In this document: in pieces, positions 1 through 64,000 of the stretch
Layout of the letters: each line of letters starts with the position of its first letter
Position numbering within the stretch: position 1 is the first letter of the stretch
Assembly (NCBI RefSeq): GCF_017792025.1
Contig: NZ_CP046956.1
Coordinates: forward strand, 2,728,001-2,792,000
Length of the DNA stretch: 64,000 bases
Reading direction: 5' to 3'
DNA from: Sediminibacillus dalangtanensis
Lineage (GTDB): Bacteria; Bacillota; Bacilli; Bacillales; Amphibacillaceae
Program-made: the position numbers and the translations under genes
The notes under the pieces: generated by a model
What the model saw: only the letters and a program-made list of their open reading frames with translations
The model's database searches: none
Told to the model about the DNA's origin: nothing

Positions 1-362
1 AAATAGTATTTATCTTAGTAGGAATTGGCGGGTTTGTTGGTGCGATCGCCCGCTTTGCCATCAGTCAACTTGTAAAACGCAACTTTCGATTTACCATTCC
101 GGCTGCGACCGTGTTTGTTAATGTTGCTGGTTCTTTTTTGCTCGGTTTATTGAACGGTTTGCATGTCGGTGAATATATCCTTCTTCTGGCGGGAACCGGC
201 TTTTGCGGTGCCTTCACTACTTTTTCCACGTTCAAGCTGGAAGCAGTCCAACTTCACCTCCGCGAACAAAAAAGAGCATTTATTTTCTATACTATTTTTA
301 CTTATGCAGGCGGTATCGCTCTTGCTTTTGTCGGCTATCAGCTCGGTATGTTGTTCCATTAA
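1..362 (+). CDS. crcB: Fluoride channel CrcB/Fluc (5' end outside window)
   Basis: The frame is open from base 3 and ends at a TAA at 360-362, so only the C-terminal ~119 residues are present and the start lies upstream of the window. CrcB/Fluc proteins are small dual-topology membrane channels that export fluoride. Visible family motifs are GGFVGAIAR near the start, the VNVAGSFLLG segment in the second helix, and GFCGAFTTFSTF in the third, where the TTFSTF stretch holds pore residues; a last hydrophobic helix closes the protein. The valine codon GTG at 111 is internal, not the start. Bacillaceae often carry two adjacent crcB genes, so a partner may lie upstream. Confidence 0.93.
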   Translation, partial: IVFILVGIGGFVGAIARFAISQLVKRNFRFTIPAATVFVNVAGSFLLGLLNGLHVGEYILLLAGTGFCGAFTTFSTFKLEAVQLHLREQKRAFIFYTIFTYAGGIALAFVGYQLGMLFH

Positions 363-366
363 ACCA

Positions 367-401
367 AACAGCAGCCCGGATCAGCCAGGCTGCTGTTATT
401 T
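367..401 (+). terminator. Intrinsic terminator of crcB, probably bidirectional
   Basis: Perfect 10-bp stem: AACAGCAGCC at 367-376 pairs with GGCTGCTGTT at 388-397, followed by ATTTTAAA. It lies between the convergent crcB and acyl-CoA dehydrogenase genes. Confidence 0.8.
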
Positions 402-1567
402 TAAACAGATTTCAACGCTTTTCCGGCAAGCATTTGAATGACCATATCATCCATTGGCGGATTATGAAGTCCCGCTCTCACATTGCGATAATAGCGTTCA
501 AAGTTGTACTGTTTCGACAAACCTCTGCCACCAGCAATCCGTAGTGCCAAATCCACTACTTCATTGGACGCATTGGTTACGGATGTTTTGACTGCTGCAA
601 GCTCTGCACCAAGCTGTTCTCTCGACTCAGGTGATTCATCCCATTTGCGTGCGACCGCGTACATGAAATAATGTGCTTGTAATAATTTCAAATCCATCTC
701 GCCGATTTTTTGCTTGATATGCGATACTTCGGAAATGGGCGTATTTAAGCTGTTTGGCTGATAATTTTTAGCGAAGGTGACAGCATCGTTGCGTGCGGCC
801 ACTGCGATCCCCAGATAACATGCCGGGATGTGAAGCAGCCAGCCCTTCGGTTTGGAGGGTTTTCCTTGATTCACTTCAACCAAAGCCTGTTCAGGCAACC
901 TTACCTCCTTGAGGACCAGGTCATCACTGCCCGTTCCCCGCATCGCCATGGTGTCCCAGGTATGTTCAACCTCGACTCCTGGTGTACCACGCGGGATTAA
1001 AAAAGAGCCGACTGCTTCTTTTTCTTCTACATAAGCAGTTACGAGATAGTAGTCGAGTACGCTGGCCATGGTGGTAAACGTTTTTCTTCCATTGACAATG
1101 TAATGATCATCCTGCCTGATTGCTTTTGTTTCGGGTATGCCCCCACGAGTGGGACTTCCGGTGGCCGGCTCGGATGCAGCTCGATTGACAACCAGCTTTT
1201 TTTCTCCGAGTTCACGGGCAAAAGCTTCAAACTGATCCTGTCGCCATAGCTGTTGTTCACTGAGTTCCATTACCACTCCCATATGCCAGCCAATGGACAA
1301 CGCTGCAGATCCGTCTCCTTCCGCCAATTTCTCCTGCATCATCAGCAATTCACTCAAATTGATTTGTTTTCCGCCAAACTTTTCTGGAAGCGGAAGCGTT
1401 ACATATCCTTCTTCTTTTAAATCCTGTAGGTTTTCCGGCGAAAACTGAGCCGACTGTTCTGTTTCTTCCGTTCTTTGTTTTAGTTTTGCTGCCAAACGGT
1501 CAGCTGTCTCCAGCAGCTCCTGCTGTCGTTGATTTTCAACGAATGCCTTTAAGAAATACGACACCAT
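401..1567 (-). CDS. Acyl-CoA dehydrogenase family protein (YdbM-like)
   Basis: A 388-residue flavoenzyme of the acyl-CoA dehydrogenase superfamily, which oxidises acyl-CoA thioesters at the alpha-beta bond using FAD. The helical N-terminal domain is residues ~1-110, a beta domain with TMAMRGTGSDDL follows in the middle, and the C-terminal helical domain has the typical ALRIAGGRGLSKQ and ERYYRNVRAG segments. The length matches the family (380-390). A GTG six bases upstream (1573) is in frame, but the ATG at 1567 sits five bases after AGGAG and is preferred. It is monocistronic, convergent with crcB. Substrate is unknown; closest by memory is B. subtilis YdbM. Confidence 0.88.
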   Translation of the reverse strand: MVSYFLKAFVENQRQQELLETADRLAAKLKQRTEETEQSAQFSPENLQDLKEEGYVTLPLPEKFGGKQINLSELLMMQEKLAEGDGSAALSIGWHMGVVMELSEQQLWRQDQFEAFARELGEKKLVVNRAASEPATGSPTRGGIPETKAIRQDDHYIVNGRKTFTTMASVLDYYLVTAYVEEKEAVGSFLIPRGTPGVEVEHTWDTMAMRGTGSDDLVLKEVRLPEQALVEVNQGKPSKPKGWLLHIPACYLGIAVAARNDAVTFAKNYQPNSLNTPISEVSHIKQKIGEMDLKLLQAHYFMYAVARKWDESPESREQLGAELAAVKTSVTNASNEVVDLALRIAGGRGLSKQYNFERYYRNVRAGLHNPPMDDMVIQMLAGKALKSV

Positions 1568-1763
1568 TATCACTCCTGTCCTTCATTTCCATTTCTTCTT
1601 CTATATTACATAAGGAATTTCTTAAATGACAAGTTTTCAACTTGGATTACTTGTGTTTCTTATCCTCATAAATTAATCCACATCACCAAACCTTCAGCTT
1701 TCAGCATGCCTTTAGCTTTGGTATAGTTAACAAGGATAGCCGGAAAAAGGAGGAGGACCAATT

Positions 1764-2399
1764 ATGCAGACGCTTAAACAGGAAAGTCCTTTTTATTTAG
1801 CAGGGCTGATCATTCTCACCTTAGGGATTGGTTTAACCATTCAATCGCACTTAGGAACATCTCCATTCGATGCCTTGCTGGTCGGATTGTATCGCACCTT
1901 CGGACTGACAATCGGCTCCTGGGAGATTGTTGTGGGTTTTTCCATGATTGTGGGAAATGCCTTAGCCAAAAAGAGCCGTCCCGAATTTAGTGCCTTGATT
2001 ACTTCCTTTATTACCGGTGTAGGTATTGATGGCTGGGTATTTTTATTAAATGACAGGATAGAGCCGGAAAAATTGGTCGGACAGTCGGTTTGTTTCACTG
2101 CAGGGTTGTTATTCACGGCTGTTGGAGTGGCGACCTATCTTCAATCAAGAATCGCACCTAATCCTATGGACCGCTCCATGATTGTGATTACGGAAATCAC
2201 CGGATGGAGCGTCACCTATTCAAGAGCTTTGATAAGTATCATTCTGGTTCTTTTAGCTTTTCTGTGCAGCGGGGCAATTGGTCCAGGCACCTTGATTAAT
2301 GCCCTATTCAGCGGCGTTTTGATAAGCATTCTGCTCCCCTATATTAAAACGCTAAAGCATAAGGTAAGTATGGGAAAACATACTGCCCCTCATTGCTGA
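1764..2399 (+). CDS. YczE/YyaS/YitT-type integral membrane protein
   Basis: A 211-residue polytopic membrane protein with about five hydrophobic segments. The N-terminal pattern GIGLTIQSHLGTSPFDALLVGL and the following GLTIGSWEIVVGF region match the YczE family. In B. subtilis, YczE is encoded beside the surfactin locus and affects lipopeptide production, but biochemical activity is not established. The ATG follows AAAAAGGAGGAGGACC, a strong ribosome site. It is a single gene, with a terminator downstream. No synthetase genes are nearby, so the surfactin link cannot be carried over. Confidence 0.8.
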   Translation: MQTLKQESPFYLAGLIILTLGIGLTIQSHLGTSPFDALLVGLYRTFGLTIGSWEIVVGFSMIVGNALAKKSRPEFSALITSFITGVGIDGWVFLLNDRIEPEKLVGQSVCFTAGLLFTAVGVATYLQSRIAPNPMDRSMIVITEITGWSVTYSRALISIILVLLAFLCSGAIGPGTLINALFSGVLISILLPYIKTLKHKVSMGKHTAPHC

Positions 2400-2447
2400 A
2401 GAAACAGAGCTCACAGAGGTATCTGGATAAAAATCCGTGCTGAATAA

Positions 2448-2500
2448 ACAAGCGCAGTCCATTTGTCATTTAATTGACTATGGGCTGCGCTTGTTGTTTT
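2448..2500 (+). terminator. Intrinsic terminator between yczE-like gene and mcp
   Basis: Stem ACAAGCGCAGTCCA (2448-2461) with TGGGCTGCGCTTGT (2481-2494), one mismatch, then TGTTTTT on the plus strand. The minus strand also reads into TTTATT, so it may serve the convergent chemoreceptor gene too. Confidence 0.8.
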
Positions 2501-2587
2501 TCAATGCTTTTAGCAAAGCAGATTGAAAAACCGAAAGATTCTATTTGGTATAACAGATGTTCTTTTTTTAAACAATGGGTCTTTGCA

Positions 2588-4282
2588 TTACACTTTAAAA
2601 CGTCCAATCAATCCATTTAAATTATCAGCCAGCCTGGAGAGTTCTGTCGACCTGTCTGCGATTTCTTCCATCGAACTGCTTGTTTGCTGAATGGAAGCAG
2701 AAGTTTCTTCGATGCCTGCTGCCGATTCTTCTGAAACAGCAGCAATATCTTCAATTGACTGGCTCATTTGCCCGCTTGTTTCCACGATACTGTTCAGGTT
2801 TCCAGTTATGACCGTGACACTGTCGACCATTTCATTTATGGAATGATTGATGCCGTCAAATGTTTGTCCGGTTGATTTGATTTGCGCTGTCCCGTTTTCC
2901 ACTTCTTGATATCCGCCTTGAAGGGCTTCGGCGACAGAACCGGATTCTGCTTGTATGCTAGTGACGATACCAGTAATATCTGTTACCGAAGCAGATACCT
3001 GTTCAGCAAGTTTTCTTACTTCATCGGCCACTACTGCGAAGCCTTTTCCTTGCTCACCTGCACGCGCTGCCTCGATAGCGGCATTTAATGCAAGCAAATT
3101 GGTTTGCTCCGCGATATCTTTTATGACTCCAACCAGTTTTGATATTTCTTTTGACTGGTTGTCCAATCCTTTTACTTTTTCCACGGCATTTTTGACAATG
3201 GTATCAATTTGGCTCATTTGTGCAATGGAAGAATGCATCTTATGGCTGCCTTCCTCCGTCAGCTTCAGGACACCTCCGGATTTCTCATGAATCGTATTCC
3301 CGCTTTCATGCGCTTCCTTAATTTTATCCGTGAAACCGGCCATTGATGCAGCCAAATCTGTCGTGGTATTAGCCTGCGATTCCGAGCCTGAAGAAAGCTC
3401 TTCCATCGTGACTGCCACTTGGTTGCTTCCTTCTTTTACTTCATTTGCCGATTGACTCAATTCTTCACTTTGTCCAGAAACGGTCGTTGAAACCGAGGTG
3501 ATTTCTGTCACCAATTCCCGCATATTTTCGTTCATTTGGTTGACTGCTATTACTAGCTGCCCGACTTCATCCCGGGAATGAACTTTCAGAGGTTCACGGC
3601 TCAAATCACCTTCCGCAACCAGTTTCATCCGTTTCATCACCCGAGATACGGGATTGGTGATCATACGCGCAGTTATAACTGCTATCAAGATACCAACCAC
3701 AGCAACAAGGATGGAAATGGCTACACTGGTAATCTGTGTTGTTTTCCCTGAAGAAACCAGACCGTCTCCGACTGTTTTGATTTCCGCTTCCCTTTGCACA
3801 GCCATATCATTGAAACCTTCCATCAATTCCCCAGCCAGCGGTTTAACCTGCAAGGATAAATTAGAAATCGCCTGGTCTTCATCGCCGTCCTTATATACGG
3901 CAAATACTTGTTCCCGGACCGTCGTTTCCCATTCGTCCCCTTTGGCGACCAATTGTTTCACTTGCTCATTATCGCTTAAAGCTAAAATCGTTTTTTCCAT
4001 CTGCTCAAGCTCTTCGGCATATCGATCAAATTGTTCCAGATAGTCCGGATCCCCATAGATCACATATCCTCTAGTCAACGCAATCATTTCTGCAATATGG
4101 AAAGCAGCCCGTTCATCTGCGATTAGTAAAGGGAGCTGTTCCGCGACTATCGACTCGGTATCTTGGTTTACCTTCTCTTGTGATAAATAATTATAAAGTC
4201 CGAATCCGATTACTAGTAAAATAACTACTGAGAAGCCCGCCAAAATCTTTGTTCTTAACCGTTTAAATTGAAATAGTTTCAT
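2588..4282 (-). CDS. Methyl-accepting chemotaxis protein
   Basis: A 564-residue transmembrane chemoreceptor. Residues ~11-29 form TM1, ~30-185 a helical extracellular sensor of the four-helix-bundle type, ~186-206 TM2, then a HAMP domain (~207-260) and a long cytoplasmic signalling coiled coil. The conserved hairpin tip, [20 protein letters not shown] followed by [14 protein letters not shown], is present at ~395-430 and would contact CheA and CheW. The start ATG follows AAAGGGAGAAGGTGAAGC. It lies 125 bp downstream of cheX with no obvious terminator between them, so both are probably read from one c-di-GMP-controlled transcript. The ligand is unknown. Confidence 0.95.
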
Positions 4283-4407
4283 TGCTTCACCTTCTCCCTT
4301 TGAATTAGGCCAAAAGCTGTTTTACAGTCACGGCACTAGTAAGCATATTTTCCCGCTGCATCAATCCTTTCTTTTCCATATTTCCAACTGCAAGACTTCT
4401 TCATGCT

Positions 4408-4914
4408 TTATGGATGGATCAACAAAGCGATCTCCATCTTGCCAATGGTTTCAAAGATCAACTCGACCTGTAGGGCTTGATGAAAGTTTCCAAGTACCTT
4501 ATGCCCATCCGAAGTAACCAAAGGAGAAGTAATGTCTGTTTCCAATCCCTTTTCATAAATACCAGTTGACATGCTGCCGGCAATCATATTGCCGAGCTCA
4601 CCCGAAAAGGAGTGGAGCATCTCTCCTTCCAGCGGCATGCCGAACATTGCTTCACCAATCGATCCAAATAAACCATCGTTGGCTTTCAAAACCAAAGTAC
4701 CTTCGACATCTCCCGTTACCTCGATTACTACGCCGAAAGGAATCGTCAAAGATTCTTTTAGTACTTTTGCTTTGCCTATTTCTGCTTCCAACGGAATGAC
4801 AGCTTGAATAGACTTTAATGTTTCATTGTATAATTCTTTTACAACTCGATTCTTTTCACTTGTTACGATGATAACCACTCCCCATTTTCGGAATATTCTA
4901 ACAAAAATAGTCAT
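4408..4914 (-). CDS. cheX: CheX-type chemotaxis phosphatase domain protein
   Basis: A CheX-like protein; the family dephosphorylates phospho-CheY. The conserved E-x-x-N motif is visible in FSGELGNMIAG, and the size (~150-168 residues) fits a stand-alone CheX. The start is uncertain. The ATG at 4914 comes directly after the U-tract of the upstream terminator and has no good ribosome site. A strong GGGGAG (4883-4878) is overlapped by an in-frame GTG at 4878 and is followed eight bases later by an in-frame ATC at 4869; family alignment favours a start in this latter region. The coordinates given are the outer limit. The gene precedes mcp and follows a c-di-GMP riboswitch. Confidence 0.85.
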   Translation of the reverse strand: MTIFVRIFRKWGVVIIVTSEKNRVVKELYNETLKSIQAVIPLEAEIGKAKVLKESLTIPFGVVIEVTGDVEGTLVLKANDGLFGSIGEAMFGMPLEGEMLHSFSGELGNMIAGSMSTGIYEKGLETDITSPLVTSDGHKVLGNFHQALQVELIFETIGKMEIALLIHP

Positions 4915-4947
4915 AAAAAGTGGCTATTCCCGTTCTCTGAATAGCCA
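4914..4947 (-). terminator. Riboswitch-associated intrinsic terminator
   Basis: On the minus strand, TGGCTATTC (4947-4939) pairs with GAATAGCCA (4929-4921), followed by CTTTTT. It sits between the c-di-GMP aptamer and cheX. The sequence GGCTAT occurs in the aptamer (complement of 4984-4989) as well as in the 5' arm of this hairpin, so the 3' arm could alternatively pair with the aptamer as an antiterminator. Confidence 0.8.
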
Positions 4948-4956
4948 TAGACTAGT

Positions 4957-5060
4957 TGAAAAGATATCGGCAGCCAGGCGATCATAGCCTCGGAGGCTTT
5001 AGACCCTAAGCTTTGCGTCCCCTTTTTTCAAAGAGTTTGCCCTTTTCGTTCGTTCTTTTT
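4957..5060 (-). promoter_or_regulatory. Cyclic di-GMP-I (GEMM-I) riboswitch
   Basis: Read on the minus strand the segment contains the class-I signature in order: AAAAGGGCAAACTC, GGGGACGCAAAGC, GGGTCTAA, then a second variable stem (AGCCTCCGAGGCT), ATGATCGCCTGGCTGCCG and a closing strand TCTTTT that can pair with AAAAAGA at the 5' end. The GGCAAAC, GACGCAAAGC and GGCTGCCG blocks match the known aptamer, including the tetraloop-receptor part. It is followed by an intrinsic terminator and then cheX-mcp, an arrangement for transcriptional control. Whether c-di-GMP switches the genes on or off cannot be told by eye. Confidence 0.9.
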
Positions 5061-5093
5061 GACTAAGTATAAAGTATTAGTTGGTTTGCATTC

Positions 5094-5121
5094 ATTATAA
5101 TATATTTTCGACATAATTCAA
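5094..5121 (-). promoter_or_regulatory. Sigma-A-type promoter for the riboswitch-cheX-mcp unit
   Basis: Minus strand TTGAAT (5121-5116), 16-bp spacer, TATAAT (5099-5094), about 35 bases upstream of the aptamer. No sigma-D (TAAA/GCCGATAT) promoter was found at this position. Confidence 0.55.
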
Positions 5122-5340
5122 CATATTTTTGTGTAATTAGTAAATAAATTGTATCCTTTCCATTGTTGTGGTAATTTCCCCATCTTAATGAAAAAGCCCA
5201 AGTGCTGAATCAGAGGCAGTAAAACAAATTGAATGTGATTTTTTCCTCTTCCTGTTTCACCTCATCGACGGAATGAATAATAGTAATCAAAATTGCCGCT
5301 CATTTAGGATCGTTGGAACTGAAAAGGGTAATATCACAGA

Positions 5341-5383
5341 GCGAATAAAAAACACCGGAATCCTTTTGGAAGTCCGGTGTTTA
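5341..5383 (-). terminator. Intrinsic terminator of the ycl operon
   Basis: Minus strand AAACACCGGACTTCC / GGATTCCGGTGTTT hairpin (5350-5382) followed by TTTATT. The 5122-5340 stretch between the two facing-away minus units shows no other recognised feature. Confidence 0.85.
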
Positions 5384-5388
5384 TGTGA

Positions 5389-6345
5389 TTATTCCATACT
5401 GCTAGCAACTTCGTTTACCATTTCCGACACGGAAATCAATCCTCCGCCGGATAGGTACCAATAATCTGGATTCAGATAAACAATATTCTCTTCTTTATAT
5501 GCTTTTGTATCTTGTACTAGTTTGTTATCCAATGTTTTTTCGGCAGAGGATTCACCGCCTACTACTTTATTCCGATCCACGACAAATAAATAGTCCGGAT
5601 CTTTTTCTACTAAGTATTCAAAAGATATATTTTGTCCATGTGTGGAAGCTTCGATGTTTTCATCAACTGCCGGAAATCCAAATACATCATGAATCACGCC
5701 AAAACGGGAACCAGGACCGTAAGCATTGATGCTGCCATCGTTGGTAAGGATGATTAAACTATTTTTCCCGCTTGCGGAAGCTTTTTCATTCAAGTCGGAA
5801 ATTTGCTCGTCGATTGTAGCCAGTTCTTCTTCCACTTCAGACTCTTTACCGAAAATTTCTCCCAGTACTGTTGCGTTTTCTTTAAAAGAATCCATATACC
5901 TGGTCGTGTCGACACCAAGATGGATGGTAGGTGCCAGCTCGTTCAAATCCTCATATGCTTCGGCAGTACGGCCAGAAATGATGATTAGATCAGGATCGAT
6001 CTCGCTTAACTTTTCGAAATCCGGTTCGAAAAGGGTACCGGCGTTTTCATACTCCTCACTATCATAATCAGCTAGGTAAGAAGGGAGATTTTCCTTTGGT
6101 ACGGCTGTTACATCGACATCAAGTTTTTTCAATGTATCGAGTGATCCAAAGTCAAATACCACTACCTTTTCTGGATGGACAGGTACCTCGGTCTTGCCTA
6201 ATTCATGCTCGACCGTAACGGTCTCCTGTTCCCCGTTATCTGAAGCAGCCGCAGCATCATCACTGGATGAATCCTGACTTCCGCATGCTGCTGTAAACAC
6301 AGCTAATATAAGAATGGAAATTAGCACTGCTAATCTTTTTGTCAT
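5389..6345 (-). CDS. yclQ: Siderophore-binding lipoprotein, YclQ/petrobactin type
   Basis: A 318-residue periplasmic-binding-like lipoprotein of the FatB/CeuE/YclQ group, which captures ferric petrobactin-type catecholate siderophores outside the cell. The N-terminus is a lipoprotein signal ending in VFTAAC, with Cys21 the acylation site, followed by an acidic Ser/Asp/Ala linker and two lobes joined by a long helix (DP..IDEQISDLNEKA region). The motif FEPDFEKLSEIDPDLIIISGR is typical of the family. It is last in a yclN-O-P-Q order as in B. subtilis but is separated from yclP by 200 bases that contain a candidate RNA structure. The start ATG follows AGAGGTGAAAGGTT. Confidence 0.93.
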   Translation of the reverse strand: MTKRLAVLISILILAVFTAACGSQDSSSDDAAAASDNGEQETVTVEHELGKTEVPVHPEKVVVFDFGSLDTLKKLDVDVTAVPKENLPSYLADYDSEEYENAGTLFEPDFEKLSEIDPDLIIISGRTAEAYEDLNELAPTIHLGVDTTRYMDSFKENATVLGEIFGKESEVEEELATIDEQISDLNEKASASGKNSLIILTNDGSINAYGPGSRFGVIHDVFGFPAVDENIEASTHGQNISFEYLVEKDPDYLFVVDRNKVVGGESSAEKTLDNKLVQDTKAYKEENIVYLNPDYWYLSGGGLISVSEMVNEVASSME

Positions 6346-6380
6346 AACCTTTCACCTCTTGTTAAAATATGTTTTTAATA

Positions 6381-6530
6381 GACAGGATAAAGCATTGCTC
6401 GTCTTCCTCGCACTGTCGTCCTGCTTTCCTTTCGACATCATGGAACAGTTATTACTTGGGGCCCACTGTCAGAATGCCATTCAGGACTGCAGTTGGCAGT
6501 GCTACCGAAAAGTCACTATACTATCCTGTC
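6381..6530 (-). other. Candidate structured RNA between yclP and yclQ
   Basis: GACAGGATA (6381-6389) and TATCCTGTC (6522-6530) are perfect 9-base complements enclosing 132 bases. The enclosed part contains further short complementary pairs (for example ACTGC/GCAGT). There is no U-tract after the closing stem, so it is not a simple terminator; the yclQ ribosome site lies ~20 bases beyond. No known RNA family was recognised. Confidence 0.4.
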
Positions 6531-6545
6531 ATTTGATGCACAGTG

Positions 6546-7304
6546 TTAAGAAAAATACAAACAAATCCTGCATTGATCGATATCCTGGATATCGATATCC
6601 ATATCATACACTTCTTTCAAGACCGCCTTGTCAATAATCTCATTTGTCGGTCCCTTGTTCACAATCTTTCCGTCTTTTAATGCCACAATATAATCAGAAT
6701 AAACAGAAGCAAAGTTTACATCATGAATGACGAGGATGACCGTTTTTCCAAGATCATTGACCAGCCTGCGCAAGACTTTCATGATTTGCACGGAATGCTT
6801 CATATCAAGATTGTTCAGCGGCTCGTCGAGCAAAATATATTCTGTATCCTGTGCAATGACCATGGCGATATATGCCCGCTGCTGCTGTCCTCCACTTAAC
6901 TGATCGAGGAATTTGTCTTGAATGTCCTGTAACTCCATATAGGCAATTGCTTCATCGACGAATCGCTTGTCTTCTTTGCTTAATTTTCCCTGGGAATAAG
7001 GGAAGCGGCCAAAGCTGACCAGTTCTTTTACAGTAAGCCGGATACTTATATGGTTGGACTGACGCAAAATCGATATTTTCTTGGCCAGCTCTTTGTTTTT
7101 ACTTTCACTCACTTCCTGGCCATCTATCAAAATTTCACCATGGTCTTTCGCTATTAAACGGCTGACCATCGACAACAGGGTGCTTTTACCGGCCCCGTTT
7201 GGACCGATAAAAGAAGTAATTTTTCCTCGTGGTATATTCATTGATACATTATCCACTACATTTTTCATTCCATATTGCTTGGAAACCTCTTTTACAACTA
7301 CCAT
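6546..7304 (-). CDS. yclP: Siderophore ABC transporter ATPase
   Basis: A 252-residue ATPase that powers the YclNO permease in ferric siderophore import. Walker A GPNGAGKST (~residues 33-41), ABC signature LSGGQQQR (~140), Walker B YILLDEP (~160) and the downstream switch His in VIHD are all present. It starts at ATG 7304, inside the end of yclO (7-bp overlap), indicating translational coupling. The C-terminal DIDIQDIDQCR tail is typical of the YclP/FatE group. Confidence 0.95.
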   Translation of the reverse strand: MVVVKEVSKQYGMKNVVDNVSMNIPRGKITSFIGPNGAGKSTLLSMVSRLIAKDHGEILIDGQEVSESKNKELAKKISILRQSNHISIRLTVKELVSFGRFPYSQGKLSKEDKRFVDEAIAYMELQDIQDKFLDQLSGGQQQRAYIAMVIAQDTEYILLDEPLNNLDMKHSVQIMKVLRRLVNDLGKTVILVIHDVNFASVYSDYIVALKDGKIVNKGPTNEIIDKAVLKEVYDMDIDIQDIDQCRICLYFS

Positions 7305-8248
7305 GCTTTACTCTCCTTTAATAAAAGATAGATAAAGTAAACACCACCGACAAAATTGACGATTACACTCAAGGTCGTGGAAAAGCTAAACACTCGTTCA
7401 ACGATCAGCTGTCCGCCGACAAGGGCGACAATGCTAATTAAAACAGACCCAAGAATCAGGTAGCGATGGCGATAGGTTTTCAAGAATTCGTGGGCCACAT
7501 TTGCCACCAACAGGCCAAGAAAGGTTATCGGGCCGACCAGTGCCGTGGATATCGACACCAGAATTGCAATGATGACCAGCATCCGTTTGACCACATAATC
7601 GTAATCAACACCCAAATTGATTGCCTGTTCCTTTCCTAGTGCCATCACATCCAGATACTTGGAAAAACGCCAAAAATAAATCGCTATCAGCAACACCAGC
7701 ACAAATGAAATGGTAAGCAAGTCGGTATTTACATTGTTGAAACTGGCAAACATTTTATTCTGGACGATCATAAATTCATTTGGATCGATCAGAACCTGCA
7801 TGAAAGTCGACAGGCTCTCAAAAAAGGTACCAAAAATCAGTCCGACCAAAAGGAGAAAGTAAATATTCTTGCCACTCTGTTTAAAAAGCAGCTTATAAAG
7901 CACTCCGGCAAACAAGACCATCATGCCGACAGAAAGAATGAAATTGAAATTTTTATTTAAAACCATCATGCTATTAGATCCAAATACAAAAATGATAAAC
8001 GTTTGAATCAGTAAGTAGAGCGAATCCAAACCGATAATGCTCGGAGTGAGAATCCGATTGTTGGTGATGGTTTGAAAAATGATAGTTGAAAATGCGATTA
8101 CTCCGCCTGTAAGCACGATAGCCAAAATCTTCGTTGTCCTTCTTGGCAATATGTAGTCCCAATTGCTGCCTGCGCTTCCGAACAGGAAGATGAGCACCAG
8201 GACAGCAGACATCACTGTAAGGATGATTAGTTTTGTTCGATTACTCAT
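7298..8248 (-). CDS. yclO: Siderophore ABC transporter permease, FecCD family
   Basis: A 316-residue FecCD-family permease with 8-10 transmembrane helices, forming a heterodimer with YclN. The conserved cytoplasmic coupling region near the C-terminus (ALVGPITFLGLLVANVAHEFLKTYRH) contacts the ATPase. It overlaps yclN by 8 bp and yclP by 7 bp, so the three are one coupled unit. The length equals that of B. subtilis YclO (about 315). Confidence 0.94.
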   Translation of the reverse strand: MSNRTKLIILTVMSAVLVLIFLFGSAGSNWDYILPRRTTKILAIVLTGGVIAFSTIIFQTITNNRILTPSIIGLDSLYLLIQTFIIFVFGSNSMMVLNKNFNFILSVGMMVLFAGVLYKLLFKQSGKNIYFLLLVGLIFGTFFESLSTFMQVLIDPNEFMIVQNKMFASFNNVNTDLLTISFVLVLLIAIYFWRFSKYLDVMALGKEQAINLGVDYDYVVKRMLVIIAILVSISTALVGPITFLGLLVANVAHEFLKTYRHRYLILGSVLISIVALVGGQLIVERVFSFSTTLSVIVNFVGGVYFIYLLLKESKAW

Positions 8249-9191
8249 ATGCTTTTCTCCTCAATACCAGGTATAGAAAAATCCCGCTGCCGATTACGCC
8301 GACGGTGACACCGATGGCAATTTCATAGGGATAAATGATCACCCTGCCGATCACATCACAGGCAAGAACAAATACGGCACCTAGTAAAGCAGTATGAGTA
8401 AGGCTTTTTTTCAGATGGTCTCCCTGATAAATAGTAACGATATTCGGAATGATCAAACCCAGAAAAGGAATCATTCCGACAGTCAGAACGACTACCGTAG
8501 TTACCAGTGCGACTATCACCAAACCGATATTGACAACTTGTTTATGGTTCAACCCCAAGTTGGTTGAAAACTCCTCGCCCATACCGGCTATCGTAAAGCG
8601 ATTGGCGTAAAGGTAAGCAATAGCCAGCAATGGAATACTGATAAACAATATTTCGTATCTCCCCTGCATAATCAAGGCGAAATTGCCTTGCAGCCAGGAT
8701 GACATGTTTTGAATCAAATCCTCTTTATATGCAAAAAAAGTAGTGATCGAGCTGACAATATTGCCGAACATCAATCCAACGAGTGGAATGAAGATGGCAT
8801 CTTTGAATTTTACCTTGTCGAGAATTTTCATAAAAATAAAGGTTCCCAACAAAGCAAAGAAAAAAGCAACCATCATCTTTTGCAATGGTCCTGCTGAAGA
8901 AAACAGCATCAACGACATCAGAATGCCGAACCTGGCCGAATCAATAGTTCCAGCCGTAGTAGGAGAGACAAATTTGTTTCTGCTCAGCTGCTGCATAATC
9001 AAACCGCATATGCTCATTCCCATTCCGGCAATCAATATACTGATAAGCCTTGGTATCCTGCTCACCCACAAAATCTCCAGCTGGTCTCCTGTGAGATGAA
9101 ATATATCGGAAGGTGACAAGCTTGTCACTCCGATGAATAATGACGCGAAAGATAATACGAGTAATGCCAGTGCCAAATAACGTAACTTCAT
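8241..9191 (-). CDS. yclN: Siderophore ABC transporter permease, FecCD family
   Basis: The first permease of the yclNOPQ-type importer, 316 residues from the ATG at 9191, which follows AAGGA with seven-base spacing. An in-frame ATG at 9263 would add 24 residues, but that region is the Fur box itself, so it is excluded. FecCD motifs include VSRIPRLISILIAGMGMSICGLIMQ near the N-terminus and GMIPFLGLIIPNI in the ATPase-coupling loop. It is iron-regulated through the upstream Fur box. Confidence 0.94.
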   Translation of the reverse strand: MKLRYLALALLVLSFASLFIGVTSLSPSDIFHLTGDQLEILWVSRIPRLISILIAGMGMSICGLIMQQLSRNKFVSPTTAGTIDSARFGILMSLMLFSSAGPLQKMMVAFFFALLGTFIFMKILDKVKFKDAIFIPLVGLMFGNIVSSITTFFAYKEDLIQNMSSWLQGNFALIMQGRYEILFISIPLLAIAYLYANRFTIAGMGEEFSTNLGLNHKQVVNIGLVIVALVTTVVVLTVGMIPFLGLIIPNIVTIYQGDHLKKSLTHTALLGAVFVLACDVIGRVIIYPYEIAIGVTVGVIGSGIFLYLVLRRKAYE

Positions 9192-9240
9192 AAATAAATC
9201 CTTCACTTTCCGTCTGCTCAAAAATAAACTCGGTACCCAA

Positions 9241-9303
9241 TCAATAATGAGATTCATTATCAATTAGCTACCCTTATATTATCATGTAATTTTCATCTGT
9301 CAA
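9241..9303 (-). promoter_or_regulatory. Promoter and Fur box of yclNOPQ
   Basis: On the minus strand, TTGACA (9303-9298), a 16-bp spacer and TAATAT (9281-9276) form a good sigma-A promoter. Just downstream, TTGATAATGA (9263-9254) and TCATTATTGA (9250-9241) form an inverted repeat that fits the Fur 7-1-7 pattern TGATAAT/ATTATCA. Fur bound there would block initiation when iron is sufficient. Confidence 0.85.
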
Positions 9304-9367
9304 CGGACTAGCGAAAAATATCAGATTTTTTAGGTGGATTAAGCAAGAAACCATGCTGATTCTTTAA

Positions 9368-9458
9368 GGAATCACTGGAATGGTTCCTTCCTACATGAAA
9401 AGAAAAATCGAGTCTGTTTCCTGCAGCTCTCTTGATCGATAGACCACCCGACTCGATT
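9368..9458 (-). repeat. Inverted repeats in the 9.3-9.7 kb intergenic region
   Basis: The 400-base gap between the ycl promoter and the next gene holds AATCGAGTC (9406-9414) with GACTCGATT (9450-9458), a 9-bp perfect stem with a 35-base loop and, on the minus strand, a following TTTTTCTTTT tract. A shorter pair AAGGAA/TTCCTT lies at 9366-9390. It could be a terminator or the end of a small RNA. Confidence 0.45.
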
Positions 9459-9493
9459 CAAAAGCGTTGACAGCTATACCTTGTGTAGACCGA

Positions 9494-9524
9494 TAAAAAA
9501 ACCGCCTGCAAATCATGCAGCCGG
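9494..9524 (-). terminator. Intrinsic terminator downstream of glutaredoxin-like gene
   Basis: Minus strand CCGGCTGC (9524-9517) / GCAGGCGG (9509-9502), one bulged G on each side, then TTTTTTT. It lies ~180 bases beyond the stop codon of the gene at 9706-9951. Confidence 0.7.
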
Positions 9525-9705
9525 ATAATAGGATGTATGGGGTTTTTTATAGGCTCTTTTCTCAGAAGTTTTAACAGTATTGGATATAAAATGTGAACTA
9601 ACTCTCCTGCGGTTCCTGTTCCTGCCTCTTCCTATCCTTTGCAGGTTGAGTGCTAATTCCACATTATCCAAACCTCACCATCTTTACGAAAACAGCCTTT
9701 CTATA

Positions 9706-9951
9706 CTAGACTCCCAGCAATACGGCCAAGCGTTCTTTATCAAATCCCATGACAACTTCTTGTTCATCGTCTTCTTGGATAACTGTCACCGGAGTAGCAC
9801 TTGCCCCCAAGGCCATCACTTCATTCATATATTGAGAATCACTGCGAATATCTCTGTCTTCAAATGCGATTCCGTTATGTTTCAGCCACTCTTTTTCCGC
9901 TTGACAAGGACTGCAGGTCTCTTGGCTATAAATGATCACTTGTTTCGCCAT
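9706..9951 (-). CDS. Glutaredoxin/NrdH-like thiol-disulfide protein
   Basis: An 81-residue thioredoxin-fold protein with the N-terminal beta strand QVIIYSQ followed by the redox pair in TCSPC (Cys12, Cys15). A cis-proline motif ATPVTVI occurs at about residue 56. The size and the layout match small glutaredoxins used by Bacillaceae that make bacillithiol rather than glutathione. A longer in-frame extension upstream to 10035 has no ribosome site; the ATG at 9951 follows AGGAGGGATGACA. It is divergent from the YpgR-brxA pair, another thiol redox unit. Confidence 0.88.
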   Translation of the reverse strand: MAKQVIIYSQETCSPCQAEKEWLKHNGIAFEDRDIRSDSQYMNEVMALGASATPVTVIQEDDEQEVVMGFDKERLAVLLGV

Positions 9952-10199
9952 CTTGTCATCCCTCCTTTTCTCTGTTATTACTATACCCAAAACAGAAAGT
10001 GTTTTAAAGAAAGCAATCTTTTCAGTCCTTCTCAATCAGCCAAAGCTTTTCCTGTTTGCTTTTTACTTGGACAAATAATAACAAGCTTCTTTCCTTAGCT
10101 TGGAAACAAAACACGGCCATAGGATTGTCTGGATAATGGAATATCGCCAGAAAGTCTGGTAAAATCTCTAGACAAGAAGGCTTGAAAGGGGGAATATAA

Positions 10200-11342
10200 A
10201 TGAAACTAGTATCGATAGAGCCTACTCCCAGCCCACATTCGATGAAAATCAATGTCGATGAGGAATTACCTGCAGGGCAAAACCATAACTATAAACAAGG
10301 AGATGACTTACGTTCTGCTCCTGATTATATTCAAGCACTATTTGACATAGAAGGTGTAAAGGGCATTTATCGTGTCGCAGATTTTCTTGCTTTAGAACGC
10401 CATCCCAAATATGCATGGGAAACAATACTCCCGGCGGCAAGACAGGTTTTTGGTGAAGAACAAGGGGAAGCAGTCGGCAATTCGGGAGTCGGCCAGATTC
10501 CTGTAGATGCTTTTGGCGAAGTGAAAGTATTCATCCAAATGTTCCGTGGATTACCGATGCAAGTAAAACTGGAGGACGGCGAGCAAGAACAGCGATTTGG
10601 ACTGCCACAGCGGTTTTTAGATGCAGCAATGGAAGCATCCTCTGCCTCCCCTAACATGGTAATGGAACGGAAATGGGTCGAACAAAGTCCGCGGTATGGC
10701 CCGCTAGAAGAAATCGGAGAAACGGTGGTCGATGAAATAACGGCAAGTTACGATGATGGACGTCTCAAAAAATTGGTCAAGCTTGCTTTTCAGAATGAAA
10801 CAGAGCAGAAAGGCACAGCAAAGGAGCGGCCAAGTCTCGAAATGCTGGACGACTCTGACTGGAAAAACCGCTATGCAGCATTGGACAGATTAGTGGAACC
10901 TGATAAGGAAGATCTTCCTTTTTTGGCTAAAGCACTAAAAGATGATAAAGCGTCGATCAGGCGTTTAGCCACAGCTTATTTAGGGATGATAGAAGATCCC
11001 GACGTTTTGCCTTACTTGTATCAAGCACTTCAAGATAAAGTCGTTACAGTCCGCCGCACGGCAGGCGATTGTATCTCAGATCTTGGTTTCAAACAAGCAA
11101 TGCCACAAATGACTGAATCGCTGAAAGACAAAAATCGTCTTGTGCGTTGGCGTGCCGCCATGTTTTTATACGAGGTAGGGGATGAAAACGCGATTCCTGC
11201 CTTGGAAGCAGCCAGCAACGACCCAGAGTTCGAAGTGAGAATGCAGGTAAACCTTGCACTCGAGCGAATCAAAGGCGGCGAAGAAGCAAAAGGGTCGGTA
11301 TGGAGCCAGATGACTGAAGCAACCCAAAAAAAGACCGATTGA
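10200..11342 (+). CDS. NifU/Nfu N-terminal domain plus HEAT-repeat protein (YpgR-like)
   Basis: A 380-residue cytosolic protein. Residues ~1-90 match the Nfu N-terminal scaffold domain (SIEPTPSPHSMKI, then VKGIYRVADFLAL); residues ~215-365 form HEAT/PBS-lyase-type repeats, each starting like DDKASIRRLATAYLG or DKVVTVRRTAGDCI. B. subtilis YpgR has the same architecture and length. The molecular role is not established; the Nfu part suggests iron-sulfur or thiol chemistry. It lies 12 bases upstream of brxA and is very probably co-transcribed. The ATG follows AAAGGGGGAATATAA. Confidence 0.87.
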   Translation: MKLVSIEPTPSPHSMKINVDEELPAGQNHNYKQGDDLRSAPDYIQALFDIEGVKGIYRVADFLALERHPKYAWETILPAARQVFGEEQGEAVGNSGVGQIPVDAFGEVKVFIQMFRGLPMQVKLEDGEQEQRFGLPQRFLDAAMEASSASPNMVMERKWVEQSPRYGPLEEIGETVVDEITASYDDGRLKKLVKLAFQNETEQKGTAKERPSLEMLDDSDWKNRYAALDRLVEPDKEDLPFLAKALKDDKASIRRLATAYLGMIEDPDVLPYLYQALQDKVVTVRRTAGDCISDLGFKQAMPQMTESLKDKNRLVRWRAAMFLYEVGDENAIPALEAASNDPEFEVRMQVNLALERIKGGEEAKGSVWSQMTEATQKKTD

Positions 11343-11354
11343 GGAGGAAAACGG

Positions 11355-11783
11355 ATGAATGCATATGAACAATATATGAAAGAAATTTCTCAGCCAATGA
11401 GAACGGAATTGACGGAAGCTGGATTTAAGGAATTGACTTCTACGGAGGCAGTCGATGAATTTATTCATTCAGCAGAAGGTACTTCTCTCGTCGTAGTTAA
11501 CTCGGTCTGCGGCTGTGCAGCAGGACTTGCAAGACCTGCGGTAAGAGAATCTTTGAATAACAGTAAAAAGCCAGATAACCTGGTGACCGTGTTCGCCGGA
11601 CAAGACCGGGAAGCTACTTCACGCATGCGTGAATATTTTGTTGGGATTGAACCGTCCTCCCCATCCATGGCAATTATGAAAGATGGAAAAGTACTCCACT
11701 TTATTCCGCGGGAAGAGATTGAAGATCATGAAGTGGAAGAAATCGTATCAAACCTTACCCAAGCTTATAACGAACACTGTTAA
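11355..11783 (+). CDS. brxA: Bacilliredoxin BrxA/YphP
   Basis: A 142-residue bacilliredoxin of the DUF1094/YphP family, which removes bacillithiol from mixed disulfides on proteins. The CGC active site is at Cys52-Gly-Cys54 in VVNSVCGCAAG. The length and the C-terminal HFIPREEIEDHEVEEI region match BrxA/BrxB. The start ATG is 6 bases after GAGGAGGAAAACGG. It follows the YpgR-like gene closely and is ended by a strong terminator. Confidence 0.95.
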   Translation: MNAYEQYMKEISQPMRTELTEAGFKELTSTEAVDEFIHSAEGTSLVVVNSVCGCAAGLARPAVRESLNNSKKPDNLVTVFAGQDREATSRMREYFVGIEPSSPSMAIMKDGKVLHFIPREEIEDHEVEEIVSNLTQAYNEHC

Positions 11784-11792
11784 CGAAAACAA

Positions 11793-11838
11793 AACGGCAG
11801 CTCCTTTAACGATTAGGAACTGCCGTTCTGTCTTTCTC
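11793..11838 (+). terminator. Intrinsic terminator of ypgR-brxA
   Basis: AACGGCAGCTCCT (11793-11805) pairs with AGGAACTGCCGTT (11815-11827) with one mismatch, followed by CTGTCTTTCT. The remaining 11840-12050 stretch shows no recognised feature; a CCAGGG/CCCTGG pair at 12052-12079 may end the spore-protein unit on the other strand. Confidence 0.8.
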
Positions 11839-12083
11839 CGGATTACGCATTTATGCTTTTCTACTAAAAATACTGGCTTTTCTCTGCAATATTTTCTCCA
11901 TTTAAGCGGAATGCTCAAAACTGATGGACGACGTTATATTCTCTGCCCGCATCGGAAAAAGTTGAGAACCGTCCGACTCGGCTGCGGAGTAATCTTCACT
12001 TACTCGTTTAACTCGTCATCCTCTCATCAGCCCTTCCATCATAGTGGATAACACCAGGGAAAGGCAATAAAGCACCCCTGGAT

Positions 12084-12338
12084 TTACCGTTTGTTTTTTA
12101 TTTGTTTTTCTGCCATTTCAATCATTTCTTTTACCATATTGCCGCCAATCTTTCCGCCGATTTTTCCGGCATCTTTCGCTTTGATATCTCCATTGGAGCC
12201 TTGTTTTAAATCAATCCCTTGTTCTTCGGCTGTTTCGTACTTGGCATTGTCCGCATTTTGCGAATTGGATACTTTCGCCTTAAGTCTGTCCAAGCCTTCC
12301 CTGGCTTCAGGAACAAGGATTTTATTCCTTCTTGCCAT
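12084..12338 (-). CDS. Alpha/beta-type small acid-soluble spore protein
   Basis: An 84-residue SASP of the alpha/beta type, which coats and protects spore DNA and is degraded at germination. Family features are LVPEAREGLDRLK near the N-terminus, a germination-protease-like site in YETAEEQGI, and the glycine-rich AGKIGGKIGGNMVKEMIE DNA-binding end. It is the strongest in-window evidence for sporulation. The ATG follows GAAGGAGAAAGCGCAG. Sporulation-specific (sigma-G) expression is expected but no promoter was assigned. Confidence 0.92.
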   Translation of the reverse strand: MARRNKILVPEAREGLDRLKAKVSNSQNADNAKYETAEEQGIDLKQGSNGDIKAKDAGKIGGKIGGNMVKEMIEMAEKQIKNKR

Positions 12339-12356
12339 CTGCGCTTTCTCCTTCCG

Positions 12357-12590
12357 TCAATTTCTTTTATTGGAAATGTCTTTTCCATGATGGTTTTTTA
12401 AATTGCCGTTGTCGTCTACTTCATCAATCGCCCCATCGATCGTACCCTCTGTATAATCGTCAGAAACTTGCTCATGGGTTACTGCCATCCCTTTGGATAA
12501 TTGATCATTTTTTTGATAATCTGATGGGTCATACATTTTCTCAGCTACCTTTTCCGCATTCTTATTCATAGCTTTTCGATTGTTCGCCAT
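12357..12590 (-). CDS. YozQ-like DUF4025 protein
   Basis: A 77-residue hydrophilic protein with the conserved core QLSKGMAVTHEQVSDDYTEGTIDG, which I recognise as the DUF4025/YozQ family of Bacillaceae, thought to be spore-associated. It lies just upstream of the SASP gene on the same strand (18-base gap), supporting shared forespore or spore-coat expression. The ATG follows AGGAGGAAATTAGA. No catalytic motif is seen. Confidence 0.75.
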   Translation of the reverse strand: MANNRKAMNKNAEKVAEKMYDPSDYQKNDQLSKGMAVTHEQVSDDYTEGTIDGAIDEVDDNGNLKNHHGKDISNKRN

Positions 12591-12613
12591 TCTAATTTCC
12601 TCCTATCATTTTT

Positions 12614-12877
12614 CTACAAATGGGCAATTATCTCGTCCAACTCCGATAACAATTGCTTTGCCTCCTGTTGGTTCAACAGAATGGGGATTTGATCATTCAC
12701 CGTAATCGTGCAGCTCTCCTGCCTGTTATTCTGCCTGGACAAATAATGATGCAGTTGTTCTAACTGCCGGTTGGACAGGATAGACTGCGTTTGCAGGTTT
12801 TTGACCCGGCGTAAGTAGAATAACTCATCGTCATCTGAAAATTCACCACTAAATAAAACACCGTCAAAGTGATTCAC
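12614..12877 (-). CDS. Small hypothetical protein
   Basis: An 87-residue soluble protein that I do not recognise. It has an acidic N-terminus (FSGEFSDDDELFYLRRVKNL) and a C-terminal helix LLNQQEAKQLLSELDEIIAHL. The start is GTG at 12877, seven bases after AGGAG. It stands first in a minus-strand run with the DUF4025 and SASP genes (23-base gap), so a spore-related role is possible but only by position. Confidence 0.7.
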   Translation of the reverse strand: MNHFDGVLFSGEFSDDDELFYLRRVKNLQTQSILSNRQLEQLHHYLSRQNNRQESCTITVNDQIPILLNQQEAKQLLSELDEIIAHL

Positions 12878-13032
12878 TGGATTACTCCTTTTTCTTTCTT
12901 TTTTCTTCTGTTAGTATGCAGCATTTTCAACAGAATCATGCTATCTGGTTTAAGAAAAAGCGAGGATACTGGACTAGACATCGTCAAATCTTGATTTTGG
13001 ATAATGAGACTGAAAAGCATCGTACCCAAAAC

Positions 13033-13070
13033 AAAAACCGAAGGATAATTCGTACTCCTTCGGTTTTTCT
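13033..13070 (-). terminator. Bidirectional intrinsic terminator
   Basis: AAAAACCGAAGGA (13033-13045) and TCCTTCGGTTTTT (13056-13068) form a perfect 13-bp stem with T-tracts on both strands. It lies downstream of the D,D-carboxypeptidase gene. Confidence 0.85.
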
Positions 13071-13149
13071 TTTCTAATTTTTATTAACCTGGATTTAGCT
13101 TAGCAAAAAGTACTTCGTTCTAACTTGCTTTACATTTGGTGTAAAGATT

Positions 13150-13268
13150 CACTCCACTCCGACAAGGTAGTTTGCTTTCCGCGGGCACGGCTTCATAACT
13201 TGTAAAGAAAGCACTTTACAAAGCTGTGCTCTCCCTCAGGATTCGCACGTGCCTTGCCTCCGTTGATT
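13150..13268 (+). repeat. Degenerate copy of dispersed palindromic repeat, type A
   Basis: TTGCTTTCCGCGGGCACGGC at 13172 onward, an inner TTGTAAAG...CTTTACAA pair, and a decayed CCCTCAGGATTCGCACGTGC end. The same order and spacing occurs in the type A halves of the composite repeats at 28.1 kb and 49.4 kb. The 12878-13313 gap holds only this and the terminator. Confidence 0.7.
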
Positions 13269-13313
13269 TGAGACACTTCAATTAGAGTGAAACTTTACCT
13301 TTTGCATGCTTCC

Positions 13314-14465
13314 CTACATCACAACACGTTTGATCCACTTCCGGAAAAACAACAATCCGATACCTGCCATTACAATGATCCAAAGATAGGAAAAACTGGA
13401 CTGTTTATCGGTATGATCGGCTGCTGCTTTTTTGTTTTTCTCAGCCTCTTGTTTCTCCTTGTCCCCTTCTAGTACAAAAGAAGTGTCCAGTGACTCTTTA
13501 TCCTGGTTAATGGCCAAGGTTCCTTGATCATCAACCGAAAGTTCTGCATCCTGCCCCTTCATTTTTGAATAAACGATATCGCTGCCAGTGCGATACGTAG
13601 TACCATTGTCACTGGTGAATTTCGTTCCTTCCGGGACGGTGACTGTTTCGAAATGATCAAAACCGAAGTCAAGCAGCACTTCAGCATCTTGATAAGCCCA
13701 AGCCTGTGATTCTGCTTTTAACGTTACGGCAATCAAACGGAGATCGCTACGCTTAGCGGTGGTAATCAACGTATGCCCTGATTCATCCACGTAACCGGTT
13801 TTGCCTCCGGTAATCCCTTCATAGGGATTTTCACGTATCATTTTATGATGATGATAAAGTGTTGTCGACCAGGCTTCGCCTTCCCATTTCAATTTTTTGG
13901 TTCTGAAGATTTCCCTGAAAGTGGAATTTTTCATGGCGTATTGGGTTGTTTTTGCCAAGTCGGAAGCCGTAGTAGTATGATTTTCATTGAACAAACCATG
14001 GGCATTGGTGAAATGTGTGTTGCGTACACCGACCACAGCCTGTAAATAGCTGTTTAAATCCTCTGCGAATAGTTCGGATGTCCCTCCTAGATGTTCTGCA
14101 ATTGCTACTCCCGCGTCATTGCCTGAATTGATCAGCATTCCCTGAATCAACTTTTTTAAAGGTACCTGCTCTCCTTCCTCCAGGTATACCCTCGTTCCTT
14201 CTACAGCACGCGCTTTCGCACTGACAGTTACCATTTCATCCATATCTGCGGTCTCAATTGCATAAATGGCCGTGGCTACTTTGGTAAGACTGGCGGGATA
14301 CATCGATTTTTCCGCATTTTTTTCGTAAAGTACTTGCCCGGTATCCGCATCGATCAGTATGCCGGATTCGCTCAACAATTCTTGTTCCAAATCTGCCGCT
14401 TCGACGTTTGATGGTAGTAGAAAATGGGTAAAAATAGTAAGTAGTAAAAGACAAAGCTGTTTCAA
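13314..14465 (-). CDS. D-alanyl-D-alanine carboxypeptidase (DacF/PBP5 family)
   Basis: A 383-residue serine D,D-carboxypeptidase that trims the terminal D-Ala from peptidoglycan stem peptides. All three active-site motifs are present: SLTK (Ser59, Lys62), SGN (~114) and KTG (~222). Starting at TTG 14465, which follows GGGGTG, gives a clean signal peptide KQLCLLLLTIFTHFLLPSNV ending in VEA; the in-frame TTG at 14501 and ATG at 14489 have no ribosome site. After the catalytic domain a charged Lys/Glu linker (~330-350) leads to a C-terminal transmembrane anchor (SYLWIIVMAGIGLLFF), instead of the usual amphipathic helix. It is monocistronic. Confidence 0.9.
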   Translation of the reverse strand: MKQLCLLLLTIFTHFLLPSNVEAADLEQELLSESGILIDADTGQVLYEKNAEKSMYPASLTKVATAIYAIETADMDEMVTVSAKARAVEGTRVYLEEGEQVPLKKLIQGMLINSGNDAGVAIAEHLGGTSELFAEDLNSYLQAVVGVRNTHFTNAHGLFNENHTTTASDLAKTTQYAMKNSTFREIFRTKKLKWEGEAWSTTLYHHHKMIRENPYEGITGGKTGYVDESGHTLITTAKRSDLRLIAVTLKAESQAWAYQDAEVLLDFGFDHFETVTVPEGTKFTSDNGTTYRTGSDIVYSKMKGQDAELSVDDQGTLAINQDKESLDTSFVLEGDKEKQEAEKNKKAAADHTDKQSSFSYLWIIVMAGIGLLFFRKWIKRVVM

Positions 14466-14616
14466 AATAGCACCCCGCTCGCTAAACATAAAATCATTCA
14501 AAAAGAGGAATTTTTCCCTTGCGCCAAAAGCCGGCCGAAAATGTATACCTAACTTAGTTATCCTACGGCAACATTTGACAGTATACTTCTTATCGTTTGC
14601 TGATAGTCAACAAGCA

Positions 14617-14660
14617 GCAATAAAAAGAGAACTCTCCATAACGGAAAGTCCTCTATGTTA
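14617..14660 (-). terminator. Intrinsic terminator of cwlO-like gene
   Basis: Minus strand GAGGACTTTCC / GGAGAGTTCTC stem (about 14655-14628) followed by TTTTTATT. Confidence 0.75.
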
Positions 14661-14677
14661 ACTTTTCATTTAACCGT

Positions 14678-15946
14678 TCAGTTCATGACCCGGACAACAT
14701 GGCCTTTAAAATGTTTTTTCCAGTAGCCGCTGGTCATATTAGCTACCGCAACTCCGGTAGAACTTTGAGAACCGATGAAGTTTCCGCCACCGATGTAAAT
14801 ACCGACATGTCCATCTTTTTTGTATGTATCAAAGAAAACCAAGTCTCCAGGTTTCATATTACTAGCTGATACTTTGCTTCCCGCACCTGTTAAAGCACCC
14901 GTGCTTGCAGGTACACTGACGCCAGCTTGGGAGAAAGCCCAACTCACAAACCCGGAACAGTCGAAACGACCATTTGCAATGTCAGAGGCCGTTCTGCCTC
15001 CACCAAATACATAAACCGAGTTACCGATATATTTATACCCTGCTGAAATAACAGTGCTGACATTTCCGCTCGCTCCAGTAGCTTTTGGACTGGAAGAAGC
15101 TGCCGAAGATTTACCGGAAGATTTTGATGCATCATCACGGGACTGCTCGACGCTCATCGCCTGAACCTGTGCTTCCTGCTTCTCGCGCTGTTCGATATCT
15201 TCCTGAATTTGCTGTACTTGAGAAGCCAGCTGCTGGTCTTTTTCCTGTAACGATGCTTTTTCATCACGAGTAGCTTTTTCTTTTTCCTTCAGTTCCGCTT
15301 TCAGTTGATCATTTTGTTCCTTTTGCTCTAGGATTTGAGCCTGCATACCTTCTAATTCTGTTTTCATGTCATTTAATTCAGCCAGTTTGTCATCCATATC
15401 CTGGCGCTTTGTTTCCAATTTTTCTTTATCAGCTTCATGCTGTTCCAGAAGATCCGCATCGGAATCCATCACTTTCGATACAAGGTTCACTCGGTCAATA
15501 AAATCACCAAAGTTTTTCGAACCAAGAATGACTTCCATGTAGCTGACCGTTCCGCCATTTTTTTGTAACGTCTTTGCACGCTCTTTCAAAATATCGAATC
15601 GTTTTTCCATTGTTTCTTCAAGCTCGGCAATTTCAGCTTCCAGTTTTTCAATGTCCTGTTTGGTCTGCTTGATTTCTGTTTTTGTATCTTTGATTTTCTG
15701 TTCGTTGTCTTTAATTGCCTGCTCTACGCGCTTGATTTGTTCGTTTAATTGCTCCAGTTCTGCCAGTACTGCTTCAATTTCTGCTTGTTTCGCATCGATA
15801 TCAGCCTGTATTTCCGACCGTTCGCTTTGTACTTGTTGTTTTTCGTCCTCAAGGCTTGTTTCTGCAGAAACCGCCGGTGCTGCGATCACGCTTCCAAAAC
15901 AAATCATTACGGCAGTGTTAATCCCGATCCACTTTCTCGTAAGCAT
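14678..15946 (-). CDS. cwlO: Secreted NlpC/P60 DL-endopeptidase, CwlO-like
   Basis: A 422-residue exported hydrolase. A signal peptide (cleavage after AVSAET region, ~28) is followed by a long coiled coil (~30-255, interrupted by NGGTVSYMEVILGSKNFGDF), a Ser-rich linker (~270-300) and a C-terminal NlpC/P60 domain. Catalytic Cys330 lies in RFDCSGF and His380 in DGHVGIY. CwlO cleaves the D-gamma-Glu-mDAP bond and is needed for cell elongation in B. subtilis; the coiled coil is where FtsEX acts. The ATG follows AGGGGGAATAGC. It is a single gene with its own terminator. Confidence 0.92.
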   Translation of the reverse strand: MLTRKWIGINTAVMICFGSVIAAPAVSAETSLEDEKQQVQSERSEIQADIDAKQAEIEAVLAELEQLNEQIKRVEQAIKDNEQKIKDTKTEIKQTKQDIEKLEAEIAELEETMEKRFDILKERAKTLQKNGGTVSYMEVILGSKNFGDFIDRVNLVSKVMDSDADLLEQHEADKEKLETKRQDMDDKLAELNDMKTELEGMQAQILEQKEQNDQLKAELKEKEKATRDEKASLQEKDQQLASQVQQIQEDIEQREKQEAQVQAMSVEQSRDDASKSSGKSSAASSSPKATGASGNVSTVISAGYKYIGNSVYVFGGGRTASDIANGRFDCSGFVSWAFSQAGVSVPASTGALTGAGSKVSASNMKPGDLVFFDTYKKDGHVGIYIGGGNFIGSQSSTGVAVANMTSGYWKKHFKGHVVRVMN

Positions 15947-16461
15947 GCTATTCCCCCTAGTACCTTGTTAACATTTAATAGTTTTTTATGTATGAACTCT
16001 CTCGTAGTAATTGTTCTCTATTTTTTCGTAAATCTATCGGTTGCAGTTAGTAGTATATCACTACAAAATGACAGAAATATTATCTCAATATTACAATTGT
16101 GTATCAATTACAGGTAAAAAGTAACAAAAATCGCCATGAAAGCTGTTTGATTGTGTAACACTATTGAATTGGTTATGCTGTATTTCCCGATTAATCGCCG
16201 TTTACAGCGGGTAAATATGATAAGACCTCTTTTGTCATTCTTGTTGCTGGTAACTCGAATAAAGGCAAAAGTGGTTTTCTCCATTTTTTTACAAAAAAAC
16301 AATAATCTATTCCTACTGTCAATGCAAACAGAACAACCAACCCCCCCCCGCGGGAAAATAGTCCGCTTTGACAAGCGGTATGAATTCAATTGTTTGTCGA
16401 ATGGCTGAAGCGTTAATCGGAAAAAGTAACAGTAATTTCGAAACAGAAGAAAGAAGGGGTA
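15947..16461. other. Gene-free region between cwlO and MDR dehydrogenase
   Basis: About 515 bases upstream of two divergent genes. It includes two TGTAAT hexamers on the minus strand (16112-16107 and 16095-16090), resembling WalR half-sites but 11 instead of 5 bases apart, a run of nine C at 16341-16349, and the palindrome CCGCTT-TGAC-AAGCGG (16364-16379). No RNA family or ORF was recognised. Confidence 0.4.
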
Positions 16462-16464
16462 ATG

Positions 16465-17400
16465 ATGAAAGCAGTTATCATTGATCAATATGGCTCTGCA
16501 GAGCAATTACATGAAGCCGAAGTGGAAAAACCGGAGATAGAATCCGGGCAAGTATTAGTTGAAATGCATGCCACCTCTGTCAATCCAATCGATTGGAAGC
16601 TGAGAGAGGGATATTTAAAAGAAATGCTGCCGTTTGAATTCCCGATTATTTTAGGGTGGGATGCTGCAGGAATTGTTAAAGAAATTGGTTCTGACGTATC
16701 CGGATTCCAGCCTGGTGACCGTGTATTTGCCAGACCGGCCACGACCCGGAATGGCACGTATGCAGAATACGCAGCGATCGACGAAAAATTGTTGGCGAAA
16801 ATACCTGAAAATATAAGCTTTGAGGAAGCTGCTGCTGTTCCATTGGCTGGCCTTACTGCTTGGCAGTGTCTCGTAGACTTTGCTGAAATAAAAGAAGGCG
16901 ATAAAGTTCTGATTCACGCAGGTTCAGGCGGGGTCGGCAGCTTTGGCATCCAAATCGCCAAAAGCTTTGGGGCTTATGTTGCCTCTACAGCCAGTGGAAA
17001 GAATGAAGACTTTCTGAAAGTGTTAGGTGTCGACCGGTTTATCAATTACCAGGAAGAAGATTTCGCAGATGCACTTGAGGATTATGATATCGTCGTCGAC
17101 ACTTTAGGCGGTGATATTCAGAAAAAAAGCTTTGATATCCTGAAAGAAGGCGGAAAGCTCGTTTCGGTTGTCGGCGAACCAGATAAAGAACTCGCCAGTA
17201 AAAAGCAAATCAAATCGGGATCCTTATGGCTTAATCCTGATGGCAATCAGCTTGCAGAGCTCGGAAAATTGATGAAGGATGGCAAATTGGACGCCACCAT
17301 CGGGCGAACATTTCCTCTAACGACAGAAGGTGTTCGAGAGGCACATAAACTAAGTGAGACAAACCATGCCCGGGGGAAAATCGTGATAAAAATAAGATAA
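16465..17400 (+). CDS. Zinc-independent MDR alcohol dehydrogenase / quinone oxidoreductase-like
   Basis: A 311-residue medium-chain dehydrogenase/reductase. The GroES-like domain (~1-120) has SVNPIDWKLREG and GWDAAGIVKEIG; the Rossmann domain carries the NADPH motif LIHAGSGGVGSFGIQIAK (~150). Structural and catalytic zinc cysteines of classical alcohol dehydrogenases are absent, so it belongs to the zinc-free quinone oxidoreductase/enoyl reductase branch. Two ATGs occur in tandem (16462 and 16465); the second is five bases after GGGG and is preferred. Substrate is unknown. Confidence 0.87.
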   Translation: MKAVIIDQYGSAEQLHEAEVEKPEIESGQVLVEMHATSVNPIDWKLREGYLKEMLPFEFPIILGWDAAGIVKEIGSDVSGFQPGDRVFARPATTRNGTYAEYAAIDEKLLAKIPENISFEEAAAVPLAGLTAWQCLVDFAEIKEGDKVLIHAGSGGVGSFGIQIAKSFGAYVASTASGKNEDFLKVLGVDRFINYQEEDFADALEDYDIVVDTLGGDIQKKSFDILKEGGKLVSVVGEPDKELASKKQIKSGSLWLNPDGNQLAELGKLMKDGKLDATIGRTFPLTTEGVREAHKLSETNHARGKIVIKIR

Positions 17401-17441
17401 AGCAGTAATAAGTGGATTCGACTAGAAGTCCAAAATTGAAA

Positions 17442-17480
17442 GACACGCAGCAAACGTTCATCTTACGCTGCGTGTTTTTT
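17442..17480 (+). terminator. Intrinsic terminator
   Basis: ACACGCAGC (17443-17451) pairs with GCTGCGTGT (17467-17475), followed by TTTTTGCG. It ends the MDR gene. Confidence 0.85.
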
Positions 17481-17564
17481 GCGTCTCAGAAGGATACTAT
17501 AGTATGATGATGAAATGCTTCTTATGGAGAGGGCCACATGAAAGCCTCTCCTATTCAGAACCCT

Positions 17565-18794
17565 TCACTCCGTCAATTTTTCAATGGCGATGGTTTGAAG
17601 GCGGTTTTCTTCTACTTGCAGGATTTCAAATTGCAAGTTTTGTAAATAAATGATATCCCCTTCCTCAGGAAAACGTCCGAATTCACGTAACAAAAAACCG
17701 GATAAAATATCCTCTTCTTCCGGAATATTCGTTCGAAACATCTCATTCAACCGGTGAAGGGATATTTTTCCGTTACATACGATTCTGTTTTCCGCAAATT
17801 CCTCAATCAGGAGTTCCTCGTTATCATCTGTTTCATCTTTAATTTCCTGTCCGATCATCGCTTCGATAATATCTTCATTGCTCAATATCCCGCTAGTTCC
17901 GCCGTACTCGTCCAGGACGATTGCCATATGCTTCCGCTCTTTCAGCATTAATTTGAACACCTTCTCGATTGAGTAAAACTCAAAAACGTACAATGGTTCT
18001 CTATCCATGAATTCCTCTAATGGCTTGTCCTGTTCCAGCGACCAGGCCAGCAGTTGTTTAGCATGGAATACACCGATGATGTTATCCATATTGTTCTGGT
18101 AGACAGGATAGCGGGTATGGTTGCTATTCATGACAAGAGAAAGGGCAGCTTCATAATCGGCTTCAGCTGGAATGCCATCAATCTCCATTCGCGGTGTTTT
18201 TAACGCGTCCCTCACATCAAGACGTTGAAAATCGATGACTCCTTTTATCCGCTGCTTTTCTTCACTAGCAAACGTCCCCTCCGCAGTGGCAATATCGACC
18301 ATAGTGATAAATTCTTCTTTTGAGATGGATACTTTATCTGGATCTTCACTGGATACAAGCCGAATAACAAGCCTGGTTAACTTATTCAATAAATAAGTTA
18401 GAGGTCTGGTAATCAACATCAATAAACGGATTACAGGAAACACTATATAAGAAACTTTCTCTGCAAATGCAGCGGCAATCGATTTTGGCAATACCTCCGC
18501 AAAAACGATCAACACGAAAGTCAAAATACCCGTCGCCATTCCCACATTAAATCCATATTCGATAGCGACCATGGTTACAAGCGTGGGTAGCATAATATTG
18601 GATATATTGTTACCAATCAGAATGGCTGTGATCAATTCGTCAGGCTTCTGAATCATCTTCAATAATATTTGTGACCGCTTGTCCCCTTTTTCTGATTTGG
18701 ACTTCACTCTCATTTTGTTTACTGCAGTCAAAGCAGTCTCACTGCCTGACAGAAAAAAAGATACAAGTAAAAAGAAAACAATGGCGAAAAACAC
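17565..18794 (-). CDS. CNNM/CorC-type HlyC family membrane protein
   Basis: A 409-residue protein with an N-terminal CNNM transmembrane domain (~1-150; SGSETALTAVNKMRVK and IVFAEVLPKSIA are hallmark segments), a CBS pair (~190-320; DEYGGTSGILSNEDIIEAMIG in the second) and a CorC_HlyC domain (~335-409). Such proteins (B. subtilis YhdP/MpfA group) are linked to Mg2+ efflux or divalent-metal homeostasis. It starts with GTG at 18794, six bases after GGAGGG. It is adjacent to a ZIP transporter but 130 bases apart. Confidence 0.9.
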   Translation of the reverse strand: MFFAIVFFLLVSFFLSGSETALTAVNKMRVKSKSEKGDKRSQILLKMIQKPDELITAILIGNNISNIMLPTLVTMVAIEYGFNVGMATGILTFVLIVFAEVLPKSIAAAFAEKVSYIVFPVIRLLMLITRPLTYLLNKLTRLVIRLVSSEDPDKVSISKEEFITMVDIATAEGTFASEEKQRIKGVIDFQRLDVRDALKTPRMEIDGIPAEADYEAALSLVMNSNHTRYPVYQNNMDNIIGVFHAKQLLAWSLEQDKPLEEFMDREPLYVFEFYSIEKVFKLMLKERKHMAIVLDEYGGTSGILSNEDIIEAMIGQEIKDETDDNEELLIEEFAENRIVCNGKISLHRLNEMFRTNIPEEEDILSGFLLREFGRFPEEGDIIYLQNLQFEILQVEENRLQTIAIEKLTE

Positions 18795-18926
18795 GTTTCA
18801 CCCTCCATTTTTCCATCTTGATTGATAGAGTTCCCTAATACGTAGCATTTAAGCCGCAAATCGGCAACGGGGAACGAACGGCAGCGCAGTTAACTCCCAC
18901 CGCCACTTCCATTCCCCCTGGCCATA

Positions 18927-19733
18927 CTAAATAAACAGCAACAAACTTAATGCCATGACAGCCATGCCGCCGATCAGTCCATAAATGGAAAGATGGGCTT
19001 CATCATACTTTTTGGAAGCTGGAAGCAGTTCATCAAGTGAAATAAACACCATGATTCCAGCGACCGCGGCAAAGATCATGCCAAACATCACATCATTCAA
19101 AAATGGCATGAGAAGGAAGTAGGCAGCAACAGCGCCAACCGGCTCAGACAACCCGGACAAGAAGGACAGTTTGAAAGCTTTTCGCTTATCCCCCGTGGAG
19201 AAATAAACAGGAACCGAAACAGCAATCCCTTCCGGAATATTATGAATCGCAATAGCGACAGCTATCGCAAGACCGAGTGCGGGGTCCTGCAAAGCCGATG
19301 TGAAAGTGGCAATCCCTTCCGGAAAGTTGTGGATTCCGATTGCCAGTGCGGTAAACGTACCCATTTTCAATAATGCCGGATCACTGACAGACCTTTTTGT
19401 CTTGGACATATCCTCCACTTTCTTTACTTCATGAGGATTCCCCTGCTTCGGAATCACCTTATCGATCAGTGCAATCAACAACATTCCGGCAAAAAAACCG
19501 ATAACCGTAAACCAGTGCCCCGGTCCGTTGCCAAGTGCTCCAACAAGGGCATCCTGGGCTTTCACAAAAATTTCGATCATGGAGACATAAATCATGACCC
19601 CGGCCGAGAAGCCGAGTGAAAAAGATAAAAACTTTGTATTGGTAGTGGAAGTGAAGAAGGCCAGCAAACTCCCGATACCAGTGGCCAGACCTGCCATTAA
19701 AGTGAGGGCGAAAGCAAGCATTACATTTTCCAA
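18927..19733 (-). CDS. zupT: ZIP family metal transporter (ZupT-like)
   Basis: A 268-residue ZIP-family importer with about eight helices. The two metal-binding helices carry HNFPEG and HNIPEG, and GLSEPVGA follows, as in E. coli ZupT, which takes up Zn2+ and other divalent metals. A charged cytoplasmic loop (PKQGNPHEVKKVEDMSKTKR) lies between helices 3 and 4. The start is TTG at 19733, ten bases after GAGGAG; ATG at 19721 is a weaker alternative. A short upstream reading frame overlaps its start. Confidence 0.88.
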   Translation of the reverse strand: MENVMLAFALTLMAGLATGIGSLLAFFTSTTNTKFLSFSLGFSAGVMIYVSMIEIFVKAQDALVGALGNGPGHWFTVIGFFAGMLLIALIDKVIPKQGNPHEVKKVEDMSKTKRSVSDPALLKMGTFTALAIGIHNFPEGIATFTSALQDPALGLAIAVAIAIHNIPEGIAVSVPVYFSTGDKRKAFKLSFLSGLSEPVGAVAAYFLLMPFLNDVMFGMIFAAVAGIMVFISLDELLPASKKYDEAHLSIYGLIGGMAVMALSLLLFI

Positions 19734-19909
19734 AGCACATCTTCTCCTCTGCTCACAAGATAGCCATCAAGTGGGATTAGTATATGTTCATCCGCCGATA
19801 TCTTTACAGGAAATCTTCCTGTAACAAGTATATTCCCATTGGGCGGATAAATTTGTCTCTGGAAAAATAGTATGCAGTAAGAACACAAAATGTCCATCAC
19901 AGAGCTCAT
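19721..19909 (-). other. Possible short ORF or gene remnant in the zupT leader
   Basis: A 62-codon frame whose C-terminal half (ILVTGRFPVKIS, LIPLDGYLVSRGEDVLWKM) looks protein-like, ending 13 bases inside zupT. There is no ribosome site at its ATG, so it may be a truncated gene. It contains a perfect palindrome, TTACAGGAA-ATC-TTCCTGTAA at 19804-19824, that could be an operator or hairpin. I do not recognise the protein. Confidence 0.35.
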
Positions 19910-19960
19910 CTATCTGACTATTTATAACCGACTAACGTAACGACGAAATTTTTATACAGT

Positions 19961-19997
19961 AAAAAGGTAAAGGTAACACATTTACCTTTACCTTTTT
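19961..19997 (-). terminator. Intrinsic terminator of DUF302 gene
   Basis: AAAAAGGTAAAGGTAA (19961-19976) and TTACCTTTACCTTTTT (19982-19997) form a perfect 16-bp stem with a 5-base loop; the minus-strand 3' arm ends in the T-run. Confidence 0.85.
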
Positions 19998-20001
19998 AAG
20001 G

Positions 20002-20385
20002 TTAGATACTTTGATCGATACATTCTATTAAACGTTTCTCGATATCTGCCGCAAATTCTTTAAGCGAACGATCGGTGATCATTTCAATTAAGGCAGTTGG
20101 TCTGGGTAAACCGATTTTAACTTTTCCCTCATCTTCATATACAACAATTTTACAAGGCAAAAAGTAGCCAGCCATCAGATTTTGCGTTAATACTCTTTCT
20201 GCCTCTTCAGGATTACAAACCTCAAGTACCAAGTATGGTTGATGAAAGTCTAATCCCTTTTCTTGCAGCTTAGATTGTATATCAAATTGCCATAGCACTC
20301 CAAATTGTTCATTTTTCAAGTTATTTGTTAAAGATTCAACCGCCTCTTCCAATGATTTATTCGTCACTACTGTATAATGAAACAT
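20002..20385 (-). CDS. DUF302 domain protein
   Basis: A 127-residue soluble protein of the DUF302 family (core LDFHQPYLVLEVCNPEEAERVL, then FLPCKIVVYEDEGKVKIGLPRP). The family has no agreed activity but is often found in sulfide/persulfide and metal-stress loci. The ATG follows TGAAGGAGGAGTTTAG. A CstR-like operator lies 85-110 bases upstream, so it appears to be part of the persulfide regulon even though it is transcribed separately from cstR. Confidence 0.85.
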   Translation of the reverse strand: MFHYTVVTNKSLEEAVESLTNNLKNEQFGVLWQFDIQSKLQEKGLDFHQPYLVLEVCNPEEAERVLTQNLMAGYFLPCKIVVYEDEGKVKIGLPRPTALIEMITDRSLKEFAADIEKRLIECIDQSI

Positions 20386-20469
20386 CTAAACTCCTCCTTC
20401 AATTCTTTATCAGTATTTTGGGGACGTTCAGCGTGTTTTCCAACTATTCTTTGCAGGTTAATTCAAATA

Positions 20470-20493
20470 CATACACATACGGGTAAGTGTATG
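20470..20493 (-). promoter_or_regulatory. Imperfect CstR/CsoR-type operator upstream of DUF302
   Basis: CATACAC (20470-20476) and GTGTATG (20487-20493) form inverted arms around ATACGGGTAA, which shares the GGGTA half-site with the three stronger operators at 24.4 and 25.4-25.5 kb. Confidence 0.5.
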
Positions 20494-20582
20494 TTCAAAC
20501 CTAAAAAATAACTGGTGATAAATATAATAAAAAGGCTAACCAATCTTCAGATTAACCTGTTAAAAGAAACTAATTAAGTGTA

Positions 20583-20843
20583 TTATCTACTTTTCACAAG
20601 TAAATTTACCGCTTCTTTTATTAAGTCTTCGGAGCTTTCGCCAGCTTCTTGTTCCTCACGAATGCATCGCTCCAGGTTGGTACTTACAATAAGCGCGGCT
20701 GTTTTATCCAGAGCACTTCTTACAGCTGACATTTGCGTAACGACGTCTCTGCAATCCTTTTGTTCCTCCATCATTCGTACTAGGCCTCTAACTTGCCCTT
20801 CAATCCTTTTCATTCTATTTTTCATTTGAGCATTGTACTCCAT
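20583..20843 (-). CDS. cstR: Persulfide-sensing repressor CstR (CsoR/RcnR family)
   Basis: An 86-residue all-helical DUF156 repressor. Cys31 (QKDC) and Cys60 (LERC) are at exactly the positions of the reactive pair in S. aureus CstR, and the His that would complete a CsoR copper site is Asn56 (TNLERC), which argues for persulfide rather than Cu(I) sensing. CstR releases DNA when its cysteines form di- or trisulfide links. The ATG follows GAAGGAGGAGTACGGTT. The neighbours (TauE, TusA, rhodaneses, persulfide dioxygenase, DsrE2) are the standard CstR target genes. Confidence 0.88.
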   Translation of the reverse strand: MEYNAQMKNRMKRIEGQVRGLVRMMEEQKDCRDVVTQMSAVRSALDKTAALIVSTNLERCIREEQEAGESSEDLIKEAVNLLVKSR

Positions 20844-21256
20844 AACCGTACTCCTCCTTCTTCTTTTTACCAGCTAAGAAATAGCCGACTACCCGAAAAC
20901 CTTTCTTTCTTAAAAACCTTATACTCAAATAGCTCTCCGTTCGATCGGAATTAATTACAATCAAATCTTTATCTATAGGCTAAATTGTCATAATGGCGTT
21001 TCAATTTGGGAAGTGGTATACAAAAATTATTTCCTTCCATTTTATCTTTTGACGAGGTTTGGTAATCCCTTGTATCTAAAAATATCACACCTGATTTGCT
21101 ATTTAAATCATTTGTTCGTTTTCTCATTCTTTGACTCCCGACACAGGGATATATCTTTGATAGGGAATCAGAAAAACGAGTATGAAAATGATTGATCCCC
21201 CCCCCACTCCTTCATTCAAATGCGATTGTTATCTCTTTTCGATTATAATATCCGTT
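20844..21256. other. Gene-free region between cstR and tauE
   Basis: A 413-base A+T-rich stretch with a run of nine C at 21197-21205. No ORF with a ribosome site, repeat or RNA motif was recognised; it may be decayed coding sequence. Confidence 0.4.
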
Positions 21257-22033
21257 TTAAAGAATCTCCATCCATACCTTCACTGCAGTTCCTGCTATCA
21301 ACAATGCCAGGATCATTTGCAACACTTTCGTATTTGTTTTTTTAGCTGCCTTTGCTCCCAAAGGCGAAGCAATTAAACTAGCAACAACCATAATTGCAGC
21401 GGCAAAGTACTCTACTTGCCCTGTAGAAACTTTCCCTATCATTGCTCCAATGGACGATAAAAAAGTGATAGCTAATGAAGATGCGATAGTCATTCTTGTG
21501 GGGATTTTCAAAACGCCCAACATAATCGGCACCAAAAGAAATGCACCGCCAGCACCCACTATACCAGCACCAATTCCAACTAAAAAAGCTAGAAATGCCG
21601 CTAGACCCTTGTTGAAAGTCACTTGTTCCAGAGGAATCTCCTCATTTCTCTTTTTCGGAAGGAACATCATGATAACTGCAATAATTGCCAATACTCCATA
21701 AACGACATTGATACTATTTTCTGCTAGATGGGTCGAGCCGAATCCACCAATAAAACTTCCGATTAAAATACTAACCCCCATGTAACCAATCAAAGAGATA
21801 TTCAACATTCCGCCTTTCCGATAGGCCCACACACCGCCGATCGTTGCAAAAAACACTCGGATGGCAGTAATTCCAGAAACTTCATGGGCACTGAACTCGG
21901 CCACTCCCAAGGCAGCAGGAATATACAATAGCATGGGAAAGTTTATAATAGATCCGCCGATACCAAGCATTCCTGAAAAAAACGAACCTACAAAACCCAA
22001 GAAGAAAATCGTAACAATAACAAAAAAATCCAT
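21257..22033 (-). CDS. tauE: TauE/SafE family sulfite/sulfur-compound exporter
   Basis: A 258-residue membrane protein with 7-8 helices of the TauE/SafE (DUF81) family, proposed to export sulfite or other small sulfur anions. Typical segments are [17 protein letters not shown] and [16 protein letters not shown], the two repeated glycine-rich family motifs. In cst operons it would remove sulfite or thiosulfate produced by persulfide oxidation. It lies beyond the terminator and repeats following tusA, so it depends on readthrough or its own promoter. The ATG follows TATAAGGAGGCTCGACC. Confidence 0.9.
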
Positions 22034-22050
22034 GGTCGAGCCTCCTTATA

Positions 22051-22169
22051 AGAAAAGCGCAAGCGCCTTGGTCACCCCCGACAAGCTTAAGCGAATCCTC
22101 GAAGTGGCGATCTTTTGCCACACAGAGACTTCGTTTAATACCTCGAGGGGGTAGGCGCTGAAGCTAGAC
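22051..22169 (+). repeat. Dispersed Bacillaceae intergenic repeat, copy 1
   Basis: Begins AGAAAAGCGCAAGCGCC and ends GGGGGTAGGCGCTGAAGCTAGAC, with ends that are partly complementary (GCGC...GGCGC; CCCCCGA...TCGAGGGGG). The same type of ~120-bp element is scattered through Bacillus genomes by my recollection. Confidence 0.65.
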
Positions 22170-22300
22170 AAGAAAAGCGCAAGCGCTGTTTAAAGGATTA
22201 CAGGCTAAATCCGCCACCTCTTGTGGCAACGCCTGCATGACCCACTTCGTGTGGGCCTCCGAAAAGCTTAAGTCCTCGAAGTGGTTTATGCTTTCTTATC
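22170..22300 (+). repeat. Dispersed Bacillaceae intergenic repeat, copy 2 (diverged)
   Basis: Immediately follows copy 1 and restarts with AAGAAAAGCGCAAGCGC, continues with CGCCACCTC...GTGGCAACGCC and ends near AAGCTTAAGTCCTCGAAGTGG, words also present in copy 1. The 3' end is decayed. Confidence 0.55.
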
Positions 22301-22333
22301 TTTTAAAAAAGAGGAACCTGGGGCGGTTCCCTC
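22301..22333 (-). terminator. Intrinsic terminator after tusA
   Basis: Minus strand GAGGGAACC (22333-22325) / GGTTCCTC (22318-22311) then TTTTTTAAAAG. Confidence 0.8.
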
Positions 22334-22335
22334 AT

Positions 22336-22563
22336 TTATCCCTTTTTGATCCAAAATTTTAAAACATCATTTTCTTCGGTATCTTTTAGTAGCTCATGAC
22401 CTCCGGATTTTGCCCAAGCCGACAAATCGCTTTTCGCCCCTTTATCTGTGGCATGTACTTCAAGGACTTGACCAGATTCCAAATCGTTCATTGCCTTTTT
22501 TGTCCTTACGATCGGCATGGGGCAAGCCAATCCTTTTGCATCTATTACTTTAGTTACATCCAT
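22336..22563 (-). CDS. TusA-family sulfur carrier
   Basis: A 75-residue TusA (SirA) fold protein. The sulfur-carrying Cys lies in the invariant CPMP motif of DAKGLACPMPIVRTKKAM, and ATDKGAKSDLSAWAKSGGHELL matches the family C-terminus. It shuttles persulfide sulfur between sulfurtransferases. It lies 42 bases downstream of the Rhd-MBL gene and ends at a terminator. It is about 60% identical by eye to the TusA half of the gene at 23853-24422, suggesting duplication. Confidence 0.93.
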   Translation of the reverse strand: MDVTKVIDAKGLACPMPIVRTKKAMNDLESGQVLEVHATDKGAKSDLSAWAKSGGHELLKDTEENDVLKFWIKKG

Positions 22564-22605
22564 CTTTTATTCCTCCTTAATATTTTTCATTTTCTCTTTC
22601 CTCGA

Positions 22606-23733
22606 TCAACGAACTGCACAGCGGTTTGGCCCGATCTCCATTTCTCTTTGCTTTTCTTCTTCCGGGTCGATAATACCCATATTTGTTTCGCGGATCTCAT
22701 GGTATGCATTAGGCTGTGGCGGTAAGTTTTCCGTCACGAGTCTCCTGAACTCTGTTTCATCCTCTATATTTAACCCATGATTTTGTTGAAAGAGCACACC
22801 TAATTTTTCTCCAACACTTCCATCTTCATTCAATTCATCAATAATCATAAAGTGTGCGGGTAAAACAATTAATTCCGAAGACAATTCTCTATAACGGGAA
22901 TATAAGCTTTCTCTTAAATCACCGACCCAGTCTTCGGCCCTTCCTGCCAAATCAGGTCGTCCAATAGAGTCGATGAATAAAATATCCCCAGTCAGTAAAA
23001 ACTTGTCATCTACGACAAAAGATGTGGAGCCAATCGTGTGTCCTGGTGTATATAGTGCATGGATATCAATCGCTGTGTTCCCAATGGTTACTGCCTGTCC
23101 ACCTTCTAATGCTGTAAATGTGAAAGTAACTTCCTGTGCATCTTGTGAAGGCATCCAGTATGTTGCACCTGTTTGTTCAGCGATTTTTCTCCCCCCTGAG
23201 ATATGATCTGCATGAAGATGCGTATCAAAAACGTTGGTTATCTTTGCTTCTTTACTTCTTGCAAAATCTATAAAAATATCTATCATCCGTGTGGCATCGA
23301 TGATTGCAGCTTCCCCATCCGAAAGAACCATGTAAGACAAGCAACCTTTCCCGATACGCACAAACTGATAAACTTCACCGCCGCCTTTCAGGTCTCCTAC
23401 TTTGACAGGCTCTAAATGTTCACTCCAAGCTTTCATCCCACCTTGCAAAACAGAGACCGTCAAACCTTCGTCAGACAGCATTTCTGCTACCATTACAGAC
23501 GAACCCTCTTTTGCACAAACCACTAATACTTCTTTTTTTGAAGGGATTTTATCCAAGACTTCATCCACTCCATCCAACAGTTCAAAATAAGGGATGTTCA
23601 AATAGTCGAAGTTTTCTCCTTCAATCTTCCAATCAGCAAATGCATCTTGATTCCGAACATCTAAAATAAATAGCTCTTCCTTGTTGAATACCTTTTTTGC
23701 GACTTCGTGAGCTGTCATCATGTTCACGGACAT
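22606..23733 (-). CDS. Rhodanese-MBL fold persulfide dioxygenase (CstB-like, domains swapped)
   Basis: A 375-residue fusion. Residues ~1-108 are a rhodanese domain with catalytic Cys73 (VVCAKEGSS); residues ~120-350 are a metallo-beta-lactamase fold of the ETHE1 type with HLHADH (His172, His174, Asp176, His177), His232 (PGHTIGS) and Asp250 (LTGD). ETHE1/CstB enzymes oxidise thiol persulfides to sulfite or thiosulfate with mononuclear Fe(II). In S. aureus CstB the MBL domain comes first; here the rhodanese leads. The ATG follows AGGGGGTAATGAC. It is grouped with TusA, TusA-Rhd, rhodanese and DsrE2 genes. Confidence 0.9.
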
Positions 23734-23852
23734 GTCATTACCCCCTATTGTATATTTTCATTCAAAAAATCTTGTACACTAAAGTTTCTATACTGGATTA
23801 AAAACGAATATCGTTGAACAATTTACTTCTAAATTTTTGTTTTTTCGTCTAC

Positions 23853-24422
23853 TCAATTGTTTAGTTTTTTCGTTTCTCCGTTCCACTGACTCATGCCTGG
23901 CACAACATTGACGACATGTTCAAAACCGTTTTCTGTCAATTTCTGTGCAGCTAGATCACTTCTACTTCCAGTGCGACACACGACATAGATTTCATCCTCC
24001 TTGTTTAATTCGTCCAGACGGTTTTCCAGATCTCCTAGTGGGATAGAAACCGCACTCGGGATGTGATTGAACGCAAATTCTGCTGTCTCCCTTACATCGA
24101 GAACAACAATGTTTTCCGATAACTTTGCTTGTAAATCTTCATTTGTCGCGGTTTTAGGATGTTGTTTTTCAACCGTTTCTTCTTCGGATGCTTTTCTTAA
24201 ATAGTGTTTTAACGTTGTGCCTTCCTCCAGTGTACCTAAATATTGGTGCCCGGCACTGTTGGCCCACGCCTCGATATCAGCTTTTGATCCTTTATCGGTT
24301 GCTTGTACTTCGATTACTTGCCCCGCTTCCACATCTTTCATCGCTTTTTTCGTTTTCACGATTGGCATTGGACATGCCAAGCCTTTCGCATCCAACACTA
24401 TATTGGCTTTCACGTTTTCCAT
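23853..24422 (-). CDS. TusA-rhodanese fusion sulfurtransferase (CstA-like)
   Basis: A 189-residue two-domain protein: TusA at ~1-78 with Cys17 in LACPMP, then a linker and a rhodanese domain at ~92-185 with Cys149 in VVCRTGSRSD. S. aureus CstA has rhodanese, TusA and DsrE2 parts in one chain; here the DsrE2 part is a separate gene, at 24880-25359. It receives and hands on persulfide sulfur. A perfect CstR-type operator (24441-24460) lies directly upstream of the start. Confidence 0.9.
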   Translation of the reverse strand: MENVKANIVLDAKGLACPMPIVKTKKAMKDVEAGQVIEVQATDKGSKADIEAWANSAGHQYLGTLEEGTTLKHYLRKASEEETVEKQHPKTATNEDLQAKLSENIVVLDVRETAEFAFNHIPSAVSIPLGDLENRLDELNKEDEIYVVCRTGSRSDLAAQKLTENGFEHVVNVVPGMSQWNGETKKLNN

Positions 24423-24440
24423 ACTACTTTGGCCTCCCTT

Positions 24441-24460
24441 TTATACCCAACGGGGTATAA
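24441..24460 (-). promoter_or_regulatory. CstR-type operator upstream of the TusA-Rhd gene
   Basis: Perfect 8-4-8 palindrome: TTATACCC (24441-24448), AACG, GGGTATAA (24453-24460). It ends 18 bases before the ATG of the TusA-Rhd gene. Confidence 0.8.
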
Positions 24461-24475
24461 ATGAATTTAAAAAAA

Positions 24476-24772
24476 TTATTCTATTTCGCCTTCCCAAGCA
24501 AGCATGCCGCCAGTAATGTTGATTGCTTGGAATCCCCGACTTTCTAAAAATTGTACAGCTTGAGCGCTTCTGCCGCCAGATCGACAAACCACCATATATT
24601 CCGCCGTTTTAACCAATTCATGCATTCGTAATTCCAACAATCCAAGCGGAATGTTCACCGCACCCGGTATTTTTCCGTCTGCCACTTCAGCAGCCTCCCT
24701 GACATCAAGGATGTTTAACGTTTGATTCTTATCTATTAAACCTTGCAGTTTTTTAGCTGTTATTTCTTTCAT
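24476..24772 (-). CDS. Single-domain rhodanese
   Basis: A 98-residue rhodanese-like sulfurtransferase with active-site Cys63 in VVCRSGGRSAQAV, and ILDVREAAEVADGKIPGAVNIPL as the N-terminal family signature. It transfers sulfane sulfur. It lies 53 bases upstream of the TusA-Rhd gene and downstream of dsrE2. The ATG follows AGAAAGGAGATTATTAGC. Confidence 0.92.
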   Translation of the reverse strand: MKEITAKKLQGLIDKNQTLNILDVREAAEVADGKIPGAVNIPLGLLELRMHELVKTAEYMVVCRSGGRSAQAVQFLESRGFQAINITGGMLAWEGEIE

Positions 24773-24879
24773 GCTAATAATCTCCTTTCTATGACCCTTG
24801 TTTTAAACAAATACCAATCATTTACATTGAGAATAAATATAACTCATCCCTTTTCCGTGACCAGGGAGAACCTAAACGA

Positions 24880-25359
24880 TCAGATAAACAGGTTTACATT
24901 GCCATCTTCTGCGTCACCAAGGTACGCTGCAACCCCGGCATACTCTATATCATCTAAAAGTTCTTCTTTTTGAAGTCCCAATAAATCCATTGTCATCGTG
25001 CATGCCACTAGCTTTACATCTTGTTCTTGGGCCATTTCCATTAAGTTCGGCAGGCTCATTGCATTATGCTTTTTCATGACTTTCTTGATCATTTTAGGAC
25101 CAAATCCAGCAAAATTCATCTTTGATAAACCCATTTTGTCTACGCCACGTGGCATCATTTTCCCAAACAATTTCTCCATGAATCCTTTTTTCACTTCCAT
25201 GCTTTCTGCTTTTCTAAGTGCATTCAAACCCCAAAAGGTATGGAATATGGTGACTTCATGGTCATATGCAGCAGCGCCATTTGCGATGATGTATGCCGCC
25301 ATTGCCTTATCATAATCGCCGCTGAATAGAACGATTGTTGTTTTTTTCGTTTTTGACAT
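24880..25359 (-). CDS. DsrE2-like peroxiredoxin/sulfur-relay protein
   Basis: A 159-residue DsrE/DsrF/DrsH-like protein. The fold core is IVLFSGDYDKAMAAYIIANGAAA followed by VTIFHTFWGLNAL; a conserved Cys is in KLVACTMTMDLLG, the usual DsrE2 sulfur-binding position. The start chosen is ATG 25359 after AGGAGGATTATTACT; an in-frame extension to 25458 would run through the operator at 25395-25410 and lacks a ribosome site. It is first in the persulfide gene run and is probably driven from the CstR-controlled promoter just upstream. Confidence 0.9.
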   Translation of the reverse strand: MSKTKKTTIVLFSGDYDKAMAAYIIANGAAAYDHEVTIFHTFWGLNALRKAESMEVKKGFMEKLFGKMMPRGVDKMGLSKMNFAGFGPKMIKKVMKKHNAMSLPNLMEMAQEQDVKLVACTMTMDLLGLQKEELLDDIEYAGVAAYLGDAEDGNVNLFI

Positions 25360-25394
25360 AGTAATAATCCTCCTGTATTTATGATTTACATTTA

Positions 25395-25410
25395 ATACCC
25401 ATACGGGTAT
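25395..25410 (-). promoter_or_regulatory. CstR-type operator 1 upstream of dsrE2
   Basis: ATACCC-ATAC-GGGTAT, a perfect 6-4-6 palindrome 36 bases before the dsrE2 start. Confidence 0.75.
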
Positions 25411-25490
25411 GTGTGAAAATAAATAAAAAGCGGGCTTCAGCCCTATTGCCAACGACATTAAAAAGAACCCCTTGTCTTATGACAACATCA

Positions 25491-25516
25491 ACAATATACC
25501 ATATGGGGTATATTGT
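25491..25516 (-). promoter_or_regulatory. CstR-type operator 2 upstream of dsrE2
   Basis: ACAATATACC (25491-25500), six-base spacer ATATGG, GGTATATTGT (25507-25516), perfect 10-bp arms with the ATACC/GGTAT core. Confidence 0.7.
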
Positions 25517-25562
25517 CAACAAAAGAACTCCCAACTTTAAGTTGCCCATCATATTTCCAGAG

Positions 25563-25609
25563 CAAAAAAATAAAGCATAAGCTTCCACTTTAGGAAAGCT
25601 TATGCTTTA
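25563..25609 (-). terminator. Intrinsic terminator of ssrA
   Basis: Minus strand TAAAGCATAAGCTTTCC / GGAAGCTTATGCTTTA hairpin followed by TTTTTTTG. It lies about 50 bases past the tmRNA CCA end. Confidence 0.85.
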
Positions 25610-25657
25610 TAGCGGTTTATGATATAGAAAATCCACCAAAACCATGTTCTATGTATT

Positions 25658-26019
25658 TGGTGGAGACGGTGGGAATCGAACCCACGTCCAGAGATATCGT
25701 CACTCAGGCATCTACGAGCGTAGTTGGTATATTATCATTCACTACCCTTTCAGCCTACCAACAGGCTTCCGGAGAGCTAGTCTGATTAATCTCTTCTGGC
25801 ATCCTCAGACGGTGGATGACAGCGTAGCCCGCTTCAGTTGAGACCCTTCAATCTGCCACACGGGCGATGGCAGGAAGGATCCTTTAGTGCTACTTACGCA
25901 GCTGCTAAAGAGTAATTGTTTTCTTTGCCAGTTATATTTAGGCGATTAACGGTTTACGAGACGTAACCTCGACCCGCAGCCTGAGCTCGATCTATCCCTG
26001 TCGAATCCGTAACGTCCCC
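25658..26019 (-). ncRNA. ssrA: Transfer-messenger RNA (tmRNA)
   Basis: A 362-base tmRNA. The 5' end GGGGACG (26019-26013) pairs with CGTCTCC near the 3' end, including the G3-U wobble read by alanyl-tRNA synthetase; the 3' end carries GGTTCGATTCCC and an encoded CCA (25660-25658). The tag frame at 25929-25894 reads GKENNYSLAAA and then TAA, giving the tag A-GKENNYSLAAA. It rescues ribosomes stalled on broken messages and marks the products for ClpXP, together with SmpB encoded just upstream. Confidence 0.96.
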
Positions 26020-26133
26020 AATATAAAAAGGGTACAACGGAATATATGATCAAGCATTATCATATGGAGTTGTAAATGTCCCTAAGACAATTCTTATTAT
26101 ATCATAAACACATGAATTTTCAACCCTGTGCCA

Positions 26134-26598
26134 TCATTGCAGGCTTTCCTTCATTGCTCTGTCGACATCGCGTTTAGCCTGTTTGCGTTTCAAATCTTCC
26201 CGTTTATCATATTTTTTCTTTCCTTTTCCTAAGCCGATCAGCACTTTCGCAACGCCATTTTTAATGTAAACCTTCAGCGGCACTAGCGAGTATCCCTGCT
26301 GCTGGGTGGCTCCAATCAGTTTATCGATTTCTTTACGGTGAAGCAGCAGTTTTCGTGTCCGGGTTGGATCATGATTGAAACGGTTGCCCTGTTCATAAGG
26401 AGAGATATGCATATTCATCAAATAGGCTTCTCCTTTGTCGATACGGGCAAAGCTGTCTTTCAGGTTTACCCTGCCGGCACGGATTGATTTAATCTCGGTG
26501 CCTTTCAAGGCGATGCCTGCTTCAAATGTTTCTTCTATAAAAAAATCGTGTCCTGCTTTTCGATTCTGGGCGATTGTGTTCCCTTGTCCTTTTGGCAT
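26134..26598 (-). CDS. smpB: SsrA-binding protein SmpB
   Basis: A 154-residue tmRNA-binding protein, full length. Typical segments are [19 protein letters not shown] and [20 protein letters not shown], the C-terminal [20 protein letters not shown] tail that enters the empty mRNA channel, and GLGKG. The ATG follows AGGAGGAAATAGGG. It lies 114 bases upstream of ssrA, as in B. subtilis, but is here split from rnr by a GNAT gene, a small membrane gene and a repeat cluster. Confidence 0.97.
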
Positions 26599-26769
26599 CC
26601 CTATTTCCTCCTATAATTCCGTACCTTTCATTTTAACAAAAAAAACTTGTGATTCCAATTATCGGGCCGTTTTCATTAAGAAGATTACCGCGAATCTTTT
26701 TTAGTGCAAATCGCAAAAGTCTGTGAGAAAATATCGAAAGAAATATCAGCAGAAGGAGTACGATGAACC

Positions 26770-27627
26770 GTGCCTCACGACTTATTGCAAATCAGAAAAC
26801 TTGCAGCCGATGATTGGAATTTAGTAAAACATATGAAAACAAATTTAGAATACGATTACGTCGTTGATATTTTCCCGGATTTGATTAGTTCAAACGCTCA
26901 TGAGCTTTATGGTTTATTTTCCGGAAACCAACTGGCCGCCATAGCAGGTTATACGCTGTTTCCCGGTGGAATGGCCATGCTTGGGAGACTGCGAAGTGAT
27001 AACCGCTTCCTTTCTCAAGGACATGCGACAGAACTTTTAGCTTATATCATTGCCAGCCTGAAAGAAAATCCACAAATACGGTGGGTTGGAGCGAACACGA
27101 ATGAGCATAACTTTCCAGCAAGGCGTGTACTGGAAAAGTTGAACCTGGAGATTTTTACAACATTGCATTCTTTGCCGGTTGTAGACCCCCAATTGATTTC
27201 CGGCACACCCGGGCCCAAATGGGAACGCGTAAACAACTTGGAAGAAAAACGGGCTTTACTCCGTTCGTTGGATGAAAATGCGATCAATGTATTTCCATAC
27301 GAATGTTATTATCCTCTTCCGTTGACACAAGAATTACTGACGGATGAATACTTAGCTGAATCGGCTTTTTATCTAAGCCCGGACAGACAACGATTCTGCA
27401 CCATAAAAAACGATCACAAGCGCGAATGGTATGCCCAGGTTAAATACTTCTGGAATGATCAATTTGACCAGCCCGGCTTCATGGAAACGGTCATGGACCA
27501 TTTAGATAAGGATGATCTTCAACCGACTGCCTGGTTTGATTTTTCTCAAACAGCTTTTGAAAACATTCCAGATAAACGGGCTTTTCGGATTGAAGATGCC
27601 TGGGTATTGTATGGTACCTGGATTTAA
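26770..27627 (+). CDS. GNAT-family N-acetyltransferase-like protein
   Basis: A 285-residue protein. The N-terminal ~135 residues form a GNAT domain (the acetyl-CoA loop is in RLRSDNRFLSQGHATELL, followed by GANTNEHNFPARRVLEKLNL); the C-terminal half is a second, unrecognised alpha/beta region. The start GTG at 26770 lies 11 bases after AAGGAG; no nearer in-frame start exists because a TGA stands just upstream. Substrate unknown. It is followed by a small membrane protein gene at 58 bases. Confidence 0.8.
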   Translation: MPHDLLQIRKLAADDWNLVKHMKTNLEYDYVVDIFPDLISSNAHELYGLFSGNQLAAIAGYTLFPGGMAMLGRLRSDNRFLSQGHATELLAYIIASLKENPQIRWVGANTNEHNFPARRVLEKLNLEIFTTLHSLPVVDPQLISGTPGPKWERVNNLEEKRALLRSLDENAINVFPYECYYPLPLTQELLTDEYLAESAFYLSPDRQRFCTIKNDHKREWYAQVKYFWNDQFDQPGFMETVMDHLDKDDLQPTAWFDFSQTAFENIPDKRAFRIEDAWVLYGTWI

Positions 27628-27685
27628 CGGGAAAGCTTTTCGGGTAAACAGGTAATAAGATATTTGAGATAAGGAGAGGATCGCG

Positions 27686-27949
27686 ATGGACCAAAACAAA
27701 CAATTCACGCTTAACTCCTTATATATCCCGCTGATAATTGCCATCCCGGCAAACATTTTGTTTTTAATCCGGCTCCAGTTTGGTCTCCCTTACCGTTGGG
27801 GTTGGGTAGCCTTTGCCGTATTCACCTTGTTTCTTTTTATTACAGGAGGAATTTCCGTTCGGAAAAAGGACACAAAATCACGCACACTTGGACTTGTTTA
27901 CTTGATATCGGCCATCTTGTTCATTTGTTTGGCACTTCTGCTCTCCTGA
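27686..27949 (+). CDS. Small membrane protein, three predicted helices
   Basis: An 87-residue hydrophobic protein I do not recognise. Three membrane segments are visible (~12-29, ~37-56, ~67-86) with a basic loop VRKKDTKSR between the last two. The ATG follows GGAGAGGATCGCG. It may be co-transcribed with the GNAT gene and is followed by a strong terminator. Confidence 0.75.
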   Translation: MDQNKQFTLNSLYIPLIIAIPANILFLIRLQFGLPYRWGWVAFAVFTLFLFITGGISVRKKDTKSRTLGLVYLISAILFICLALLLS

Positions 27950-27955
27950 TCCTTT

Positions 27956-27992
27956 GAAAAACACTCGCTGAAACCTCTGCGAGTGTTTTTTC
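27956..27992 (+). terminator. Intrinsic terminator
   Basis: AAAACACTCGC (27958-27968) pairs with GCGAGTGTTTTTT (27979-27991). Confidence 0.85.
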
Positions 27993-28086
27993 TACGTTTC
28001 TTCTCAAACCTTTTTACTTTTTCGTAAAAAATATAAACTGCGACATAACCTTGCTGTTTTTTCCTCCTAGTCTTAACAGAATGAGT

Positions 28087-28580
28087 GCTAATCCACCGCT
28101 TCGGTAGCATTCTTCGCTTTCCGCGGGCACGGCTTCAGCTAACTTGGTAAAGAAAACCGCTTTACCAAGTGGATCTTCAGCTCGTGCTTTTCCCGCAGGA
28201 GTCTGTGTATGCTCCCTGCGCTAAGAAGCATGCTGATTAGCGTTAGCGAAGAATTTTTTCCTTGAAACCCAACAAGAATTCTTAAAAACGGTTGTCAGGA
28301 AACGCGTGCTTTTCTTCCTAGAAAACAGTTGGGGTTCCGTCTTTTTCTCCTTCTCTTGGACTTTTTTGCTTGTTTTTCTAACTACATAAGGGACCAAGTG
28401 ATTCAAGATTAAAAATGTCTCGTACACTTGTTTAGAAACAGGAATCTGTTTCCAGCGAAGGAAATACCCGAAGACTCCTGCGGGAGGAAAGGCCTCGGTG
28501 AGATCCCGCAGAGCGTCAGCTCGAGGAAGCTCACCAGCCGCCCGCGGAAAGCGCAGGGTATTTCCGCAGCGTCTAACCTG
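28087..28580 (+). repeat. Composite dispersed repeat, copy 1 (A-linker-B order)
   Basis: Type A palindrome (~28092-28240) starts CTTCGCTTTCCGCGGGCACG, has an inner TTGGTAAAG...CTTTACCAA hairpin and ends CCCGCAGGAGTCTGTGTATGC. A ~190-base linker (CCTTGAAACCCAACAAG, AACGCGTGCTTTTCTTC, CTTGGACTT words) follows. Type B (~28456-28568) is bounded by GGAAATACCC and GGGTATTTCC and contains ACTCCTGCGGG and CCGCGGAAAGC. The whole composite occurs again as the reverse complement at 48.9-49.5 kb. No protein is encoded. Confidence 0.85.
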
Positions 28581-28686
28581 CACATTTTCTAGTCAAGGAC
28601 AGAAAGGAATCATTTAGTTCGCAGTTTCTATCAACAGCAAATTAACGCACAGCCAAGTGCACGTGAAAAGACAAATGAAAAGACAA

Positions 28687-28718
28687 GCAAAAAGGCTGCC
28701 GGTATGCTGCCGACAGCC
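28687..28718 (-). terminator. Intrinsic terminator of rnr
   Basis: Minus strand GGCTGTCGG (28718-28710) / CCGGCAGCC (28702-28694), then TTTTTGCTT. Confidence 0.85.
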
Positions 28719-28733
28719 AAAAAACACATGCCT

Positions 28734-31013
28734 CTACTTCTTCTTTTTCTTTCGTTTCCCATTGCTCTTTTTCGACGAGCCTTTCGGTTTCTTGCTTGCT
28801 TTCCCGTTTTGTTTGTTGGTACGTTCCCTTTTGGGCGTGATCACCTTCGGTCGATCCGGAGCAACCCGTTCCTTTCTCGGCTTCATTCCGACAATCTCGA
28901 AGTCGACAACTCGTTCGTCTAAATTGACATTCACCACACGGATCGTGATTTCGTCTCCTATCCGGAAAATGTTGCCGGTCCGCTCACCGATCATCGCGTA
29001 ATGCTTTTCGTCAAAATGATAATAGTCGTCGGTCAAGTAGCTGACATGGACAAGTCCTTCAATCGTATTCGGCAATTCCACAAACAAACCGAATCCTGTT
29101 ACCGAACTAATGACACCATCGTACTCTTCGCCGATTTTATCTTGCATATATTCCGCTTTCTTCAAATCATCGGTTTCACGCTCGGCATCGACAGCTGCCC
29201 GTTCCATTTCAGAAGAATGCCTGGCGATTTCCGGCATCTTTTCTTTCCAATGCTTCTGTGTTTGCTGATCCAACTGGCCGTTTACCAAATAGGTCCTGAT
29301 CAGTCGATGAACAATCAAATCCGGGTAACGACGGATCGGGGAAGTAAAGTGGGTATAAAAATCTGTCGCCAGACCAAAATGACCGATGCTTTGCGGATCA
29401 TATTTCGCCTGTTGCATGGAACGAAGCATCAGTTTGGAAATGATCATCTCTTCCTGCGTTCCCTGAACTTCCTCCACTATGCTTTGAAGAGCCTGCGGAT
29501 GGATTTCGTTCGATGTCCCTTTCACAACGTAACCCAGGTTAGCGATAAATTCGAAAAAATGCTGCAGCTTATCCGGATTAGGATCCTGGTGAATCCGGTG
29601 AATGAATGGAACATCCATCCAATGAAAATGCTCGGCCACTGTCTCATTGGCAGCAAGCATGAATTCTTCAATCAAACGCTCGGCCACAGAACGTTCCCGT
29701 AGTGCGACATCTACTGCTTTTCCTTCCTTATCTACCAAAACTTGTGCTTCTTTGAAATCAAAGTCGATGGCTCCGCGATTCATCCGCTTACGGCGTAAAA
29801 TGGCTGCAAGCTCTTCCATATCCTTGAACATGGGAACCAATTCCTCATAGCGATCTTTCAAAGCTGGATCATCGTCCACTAAAATTTTATTCACATCATG
29901 GTAGGTCATTCGTTCATTCGTCTTTATGACACTTTGGAAAATGTCATGGTTGACGACTTCTCCTTGTGGTGTGATTTCCATTTCACAACCAAGTGTCAGT
30001 CTGTCCACTTGCGGATTCAAGGAACAAATCCCGTTGGAAAGCCTGTGCGGGATCATCGGTATCACGCGATCCACTAAATACACACTGGTCGCCCGTTCAT
30101 TTGCTTCCTCATCAATCGGCGATCCTTCTTCTACATAATAAGAAACATCTGCGATGTAGACGCCTAGTTTATAGTTGCCATTATCCAATTGTTTAACAGT
30201 GACAGCGTCATCTAAATCCTTTGCGTCGGCGCCGTCAATCGTAACAATCATTTCATCGCGCAAATCTTTCCGATTGGCGATTTCCTCCGGTCGAATGGTT
30301 TCTGGTGTGTTTTCCGCCTGTTCCAAGACCGCCTCTGGGAAGTCGATTTTGATACCATGTTTGTAGATAATGGAAATAATATCGATGCCAGGATCATTTT
30401 TGTGACCTAGGATTTGCATTACTTCTCCCTCGGCACTCATGCGGCCTTCAGGAAACTTAGTGATTTTGACGATCACTTTATGACCGTCTACTGCCCCCTT
30501 GGAAGCACTTTTCGGCACGAAAATATCATTTGGAATCCGTTTGTCGTCCGCAATAACAAAACCAAAATTTCCGTTGTCATCATACGTACCGACCACTTCA
30601 GTAGCAGCACGCTCCAAGATGCGGACGACGACTCCTTCTGGTCGCTTGCCGTGCTCGTCCCTTCCTTCAATCCGTACGAGGACTTTATCGTTATTCATTG
30701 CCGACTGTAAGTCTGCATGATTGATATAGACATCGTCCAATCCTTCTTCTTCCGGTATCAGGAATGCAAAACCTTTCGCATGCATCTGGATTTTTCCGCG
30801 GATTAAATTCATTCTTTCAGGAGGACCGTAGCGGTTTTTTCTCGTCCTGACCAGTTCCCCTGCTTCTTCCAGCTCATTAAGATTTTTCATCAGGATTTTA
30901 AAATCGTCAGCCTCCTGTAAATCGAGAATTTCTTCGATTTCCTGTACAGACAATGGCTTGGACGCATTCTCTTTGAAATAATCCATTATTTGCTGTTTCA
31001 TCTCGTTTTCCAA
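28734..31013 (-). CDS. rnr: Ribonuclease R
   Basis: A 759-residue 3'-5' exoribonuclease that degrades structured RNA and takes part in tmRNA-linked decay. Order: N-terminal winged-helix (~1-65), cold-shock domains (~70-220), RNB catalytic domain (~245-580; [17 protein letters not shown] holds the metal-binding Asp residues), S1 domain (~625-710) and a very basic tail ending [12 protein letters not shown]. The TTG at 31013 is six bases after GGAAGG and aligns with the usual N-terminus; a GTG at 31031 is less likely. It is downstream of est and secG as in B. subtilis. Confidence 0.95.
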
Positions 31014-31092
31014 ACGCTCACCTTCCTTCACTAATCTTTATTTCGTTACGTTCGGTCTTTTTCCAGAATGGTATAAGTATTTCTATTATGCC

Positions 31093-31836
31093 TTAACTCC
31101 ATTCCAAGGATTCTAAAAATTGATAAATATCCTCATGAAGCTGATCTTTTTCTTTGTCCAGTGTTATCACATGAGAGGATTGTTCATACCATTTCATGTC
31201 TTTGTGGTCCGCTTCCACATTTTCATATATGTAAGAAGCACTATCCGTATTGATCATTTCATCATTCCGAGCCTGTACCACAAAGGTTGGTGCATAAATT
31301 TCATCCACCTTTCCCTTTACTTCAGTAATCAATCCGCCCAAATCATGGAACATACGGCTGGAATGATCAAGTAGTTCCTGAACTTCACGATCAATCGTCT
31401 GCTCGTCTTTTTTCTCTAATTGTTTGAACTCTTTCGCAAATGACTGGAACCCCTTCGTCAGCTGCTTTTCGTTGTCAAAAAACATCGGTGCGCACATCGG
31501 AATCACTGCTTTGACAGGTCGGGAATGTGCCAGCTTCAACCCAAGCACCCCGCCAAGAGACAGACCAGCAATTGCAATTTCCCGGTGGCCCATATCCTCC
31601 AGGTGTTTCATTGCTGCTTGGACATCTTCCCACCATTGATCAGGATGAGCCTTGATCAATTCTTCTGGCGGTGCCCCATGCCCGCGATAAATGGGTGCAT
31701 GGCAGGTGTACCCTTTTTTTTGCAGGTATCTGCCCAGCATCCGCACATCAGCCGTATGGCCTGTGAATCCATGTAATAATAATACCGCGCGCTCTCCACC
31801 TTCAAACGTAAATGGTTCCGGCAGTTTAATTTTCAT
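31093..31836 (-). CDS. est: Carboxylesterase (Est30/YvaK type)
   Basis: A 247-residue alpha/beta hydrolase cleaving short-chain esters. The nucleophile is Ser93 in GLSLGG; the acid is in ARNDEM (~Asp193) and the base in QSSHVITLD (~His223); the oxyanion motif is LLHGFTG (~20-26). Length and motifs match Geobacillus Est30. ATG 31836 follows AGGAG with an 11-base gap; the GTG at 31848 overlaps the ribosome site. It lies 80 bases upstream of rnr in the same operon. Confidence 0.93.
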   Translation of the reverse strand: MKIKLPEPFTFEGGERAVLLLHGFTGHTADVRMLGRYLQKKGYTCHAPIYRGHGAPPEELIKAHPDQWWEDVQAAMKHLEDMGHREIAIAGLSLGGVLGLKLAHSRPVKAVIPMCAPMFFDNEKQLTKGFQSFAKEFKQLEKKDEQTIDREVQELLDHSSRMFHDLGGLITEVKGKVDEIYAPTFVVQARNDEMINTDSASYIYENVEADHKDMKWYEQSSHVITLDKEKDQLHEDIYQFLESLEWS

Positions 31837-31998
31837 AATTGCTTCCACTCCTCATTTTTCGCTGTTCAATGTATTTCCTGTGTACAACGGAATTTCTGCT
31901 TCTTCATACAGGTATCACCGTCGTGTTTCTCTTCCCCTATTTTAGCTTTCTTATGAACGATTGTAACGGAATAAGGTTTTCCTTCCCGGGACTAAACT

Positions 31999-32035
31999 AA
32001 ACGATCCCCTGCCGCACTTGCAGCAAGGGATCATT
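31999..32035 (-). terminator. Weak intrinsic terminator or attenuator between secG and est
   Basis: Minus strand GATCCC (32031-32026) / GGGGATC (32003-31997 region) hairpin followed by GTTTAGTTT, a poor U-tract, so partial readthrough into est-rnr is likely. Confidence 0.45.
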
Positions 32036-32080
32036 GGGATACCTTATTCAAATTCACTCAGCCCTGTTCAGGCTACAGTC

Positions 32081-32317
32081 TTATGGTTGCAAAATAAAAC
32101 CAACAACAAATGTCAGCACGAACAAAACAACCGAAGCTACTACGGTCGCCCGGTGAAGTACTAAATCCATTCCCCGTGCTTTCTGTTTGCCGAAAAGCTG
32201 CTCCGCTCCGCCAGAGATTGCTCCCGAAAGACCGGCACTTTTTCCAGACTGAAGTAAAACCAATACGATAAGTGCAATTGCATCAATGATTAATACCGTA
32301 ATCGCAGCTGCATACAT
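32081..32317 (-). CDS. secG: Protein translocase subunit SecG
   Basis: A 78-residue SecG with two transmembrane helices (~3-22 and ~56-75) joined by the conserved cytoplasmic loop [23 protein letters not shown]. It assists SecYE/SecA in protein export. The ATG follows TAGGGGGTGTAGCAGC. It heads the secG-est-rnr run typical of Bacillaceae. Confidence 0.95.
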
Positions 32318-32533
32318 GCTGCTACACCCCCTAATAAACTATCCGGCTGGTTACCGCCGATAATAAGTACATCCAGAAATTATCCTTGTCCAATCTATTT
32401 CTTATCGAATAACCCTTCATAAAAACGGACGATTACATATTAGTAATGTAGCATAATCCCCCGGCGCTTAGCAAGCCGATATTAGACGGTTTTCCAAATA
32501 AATATTATGATGAAATAAAAGGAGAGGAAAAAT

Positions 32534-33463
32534 ATGGAGCAAAAAACGTATTGGCTGACAACAGCTGATCAAGAAGAGGTTTTTGTCCGGAATTGGTACG
32601 AGCCAAACCAATCACCGAGAGCCATCATCCAGCTGGCTCATGGAATGGCCGAACACACTGCCAGATACCAGCGGTTTGCCGAATTTCTAGTTGAGCAAAA
32701 CTTTGCTGTGTATGGCAATGATCATCGAGGGCATGGTTACACTGGAAAAAAGCAAGGCACTCTCGGTTTTCTTGACGAAAACAATGGCTTTGATAAAACA
32801 GTCGACGATTTATGGAGCGTAACGAAAACGATTAAAAGAGAACATCCCGAAAAGCCAGTGTTTCTGCTCGGCCATAGCATGGGATCTTTCCTATCAAGAC
32901 GCTACATTCAGCTGCACGGTGATGTACTTAACGGTGTCATTTTATCCGGAACAGGAAGCCATCCTGGATTCATGAACAATATCGGAAAAGGGCTGGCAAT
33001 TGCAGAACGAAATCGCAAGGGGGTAAAAGTCCCCTCCAAGCTACTCAATCGACTGGTTTTCGCCAGTTATAATCGGCACATTGACAATCAGGTGACCGAA
33101 TTTGATTGGTTGAGCAGAGATCAGGAACAAATCCGCTCTTATATGGAGGATCCGTACGCGGGTTTTGTCCCGACAGCCGCTTTCTTTTTTGATTTATTCA
33201 CAGGATTCGATCTTATTGATGATCCCGAAGGCATTGATTCCATTGCGAAACAACTGCCGATGCTGTTTTTCTCAGGGAGCATGGATCCTGTCGGTGCACA
33301 GACAAAAGGTGTATTTCGCGCTGCTGATACATATTATCGGCATGGAATAACCGACATCACCATCCGGATATATGAAAACGGACGTCATGAAATGTTGAAT
33401 GAACTAAATAAAGAAGAAGTTTTTGCCGACATCGTTGACTGGATCCATGATGTACTGCCTTAG
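32534..33463 (+). CDS. Monoacylglycerol lipase-like alpha/beta hydrolase
   Basis: A 309-residue serine hydrolase of the lysophospholipase/monoacylglycerol lipase group (hydrolase_4). The oxyanion motif LAHGMAEH (~34-41), DHRGHGYTGK loop, nucleophile Ser115 in LGHSMGS, acid in GSMDPVG (~Asp260) and base in NGRHEMLNE (~His290) are all visible. The ATG follows AAAAGGAGAGGAAAAAT. It has no signal peptide, so it acts on cytoplasmic lipids. It is monocistronic. Confidence 0.9.
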   Translation: MEQKTYWLTTADQEEVFVRNWYEPNQSPRAIIQLAHGMAEHTARYQRFAEFLVEQNFAVYGNDHRGHGYTGKKQGTLGFLDENNGFDKTVDDLWSVTKTIKREHPEKPVFLLGHSMGSFLSRRYIQLHGDVLNGVILSGTGSHPGFMNNIGKGLAIAERNRKGVKVPSKLLNRLVFASYNRHIDNQVTEFDWLSRDQEQIRSYMEDPYAGFVPTAAFFFDLFTGFDLIDDPEGIDSIAKQLPMLFFSGSMDPVGAQTKGVFRAADTYYRHGITDITIRIYENGRHEMLNELNKEEVFADIVDWIHDVLP

Positions 33464-33855
33464 GCTGCTGCTGTTCGCTCTATGATTTGCTCAGAATATC
33501 CCCAGTTCTAACACTGCGGAACATACAGGCTCTACGGGGGATCACCGGGCCTCCCCCTCCCCCCCCCCACTTGAGTTATTATCTTTTCCCTGCTTCTTTT
33601 TTTGCATGAAGACTACACCCACCTCAACATGGCCCTTTCATTTATACTCAAAATCAACTTATTTAAAAAGCCCGACTCTTCTCACCTGACTTTCCCGGCC
33701 ATCACTTATTTTCTTAGAAAGATAACTTGTTTTATACACAACATAACAACGTTACTATAGCCCTCAGCCCTTGTATCTACAGACTCGAACAAACAGACAA
33801 TTAGGAGAAAAAACTGCTAAAAAGTGTTATATTCGTGACTATTTCATGACAAAAA
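33464..33855. other. Gene-free region upstream of the fru operon
   Basis: About 390 bases with a C-rich run (ten C at 33559-33568 preceded by CTCCCCCT) and otherwise A+T-rich sequence. No terminator, ORF or RNA family was recognised; the fru promoter probably lies at its right end. Confidence 0.4.
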
Positions 33856-33895
33856 TGAATGTTTTTGAATGTTTTTGAACATTTATGATTGAAAA
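33856..33895 (+). promoter_or_regulatory. Putative FruR operator: four 10-bp tandem repeats
   Basis: TGAATGTTTT (33856), TGAATGTTTT (33866), TGAACATTTA (33876) and TGATTGAAAA (33886) follow each other at exact 10-bp, one-helical-turn spacing, ~55 bases before fruR. DeoR-family repressors commonly bind short direct repeats; assignment to FruR is by position. Confidence 0.55.
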
Positions 33896-33951
33896 ATGTA
33901 AGGGGTTGCTTTATGATTTAGTTGGTTGAGAGAAAGCAGAGGTGATGACCT

Positions 33952-34698
33952 ATCCTGACACCAGAACGACACCAATTAATCGTACAGCAGATCGCAAAAC
34001 ATGGAACCGTTGCCATTCAGGATCTAATCAAGTTGACCGCAGCTTCCGAATCGACGATTCGCAGAGATTTGAGCGAACTTGAAAACCAAAACAAGCTGGT
34101 CCGAGTCCATGGCGGAGCAGCTTCAAGGCAGACAATCAGCCAGGAATTAAGCATTCCGGAGAAAACAACCAAAAACCTTCAAGAAAAAAAACGGATTGCG
34201 GCTGAAGCAGCTTTGCTGGTGGAACCCGATGAATATATTTACTTGGATGCAGGGACTACGACATTCGAAATGATCCCTCATTTAAAAAACAAGAATATTA
34301 CGGTTGTAACAAATGGTCTCACCCATTTAGACGCATTGAGTGCCCAGCAAATAACCACGTATCTGACCGGCGGTTTAGTAAAACATAAGACAAGAGCTTT
34401 GATCGGCCGCGGAGCACAGATTGGTTTGCAAAGTTATCGTTTCGACAAATGTTTCATCGGAGTCAACGGTATTGATTTAGCTTATGGCCTGACTACCCCT
34501 GACCCAGAAGAAGCATTGATTAAACAACAGGCTTTGCAATCTGCTCAACAGTGTTTTGTGTTGGCGGACTATACGAAATTTGGTCAGGTATCTTTCAGCA
34601 AGATTGCAGATTTGGAAGAGGTGTTCCTCATCACAAACAAAATGAAGGAAGATGTCCTCTCCCCTTATCAAGACAAGACAAACATAAAGGTTGTGTAA
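33952..34698 (+). CDS. fruR: DeoR-family fructose operon repressor FruR
   Basis: A 248-residue DeoR-type repressor that senses fructose 1-phosphate. The N-terminal helix-turn-helix (GTVAIQDLIKLT, then SESTIRRDLSELE) and the DeoR effector domain (YLDAGTTTFEM; GLTTPDPEEALIKQ) are intact. Family members start MLTPERHQLI; here that sequence is encoded from ATC at 33952, seven bases after AGAGGTG, with an in-frame TGA just upstream and no ATG/GTG/TTG before TTG 34033, which would remove half the HTH. I therefore place the start at ATC (or CTG 33955). It overlaps nothing and is 3 bases from fruK. Confidence 0.88.
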   Translation: MLTPERHQLIVQQIAKHGTVAIQDLIKLTAASESTIRRDLSELENQNKLVRVHGGAASRQTISQELSIPEKTTKNLQEKKRIAAEAALLVEPDEYIYLDAGTTTFEMIPHLKNKNITVVTNGLTHLDALSAQQITTYLTGGLVKHKTRALIGRGAQIGLQSYRFDKCFIGVNGIDLAYGLTTPDPEEALIKQQALQSAQQCFVLADYTKFGQVSFSKIADLEEVFLITNKMKEDVLSPYQDKTNIKVV

Positions 34699-34701
34699 CA
34701 A

Positions 34702-35628
34702 ATGATTTATACATGTACATTGAATCCATCCGTGGATTACATCATCCATGTGGAGCAGTTTTCCCAGGGAGGATTGAACAGAGGGACAGATACCGCTTAT
34801 TATCCTGGCGGTAAGGGAATCAACGTGTCCCGAGTGCTGCAGCAATTGGGACAGCAGAATACGGCCCTCGGGTTCCTCGGCGGTTTTACCGGTGTCTTCA
34901 TAAAACAAGAGCTGGACAAGGCCCATATCACCCACGATTTTATCGAAACGGACGGCCCAACCCGAGTGAATATGAAATTAAAATCAGAAGAAGAGACGGA
35001 AATCAACGGACCCGGCCCGGCCATTTCCGAAGAACAAGAGCAGAAACTGTTTCAAAAAATCGCCAATTTGAACAAAGGTGACTACCTGGTTGCTGCTGGC
35101 AGCGTTCCATCTACCGTTTCCTCTGACTTTTATGTAAAAGCTGCAGAAATTTGCCGGAAAAATCAAGTGAACATGATAGCGGATACCTCCAGTAACGCCC
35201 TGAAAAAAATCGTCGGCCAGGAAGTATTTCTGGTAAAACCAAATCACCATGAGCTGGGTGAATTGTTCGATACCACGATCACCACGGTGGAAGATGCCGT
35301 TTATTATGGCAGAAAACTGCACGAGCAAGGGGCCAAACATGTCATTATTTCGATGGGCGGACAAGGAGCTGTTTATGTAAGCGGCGATATGTACTTGCAG
35401 GCAAATGTCCCTGCTGGAGAAGTTCGAAACACTGTGGGATCCGGTGACTCGATGGTAGCAGGATTTCTCGCAAGCATTTCTGCAGGAAGCAAGCCGGAAA
35501 AAGCTTTTCAAACAGCGGTTGCGGCAGGCAGTGCTACTGCATTTCAAGATGATTTATGCGAAAGGGCAGACGTTGACAGCCTGCTCCCTCACGTTACGGT
35601 ACACTCATTAGATAAAGGGAGGTTCTAA
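34702..35628 (+). CDS. fruK: 1-phosphofructokinase
   Basis: A 308-residue PfkB-family kinase converting fructose 1-phosphate to fructose 1,6-bisphosphate. Signature one is GGKGINVSRVLQQLGQQ (~34-50) and signature two, with the catalytic Asp, is VGSGDSMVAGFL (~246-257). The start ATG is three bases after the fruR stop with only a weak ribosome site (AAAGG), which implies translational coupling; two bases separate it from fruA. Confidence 0.96.
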   Translation: MIYTCTLNPSVDYIIHVEQFSQGGLNRGTDTAYYPGGKGINVSRVLQQLGQQNTALGFLGGFTGVFIKQELDKAHITHDFIETDGPTRVNMKLKSEEETEINGPGPAISEEQEQKLFQKIANLNKGDYLVAAGSVPSTVSSDFYVKAAEICRKNQVNMIADTSSNALKKIVGQEVFLVKPNHHELGELFDTTITTVEDAVYYGRKLHEQGAKHVIISMGGQGAVYVSGDMYLQANVPAGEVRNTVGSGDSMVAGFLASISAGSKPEKAFQTAVAAGSATAFQDDLCERADVDSLLPHVTVHSLDKGRF

Positions 35629-35630
35629 AG

Positions 35631-37526
35631 ATGAAAATCACTGACTTATTGAAAAAAGATACTATAATTTTGGATTTAAAGGCTTCTGGTAAAACAGAAG
35701 TTATCGACGAGCTCGTAAACAAGCTCGATGAAGCTGGCCGTTTGAACGATAAAGAGGAATATAAAAAAGCAATCCTCGATCGGGAAACGCAAAGTACGAC
35801 TGGAATCGGCGAAGGGATTGCCATCCCTCACGCCAAAACGGCTGCTGTAAAAACGCCGGCTATCGTGTTCGGAAGGTCTTCTGAAGGAATTGATTATGAG
35901 GCATTGGACGGAGCCCCTTCCCACTTGTTTTTCATGATTGCAGCCTCTGAAGGCGCTAATCAAACACATTTGGAAACCCTGTCACGATTGTCTTCCTTCT
36001 TGATGGATAAAAAATTCCGTCAGAAGCTGGAAGAAGCATCCACAGCTGAAGAAGTTATCGCTGTCGTTGATGCAAAAGAACAAGATGAGGCAGCCGAAGA
36101 GGAAACGACCGATGGAGCTGCTTCCAGTCGGATATTGGCTGTGACCGGCTGTCCTACAGGGATCGCCCATACTTACATGGCGGCGGATAAACTGAAAGAA
36201 ACCGCCTCTGAAATGGGCGTCTCGATTAAAGTAGAAACGAATGGTTCCGGCGGAGTAAAAAACCGGTTGACCAAAGAAGAAATCGAAGCTGCCGATGCGA
36301 TTATTGTCGCAGCCGATACAAAAATCGAAACCGAACGATTTCGCGGAAAACCTTTGATCCAAGTCCCTGTAGGCAAGGCGATCCATCAACCGCAGGAACT
36401 GTTGAATAAAGCGATTGAAAAAGATGCACCGATTTACCAAGGCGATGGAGACGCAGGTAAGGATGAAGGACAACAGGAAGAAAAAGGACGTACCGGCTTT
36501 TATAAACATTTGATGAATGGTGTTTCCAACATGCTTCCATTCGTTGTCGGCGGCGGTATCCTGATTGCCATTTCTTTTTTGTGGGGCATCAATTCAGCCG
36601 ATCCGGAAAGTACCGATTATAATCGGTTTGCCGAAATGCTTAATACAATAGGCGGCGGAAATGCCTTCTTCCTGATGGTTCCCGTCCTAGCCGGATTTAT
36701 TGCTTCCAGTATCGCTGACCGCCCTGGTTTTGCACCAGGTATGGTTGCTGGTTTGATTGCCATCTCTTCCGGTGTGGAAGGTGCAGATGGCGGTTCCGGG
36801 TTCCTTGGCGGTTTGATTGCAGGTTTCCTTGCCGGGTATATCACCCTGCTAGTAAAAAAAGCGATGGAAGTATTGCCGGCTATCTTTGATGGATTAAAGA
36901 CTGTATTGCTATATCCCGTCTTCTCAATTGGCATTACCGGATTGATTATGCTGTTGATCAACCCACCATTGACGACGATTTATACTGGATTATCCAGCTG
37001 GCTGGAAAGCCTCGGCGGTTCTAATCTAGTCTTACTCGGATTGCTGTTGGGAGGCATGATGGCGATTGATATGGGCGGACCGATCAACAAAGCTGCCTAT
37101 ACATTCGGTATTGCCATGCTCGACGCTGATAACTTTTCGTTTATCGCGGCCATTATGGCGGGTGGAATGGTGCCACCTCTGTCACTGGCACTAGCTACGA
37201 CCTTTTTCAAAAACAAGTTTACCAAACAGGAACGTGAAGCAGGTAAATCCGCCTATGCCCTTGGTGCATTCTTTATCACGGAAGGTGCTATTCCGTTCGC
37301 AGCAGCCGACCCGGCCAGAGTCATCCCATCAGTTGCCATCGGTTCCGCCATCGCAGGCGGACTGACCATGCTGTTCGATATTGGACTAAGAGCCCCCCAT
37401 GGTGGTATTGTAGTAGCTGGGCTTGTGGAAGGAAATCCACTACTGTACTTACTGGCAATCCTTGTCGGTTCTGCTGTGAGTGCTGTCATTCTTGGATTCT
37501 TGAAAAAAGACCTGACAAAAGAGTAA
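35631..37526 (+). CDS. fruA: PTS fructose transporter EIIABC
   Basis: A 631-residue fused fructose PTS permease. EIIA is ~1-148 with phospho-His67 (GIAIPHAKT), EIIB ~165-265 with phospho-Cys174 (VTGCPTGIAHT), and EIIC ~285-630, a multi-helix membrane domain with GGGILIAISFLWG and GGMMAIDMGGPINKAAY. It imports fructose as fructose 1-phosphate for FruK. The ATG follows AAAGGGAGGTTCTAAAG. Unlike B. subtilis, the next genes are ptsH and ptsI. Confidence 0.97.
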   Translation: MKITDLLKKDTIILDLKASGKTEVIDELVNKLDEAGRLNDKEEYKKAILDRETQSTTGIGEGIAIPHAKTAAVKTPAIVFGRSSEGIDYEALDGAPSHLFFMIAASEGANQTHLETLSRLSSFLMDKKFRQKLEEASTAEEVIAVVDAKEQDEAAEEETTDGAASSRILAVTGCPTGIAHTYMAADKLKETASEMGVSIKVETNGSGGVKNRLTKEEIEAADAIIVAADTKIETERFRGKPLIQVPVGKAIHQPQELLNKAIEKDAPIYQGDGDAGKDEGQQEEKGRTGFYKHLMNGVSNMLPFVVGGGILIAISFLWGINSADPESTDYNRFAEMLNTIGGGNAFFLMVPVLAGFIASSIADRPGFAPGMVAGLIAISSGVEGADGGSGFLGGLIAGFLAGYITLLVKKAMEVLPAIFDGLKTVLLYPVFSIGITGLIMLLINPPLTTIYTGLSSWLESLGGSNLVLLGLLLGGMMAIDMGGPINKAAYTFGIAMLDADNFSFIAAIMAGGMVPPLSLALATTFFKNKFTKQEREAGKSAYALGAFFITEGAIPFAAADPARVIPSVAIGSAIAGGLTMLFDIGLRAPHGGIVVAGLVEGNPLLYLLAILVGSAVSAVILGFLKKDLTKE

Positions 37527-37586
37527 AATAGGACAGGGAGACTGCCCGTTGTTTGCTTATTATAAATTTTATAGGAGGTTTTATCT

Positions 37587-37853
37587 ATGGTAGAACAAAC
37601 AATGACTATCACAGACGAAACAGGAGTTCACGCACGTCCAGCGACGGTTTTAGTTAATAAAGCTGGTAACTTTGAATCAGACATCAACCTGGAATATAAC
37701 GGAAAATCCGTCAATCTTAAATCGATTATGGGCGTAATGTCCCTTGGTATTCCAAAGGATGCTGAAATCAAAGTGACTGCCGACGGTTCTGATGAAGAAG
37801 AAGCGTTGCAGACAATTGTCGACACTATTAAAAACGAAGGGCTAGGAGAATAA
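37587..37853 (+). CDS. ptsH: Phosphocarrier protein HPr
   Basis: An 88-residue HPr, with the EI-phosphorylated His15 in TGVHARPAT and the HPr-kinase site Ser46 in [12 protein letters not shown], both at canonical positions. It therefore retains both the transport and the CcpA-corepressor roles and is not an FPr/Crh-type variant. It is 60 bases after fruA without a convincing terminator; a weak promoter in that gap (TTATTATAAATT) cannot be excluded. The ATG follows TATAGGAGGTTTTATCT. Confidence 0.97.
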
Positions 37854-37858
37854 ACATA

Positions 37859-39574
37859 ATGAACAGCATTAAGGGTATTGCAGCATCAAGCGGGATCGCG
37901 ATCGCCAAAGCATACAAGCTAGAGGTCCCGGAACTTACTTTCGATAAGAAAAATATCGAAAATCCTGAAGCGGAAATCGAGCGCTTAGACGATGCGTTAT
38001 CCGTATCCAAGCAAGAGCTGGAGATCATTAAGGAAAATGCCAGAAAATCACTCGGCGATGAACATGCTGAGATTTTCTCGGCACACTTGCTTGTACTTAG
38101 CGATCCGGAAATGATCAACCCGATCAAGGATAAAATCAAATCAGAGAACGTCAATGCAGAAGCAGCATTGGATGAAACGGCAAACATGTTTATCGATATG
38201 TTCAAAAACATGGACAATGAGTACATGAGAGAGCGCGCTGCTGATATCCAAGATGTCACCAAACGTGTCATGGCTCACCTGCTGAAAGTGACCTTCCCCG
38301 ATCCAGCATTGATCGATGAGGAAGTTGTCATTGTAGCAGAAGACTTGACTCCTTCTGACACTGCGCAGCTGAACAAACAGTTTGTCAAGGGATTCACCAC
38401 CAATATCGGTGGAAGAACTTCCCATTCAGCCATCATGGCCCGATCATTGGAAATTCCGGCTGTAGTGGGCACGAAGAACATTACCAATACGGCGGAAAAA
38501 GACACGTTGGTAATCGTCGATGGCATCGACGGCGAAGTCATCGTCGATCCGGACGAAAAGCAGCTTGCAGCCTATAAACAGAAACAGGCAGACTTTGAAG
38601 AACAAAAACAAGAGTGGGCCAAACTAAAAGACGAACCGACCAAAACCGCTGATGGCGAACATGTAGAGTTGGTAGCCAATATTGGTACTCCTGATGATGT
38701 GGCCGGCGTAGTCAATAACGGCGGCGAAGGTGTAGGCCTTTACCGTACTGAGTTCCTTTACATGGGCAAAAGCGAACTTCCTACTGAAGAAGAACAGTAT
38801 GAAGCCTATAAATCCGTGTTGGAACAAATGGGAGAAAAGCCGGTAGTTGTCCGTACACTCGACATCGGCGGAGATAAAGAGCTTTCTTATTTGGATTTGC
38901 CGAAAGAGTTGAATCCTTTCTTAGGATTCCGCGCCATCCGTCTTTGTCTGGAACGGGATGATATTTTCCGTACTCAACTGCGCGCATTATTGCGGGCAAG
39001 TACTTCCGGCAACCTGAAAATCATGTTCCCGATGATTGCTACGCTGGACGAATTCCGTCAGGCAAAAGCGATTCTATTGGAAGAAAAAGAGAACTTGACG
39101 AACGCCGGTACAGAAGTTTCTGATGATATCGAAATCGGTATTATGGTAGAAATTCCATCAACTGCAGTCATTGCACGCCAATTCGCTAAAGAAGTTGACT
39201 TTTTCAGCATTGGTACAAACGACTTGATTCAATATACGATGGCGGCAGACCGGATGAACGAAAGGGTTTCTTACTTGTACCAGCCGTACAACCCTTCGAT
39301 CCTGAATCTTGTCAACAACGTTATTGAAGCTGCCCACGATGAAGGTAAATGGGCAGGAATGTGCGGGGAAATGGCCGGCGATTCAATCGCTATTCCAATC
39401 TTACTTGGACTTGGTCTCGACGAATTCAGCATGAGTGCGACATCGATTCTTCCTGCCAGGACGCAAATCAAAGATTTATCCAAGCAAGAACTCGCCTCCT
39501 TCAAGGACAAGCTGTTATCGATGAATACAGCAGAAGAAGTCGAACAGTTCATTCGCGAGAAAACAAATCAGTAA
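37859..39574 (+). CDS. ptsI: PTS enzyme I (PEP-protein phosphotransferase)
   Basis: A 571-residue EI which moves phosphate from PEP to HPr. The N-terminal HPr-binding and phospho-His domain has His189 in [12 protein letters not shown]; the C-terminal PEP-binding barrel has [25 protein letters not shown] and [14 protein letters not shown], with the active Cys in [10 protein letters not shown] (~500). The ribosome site AGGAG overlaps the ptsH end, so the two are coupled. A strong terminator follows. Confidence 0.97.
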
Positions 39575-39619
39575 TTGGATGATTAAAATGACTAGGACAA
39601 AAGCATAGGGAGCAAAGCA

Positions 39620-39672
39620 AAAACCGAACGATGCTTCGAATTCATAAACATTCGAACACGTTCGGTTTTTTT
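39620..39672 (+). terminator. Intrinsic terminator of the fru-pts operon
   Basis: AAAACCGAACG (39620-39630) pairs with CGTTCGGTTTT (39659-39669), an inner TTCGAA/TTCGAA pair extends it, and TTTTTTT follows. The stretch from here to 39855 shows nothing else. Confidence 0.85.
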
Positions 39673-39855
39673 ATGACATGCTTTCTTTCATTCTGTTGTT
39701 TGATGAGTACCGTCCTCTATCGCTACGGCAAGATACTGCGCTTGCCGAAGTGTGGGCGCATTCATAATAAATTGATTGCAGGAAATGAAGTTCTTTTCAT
39801 TAATACATACCTGTTATCGTTCATTTTTTTTGCAAGTGGATTTTGCCGGTTTCCC

Positions 39856-41895
39856 CTAAGCTTTTTTCACGTGAGAGGACCGGTACATCAACCATAAAAA
39901 GTAAGGAGCGCCAATCAAGGCGACCAGAATACCTGATGGGATTTCTTTTGGTACCAATAACGTCCTGCTCAGAATATCGGCAATCACCAATAAAATAGCT
40001 CCTATCAGCGCTGAAGCAGGCAGTAAGTGTTTGTGCCCGGAACCAAGCAGAATCCGTGCCGCATGCGGTGCCAACAAGCCGACAAAGCTGATGGTTCCGA
40101 CGGCTGAGACACTTGCAGCGGCAAGGAGGGAAGCTACCAACGCCATATAAAAACGCGTCCTGGAAACTTTCATTCCCAACCCTTTCGCTGTTTCATCTCC
40201 AAGCGACAGAACATTCAAATTCCTTATTTGCAAATATAAAACCGGAACCAGCACAAGCATCGGACCGAGTAAATAGTACAGAAGCGCCTCCCAGCTTTTT
40301 GCATACGTACTGCCAGACAGCCATGTCAGAGCTGATGCCACAGCCATATCGGCCTGTACAACAACAATCTGAATGATCGCGGAACCAAAAGCAGAGACAC
40401 CAATACCCAGTAGTGCCAACAGGGAAGGCTGGAAATTGGCCCGGTAGGATAAACCCATTACAACCAGAAAAGCAGCTAATGCGCCAAGGAAGGCTCCCAA
40501 CGGAATAAACGTAGCGGAGAAGGCAGAAAAGATGACCAGCAAGGCTCCTACTCCTGCACCAGAAGTAATCCCGATCACCGAAGGATCGGCCAAGGGATTG
40601 CGGAGCACTCCTTGAAATACAAATCCACTGACAGCGAGCAGTCCTCCGCTTAGGGCGGCAACAAGCAGCCGGGGCAGCCGCAATTGAAAAATCATATTGC
40701 GAAGAAACTCCTGACCGCCGTCAAAAACAGCTGAGAAGCTTTGTGTAAGCTGAATGCCACTATTCCCTGTTGCTGCACCGACAACAATAGCGAAAACAAG
40801 TAACATAACCAATATCACGATGAACCAACCGCCCTGGAAAGGGAGTCGGACATTACCAGCAATCATAGCGGTATTTTTTTCTCCATATTGTCTGCTTCTG
40901 TTTCTCAGTACAAGCCATATCAGCCATGGTGCCCCGATCAGTGCCGTAATTGCGCCAACGGGAAGCTCGGAAAACGAAGGATCGACCCATCTCGCGAAAA
41001 CATCCGCTCCAAGAAGCACATTTGCCCCCCAGATAAACGAAGCAGTCACCAAGGCAAAGTGATTGCGAAAACCGAGCAATTTGATCAAATGGGGAGCAAT
41101 CAGTCCGACGAACCCGATTGGCCCTACCACACTTACCGTAACAGCAGTGAGCAGGACTGCAGCTAACAAAGCGATCATGCGGATACGTCCTACCTGCTGT
41201 CCGAGAGACGCTGCTACATCCTCCCCCATACGGAAAATGTCTAGCTGTTTTGCAAGAAGAAACGTTACGAGCATACCAGCCAAAATCAAGGGCATGGAAA
41301 ACTGCACACCGCTCCAGTCATTTTGCACAAGTGTTCCAGCTCCCCATAAAAACAAACCAGCTGTCTCGTTTTCGTAAAATATTTGCAGGACAGAGGTAGA
41401 CGATGAAAACATGATGGTTACAACCATACCTGCTAAAACCATTCTGACCGGATTGGCCGAAGCCCCACCTGCCAGTCCATAAACAAGTAAGGCTGTGAAA
41501 AGTCCTCCAAAGAAGGCAGCGAATAATCCTTGTAAAGGCAGGGAAGCAGGAAGAAAGATTGCACTTATTACCACCGCAAAGTATGTACCCGAATGAATTC
41601 CAAGTGTACTGGCAGACGCAAGCGGATTTTTGGTGATCGTTTGTAAAATCACGCCGGAAACAGCCAGGGATCCGCCAGCCAAAATCCCCATCACTGCCCT
41701 CGGCAGACGCAAATAACGCACAGTATGATGCTCGATGATATCTTCTGGTACCACTAATGCATCCCATACCACCCGCCAGGACAAGTCGACACTGCCTTGA
41801 TTGATATGTAAAAACATCAAGAAAACGAGAAGCACGGCCCCTCCTCCAAAAGTTAGAGCCGTTTTCAGCCATTTATTCAAAAAAGCATCATTCAT
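39856..41895 (-). CDS. Fused double FecCD permease (FhuB-like)
   Basis: A 679-residue iron-siderophore permease consisting of two FecCD units in tandem (~1-335 and ~345-679), as in E. coli FhuB, so one chain makes a complete channel of ~20 helices. The coupling motif VGPIGFVGLIAPHLIKLL occurs in the first half and VGTISFVGLLAPHAARIL in the second; RLPRAVMGILAGGSLAVSG and RLPRLLVAALSGGLLAVSG start the halves. It lies 12 bases downstream of its binding protein. No ATPase gene is in this unit. Confidence 0.93.
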   Translation of the reverse strand: MNDAFLNKWLKTALTFGGGAVLLVFLMFLHINQGSVDLSWRVVWDALVVPEDIIEHHTVRYLRLPRAVMGILAGGSLAVSGVILQTITKNPLASASTLGIHSGTYFAVVISAIFLPASLPLQGLFAAFFGGLFTALLVYGLAGGASANPVRMVLAGMVVTIMFSSSTSVLQIFYENETAGLFLWGAGTLVQNDWSGVQFSMPLILAGMLVTFLLAKQLDIFRMGEDVAASLGQQVGRIRMIALLAAVLLTAVTVSVVGPIGFVGLIAPHLIKLLGFRNHFALVTASFIWGANVLLGADVFARWVDPSFSELPVGAITALIGAPWLIWLVLRNRSRQYGEKNTAMIAGNVRLPFQGGWFIVILVMLLVFAIVVGAATGNSGIQLTQSFSAVFDGGQEFLRNMIFQLRLPRLLVAALSGGLLAVSGFVFQGVLRNPLADPSVIGITSGAGVGALLVIFSAFSATFIPLGAFLGALAAFLVVMGLSYRANFQPSLLALLGIGVSAFGSAIIQIVVVQADMAVASALTWLSGSTYAKSWEALLYYLLGPMLVLVPVLYLQIRNLNVLSLGDETAKGLGMKVSRTRFYMALVASLLAAASVSAVGTISFVGLLAPHAARILLGSGHKHLLPASALIGAILLVIADILSRTLLVPKEIPSGILVALIGAPYFLWLMYRSSHVKKA

Positions 41896-41907
41896 TCTAT
41901 CACTTCT

Positions 41908-42897
41908 CTACTCGATAAGTGCTTCTTTGATTTGTTCCGCAAACACTTCTGCTGACAACGGGCCGCCGAATGTCCACGTATCCCCAGGCAGCCGATAGGT
42001 TTCGTCCTGCTCGACAAATTGGAGATTTTCCCAAGCAGGATTCCCTTTCAGCTGGTCGTCAAAAATATTATCATTTTCCTGAACGATGTAAAAAAAGCGG
42101 GCGTCCTGAAAGTTTTGCAAGGTTTCGACACTTGTTTCGTCATATCCATAGACTTGGAAACCATCTGATTGGTAGGCGTTTTCCAAACCGATGTTTTCCA
42201 TGATTTGGACTGCCATTGCGTTATCCTTGAACAAACGGATTACCGGACTGTTGTCCGAACTGTAAGCCTGGGATAAAACAAACGGCTTGTCATCCATTCC
42301 AGCGTCGGCTATTTCCTGTTCCGCCTGTTGGTAAGTAGAATTCAAATCACTTAAAACTTGGTCTGCCTTGTCCTGTTTTCCGAACAGTTTAGCCAATTCC
42401 TGGAAGGTCGCAGTCATTTCCTCATACTGATTCCCCTCCCCTTCCGCTGGGTACGGATTGTATGCCAGTGTCGGCGCAATTTCTTTCAGGCTGTCCATTA
42501 TCGCCTCATGACGATAACCCGCTGTAATAATCAAATCTGGATTCAACTCGGCAATCGCTTCCAAACTAGGCTCCTGTCTCGTCCCGACATCCTGGACATC
42601 CTTTCCTAGCTCTGGTTCGATGTTTACCCAGTTATGATATCCTTCCATGTCAGCCATGCCGACCGGCTGAATACCGAGAGCCAATAAATCTTCTGCGTAA
42701 ACCCACTCCAGCACCACAACACGTTCCGGTGTCTGGTCAAAGGTCTGCTCGCCATATGCATCCTCTATCGTAACAGCCTCACTACCTGAGGAATCATCTT
42801 CTTGACCGGCTTGTTCGTCCTGATCAGCGTCGTTTCCACAGGCAGCAAGCAAACCAGCCTGTATTATGATGATGATAAGTAAATACCACTTCTTCAT
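41908..42897 (-). CDS. Iron-siderophore-binding lipoprotein
   Basis: A 329-residue class III binding lipoprotein. The signal peptide ends GLLAAC (Cys20); an acidic linker follows and then two lobes (RVVVLEWVYAEDLLALGIQPVG; LNPDLIITAGYRHEAI). The sequence resembles the FhuD/FecB/YfiY group taking ferric hydroxamates or citrate; the ligand is not certain. The ATG follows GAGGAGGAGCAATTAG. The unit is headed by a strong Fur box. Confidence 0.9.
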   Translation of the reverse strand: MKKWYLLIIIIIQAGLLAACGNDADQDEQAGQEDDSSGSEAVTIEDAYGEQTFDQTPERVVVLEWVYAEDLLALGIQPVGMADMEGYHNWVNIEPELGKDVQDVGTRQEPSLEAIAELNPDLIITAGYRHEAIMDSLKEIAPTLAYNPYPAEGEGNQYEEMTATFQELAKLFGKQDKADQVLSDLNSTYQQAEQEIADAGMDDKPFVLSQAYSSDNSPVIRLFKDNAMAVQIMENIGLENAYQSDGFQVYGYDETSVETLQNFQDARFFYIVQENDNIFDDQLKGNPAWENLQFVEQDETYRLPGDTWTFGGPLSAEVFAEQIKEALIE

Positions 42898-42929
42898 CTA
42901 ATTGCTCCTCCTCTTTTTGTCTAAGTCTT

Positions 42930-42978
42930 ATATTATGTAACATTTGTAAATGATAAAGATTCTCATTATCATTTACAA
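42930..42978 (-). promoter_or_regulatory. Fur box and promoter of the fhuB-like unit
   Basis: TTGTAAATGATAA (42944-42956) and TTATCATTTACAA (42966-42978) are perfect 13-base inverted arms around AGATTCTCA; the 19-bp Fur core lies inside. On the minus strand a TAATAT (-10) follows at 42935-42930. Confidence 0.88.
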
Positions 42979-43152
42979 TGCCATCTTAGCTTATCCCTTC
43001 CCCCCTGTCAATTACTTATCAAATGGTTTGCTTGATCAAACGAACCAATTACGATGATCTTCATTTTTCCAGCAATCCCTGGCATCATGGCGAATGATAC
43101 GGAAAAAGAAAAAGCTTCCAGAATGTGACCATCTCTGCAAGTTTTTATTTGT

Positions 43153-43836
43153 CTATCTTTCCAGAATATCTACCCCTCTTTTCCGACCGACAATCACTTT
43201 GTCCGTCCTCTTGAGAAACAATCCCGTTTCTACAACCCCCAACAAAAGCTTGAGTTCCCGGTGTAATCCTTCTGGATCGGTGATAGCATCGAAAACACAA
43301 TCCACTATATAATTGTCATTGTTGGTTACAAACACCTCACCGTCCTCTGTTTTCCTCAGCATAGGATTACACCCAAAGGAGGAGAGTTTTCTAGCTGTGC
43401 TTTCCCACCCGAAACGGACGATCTCAACAGGAAGCGGAAAACGGCCCAATTTTTGAACCTGCTTACTTTCATCGACAATGATAATCAATTTTTTTGCGGC
43501 ATCAGCCACCAACTTTTCCCTCAGCAGGGACCCACCGCCTCCTTTGATTAGCTGAAAATCCGGGTCCACTTCATCAGCACCATCGATCGCCAAGTCAAGT
43601 CTGTTTACTTCAGAAAAGTAAACCAGAGGAATGCCAAATTCGCGGGCCCAAGCTTCCGTCCGCAAAGAGGAAGGAACACCCTTCACTTCAAGCCCCTGTT
43701 TGATTCGTTCTCCCAGTTTTTTTATCATCCAATAGACGGTAGAGCCAGACCCCAGGCCGATCGTCATACCGTCTTCTATGTACTCGACTGCTTTCTCCCC
43801 GGCTCTTCTCTTTTTCTCCTCCACGTCATACAACAT
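43153..43836 (-). CDS. rpiA: Ribose-5-phosphate isomerase A
   Basis: A 227-residue RpiA interconverting ribose 5-phosphate and ribulose 5-phosphate. Motifs seen are GLGSGSTVYWMIKKLG (~26-41), the catalytic AIDGADEVDPDFQLIKGGGGSLLREK region (~80-105, with the catalytic Asp and Glu), and DESKQVQKLG (~120). The ATG follows GGAGGCGGGTAAC. It stands alone between two iron-uptake loci; nothing shows a common regulation with them. Confidence 0.96.
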   Translation of the reverse strand: MLYDVEEKKRRAGEKAVEYIEDGMTIGLGSGSTVYWMIKKLGERIKQGLEVKGVPSSLRTEAWAREFGIPLVYFSEVNRLDLAIDGADEVDPDFQLIKGGGGSLLREKLVADAAKKLIIIVDESKQVQKLGRFPLPVEIVRFGWESTARKLSSFGCNPMLRKTEDGEVFVTNNDNYIVDCVFDAITDPEGLHRELKLLLGVVETGLFLKRTDKVIVGRKRGVDILER

Positions 43837-44033
43837 GTTACCCGCCTCCGTTTCCGTTTTTTTAAGGATGGTTTGATTATACCCAGATTATACCCGGGAA
43901 GCAGTTTATTCAATCCCAGTCCTATTGTAGGTCCCAACAGGTATTGGTATTTTATGTTAAAATCAGAAGTGGATCTGGTATATGCAAGAACGCGAATAAG
44001 TATAGCTTGAATAAAAGACAGGAGGATAAGATC

Positions 44034-44399
44034 TTGTTTCAAATCTATATTCTATTTCTCTTTGCTGGTATTTCTATTGTAGCTCTTGCCTGGTACCTAA
44101 GGAGGGGAGAGAGAAGAGTACGATATTCCTGGCTAAGTTACGTCTCTGCAATCTTTCCGATTGTGCTGGTTATCTTATTGTTTTTTTACCCAAGGCTTGC
44201 TGCAAATGAAAATCTCTTTACTAAAGTGATCCCTTTTGCATTACTTATTGGTTCACCAATAGGACTCGTCTTTAGCATATTCGCACTGTTTAAAAAAAAA
44301 GAACAAAAAATACTCGCCATAGCAGGGTTGTTCATATCTTTACTGCTTATTGGAACACTAACAATCTTCGGGATTTTTGTGACCTCTTATACACCATAG
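44034..44399 (+). CDS. Small membrane protein, four predicted helices
   Basis: A 121-residue hydrophobic protein that I do not recognise. Four membrane segments are seen (~3-20, ~33-50, ~66-85, ~95-117) with a basic loop RRGERRVRYSW and another FKKKEQK. The TTG at 44034 is eight bases after AGGAGG; the frame is open further upstream but has no other ribosome site. A terminator follows. Confidence 0.65.
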   Translation: MFQIYILFLFAGISIVALAWYLRRGERRVRYSWLSYVSAIFPIVLVILLFFYPRLAANENLFTKVIPFALLIGSPIGLVFSIFALFKKKEQKILAIAGLFISLLLIGTLTIFGIFVTSYTP

Positions 44400-44512
44400 T
44401 TCCGGTTTAGATACATGCATGCCTTTTTGCATGGATAAATTAAAATGGCAAAGTTAGACAACTAAGAGAGTGAAGCTGCTGCTTAATTCTTAGGTGTGTA
44501 GCTTTTAAATGG

Positions 44513-44540
44513 AAAAATCGCTCAAAGGGAGCGATTTTTC
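44513..44540 (+). terminator. Bidirectional intrinsic terminator
   Basis: AAAAATCGCTC (44513-44523) and GAGCGATTTTT (44529-44539), perfect stem, T-tract on both strands; it separates the membrane protein gene from the convergent iron ABC operon. Confidence 0.85.
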
Positions 44541-44574
44541 GTGTCATGATAGGAGGTTGAAGAGCAGGCTTTTT

Positions 44575-45396
44575 CTAATTTAAAGTGCCGGTCCCATACG
44601 TAACATGATGTCGACCAATTGGCACCACGAAAGGTGATCCTGAAATCGGGTCTTTTATCACGGTGCAATCCAGTCCAAAAATTTCTTTAATCAAATTGCT
44701 GGTGATTACTCGGGAAGGATCCCCATCTGCAACCAGCTTTCCTTTATGCAGAGCAAAAATATGGTCGGCATAGCGTGCGGACAAATTTATGTCATGAAGC
44801 ACCATGACAATCGTGGTTCCGTGCTTTCGATTAAGGTCTGTAAGCAGATCAAGAATTTCCACCTGATAGGTGATATCTAAAAAGGTAGTCGGTTCATCGA
44901 GAAATAGAATATCAGTTTGCTGTGCCAGCGCCATCGCTATCCAGACACGCTGTCTTTGACCGCCTGAGAGCTCGTCAATGTGCTGGTTGGCTAACTTGGT
45001 AATATTCATGATTTCCATCGCTTCGGCAACTGCCTCGTAATCCTTTTTTGTCCACCCCCCGAACAGGGCTTGATGTGGAAACCTCCCTCGTCCAACCAAA
45101 TCAGCTACATTGATTCCTTCAGGGACAATCGGTGACTGTGGAAGAAGACCTACAATACGCGCAAGCTGTTTTGGTGGTACTTTGCTGATCGCTTTTCCAT
45201 CAAGCGTGATTTTTCCAGATATCGGTTTGATCAGCCTTGCCAATGTTTTAAGAAGCGTAGACTTTCCACAGGCATTGGCGCCGATGATCACATTTATTTT
45301 TTTACTTGGGATCTCCAGGCTTATTTCTTGGATAACCGTTTTATCATCATAACCAGCGACTACCTTTTCTGCTTGAAAGATATGATTCGGTTTCAT
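44575..45396 (-). CDS. Iron-siderophore ABC transporter ATPase (FecE/YusV-like)
   Basis: A 273-residue importer ATPase: Walker A GANACGKST (~37-45), Q-loop LLPQSP, signature LSGGQRQRVWIAMALAQ (~142-158), Walker B DILFLDEPTTFLD, and VMVLHDINL with the switch His. The third A-loop glycine is replaced (GANACGKS instead of GPNGCGKS), as in YusV-type proteins. It is last in a binding protein-permease-permease-ATPase operon and starts inside the end of the preceding permease gene (4-base overlap). It could also serve the ATPase-less fhuB-like importer. Confidence 0.93.
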   Translation of the reverse strand: MKPNHIFQAEKVVAGYDDKTVIQEISLEIPSKKINVIIGANACGKSTLLKTLARLIKPISGKITLDGKAISKVPPKQLARIVGLLPQSPIVPEGINVADLVGRGRFPHQALFGGWTKKDYEAVAEAMEIMNITKLANQHIDELSGGQRQRVWIAMALAQQTDILFLDEPTTFLDITYQVEILDLLTDLNRKHGTTIVMVLHDINLSARYADHIFALHKGKLVADGDPSRVITSNLIKEIFGLDCTVIKDPISGSPFVVPIGRHHVTYGTGTLN

Positions 45397-46430
45397 GATA
45401 ACTCTCCCTTTCGATTCATGCGGATTAGCAAGTAAATCAAATACGGCGCACCGATGATGCCGGTGATGATTCCTACAGGGTATCGGACCTCAAATGCAAA
45501 TTGCCCGATCAAATCAGACGCCAAAACTAGATTGGCACCAACAAGACCTGCCGGGATCGCGCTCGAAAACCCAACACCTACGAGTCTTTTCGCAATCGGT
45601 CCAGCAAGAAATGCCACAAAGGCGATCGGCCCCGTGACGGCCGTTGCCAATGCAATGATACACACGGAACTCAAAATTAGAACAATTCTGGTCATATCCG
45701 TTCTTACTCCCAGAGAAGTGGCCGATTGTTCTCCAAGCTCTAGAATGCCAAGATGTTTCCCCAGCGCTACAATAATAGGCGCCAAGCACAGAACACTGAC
45801 GAAAAGCGGTGGAAGTTCGTGCATTTGAGAACCATTGAGACTACCGCTGAGCCATCGGAGTGCTGCGGGAATATCTTGTTGCGCTCCCACTAACAGAAGA
45901 TAGGATATCATCGAGTTAAGCATAGCCTGTATACCAATTCCGACCAAGATGACCCGTCCTATCGAAAATGTGTTTCCCCTGGAGAATAGATAAATGAACA
46001 GGACGGTAGCAAGACCGGCAATAATCGATGCCATCGAAACAAACGCATCACTTGTATGTAAGATAACAATGCAAAAAACGGCTGCCGCGCTCGATCCCGT
46101 AGTGATTCCAATGACATTAGGATTGGCGAGTGGATTACGCAGCATTGTCTGAAAGGTATTTCCGCCAATGCCAAAAGCAAAGCCTGCAAGAAGACCGGCC
46201 AGCATTCTCGGTAAGCGAATATTATTAACGGCAAAGGACACACCCTTGATCTGTTCTCCTAGTAGCACTTGCAGTACATCCTTTATTGGATAAACAGTGC
46301 TTCCCAGTAAGAGCATCCCCCAGCATAATACAAATAGAAGTGCTGTTAGTGATCCAGTAACAATCATCCATCGCCGACGTCTTTGACGCCTGCCCGCAAT
46401 GATAAACTCTACAGATTGATTATTCTTCAT
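45393..46430 (-). CDS. Iron-siderophore ABC permease, FecCD family
   Basis: A 345-residue FecCD permease with a basic N-terminal extension (GRRQRRRRWM) before the first helix, LPRMLAGLLAGFAFGIGGNTFQ near helix 2-3, and the coupling loop VTGPIAFVAFLAGPIAKRLVG. It pairs with the next-door permease (46427-47467) and overlaps its neighbours by 4 bases at both ends, so the operon is translationally coupled. Confidence 0.93.
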   Translation of the reverse strand: MKNNQSVEFIIAGRRQRRRRWMIVTGSLTALLFVLCWGMLLLGSTVYPIKDVLQVLLGEQIKGVSFAVNNIRLPRMLAGLLAGFAFGIGGNTFQTMLRNPLANPNVIGITTGSSAAAVFCIVILHTSDAFVSMASIIAGLATVLFIYLFSRGNTFSIGRVILVGIGIQAMLNSMISYLLLVGAQQDIPAALRWLSGSLNGSQMHELPPLFVSVLCLAPIIVALGKHLGILELGEQSATSLGVRTDMTRIVLILSSVCIIALATAVTGPIAFVAFLAGPIAKRLVGVGFSSAIPAGLVGANLVLASDLIGQFAFEVRYPVGIITGIIGAPYLIYLLIRMNRKGELS

Positions 46431-47467
46431 AATGAACGCACTTTCGCCTTTCTGGCAAGGATAATTAATATGGGTGCTCCTATAAAAGCTGTTACAACGC
46501 CAACCTCAAGCTCACCGGGGCTTCCGAGGAGTCTCCCGCATACATCTGATATGGTTAAAATGATGGCCCCAGAAATAGCTGACATCGGAATAATAAACCG
46601 CATGTCCGGCCCCAGAATTAGTCGCATGACATGAGTTGCCAGCAAGCCTATAAAACCGATCGGCCCTGCCAGTGCCGTTGCAGCCCCGCACAAAAGAACT
46701 GCAGCCAGAGCAGCAATAAGCCGCAACATACCAGTTCGCACGCCCAATCCTCTCGCAACTTCATCCCCCAACGCTAACGCATTGAGTGCGGTGGTAGAAA
46801 TAATCCCCAACAGTATTCCAATGATCAGAAACGGGAAGAACGTAGTAATATCACCCCAGTTTGTCGAGCTGACGCTTCCCACTTGCCAAAACCTGAATTG
46901 ATCCATAACATAAGAGCGTGGAATCATGATTGCGGTTACCAGCGAGGAAAGGGCTGCGCTTGTGGCGGCTCCTGCCAACACAAGCTTAAGAGGCGTAGCA
47001 CCGCCCCTCCCCATCGAACCGATTCCAAACACGAAAACAGCAGTAAGCATAGCCCCGGCTAAAGCAAGTAAGATATATTGATTGGCAGTGCTAATATTCA
47101 GGAATGCAATACCGCCTACCACAAACAAGGTAGCGCCTGTATTCACTCCCAATATACTCGGATCTGCAATCGGGTTACGGGTGACTGCCTGCATCAGTGC
47201 TCCGGAAATGCCAAGGGCCGCCCCGCAAAACAAGCTGAAAACGGTGCGGGAAACCCTCTTGCGCACTACATTTGCCTCGTAAGAATCGATAGACGGATGA
47301 AACAAACCATCTATCAATTCATCAAATCTTACTGGTCGCGAGCCAAGGACCAGGGAGGCAACCACACATACACCCAACATGATGAAACAAATAACTAGCA
47401 CCGCTACAAAGTGCTGTGGAACATGTGAGGTAAAGCCTTTTTTTTGGGAATTTGGTAAACTATTCAT
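46427..47467 (-). CDS. Iron-siderophore ABC permease, FecCD family
   Basis: A 346-residue FecCD permease, partner of the gene at 45393-46430. VSRTVFSLFCGAALGISGALMQ and ALAGPIGFIGLLATHVMRLILGPD are the conserved N-terminal and coupling segments. It starts 8 bases inside the end of the binding-protein gene. Confidence 0.93.
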   Translation of the reverse strand: MNSLPNSQKKGFTSHVPQHFVAVLVICFIMLGVCVVASLVLGSRPVRFDELIDGLFHPSIDSYEANVVRKRVSRTVFSLFCGAALGISGALMQAVTRNPIADPSILGVNTGATLFVVGGIAFLNISTANQYILLALAGAMLTAVFVFGIGSMGRGGATPLKLVLAGAATSAALSSLVTAIMIPRSYVMDQFRFWQVGSVSSTNWGDITTFFPFLIIGILLGIISTTALNALALGDEVARGLGVRTGMLRLIAALAAVLLCGAATALAGPIGFIGLLATHVMRLILGPDMRFIIPMSAISGAIILTISDVCGRLLGSPGELEVGVVTAFIGAPILIILARKAKVRSL

Positions 47468-48557
47468 CTAGCTTTTCAATAGCTCCTCCTATTAATTCTA
47501 GATAGTCATCAATGGTATAAGCGATCGAAAGCGGATTTGGATTCCCGGATGCCGCTAGAGGTGTATTGTTTCCAATAAACACAACCGAACCTCTTTCAAT
47601 GGCCGGAATCTTTCCGAGCAGGGGATCTTTTTTAACTGCCTGGTATAAGCTTTTATCCCCATAGCCAATCAGAATATCCGCATCGTTAAGGGCATCTGCA
47701 TTCTCGGCGCTTAGCGTCAGGGAAAAGCTGTTTGGATCCGTGATTTCATCCGTTACACTTTCCGGATACTCCATTCCCAGCTCGGTCAAGAACGCTCCTC
47801 GAGGATCTTCAGGTGTGTAAACATAAATTTTCGATAAATCATCGGCAGAGAAGTTGGCAAAGACAATTTTTTTTCCTTTCATTTCAGGGTAATTGCTTGC
47901 TTTTTCCTTGATTAGGCTCTCGGTGTCTTTGATAAGTTGTTCCCCCTCTTTTTTCATTCCCATGCCGGCTGCATCCAATCTGACTTGCTCGCGCCAAGTG
48001 GTCAGCCAAGGACCGTCCTTATAAGCGACAACCGGAGCGATTTCACTGAGGATATCATAGTCTTCCTGTGTAATACCGGAATAACCGGCTAAAATGACAT
48101 CCGGATTGGAATCGGAAATCGCCTCAAAATCAAGACCATCTGTGTCTTGGAAAATATTCGGGGCTTCTGCTCCGAGTTCTTCCAGTTTTTCAGCTGTCCA
48201 AGGCAACATCCCGCTGCCATCCTGGACCCCGTAATTTGCTGCTGAGAAACCAACAGGTACTACTCCAAGGGCAAGTGCAACATCGTGATTCGCCCATTGA
48301 ATGGTAGCAACTCGTTCAGGCTTGCTCTCAATGACCGTTTCGCCAAAGGCATGCTCGATCACAATTGGATATTCTGTGTTTTCTTCATTTGCAGAAGATG
48401 TTTCTGTTTCCGCTTTTTCTACATTCGCCGACGTATCCTCGTCATTTTTAGATTTAGATGCTGAACTTGATTGATCTGCTGAACATCCAAATAAAAACAG
48501 GATGCTCAAACCCAAAATAAAGAAAGTTGCAAGTGAAAATTTCCGTTTTGTATTCAT
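47460..48557 (-). CDS. Iron-siderophore-binding lipoprotein (FepB-like)
   Basis: A 365-residue binding lipoprotein: signal peptide to FLFGC (Cys25), an acidic Ser/Glu linker, then two lobes. Sequences such as WANHDVALALGVVPVGF, WTAEKLEELGAEAP and DGLDFEAISDSNPDVILAG resemble the FepB/DesE-like group of Gram-positive bacteria; the siderophore is unknown. ATG 48557 is 11 bases after AAAGGA; the ATG at 48569 directly abuts the ribosome site and is less likely. A Fur box lies ~160 bases upstream. Confidence 0.88.
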   Translation of the reverse strand: MNTKRKFSLATFFILGLSILFLFGCSADQSSSASKSKNDEDTSANVEKAETETSSANEENTEYPIVIEHAFGETVIESKPERVATIQWANHDVALALGVVPVGFSAANYGVQDGSGMLPWTAEKLEELGAEAPNIFQDTDGLDFEAISDSNPDVILAGYSGITQEDYDILSEIAPVVAYKDGPWLTTWREQVRLDAAGMGMKKEGEQLIKDTESLIKEKASNYPEMKGKKIVFANFSADDLSKIYVYTPEDPRGAFLTELGMEYPESVTDEITDPNSFSLTLSAENADALNDADILIGYGDKSLYQAVKKDPLLGKIPAIERGSVVFIGNNTPLAASGNPNPLSIAYTIDDYLELIGGAIEKLDE

Positions 48558-48694
48558 TTGTAAATCCATCCTTTCCTTTCATGGTTTTATGTATCAAGGC
48601 CAGCTAGCTTGCCTTCAGCTTCTTCATGGATATCCGGATGTTGTACCTTAGCCGCTAATCATTATGTTAATTTGCAACAGTAAAAATGGAGTGG

Positions 48695-48738
48695 TTTTCA
48701 ATTAGAGCTCTTTTAATTGAAAATGATTCTCATTATCA
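48695..48738 (-). promoter_or_regulatory. Fur box with adjacent palindrome
   Basis: TGAAAATGA...TCATTATCA at 48718-48738 matches the Fur consensus (TGATAATGAnTCATTATCA type) with one degenerate arm. It partly overlaps a perfect palindrome TTTTCAATTA (48695-48704) / TAATTGAAAA (48714-48723). It controls the four-gene iron importer. Confidence 0.82.
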
Positions 48739-48911
48739 TCATAGATTTTCCTCTTTCGCTTGTCAACGAAAATTCCAGAATTATTTGTTCTGTTACCTAA
48801 AAAGTTACGAAGGGCCACCCTATCAAGTTGACCATTTGATTGTTTCGTATAAGATATAAACTACGATATTGAATACGTCTTTCTAACTTCCTGCATTAAT
48901 TAAGCTGGAGT

Positions 48912-49485
48912 TTGGCACTGCGGAAATACCCTGCGCTTTCCGCGGGCGGCTGGGTAGCTTCCTCGAGCTGACGCTCTGCGGGATCTCACCGAGACCTCTC
49001 CTCCCACTGGACAAATATTATCGGTCGAACGAGTAATCGCAGTCCCAAGGAAGGCTGCGGCAGCGATGCATCGCACGAAGAAAATCGATTTGTATTTTCG
49101 AGGAGTCTCCGGGTACTTATCCGCAGGGAACAACTTCCTGTTTATAAATGAGTGTACTAGACATTTTTTCTTGACTCATTTGGTACTACAAGAAACGTCT
49201 TATCAAAAAACATAGATAGGAAAACAAGCAGAAAGTCCAAGGGAAGGTGAAAGACGGAAGAAAAGCACGCGTTTTCTGACAACCTTTTTTAAGTAGTCTT
49301 GTTGGGTTTCAAGGAAAAGTTTCTACGCTAATCAGTAGGCTTCTTAGCACAGGGAGCATACGCAGACTCCTGCGGGATAAGCGCGAGCTGAAGATCCACT
49401 TGGTAAAGCGTTTTTCTTTACCAAGTTAGCTGAAGCCGTGCCCGCGGAAAGCGAAGTATGCTACCGAAGCGGTGTTTACAACCTT
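48912..49485 (-). repeat. Composite dispersed repeat, copy 2 (reverse orientation)
   Basis: Reads B-linker-A on the plus strand, i.e. the reverse complement of the copy at 28.1-28.6 kb. Type B begins CTGCGGAAATACCCTGCG, contains CCGCGGGCGGCTGG and GCTCTGCGGGATCTCACCG, and is split by ~100 bases of other sequence (49020-49110) before GGAGTCTCCGGGTACTTATCC. The linker repeats CTTGTTGGGTTTCAAGG and AAGCACGCGTT; type A (49345-49475) has CAGACTCCTGCGGG and GCCCGCGGAAAGCGAAG. The rest of the 48.57-49.69 kb gap shows only the Fur region and the eno terminator. Confidence 0.85.
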
Positions 49486-49632
49486 TTTTAAATAAGCAAT
49501 CGAACTTCCCATTACAGCTATTGCGCAGTTTATACAAACTGCTAGGATTCAGTTGAGAAGAGTGAAGCTTAATAAGGTGAAGAAATTGGAAATGATAAGG
49601 GAAGGAACGGTATATGCCACATCTTTATGCCA

Positions 49633-49667
49633 CAAAAAAAGACTGCCGGACTTTTGCCCGACAGTCT
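49633..49667 (-). terminator. Intrinsic terminator of the glycolytic operon
   Basis: Minus strand AGACTGTCGG (49667-49658) / CCGGCAGTCT (49649-49640) followed by TTTTTTTG. Confidence 0.88.
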
Positions 49668-49689
49668 GATCTTTCCTTAAGGAAAGAAC

Positions 49690-54482
<4,793 letters not shown>

Positions 54483-54514
54483 GCTGTTTCAGCCTCCTTA
54501 CCTGTAATAGCTCC

Positions 54515-54609
54515 ACATACTATCATTCCCGTATGTAGGTTCCTGTTAACCAAGAACCTTAAAATTAATACGAAAACCACACAAGGGAGGAGGACAAATC
54601 CCCCTCCCT
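54515..54609 (-). other. Hairpin cluster in the gap-pgk intergenic region
   Basis: On the minus strand AGGGAGG...CCTCCCT (54609-54584) is followed by TGTGTGGTTTT, then AGGTTC/GAACCT (54558-54537) and CATACG/CGTATG (54534-54515). The first could be a leaky terminator or an mRNA-end stabiliser that keeps gap message more abundant than the distal genes. Confidence 0.5.
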
Positions 54610-54648
54610 GCTGGTCATTCGTTCATTCTATTCCTGTTTCTGCAGGGA

Positions 54649-55659
<1,011 letters not shown>

Positions 55660-55695
55660 TTATTCCTCCTTATTTTTCCTATATATTTAAAGGGA

Positions 55696-56715
55696 TTACT
55701 CCCTTATTAACTCTTTTGCCGCCCCTTCATCTGTGACAAGGACGTTGCTTTTCCCCTGCTGGAAGTAAGACATGATCGCCTTTGCTTTGGAAGTACCTCC
55801 GGCAACAGCGACGACACACTGAGAACTGAATAAATCTTCCAGCTGCAGACCGACAGTCCTTACTTTGTGGATGACTTCCCCGGTTTTGTTGAAATAATAG
55901 CCGAATGCTTCACTGACCGCATTGCCGGCTTCAATTCTCTGTAAAACCTCTTCGGAAGCCTTTCTCCGCTCGGCCATCGTCATCGCATCGCCAATGCCAT
56001 GAATGACGACATCTGCCTGTCTGATTAATTGAAGAATTTCTTTGACGGATGGCTCCCCGATAATCGATTGATACGACTCTTCGCTCAGCGGGTCCGGCAC
56101 ATGGAGCAACCTGTATTCTCCATTTGCTTTATTCGCCATTTCCGCACAAATCGTATTCGCCTGATTTTCCACACGCTCGCCTAAACCTCCACGGGCCGGT
56201 ACAAACATGCAGTTTTTGGCGTTTTCCAAAGGAGTCATCATCGCGGCGACTGCAGCCATCGATGTTCCACCTGTCACAGCAATGGTTTGATTGTTTTTCA
56301 GAATCGACCGCAAAAATCCGATCGCTGCTTTTCCCATTTCTTGTTTTACCCAATCAACCTCATCACTATTACCAGGAACCACAATAACATGGTCTACGTG
56401 TAATTTATCCTTTACACTTTGTTCTAAAACACTAAACCCGGACGCTTCCTTCATGAACTCCCCGAGTTGCTCGAGAATGTTGGTACCTTCCGTGGTCAAC
56501 ATCATGCCCTTTGCTGTGATATCGAGAAAGCCGTTGCTATTCAAGAAGTCGACTTCACTCCTGACCAGTCGCTCTCCCATCTCGATATTATCAGCCAAGC
56601 TTCTGCGGCCGATCGGTCCCATCAATTGTATGTAGTGCAAAATCTTATACCTGCGCTGCATAACCTCCAAAACATCAGGGAATAATTTTTTCTGAAGATC
56701 GATTAGTGCTCTCAT
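55696..56715 (-). CDS. cggR: Central glycolytic genes regulator CggR
   Basis: A 339-residue SorC/DeoR-family repressor that responds to fructose 1,6-bisphosphate. The N-terminal winged helix has RRYKILHYIQLMGPIGRRSL and GERLVRSEVDFLNSNGFLD; the C-terminal effector domain (~90-335) has VTGGTSMAAVAAMM and FVPARGGLGERVENQ sugar-phosphate-binding loops. The ATG follows AAAGGAGTAATAAC. It is first in the operon and its own promoter carries the operator. Confidence 0.97.
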   Translation of the reverse strand: MRALIDLQKKLFPDVLEVMQRRYKILHYIQLMGPIGRRSLADNIEMGERLVRSEVDFLNSNGFLDITAKGMMLTTEGTNILEQLGEFMKEASGFSVLEQSVKDKLHVDHVIVVPGNSDEVDWVKQEMGKAAIGFLRSILKNNQTIAVTGGTSMAAVAAMMTPLENAKNCMFVPARGGLGERVENQANTICAEMANKANGEYRLLHVPDPLSEESYQSIIGEPSVKEILQLIRQADVVIHGIGDAMTMAERRKASEEVLQRIEAGNAVSEAFGYYFNKTGEVIHKVRTVGLQLEDLFSSQCVVAVAGGTSKAKAIMSYFQQGKSNVLVTDEGAAKELIRE

Positions 56716-56760
56716 GTTATTACTCCTTTATAACCAGTTAATGCTAACCGGGTTAAAAAT

Positions 56761-56847
56761 GTCCCTGGTAGGCGTATTATGTCCCGCAGACTCCAAAAAA
56801 ATTCCTCTTACAATTTTCATTGTATCAGAACCGTCAAAATCCGACAA
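56761..56847 (-). promoter_or_regulatory. cggR-gap promoter and CggR operator
   Basis: Minus strand TTGTCG (56847-56842), 17-bp spacer, TACAAT (56824-56819). Downstream, GGGACAT repeats start at 56785 and 56765, exactly 20 bp apart, which matches the direct-repeat spacing of the B. subtilis CggR operator (CGGGAC-N6-TGTC-N4 twice). Confidence 0.8.
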
Positions 56848-56859
56848 CTAAAAGCACTC

Positions 56860-57093
56860 CTATTTTAAAAAATCACTCACGTTCGCCCACTCGATTTGCC
56901 CGTAGTCTGCTTCCTGCCCATCGATTTCCACTACTGGGATCATCAGTTGATATTTCTCCAGGAGTTCGTCATCGTGATAAATATCGACTTCTTTTAGGTC
57001 ATAACCGTACTGATCCTGATATGCGAGCAGAAGATCTTTTGCCTCCTCACATAAAGGGCAATTCCGCTTCGAATATAAAACCACTTTTTTCAT
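56860..57093 (-). CDS. Glutaredoxin-like thiol protein
   Basis: A 77-residue thioredoxin-fold protein with N-terminal KKVVLYSKRNCPLCEEAKDLL (redox pair Cys12-Pro-Leu-Cys15) and the cis-Pro motif MIPVVEI (~52). It is of the DUF836/glutaredoxin-like group often next to cggR-gapA in Bacillaceae. It lies upstream of the cggR promoter on the same strand. The ATG follows GGAGGGAATAAC. Confidence 0.88.
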   Translation of the reverse strand: MKKVVLYSKRNCPLCEEAKDLLLAYQDQYGYDLKEVDIYHDDELLEKYQLMIPVVEIDGQEADYGQIEWANVSDFLK

Positions 57094-57345
57094 GTTATTC
57101 CCTCCACTCTTCTATTGTGTCATATCTTATTAAAATAAAACAGCAGGAAGCTCTTATGATATTGTCTAAGCTCACTACCACTGTGGAAAGCAAAATTTGC
57201 TACAAAGACAAGTTCTTTTATCTACGCAATAAGCAGGTTAAATTATATTTACAGTTTGAAAGGAATTGCATCAGAATTACCGAATAGTAAAAAAAGGTCT
57301 CTTTTTCTCGTCAAATATAAGCTTAATCTGGAAGGAGTGATTTGT

Positions 57346-58023
57346 ATCCGGAAACAAATACCTATGGTGCTTTGCATCTTTTTGCTTTTTATTATTTCTG
57401 TACAATTATTAATAGATAAAGGAACAGAAGAAAAAACAGTAGAAGAAATGAAAAAGGACATATCGGACAGAGGGAGTAATCATCAAGGCACACCAAATAG
57501 AAAGAACGGGAAATTGATCATTGATAAGGAGATGTATTACGACTACTTCCACAATAATCGTAACGATGCATCTGCGATGAAAGCCAGAGAACTATTGAAG
57601 CAAACAGCAATTTCGATAAGTCCTGATGGAGCAGAGAAAATTCCGAAGCAAGAAGAGGTTCCTTCGTTCTTCAGAGGAAATAAAGAAGAAATGGCACGTT
57701 TACAAGAGAAAAATAATAAAGAACACTCCGGCAAACTTATTACCCATTTGGCACGAAAAGTCGCTTTGTTAGAGCAGGCTGGAAACTTGATTGAAAATAA
57801 GCAGATCAAAGCCGAGCTGTCCTATTTAGCAAACGAGTTAACAGAAATAAAATTTTATCGGATAGATGAAACCGAGGAATTCATCCAAGCGTATAAAAAC
57901 TACACAGAATTACAAACAAAACTATTGGAAATTCACTATGCAATTGAATCAATCGGATATAATACATCAATTCTTTCAAGGAAGGTGCCAAGATGGATAG
58001 AAAAATTGGAGAGTACTATATAG
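57346..58023 (+). CDS. Unrecognised membrane-anchored protein
   Basis: A ~225-residue protein: a short basic N-terminus (RKQIP), one hydrophobic segment (MVLCIFLLFIISVQLLI) and a hydrophilic, largely helical extracellular part rich in Lys/Glu. I do not recognise the family. AAGGAG (57332-57337) is followed at eight bases by in-frame ATC (57346), which gives a classic anchor; an in-frame GTG (57337) overlaps the ribosome site and ATG 57364 is too far. The frame is open upstream to 57256. It overlaps the following hydrolase gene by 31 bases, suggesting one operon. Confidence 0.65.
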   Translation: MRKQIPMVLCIFLLFIISVQLLIDKGTEEKTVEEMKKDISDRGSNHQGTPNRKNGKLIIDKEMYYDYFHNNRNDASAMKARELLKQTAISISPDGAEKIPKQEEVPSFFRGNKEEMARLQEKNNKEHSGKLITHLARKVALLEQAGNLIENKQIKAELSYLANELTEIKFYRIDETEEFIQAYKNYTELQTKLLEIHYAIESIGYNTSILSRKVPRWIEKLESTI

Positions 58024-58859
58024 ATGGATTCACGATAGAATACTCGATTGTCGGCCAGGGTCAACCGGTGCTCGTTTTCCATGGCGGTCATTCCAACTGC
58101 CAGGAAGAATTCGGTTACGAAGCGTTGGTCGAAAATGGTTTCTCCGCGATCACACCTTCCCGAGCAGGATATGGAGCAACTTCTCCAGAAATCGGCAGCA
58201 GCTTATCAACTGCATGCTATTACTATGCAAAACTATTAGACCATTTGGATATTGAAAACGCGCATATCGTTGCCATATCCGCCGGCGGTCCCACCGGGAT
58301 TCACTTTGCCGCACATTTTCCCGGGCACACCCGCTCCCTCGTCCTGCAATCTGCCGTTACGAAGCAATGGCTGACGCCCAAGGATATCGAATACAAAGCG
58401 GCGAACGTGTTATTCCATCCGAAAACCGAAAAATACACGTGGAAACTATTATCTTCCTTCAGTAATACTTTTCCGAACTTTATGTTCAAGCAAATGCTCC
58501 CTTCCTTCAGCAAGCTATCATACAAGGAAGCCAAAGATAAAATGGGAGAAAACGATGTGGAAGCTATCCGAAAAATGAATAACAGACAGCGGTCAGGCTA
58601 TGGTTTCGAAATAGACTTACAACAGATCAACGAGCTGTCGGTTCGGGATTTACATGCTGTCTCCTGCCCTACGTTGATCATGCATAGTAAGCATGATCGT
58701 TCGGTGTCTCTGGATCATGCCTATTTCGCTAAAGAAAACATTCCAAGGGCTGAACTGCAGCTTCTCGATGCATGGGGCCATTTGATTTGGCTTGGCGAAT
58801 CGGGCGGAGAAACAGATAGAATACTAATTGCTTTCTTAAAGCGAGGCAGGGTCTGTTGA
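57993..58859 (+). CDS. Alpha/beta hydrolase
   Basis: A 288-residue alpha/beta hydrolase of the haloperoxidase/lipase-like group. The oxyanion segment VFHGGHSN (~28-35), nucleophile Ser96 in ISAGGP (G-x-S-x-G variant with Ala first), acid in SKHDRSVSLDHA (~Asp231) and base in AWGHLIW (~His263) are visible. The ATG follows AAGGAAGGTGCCAAG and lies within the end of the preceding gene. Substrate unknown. Confidence 0.87.
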   Translation: MDRKIGEYYIDGFTIEYSIVGQGQPVLVFHGGHSNCQEEFGYEALVENGFSAITPSRAGYGATSPEIGSSLSTACYYYAKLLDHLDIENAHIVAISAGGPTGIHFAAHFPGHTRSLVLQSAVTKQWLTPKDIEYKAANVLFHPKTEKYTWKLLSSFSNTFPNFMFKQMLPSFSKLSYKEAKDKMGENDVEAIRKMNNRQRSGYGFEIDLQQINELSVRDLHAVSCPTLIMHSKHDRSVSLDHAYFAKENIPRAELQLLDAWGHLIWLGESGGETDRILIAFLKRGRVC

Positions 58860-58874
58860 AATTCAATAAAGTAA

Positions 58875-58904
58875 AAGGCGCCAATCGATGCATGATTAGC
58901 GCCT
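58875..58904. terminator. Weak bidirectional hairpin between convergent genes
   Basis: AGGCGCCAATC (58876-58886) / GATTAGCGCCT (58894-58904), two mismatched positions; no long T-run. Confidence 0.5.
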
Positions 58905-58941
58905 GATCATTTCCTCTTGCATATATGATTGTACTGCCTTG

Positions 58942-59625
58942 TTATTGCGCAAGTTCTTTCCATAGGTTCCAAGGATAGGTGTTTGGCGGCAAGGATGTCG
59001 CCTTCATTTCTTCTTTTTTAGTGGGATGGTTGAACGCAAGTGATTGAGACCATAAGGCGATTTGCTGGCCTGGTTGATTAACGTCCTCCCCATACTTTTG
59101 GTCCCCATAGAGTGGACGATTTCGAGAGGAAAGCTGTACACGTATTTGGTGTGGTCTGCCCGTGTGCAGTTTTATCGAAAGGAGGGACAATCCTTTCTTT
59201 TCACTGATGACGTCATATTCCAATACTGCTTTTTTGGCTTTTTCATGATTCGGGGAAGCGGTATATACTTGGTTTTTACGTGTGTCTTTTACCAAGTAAT
59301 CCTCTAGTACATTGTGTTTTTCCGGCATTTTTCCCCGCACTACTGCCAAATAGCTTTTATCAATCGATTTCCGCCGCATCATATCAGACAAACGCGAGGC
59401 CGCTTTTGAAGTCTTGGCAAACACCATCGCCCCACCGACAGGTCGATCCAAGCGGTGAACGAGCCCAAGGTACACGTTGCCTGGCTTTTGGTATCGATAT
59501 TTTATATCTTCTTTTAGAAGCGAGAGTAAATCTTTGTCTTTCGATTGGTCCTCTTGTACTGGAATATTAACTGGCTTTTCGATACAAAGCAGATGGTTGT
59601 CCTCGTAAATTATTGGTATATCCAT
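58942..59625 (-). CDS. RluA-family RNA pseudouridine synthase
   Basis: A 227-residue single-domain pseudouridine synthase with no S4 domain. Catalytic Asp60 is in GLVHRLDRPVGGAM, followed by FAKTSKAASRLS and LHTGRPHQIRVQL, typical of RluA enzymes that modify 23S rRNA or tRNA. The short length resembles the E. coli RluA/TruC-type subgroup. The exact target base is unknown. It is convergent with the hydrolase gene. Confidence 0.92.
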   Translation of the reverse strand: MDIPIIYEDNHLLCIEKPVNIPVQEDQSKDKDLLSLLKEDIKYRYQKPGNVYLGLVHRLDRPVGGAMVFAKTSKAASRLSDMMRRKSIDKSYLAVVRGKMPEKHNVLEDYLVKDTRKNQVYTASPNHEKAKKAVLEYDVISEKKGLSLLSIKLHTGRPHQIRVQLSSRNRPLYGDQKYGEDVNQPGQQIALWSQSLAFNHPTKKEEMKATSLPPNTYPWNLWKELAQ

Positions 59626-59757
59626 TTTTTATTTACTCCTAACTAATTAACTATAAAAAATGGTAACATACAACCACCAACGGTTAAACCACCAGGATGG
59701 TAAGCATATTATGGAATTAGGGTATGTCTTAACAGGAAAATTTTTCACAAAGCTACT

Positions 59758-60894
59758 TTAAAAACCTTTATTCGCTTTATGCTTTTTTAGCATTAAAGCT
59801 GCATAACCAATTAAGGAACCTCCTATAAATATGGCGGGATAGCCTAATAAATCCGCAAAAACCCCCGAGAAAATCGATCCTATTGCTTGACCGAGTGCCA
59901 GTATTAAAAAGGGTACCCCTAGGCCGAATGAGGGATTGGACTTAAACACGGAAATTCCCCACGCTATCAAAACACCTGTCATAAAAATATACGAGCTGCC
60001 AAAAAGGGCTGGCGAAAGAAATCCAATCATACTTTTACCTGTAAATGTACCTAATAACAGAGATGAGGTTGAAAGGGTTAATACAGAAATCCAGTATGCA
60101 GTCGCTAAACCAAACTTATTTATAACTGCACCTGCAGTTCCTCCTAACAATCCTGAAATTCCAATAACCACCCAAAACCACTCTCCGATATAATCAGGAA
60201 CACTTTCGGTCTGTAAGATAAAATCTCTGGAAAACGTCCAGTAGGCCGAACAGGATAATCCTAATAACATAGATGCGACAATTAATGGGATGGCCCTTCT
60301 CCACTCTTCTTTTGAGAAACCGAATGTCACGTTTTCTTTGACCGTTTGATTTTTTGGCAGCACTTTGTAATTAGCGAATACCACTACTATGGCAATGAGC
60401 ATAAATATCAAATACGTTTCTCTCCAACTATCTGCCATGATTATAGCAATAGCCCCTGTTAAAGCTGTTCCAATACTAGTGCCTGAATTTATCCAAGAGT
60501 TCGTCTGATTCTGTAATCTTCTTTTTACATTTTTGCTCACAATGGTCGCGTAGGGAGGTGATGAAAAACCAGTACTTAGTCCTGCCAAAAATATACCCAG
60601 ACCTAGTATGCCAGGGCTAGCTGCAATAGAGATAATCCCCAAACCAAGTACAGCTAACAGTCCAGCCAAGAAAAGTATAGCTTTTGGAGAAATCTTAATA
60701 GAAAATGCCATAGCTACTATAATTGCGATACAGTATGCAATGTAGGAGAAAGACGAAATGACACCGCTTGTATATTGCTCCATTTTAATGGTTTCGCTAA
60801 TATAGGGGAGCATTAAACCGTAACTAAATCTGGATAAACCATACGTCACAGCAATCATCGGCAAACCCACTATAATCAATTTCTTTTCATCCAT
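59758..60894 (-). CDS. Major facilitator superfamily transporter
   Basis: A 378-residue, ~12-helix MFS protein. The N-terminal half has TYGLSRFSYGLMLPYISE and GFSSPPYATIVSKNVKRR, with the RxNxTNSWINSGTSIGTALTG region in helix 5, typical of drug/metabolite exporters of the CynX/YbfB type. The ATG is seven bases after AGGAGGTG. It is downstream of a TetR regulator gene on the same strand with a likely shared operator, so it is probably an inducible efflux pump. Substrate unknown. Confidence 0.88.
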   Translation of the reverse strand: MDEKKLIIVGLPMIAVTYGLSRFSYGLMLPYISETIKMEQYTSGVISSFSYIAYCIAIIVAMAFSIKISPKAILFLAGLLAVLGLGIISIAASPGILGLGIFLAGLSTGFSSPPYATIVSKNVKRRLQNQTNSWINSGTSIGTALTGAIAIIMADSWRETYLIFMLIAIVVVFANYKVLPKNQTVKENVTFGFSKEEWRRAIPLIVASMLLGLSCSAYWTFSRDFILQTESVPDYIGEWFWVVIGISGLLGGTAGAVINKFGLATAYWISVLTLSTSSLLLGTFTGKSMIGFLSPALFGSSYIFMTGVLIAWGISVFKSNPSFGLGVPFLILALGQAIGSIFSGVFADLLGYPAIFIGGSLIGYAALMLKKHKANKGF

Positions 60895-60916
60895 CTAGCA
60901 CACCTCCTTTTTATAT

Positions 60917-60932
60917 ATAACGTTCATTATAA
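60917..60932 (-). promoter_or_regulatory. Putative TetR operator at MFS promoter
   Basis: Minus strand TATAATGAACGTTATA, an inverted repeat (TATAA...TTATA) containing a TATAAT -10. TATAATGAA is repeated upstream of tetR. Confidence 0.5.
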
Positions 60933-60944
60933 TAAATAGACAAA

Positions 60945-60993
60945 AAAATAGGGAACCGTGTAGTGTCCTATTATTTACGACATGCGTCTCCCT
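60945..60993 (-). terminator. Possible terminator of tetR
   Basis: Minus strand AGGGA (60992-60988) pairs with TCCCTA (60957-60951) across a long loop, then TTTTTTT. Confidence 0.4.
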
Positions 60994-60998
60994 AACTC

Positions 60999-61562
60999 CT
61001 AAAATTCATTTCCCGAATCTGTTAAACCCTTCACTAAATCGGTTGCAGCCTCTTTCACTTCCTCTATTCCCTGTATCTGGGCCATGGATGTTAATCCCTC
61101 TAGTATAATGGATAATTGAACACCGAACGATCCCGGAACATCAAATGGCTTTAAATCATTTTCAATCCTGTTTAGCAGTGTTTTTTTATGTTCCCTGCTT
61201 AGCGCAGCAATCTCCTCATTTATGCCTTCATATTCCTGCTTTGCTCTTAAAAACAAGCAACCGTTAGTCCCCTCCGCTTTTATCCAGTCCATATGAGCCT
61301 GGATCAGGGACGTCATGTACGAATCAATTCCATCACTTTTATTAATTTTTTCTCCTAGCATTTCGAAATAATGATTCTCTCTTCGGAATAATATTTCTTT
61401 AATGACATCTTCCTTCGACTTGAAATGATAATACAACGTCATTGGTGCGACTCCGGCCTGATCCAATATAGCCTTTACACCAATCGAATGAAAACCGTGC
61501 TGATAAAACAATTTTTCAGCCGTATTTAATATCGCTTCTTTTTTCTTTGACTTTTTCATATG
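60999..61562 (-). CDS. TetR-family transcriptional regulator
   Basis: A 187-residue TetR repressor. The N-terminal HTH domain (~8-55) reads ILNTAEKLFYQHGFHSIGVK then GVAPMTLYYHFKSKEDVIKEIL; the C-terminal ligand domain is of the TetR_C_33-like set (WIKAEGTNGCLFLRA). ATG 61562 follows AAAAGGAGTTGTCAT, better than the in-frame start at 61607. It presumably controls the MFS gene 104 bases downstream and itself. Confidence 0.9.
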   Translation of the reverse strand, partial: HMKKSKKKEAILNTAEKLFYQHGFHSIGVKAILDQAGVAPMTLYYHFKSKEDVIKEILFRRENHYFEMLGEKINKSDGIDSYMTSLIQAHMDWIKAEGTNGCLFLRAKQEYEGINEEIAALSREHKKTLLNRIENDLKPFDVPGSFGVQLSIILEGLTSMAQIQGIEEVKEAATDLVKGLTDSGNEF

Positions 61563-61574
61563 ACAACTCCTTTT

Positions 61575-61592
61575 ATATTGAATATTCATTAT
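61575..61592 (-). promoter_or_regulatory. Putative TetR operator at tetR promoter
   Basis: Minus strand TATAATGAATATTCAATA, an inverted repeat around GAATATTC that shares TATAATGAA with the site at 60917-60932. Confidence 0.5.
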
Positions 61593-61690
61593 AATAATAA
61601 CATTCATATCCTTTCTTGCAAGACGATTTAGAGAAAAATATTACGATCCTTCTGTTTCTAAAGCTCTCAAATGTTTCTATAGGCGAGACG

Positions 61691-61756
61691 AAAAGACCCC
61701 GAAATCGGAAATGTTTATTTTCACGAAATCGGGGTCTTAATCGGAAATGTTTATTT
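61691..61756 (-). terminator. Terminator hairpin with interleaved 19-bp direct repeat
   Basis: AAGACCCCGA (61691-61700) and TCGGGGTCTT (61728-61737) form a 10-bp stem; the minus strand then reads TTCGTC. AATCGGAAATGTTTATTTT occurs at 61702-61720 (in the loop) and again at 61738-61756 (just outside). Confidence 0.65.
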
Positions 61757-61774
61757 TGTTTAGGTATTTATAAA

Positions 61775-63265
61775 TTAATTTGACACCTTCAACACCATCT
61801 CCGCTACCGTCTCCACATGCACCGTCTGTGGAAACATATCCACAGGCTGAATACCTTTCACCTCATACCCGTTCCTGGTTAAATAGTTCATATCCCGTAC
61901 CTGCGTTTCCGGATTACAGGACACATAAATGACACGCTTTGGTTTTAGTTTCACCACACTGGACAAGAACGCTTCATCACTTCCGCTTCGAGGCGGGTCC
62001 ATGATGACGACATCCGCTTTCTCACCGCGCGCTGCCATCTGTACCATGAATTCACCAGCATCGCCTTGATAGAAACGGGCATTTTTTACGCCATTACGCT
62101 TGGAGTTATGGATGGCATCTCGAACCGCATCCTTGTTCAGCTCCACGCCAATGACCTTGCCTGCTTTTTGGCTGGCAATCAGACCAATCGTGCCGATTCC
62201 GCAGTATGCATCGATTACCGTTTCCTTACCGGACAATTTCGCCATCTCAATGGCTTTTGCATATAGCTTTTCCGTCTGAACAGGGTTGATTTGATAGAAG
62301 GATTTAGCGGAAATATCAAACTTCAGCCCACACAGGGTATCTGTTATTGTCCCTTTTCCGAACAGTACTTTTTCCTGATCCCCTAAAACCATGCTCGTCT
62401 TCCGGTTATTCACGTTCATGAGGATGGTCGTGATCTCTGGGTGCGCCTTCCTGAGGGCTTTAACAAAATTATTCTTTCCCTTGAATACAGAGGTCGCTAC
62501 AACCAGCACCACCATGATCTCCCCGCTCACCTTACCGACCTTTACCAGTACATGGCGCAGGAAGCCTTGTCCAGTGTCTTCATTATATGGCTGGATTTTA
62601 AAAGACCTCATCATGCCCTTAATGGTTTGCCAAATCTCGTCCGCTTTCGGATCGTGAATGAGACACCGATCCATGGAGATAAGCTGATGACTATTCTGAG
62701 CATAGAGCCCGCCAATAATCTGCCGATCCTTATTCAGCCCAAATGTCGTATGGCTCTTGTTCCGGTAATCATACGGATGGTCCATGGTTAAAATGGATTC
62801 CGGTTTCCCGAACGGTTTCATCAATTTATCTATCGTTTCCTGTTTAAAGTGCATTTGCGCACGGTCGTTCATATGCTGCAGTTGACATCCGCCGCACTCG
62901 TAATAATAGGAACAGGCTGGCTTGACCCGGTTTTCAGACGGAGTTATTACTCGCTTCAGTTCCGCAGCAACATATTTCCCGCTAGTGGACACGGTGATTT
63001 CAGCCGTTTCGCCAGGTAGTAGATGCTCTACCTCTAGCTGTTTACCTTCCCACCGGACAATACCTTTCCCGTCGTTGGTCAGCCCTGTACAGCTCACCTT
63101 TGCGGTTACGCTTTTCTTGTTACGTGGACGCTTGTTTTTATTCGGGTTCTTGCCTTGTAATTTATCTCGTGTGGCCACTTTTGAATGCTTTTTTGAGTGG
63201 GATTTAGTTGATTGATTGTGTTTTGTTCCCGATCTTTTATCTCCACTATGCTTCCGTTTTTTCAT
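61775..63265 (-). CDS. rlmD: 23S rRNA/tRNA m5U methyltransferase (RlmD/RlmCD family)
   Basis: A 496-residue SAM-dependent uracil-5 methyltransferase. Residues ~1-45 are a Lys/Arg/Ser-rich extension, ~50-110 a TRAM domain, then the [4Fe-4S] cysteines in CSYYYECGGCQLQH (~125-140) and a C-terminal methyltransferase (DAYCGIGTIGLIAS SAM motif; DPPRSG; catalytic Cys in YVSCNPETQVRD, ~450). B. subtilis RlmCD methylates U747 and U1939 of 23S rRNA. ATG 63265 is chosen for its family fit, though the ribosome site GGGAAG is weak and the frame is open to 63337. Confidence 0.92.
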   Translation of the reverse strand: MKKRKHSGDKRSGTKHNQSTKSHSKKHSKVATRDKLQGKNPNKNKRPRNKKSVTAKVSCTGLTNDGKGIVRWEGKQLEVEHLLPGETAEITVSTSGKYVAAELKRVITPSENRVKPACSYYYECGGCQLQHMNDRAQMHFKQETIDKLMKPFGKPESILTMDHPYDYRNKSHTTFGLNKDRQIIGGLYAQNSHQLISMDRCLIHDPKADEIWQTIKGMMRSFKIQPYNEDTGQGFLRHVLVKVGKVSGEIMVVLVVATSVFKGKNNFVKALRKAHPEITTILMNVNNRKTSMVLGDQEKVLFGKGTITDTLCGLKFDISAKSFYQINPVQTEKLYAKAIEMAKLSGKETVIDAYCGIGTIGLIASQKAGKVIGVELNKDAVRDAIHNSKRNGVKNARFYQGDAGEFMVQMAARGEKADVVIMDPPRSGSDEAFLSSVVKLKPKRVIYVSCNPETQVRDMNYLTRNGYEVKGIQPVDMFPQTVHVETVAEMVLKVSN

Positions 63266-63623
63266 AGGCACTTCCCATCTTTCTTCTTGTGACACTCCAT
63301 TATAAACCACCAAATGACAACAGTAAAACCCACTCACTGAAAAAACTGTTCCGCCAAATAATGGGTTGGGCAGTCCTTCTTCTGCTAATTAAATATTCTT
63401 CTTGGAATAGAGCAGCTATCCTAGCAAACATCGCTTCGCCCTCATGCATCTTTCTTTCATAGCGAGGCAAATTTATCCCATACACTTATATTTACAGTTT
63501 TAGACAGTGTAAGGAAGTTCGATTTACCTCCTTCCTGCAATTATTTTAAGCTTGATCTCCTGTATGAAGTGCGGTTTACATGCTCCTTGCAATCATTTTT
63601 GGGCTTCTCCTGTATATAATCAT
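63266..63623. other. Gene-free region
   Basis: No gene with a convincing ribosome site; a 61-codon minus frame (63300-63485) is open but unsupported. Two loosely repeated lines (TTACCTCCTTCCTGCAAT and TTACATGCTCCTTGCAAT) occur at 63524-63596. Confidence 0.4.
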
Positions 63624-63667
63624 TAAAAAACACCGATTCTATTGCAATCAATAGAATCGGTGTTTCT
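63624..63667 (-). terminator. Intrinsic terminator of DUF2200 gene
   Basis: AAACACCGATTCTATT (63628-63643) / AATAGAATCGGTGTTT (63650-63665), perfect 16-bp stem; minus strand continues TTTTAATG. Confidence 0.9.
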
Positions 63668-63680
63668 CCGTTTCAGATGA

Positions 63681-64000
63681 TTACTTGCGCAAAATTTTCT
63701 CCATTTCTTTTCCCTTTGCTAATTCATCGATTTGTTTATCCAAATAGCGGATTTCCTGCATTGTAGGTTCTTCGATGTCTTCCACTCGTACACCGCAGAT
63801 TACGCCTTTAATCAAAGTTCGCGACGGATTCATCCCGGGAGCTTCTGCAAAGAAGGTCTCAAAGTCTGTTTGTTTTTCCAGTTGCGCTTCCAACCCTTCC
63901 TGGCTATACCCGGTCAACCAGCGGATGATTTCATCCACTTCCGTTTTCGTACGTCCTTTTTTCTCCGCTTTCTTAATGTAATGGGGATACACACTTGCGA
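63681..64000 (-). CDS. DUF2200 family protein (5' end outside window)
   Basis: The frame is open to the window end, where it reads [16 protein letters not shown]; family members begin 10-15 residues earlier, so the start lies beyond base 64000 and the GTG at 63992 is an internal Val. The conserved core [36 protein letters not shown] and [16 protein letters not shown] is complete. DUF2200 is a small (~115 residue) YdeI/YjbR-fold-like soluble protein of unknown activity. Confidence 0.9.

Follow-up and report, generated by a model that had tools for sequence, protein, structure and literature searches.

A c-di-GMP-I riboswitch and terminator upstream of a cheX-chemoreceptor pair in Sediminibacillus dalangtanensis: a predicted OFF switch and a probable AUC start codon

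Cyclic di-GMP (c-di-GMP) is mostly known for its action on motors, adhesion and matrix. For the phosphatases of the CheX family, E-x2-N is the catalytic motif. Initiation of translation at near-cognate codons is, to our knowledge, known mainly from infC, whose AUU is the textbook near-cognate start codon. The closest described relative of the locus studied here is the Bc1 c-di-GMP-I riboswitch, which precedes mcpE in Bacillus thuringiensis; a riboswitch of this class located upstream of a chemoreceptor gene is thus already in print (PMC11218506). Bc1 is reported to activate a reporter in B. subtilis, c-di-GMP to unfold its first terminator, and McpE to show no difference between strains whose c-di-GMP enzymes were altered (PMC11218506). 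Since the host of Bc1 shows no difference in McpE there, an effect of c-di-GMP on readthrough into the genes described below cannot be assumed.

We analyzed a window of 64,000 nucleotides from S. dalangtanensis (contig NZ_CP046956.1, positions 2,728,001 to 2,792,000), and the entire analysis is inference from sequence. A sequence-only reading had proposed that a promoter-like box, an aptamer, a terminator, cheX and mcp lie in a common direction. All were found on the minus strand, and the order riboswitch, terminator, cheX and chemoreceptor is confirmed at the level of sequence. The features, in window positions, are as follows.

5094..5121, minus strand: sigma-A-like promoter TTGAAT-16-TATAAT, 10 of 12 consensus matches
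4966..5051, minus strand: c-di-GMP-I riboswitch aptamer (RF01051), 82.7 bits for a gathering cut-off of 35
4984..4989, minus strand: GGCTAT, the stretch that the sequence-only reading offered to the terminator 3' arm as a second pairing option
4965..4970, minus strand: CCGATA, the aptamer 3' end with one further base, candidate for strand 1 of the antiterminator (sequence and family-level pairing test)
4945..4949, minus strand: TATGG, overlapping the terminator 5' arm, candidate for strand 2 of the antiterminator (by sequence; pairs with CCgATA with one bulged G)
4915..4947, minus strand: intrinsic terminator with a 9-bp stem, a 9-nt loop and T5 (sequence and folding)
4878..4883, minus strand: Shine-Dalgarno GGGGAG of cheX, by sequence
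4867..4869, minus strand: ATC, putative start codon of cheX (near-cognate), 8 nt 3' of the last Shine-Dalgarno G
4408..4869, minus strand: cheX, CheY-P phosphatase family, 153 codons from ATC (PF13690; matches to 1xko and 1squ); the mechanical open reading frame spans 4408-4914
2588..4282, minus strand: mcp, membrane chemoreceptor of 564 aa (4HB_MCP_1, HAMP and MCPsignal domains)
2447..2495, minus strand: terminator-like hairpin 3' of mcp, with a fold of -26.3 kcal/mol

The assignment of the aptamer to the c-di-GMP-I class was borne out, with a match over the full RF01051 model (positions 1-87 of 87, E 8.9e-15). Its core aligned gap-free to the Rfam consensus, the GAAA loop is present, and it has all 22 columns that are invariant across 24 aligned aptamers, the window aptamer included. 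It is therefore a full-length member of the RF01051 (GEMM) family lying, like others, 5' of motility and signalling genes, but its target is a cheX operon, and cheX-cheA operons in relatives, whereas the literature considered here names mcp (PMC11218506). Binding of c-di-GMP and control of expression by this aptamer are predicted. Four c-di-GMP-I aptamers, this one among them, were detected in the genome of S. dalangtanensis, and four to nine per genome in the five members of the genus. At least one is carried by 120 of the 159 genomes of the host family, Amphibacillaceae. As profile searches found seven GGDEF matches in its own genome, the host probably makes c-di-GMP.

The promoter-like box is a mixed case. 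Taken alone the match is weak, no better than chance, because a scan found 8 such sites against a chance expectation of 9.7; however, the box is kept in all five same-genus leaders. The terminator stood as described earlier, with a stem formed by TGGCTATTC (4947-4939) and GAATAGCCA (4929-4921), followed by C and TTTTT, and a local folding energy of -11.7 kcal/mol. It is absent from the list of a simple terminator scanner since its loop of 9 exceeds the limit of 8 set there. Terminator-like hairpins were found 5' of cheX in all 26 aptamer-bearing cheX leaders, the one in a leader with a decayed aptamer being weak. The locus shares with Bc1 a c-di-GMP-I aptamer and an intrinsic terminator 5' of a chemoreceptor gene (PMC11218506). 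It differs in a shorter platform, in the position of cheX between switch and receptor, and in the predicted OFF direction where Bc1 was ON in the reporter; moreover, a single terminator was seen between aptamer and cheX, unlike the tandem dual terminator of Bc1.

Both gene identities given by the sequence-only reading were upheld. CheX matched PF13690 at 38.8 bits (cut-off 27) and the structures 1xko (E 8.2e-20) and 1squ, while every one of the three domains of the receptor scored above its cut-off. Residues E90, N93 and P115 are invariant in 16 of 16 aligned CheX sequences, so that the protein shares with the PF13690 structures both the profile match and the conserved E-x2-N and P. It differs from them in the riboswitch upstream and, in Sediminibacillus, in its probable AUC start. 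By family, CheX is predicted to act as a CheY-P phosphatase. Its own genome has one CheX match over the cut-off and one CheA match, as well as two CheC-domain proteins located elsewhere than the cheX locus, which by their length would be CheC and FliY. The closest named relatives of the protein are those of Sediminibacillus halophilus and S. terrae (94% identity each, best segment), followed by Virgibacillus senegalensis (79%).

To survey the family, a profile built from 16 CheX proteins was run against the 159 genomes. It gave 107 matches; leaving out the partial ones in G072 and G067 (contig C20), 105 loci with 104 distinct start regions were retained. Stand-alone CheX had been called uncommon in Bacillus; that did not hold for the host family, where CheX is present in 94 of 159 genomes (Bacillus proper lies outside this survey). 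We then searched the 105 loci with our own covariance model, made from 24 aptamers, and found an intact c-di-GMP-I aptamer 5' of 25 cheX loci in 24 genomes. Six of these 25 (window, L101, L097, L099, L098 and L110) are copies of model rows, and for them the search is no independent test. At the remaining loci, 79 of 105 had no aptamer match and one had a decayed aptamer (L104, identical to L007; 31.5 bits), which argues that CheX itself does not need riboswitch control.

The gene following the switched cheX was assigned, by reading domain tallies and sequences, in 24 of the 26 leaders; L150, whose next open reading frame has 85 aa, and L104, with a spurious frame and a lost mcp, were dropped. 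It is cheA in 10 cases, a chemoreceptor gene in 6 and cheW in 5; two leaders have a second cheX there and one a LytR-type gene. The eight CheW-domain matches were read as five cheW and three full-length cheA genes. Among the 20 genomes searched with the CheA dimer domain, three draft assemblies (G106, G125 and G020) have a single CheA match, located directly 3' of the switched cheX. In Sediminibacillus, each of the five members has one CheA (PF02895) match. The fullest arrangement, annotated with Pfam, is that of Oceanobacillus limi (L010), which reads aptamer, LuxR-type regulator, motA, motB, aptamer, cheX, cheA, cheW, a receiver-only (cheY-like) gene and mcp; a same-genus genome (G001) reads aptamer, cheX, cheW, mcp. 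Because relatives carry these fuller switched modules, the cheX-mcp pair of the window most likely represents a pared-down version of a larger c-di-GMP-switched chemosensory module. The parent would have been cheX-cheA-cheW-cheY-mcp beside a switched unit of LuxR-type regulator, motA and motB, as in related genera, and we infer that the direction was reduction rather than growth. A cheW remnant in the 125-nt spacer between cheX and mcp was considered and rejected, as the CheW of G001 gave no tblastn match to it.

The start codon of cheX appears unusual. Among 104 distinct CheX loci, 95 have, by script, a canonical start codon located 4-12 nt, most often 7 nt, 3' of the Shine-Dalgarno sequence (ATG in 56, TTG in 30 and GTG in 9). 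Four further loci (L117, L125, L138 and L146) carry GGGGG as their Shine-Dalgarno sequence and were for this reason judged canonical by eye. The five loci without a canonical start at working distance are exactly those of the five Sediminibacillus genomes, against 0 of the 99 others. In all five, ATC lies 8 nt 3' of the last Shine-Dalgarno G (7 or 8 as measured by the script), and the sole in-frame canonical codon near the Shine-Dalgarno sequence is a GTG overlapping it; L104 has an additional in-frame ATG five codons 5' of this GTG, without a Shine-Dalgarno sequence. The codons between GTG and ATC vary across the five genomes while both GTG and ATC are fixed, and the nearby isoleucine codons 24 and 28 vary in their third base. 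Of the 49 long open reading frames that the window contains, 44 passed a similar test and cheX was among the five that failed. Translation of CheX from AUC is therefore quite probable; we go no higher since the five related loci may represent one evolutionary event.

Translation from GTG 4878-4876, with AUC unused, is a doubtful alternative. This codon is in frame and identical in the five genomes, and an annotation program would probably choose either it or ATG 4914. Yet it overlaps GGAG, GAGG or GGAGG and so lacks a Shine-Dalgarno sequence of its own in all five genomes, and the second and third codons after it vary (V/I/V/S/L and I/I/I/F/K) where ATC is fixed. The TG after GGAG, moreover, belongs to the extended complement of the anti-Shine-Dalgarno sequence. 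ATG 4914, the start of the mechanical open reading frame, was rejected: it has no Shine-Dalgarno sequence, lies directly 3' of the terminator T run, and its frame is closed in the two nearest relatives (L005 and L006). A leader peptide beginning at this ATG was rejected as well, on the missing Shine-Dalgarno sequence and on frames that end within or before the Shine-Dalgarno of cheX in L005 and L006 and that, in the window, continue in frame into cheX.

A start at AUC would hold CheX low relative to the receptor. The infC gene (IF3) of the same genome offers a parallel, with GGAGG followed by ATT ATT AGC AAA and no canonical codon at that spacing. Like cheX, it has a Shine-Dalgarno sequence followed by a near-cognate codon; it uses AUU, whereas cheX would use AUC in a chemotaxis gene with no known reason of IF3 feedback. 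In B. subtilis rny, an artificial AUC start mutation is reported to give much lower expression (PMC10303841). This artificial mutation was the sole Bacillus case among the papers listed for AUC starts, and a natural bacterial AUC start may be in print.

As the best explanation as a whole, we propose that the riboswitch is a transcriptional OFF switch of the two-gene operon cheX-mcp, which we consider likely, somewhat beyond an even chance. At low c-di-GMP, as in swimming cells, the 3' end of the aptamer would capture the terminator's 5' arm by base pairing, allowing readthrough and production of CheX and the receptor. At high c-di-GMP, as in settling cells, the aptamer would keep its 3' end, the terminator would form, and both proteins would be switched off. 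As the operon lacks CheA, CheX and the receptor would have to act through the cell's one CheA/CheY pathway. The predicted direction follows from the strand used: CCGATA presumably holds the C corresponding to C92 of Vc2, and because its CC includes this presumed c-di-GMP-contacting base, binding and antitermination should be mutually exclusive.

Support for the aptamer 3' end as antiterminator is moderate and mixed. The test compared the three bases after the aptamer CC with the three bases before the GG of the terminator arm, in the 56 of 125 distinct aptamers that have a GGCTATTC-type stretch. On average 2.21 of 3 positions matched, against 1.96 after permutation (p 0.0004). When collapsed to 26 distinct combinations, related leaders being non-independent, p was 0.37. 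Kinship inflates the first figure, and collapsing discards repeated good pairs. In other genera, plain pairs of aptamer end and terminator arm recur (CCAAA:TTTGG 13 times; CCAAG:CTTGG, CCAAT:ATTGG and CCTAA:TTAGG 4 times each), as do unmatched combinations (CCAAT:TTTGG and CCAAA:AATGG 3 times each; CCAAA:ATTGG and CCAAG:ATTGG twice each). In Sediminibacillus the pairing needs a bulged G, and the ungapped count is just 1-2 of 3.

An ON switch, with expression of cheX-mcp released when c-di-GMP opens the terminator, is rather unlikely; its model is the first terminator of Bc1, for which such melting has been proposed. Besides the behavior of Bc1 in the B. subtilis reporter, this reading draws on predicted folds: for the window, L005 and L006, minimum-energy folds without the 3' arm, read from brackets, join the terminator 5' arm to the 5' leader, which also counts against the OFF pairing. 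Against an ON switch, many leaders of the family show complementarity between the terminator 5' arm and the presumed ligand-contacting 3' end of the aptamer, which would couple binding to termination. Bc1 also carries a second terminator, and its aptamer lies up to 220 bp from the AUG (PMC11218506), where the window has one terminator and 96 nt to ATC.

The locus of V. senegalensis (L007) bears on whether the switch is still in use. There, mcp is missing between cheX and the conserved next gene, so that the counterpart of the window gene at 1764-2399, which faces mcp in S. dalangtanensis, faces cheX directly. The V. senegalensis aptamer scores 31.5 bits with our own model and has lost the conserved GGCAAAC and GACGCAAAGC, while CheX persists at 79% identity to the window protein. 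As mcp is missing and the aptamer decayed while CheX remains, this one case, where receptor absence refers to this locus, suggests that the switch is kept for the receptor and that selection on the switch is tied to it. It is very unlikely that the riboswitch of the window is likewise a relic without remaining control, as it seems to be in that sister species; Bc1 was reported as unresponsive in its own host (PMC11218506), but in the window the aptamer is well clear of the RF01051 cut-off and keeps all 22 invariant columns, and promoter, terminator and spacing are conserved among close relatives. Least probable of all is the switch proposed by the sequence-only reading, pairing of the terminator 3' arm ATAGCC (4927-4922) with GGCTAT (4989-4984) inside the aptamer: the 6-bp complementarity is real in the window, but no more than 3 bp can form in any of L101, L100 and L110, the three other same-genus leaders with an intact aptamer, which led us to reject it as a general mechanism, and GGCTATGA resembles the RF01051 family consensus, making a match easy. 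Outside Sediminibacillus, matches of 3-6 bp to this helix occur in mixed places.

Taken jointly, CheX translation from a conserved AUC behind a c-di-GMP-controlled terminator in Sediminibacillus and, in related genera, a switch governing a chemosensory core that includes CheA form a picture to which we give an even chance. If it is true, c-di-GMP would set the transcription of phosphatase and receptor, and the near-cognate codon would keep the phosphatase less abundant than the receptor. For related genera it would mean that c-di-GMP toggles the chemotaxis kinase at the RNA level, and in at least three genomes this kinase is the only CheA found. c-di-GMP would thus appear to decide the production of a receptor together with a CheY-P phosphatase and, in related genera, also of a kinase. 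In the c-di-GMP-riboswitch literature searched, mostly titles, we did not find targets in cheX or cheA modules, this breadth in the family, the decay case or the probable AUC start. The family provides natural experiments, with the full module, the reduced pair, and a species whose switch decayed and whose receptor was lost. How near-cognate initiation is selected could be studied naturally on cheX, if its conserved AUC start is real.

Other targets of these riboswitches were surveyed through the first downstream open reading frame of 96 aptamers, among the matches listed. In the predicted folds, the 5'-leader stretch CTTAGTC was seen to pair with the linker or with TGGCTA.

In one locus of the family (L077; G000, contig C1, 2918000-2922500), a c-di-GMP-I aptamer precedes a short ORF and the gene of a SinR-like regulator, at the following positions of the locus:

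4131-4217, minus strand, c-di-GMP-I aptamer
3893-4069, minus strand, 59-aa ORF without a Pfam match
3564-3899, minus strand, SinR-like regulator gene with HTH_3 and SinI domains

Among the 96 family aptamers listed, the SinI domain was found in the first downstream ORF of five. The SinI/SinR biofilm switch at L077 may receive input from c-di-GMP. In several leaders lacking a terminator, GGAGG is found shortly 3' of the aptamer, and these leaders may therefore be controlled at the level of translation.

LuxR-type domains were carried by 15 of the 96 first downstream ORFs. In the genome of the window, another aptamer appears to lie upstream of genes for a LuxR-type regulator and a chemoreceptor (L079), as it does at L085, L091 and L094. 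Aptamers were also seen in pairs:

L087 (G001, contig C4, 264200-270000), about 1.9 kb between the two, the first preceding motA-motB and the second a chemoreceptor gene
L050 and L202 (G113, contig C64), same direction, starts 465 nt apart

GTP cyclohydrolase and PTPS families each accounted for 3/96 first downstream ORFs. A c-di-GMP-I-like aptamer was seen near genes of these types at L093 (G003, contig C7, 1483000-1487300), where it could bind another ligand or be placed by chance.

The window also contains:

5389-9263, minus strand, probable transport gene group, upstream of the riboswitch and in the same direction
22189-22255, plus strand, Bacillaceae-1 RNA (70.9 bits)
25658-26019, minus strand, tmRNA (208.1 bits)

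The transport group includes a periplasmic-binding-protein gene (PF01497 match), along with genes that by sequence resemble those for the ATPase and permease of an ABC transporter, and probably serves iron-siderophore uptake. The infC gene of the window's genome (L262) has an apparent ATT start preceded by GGAGGTGGCTC.
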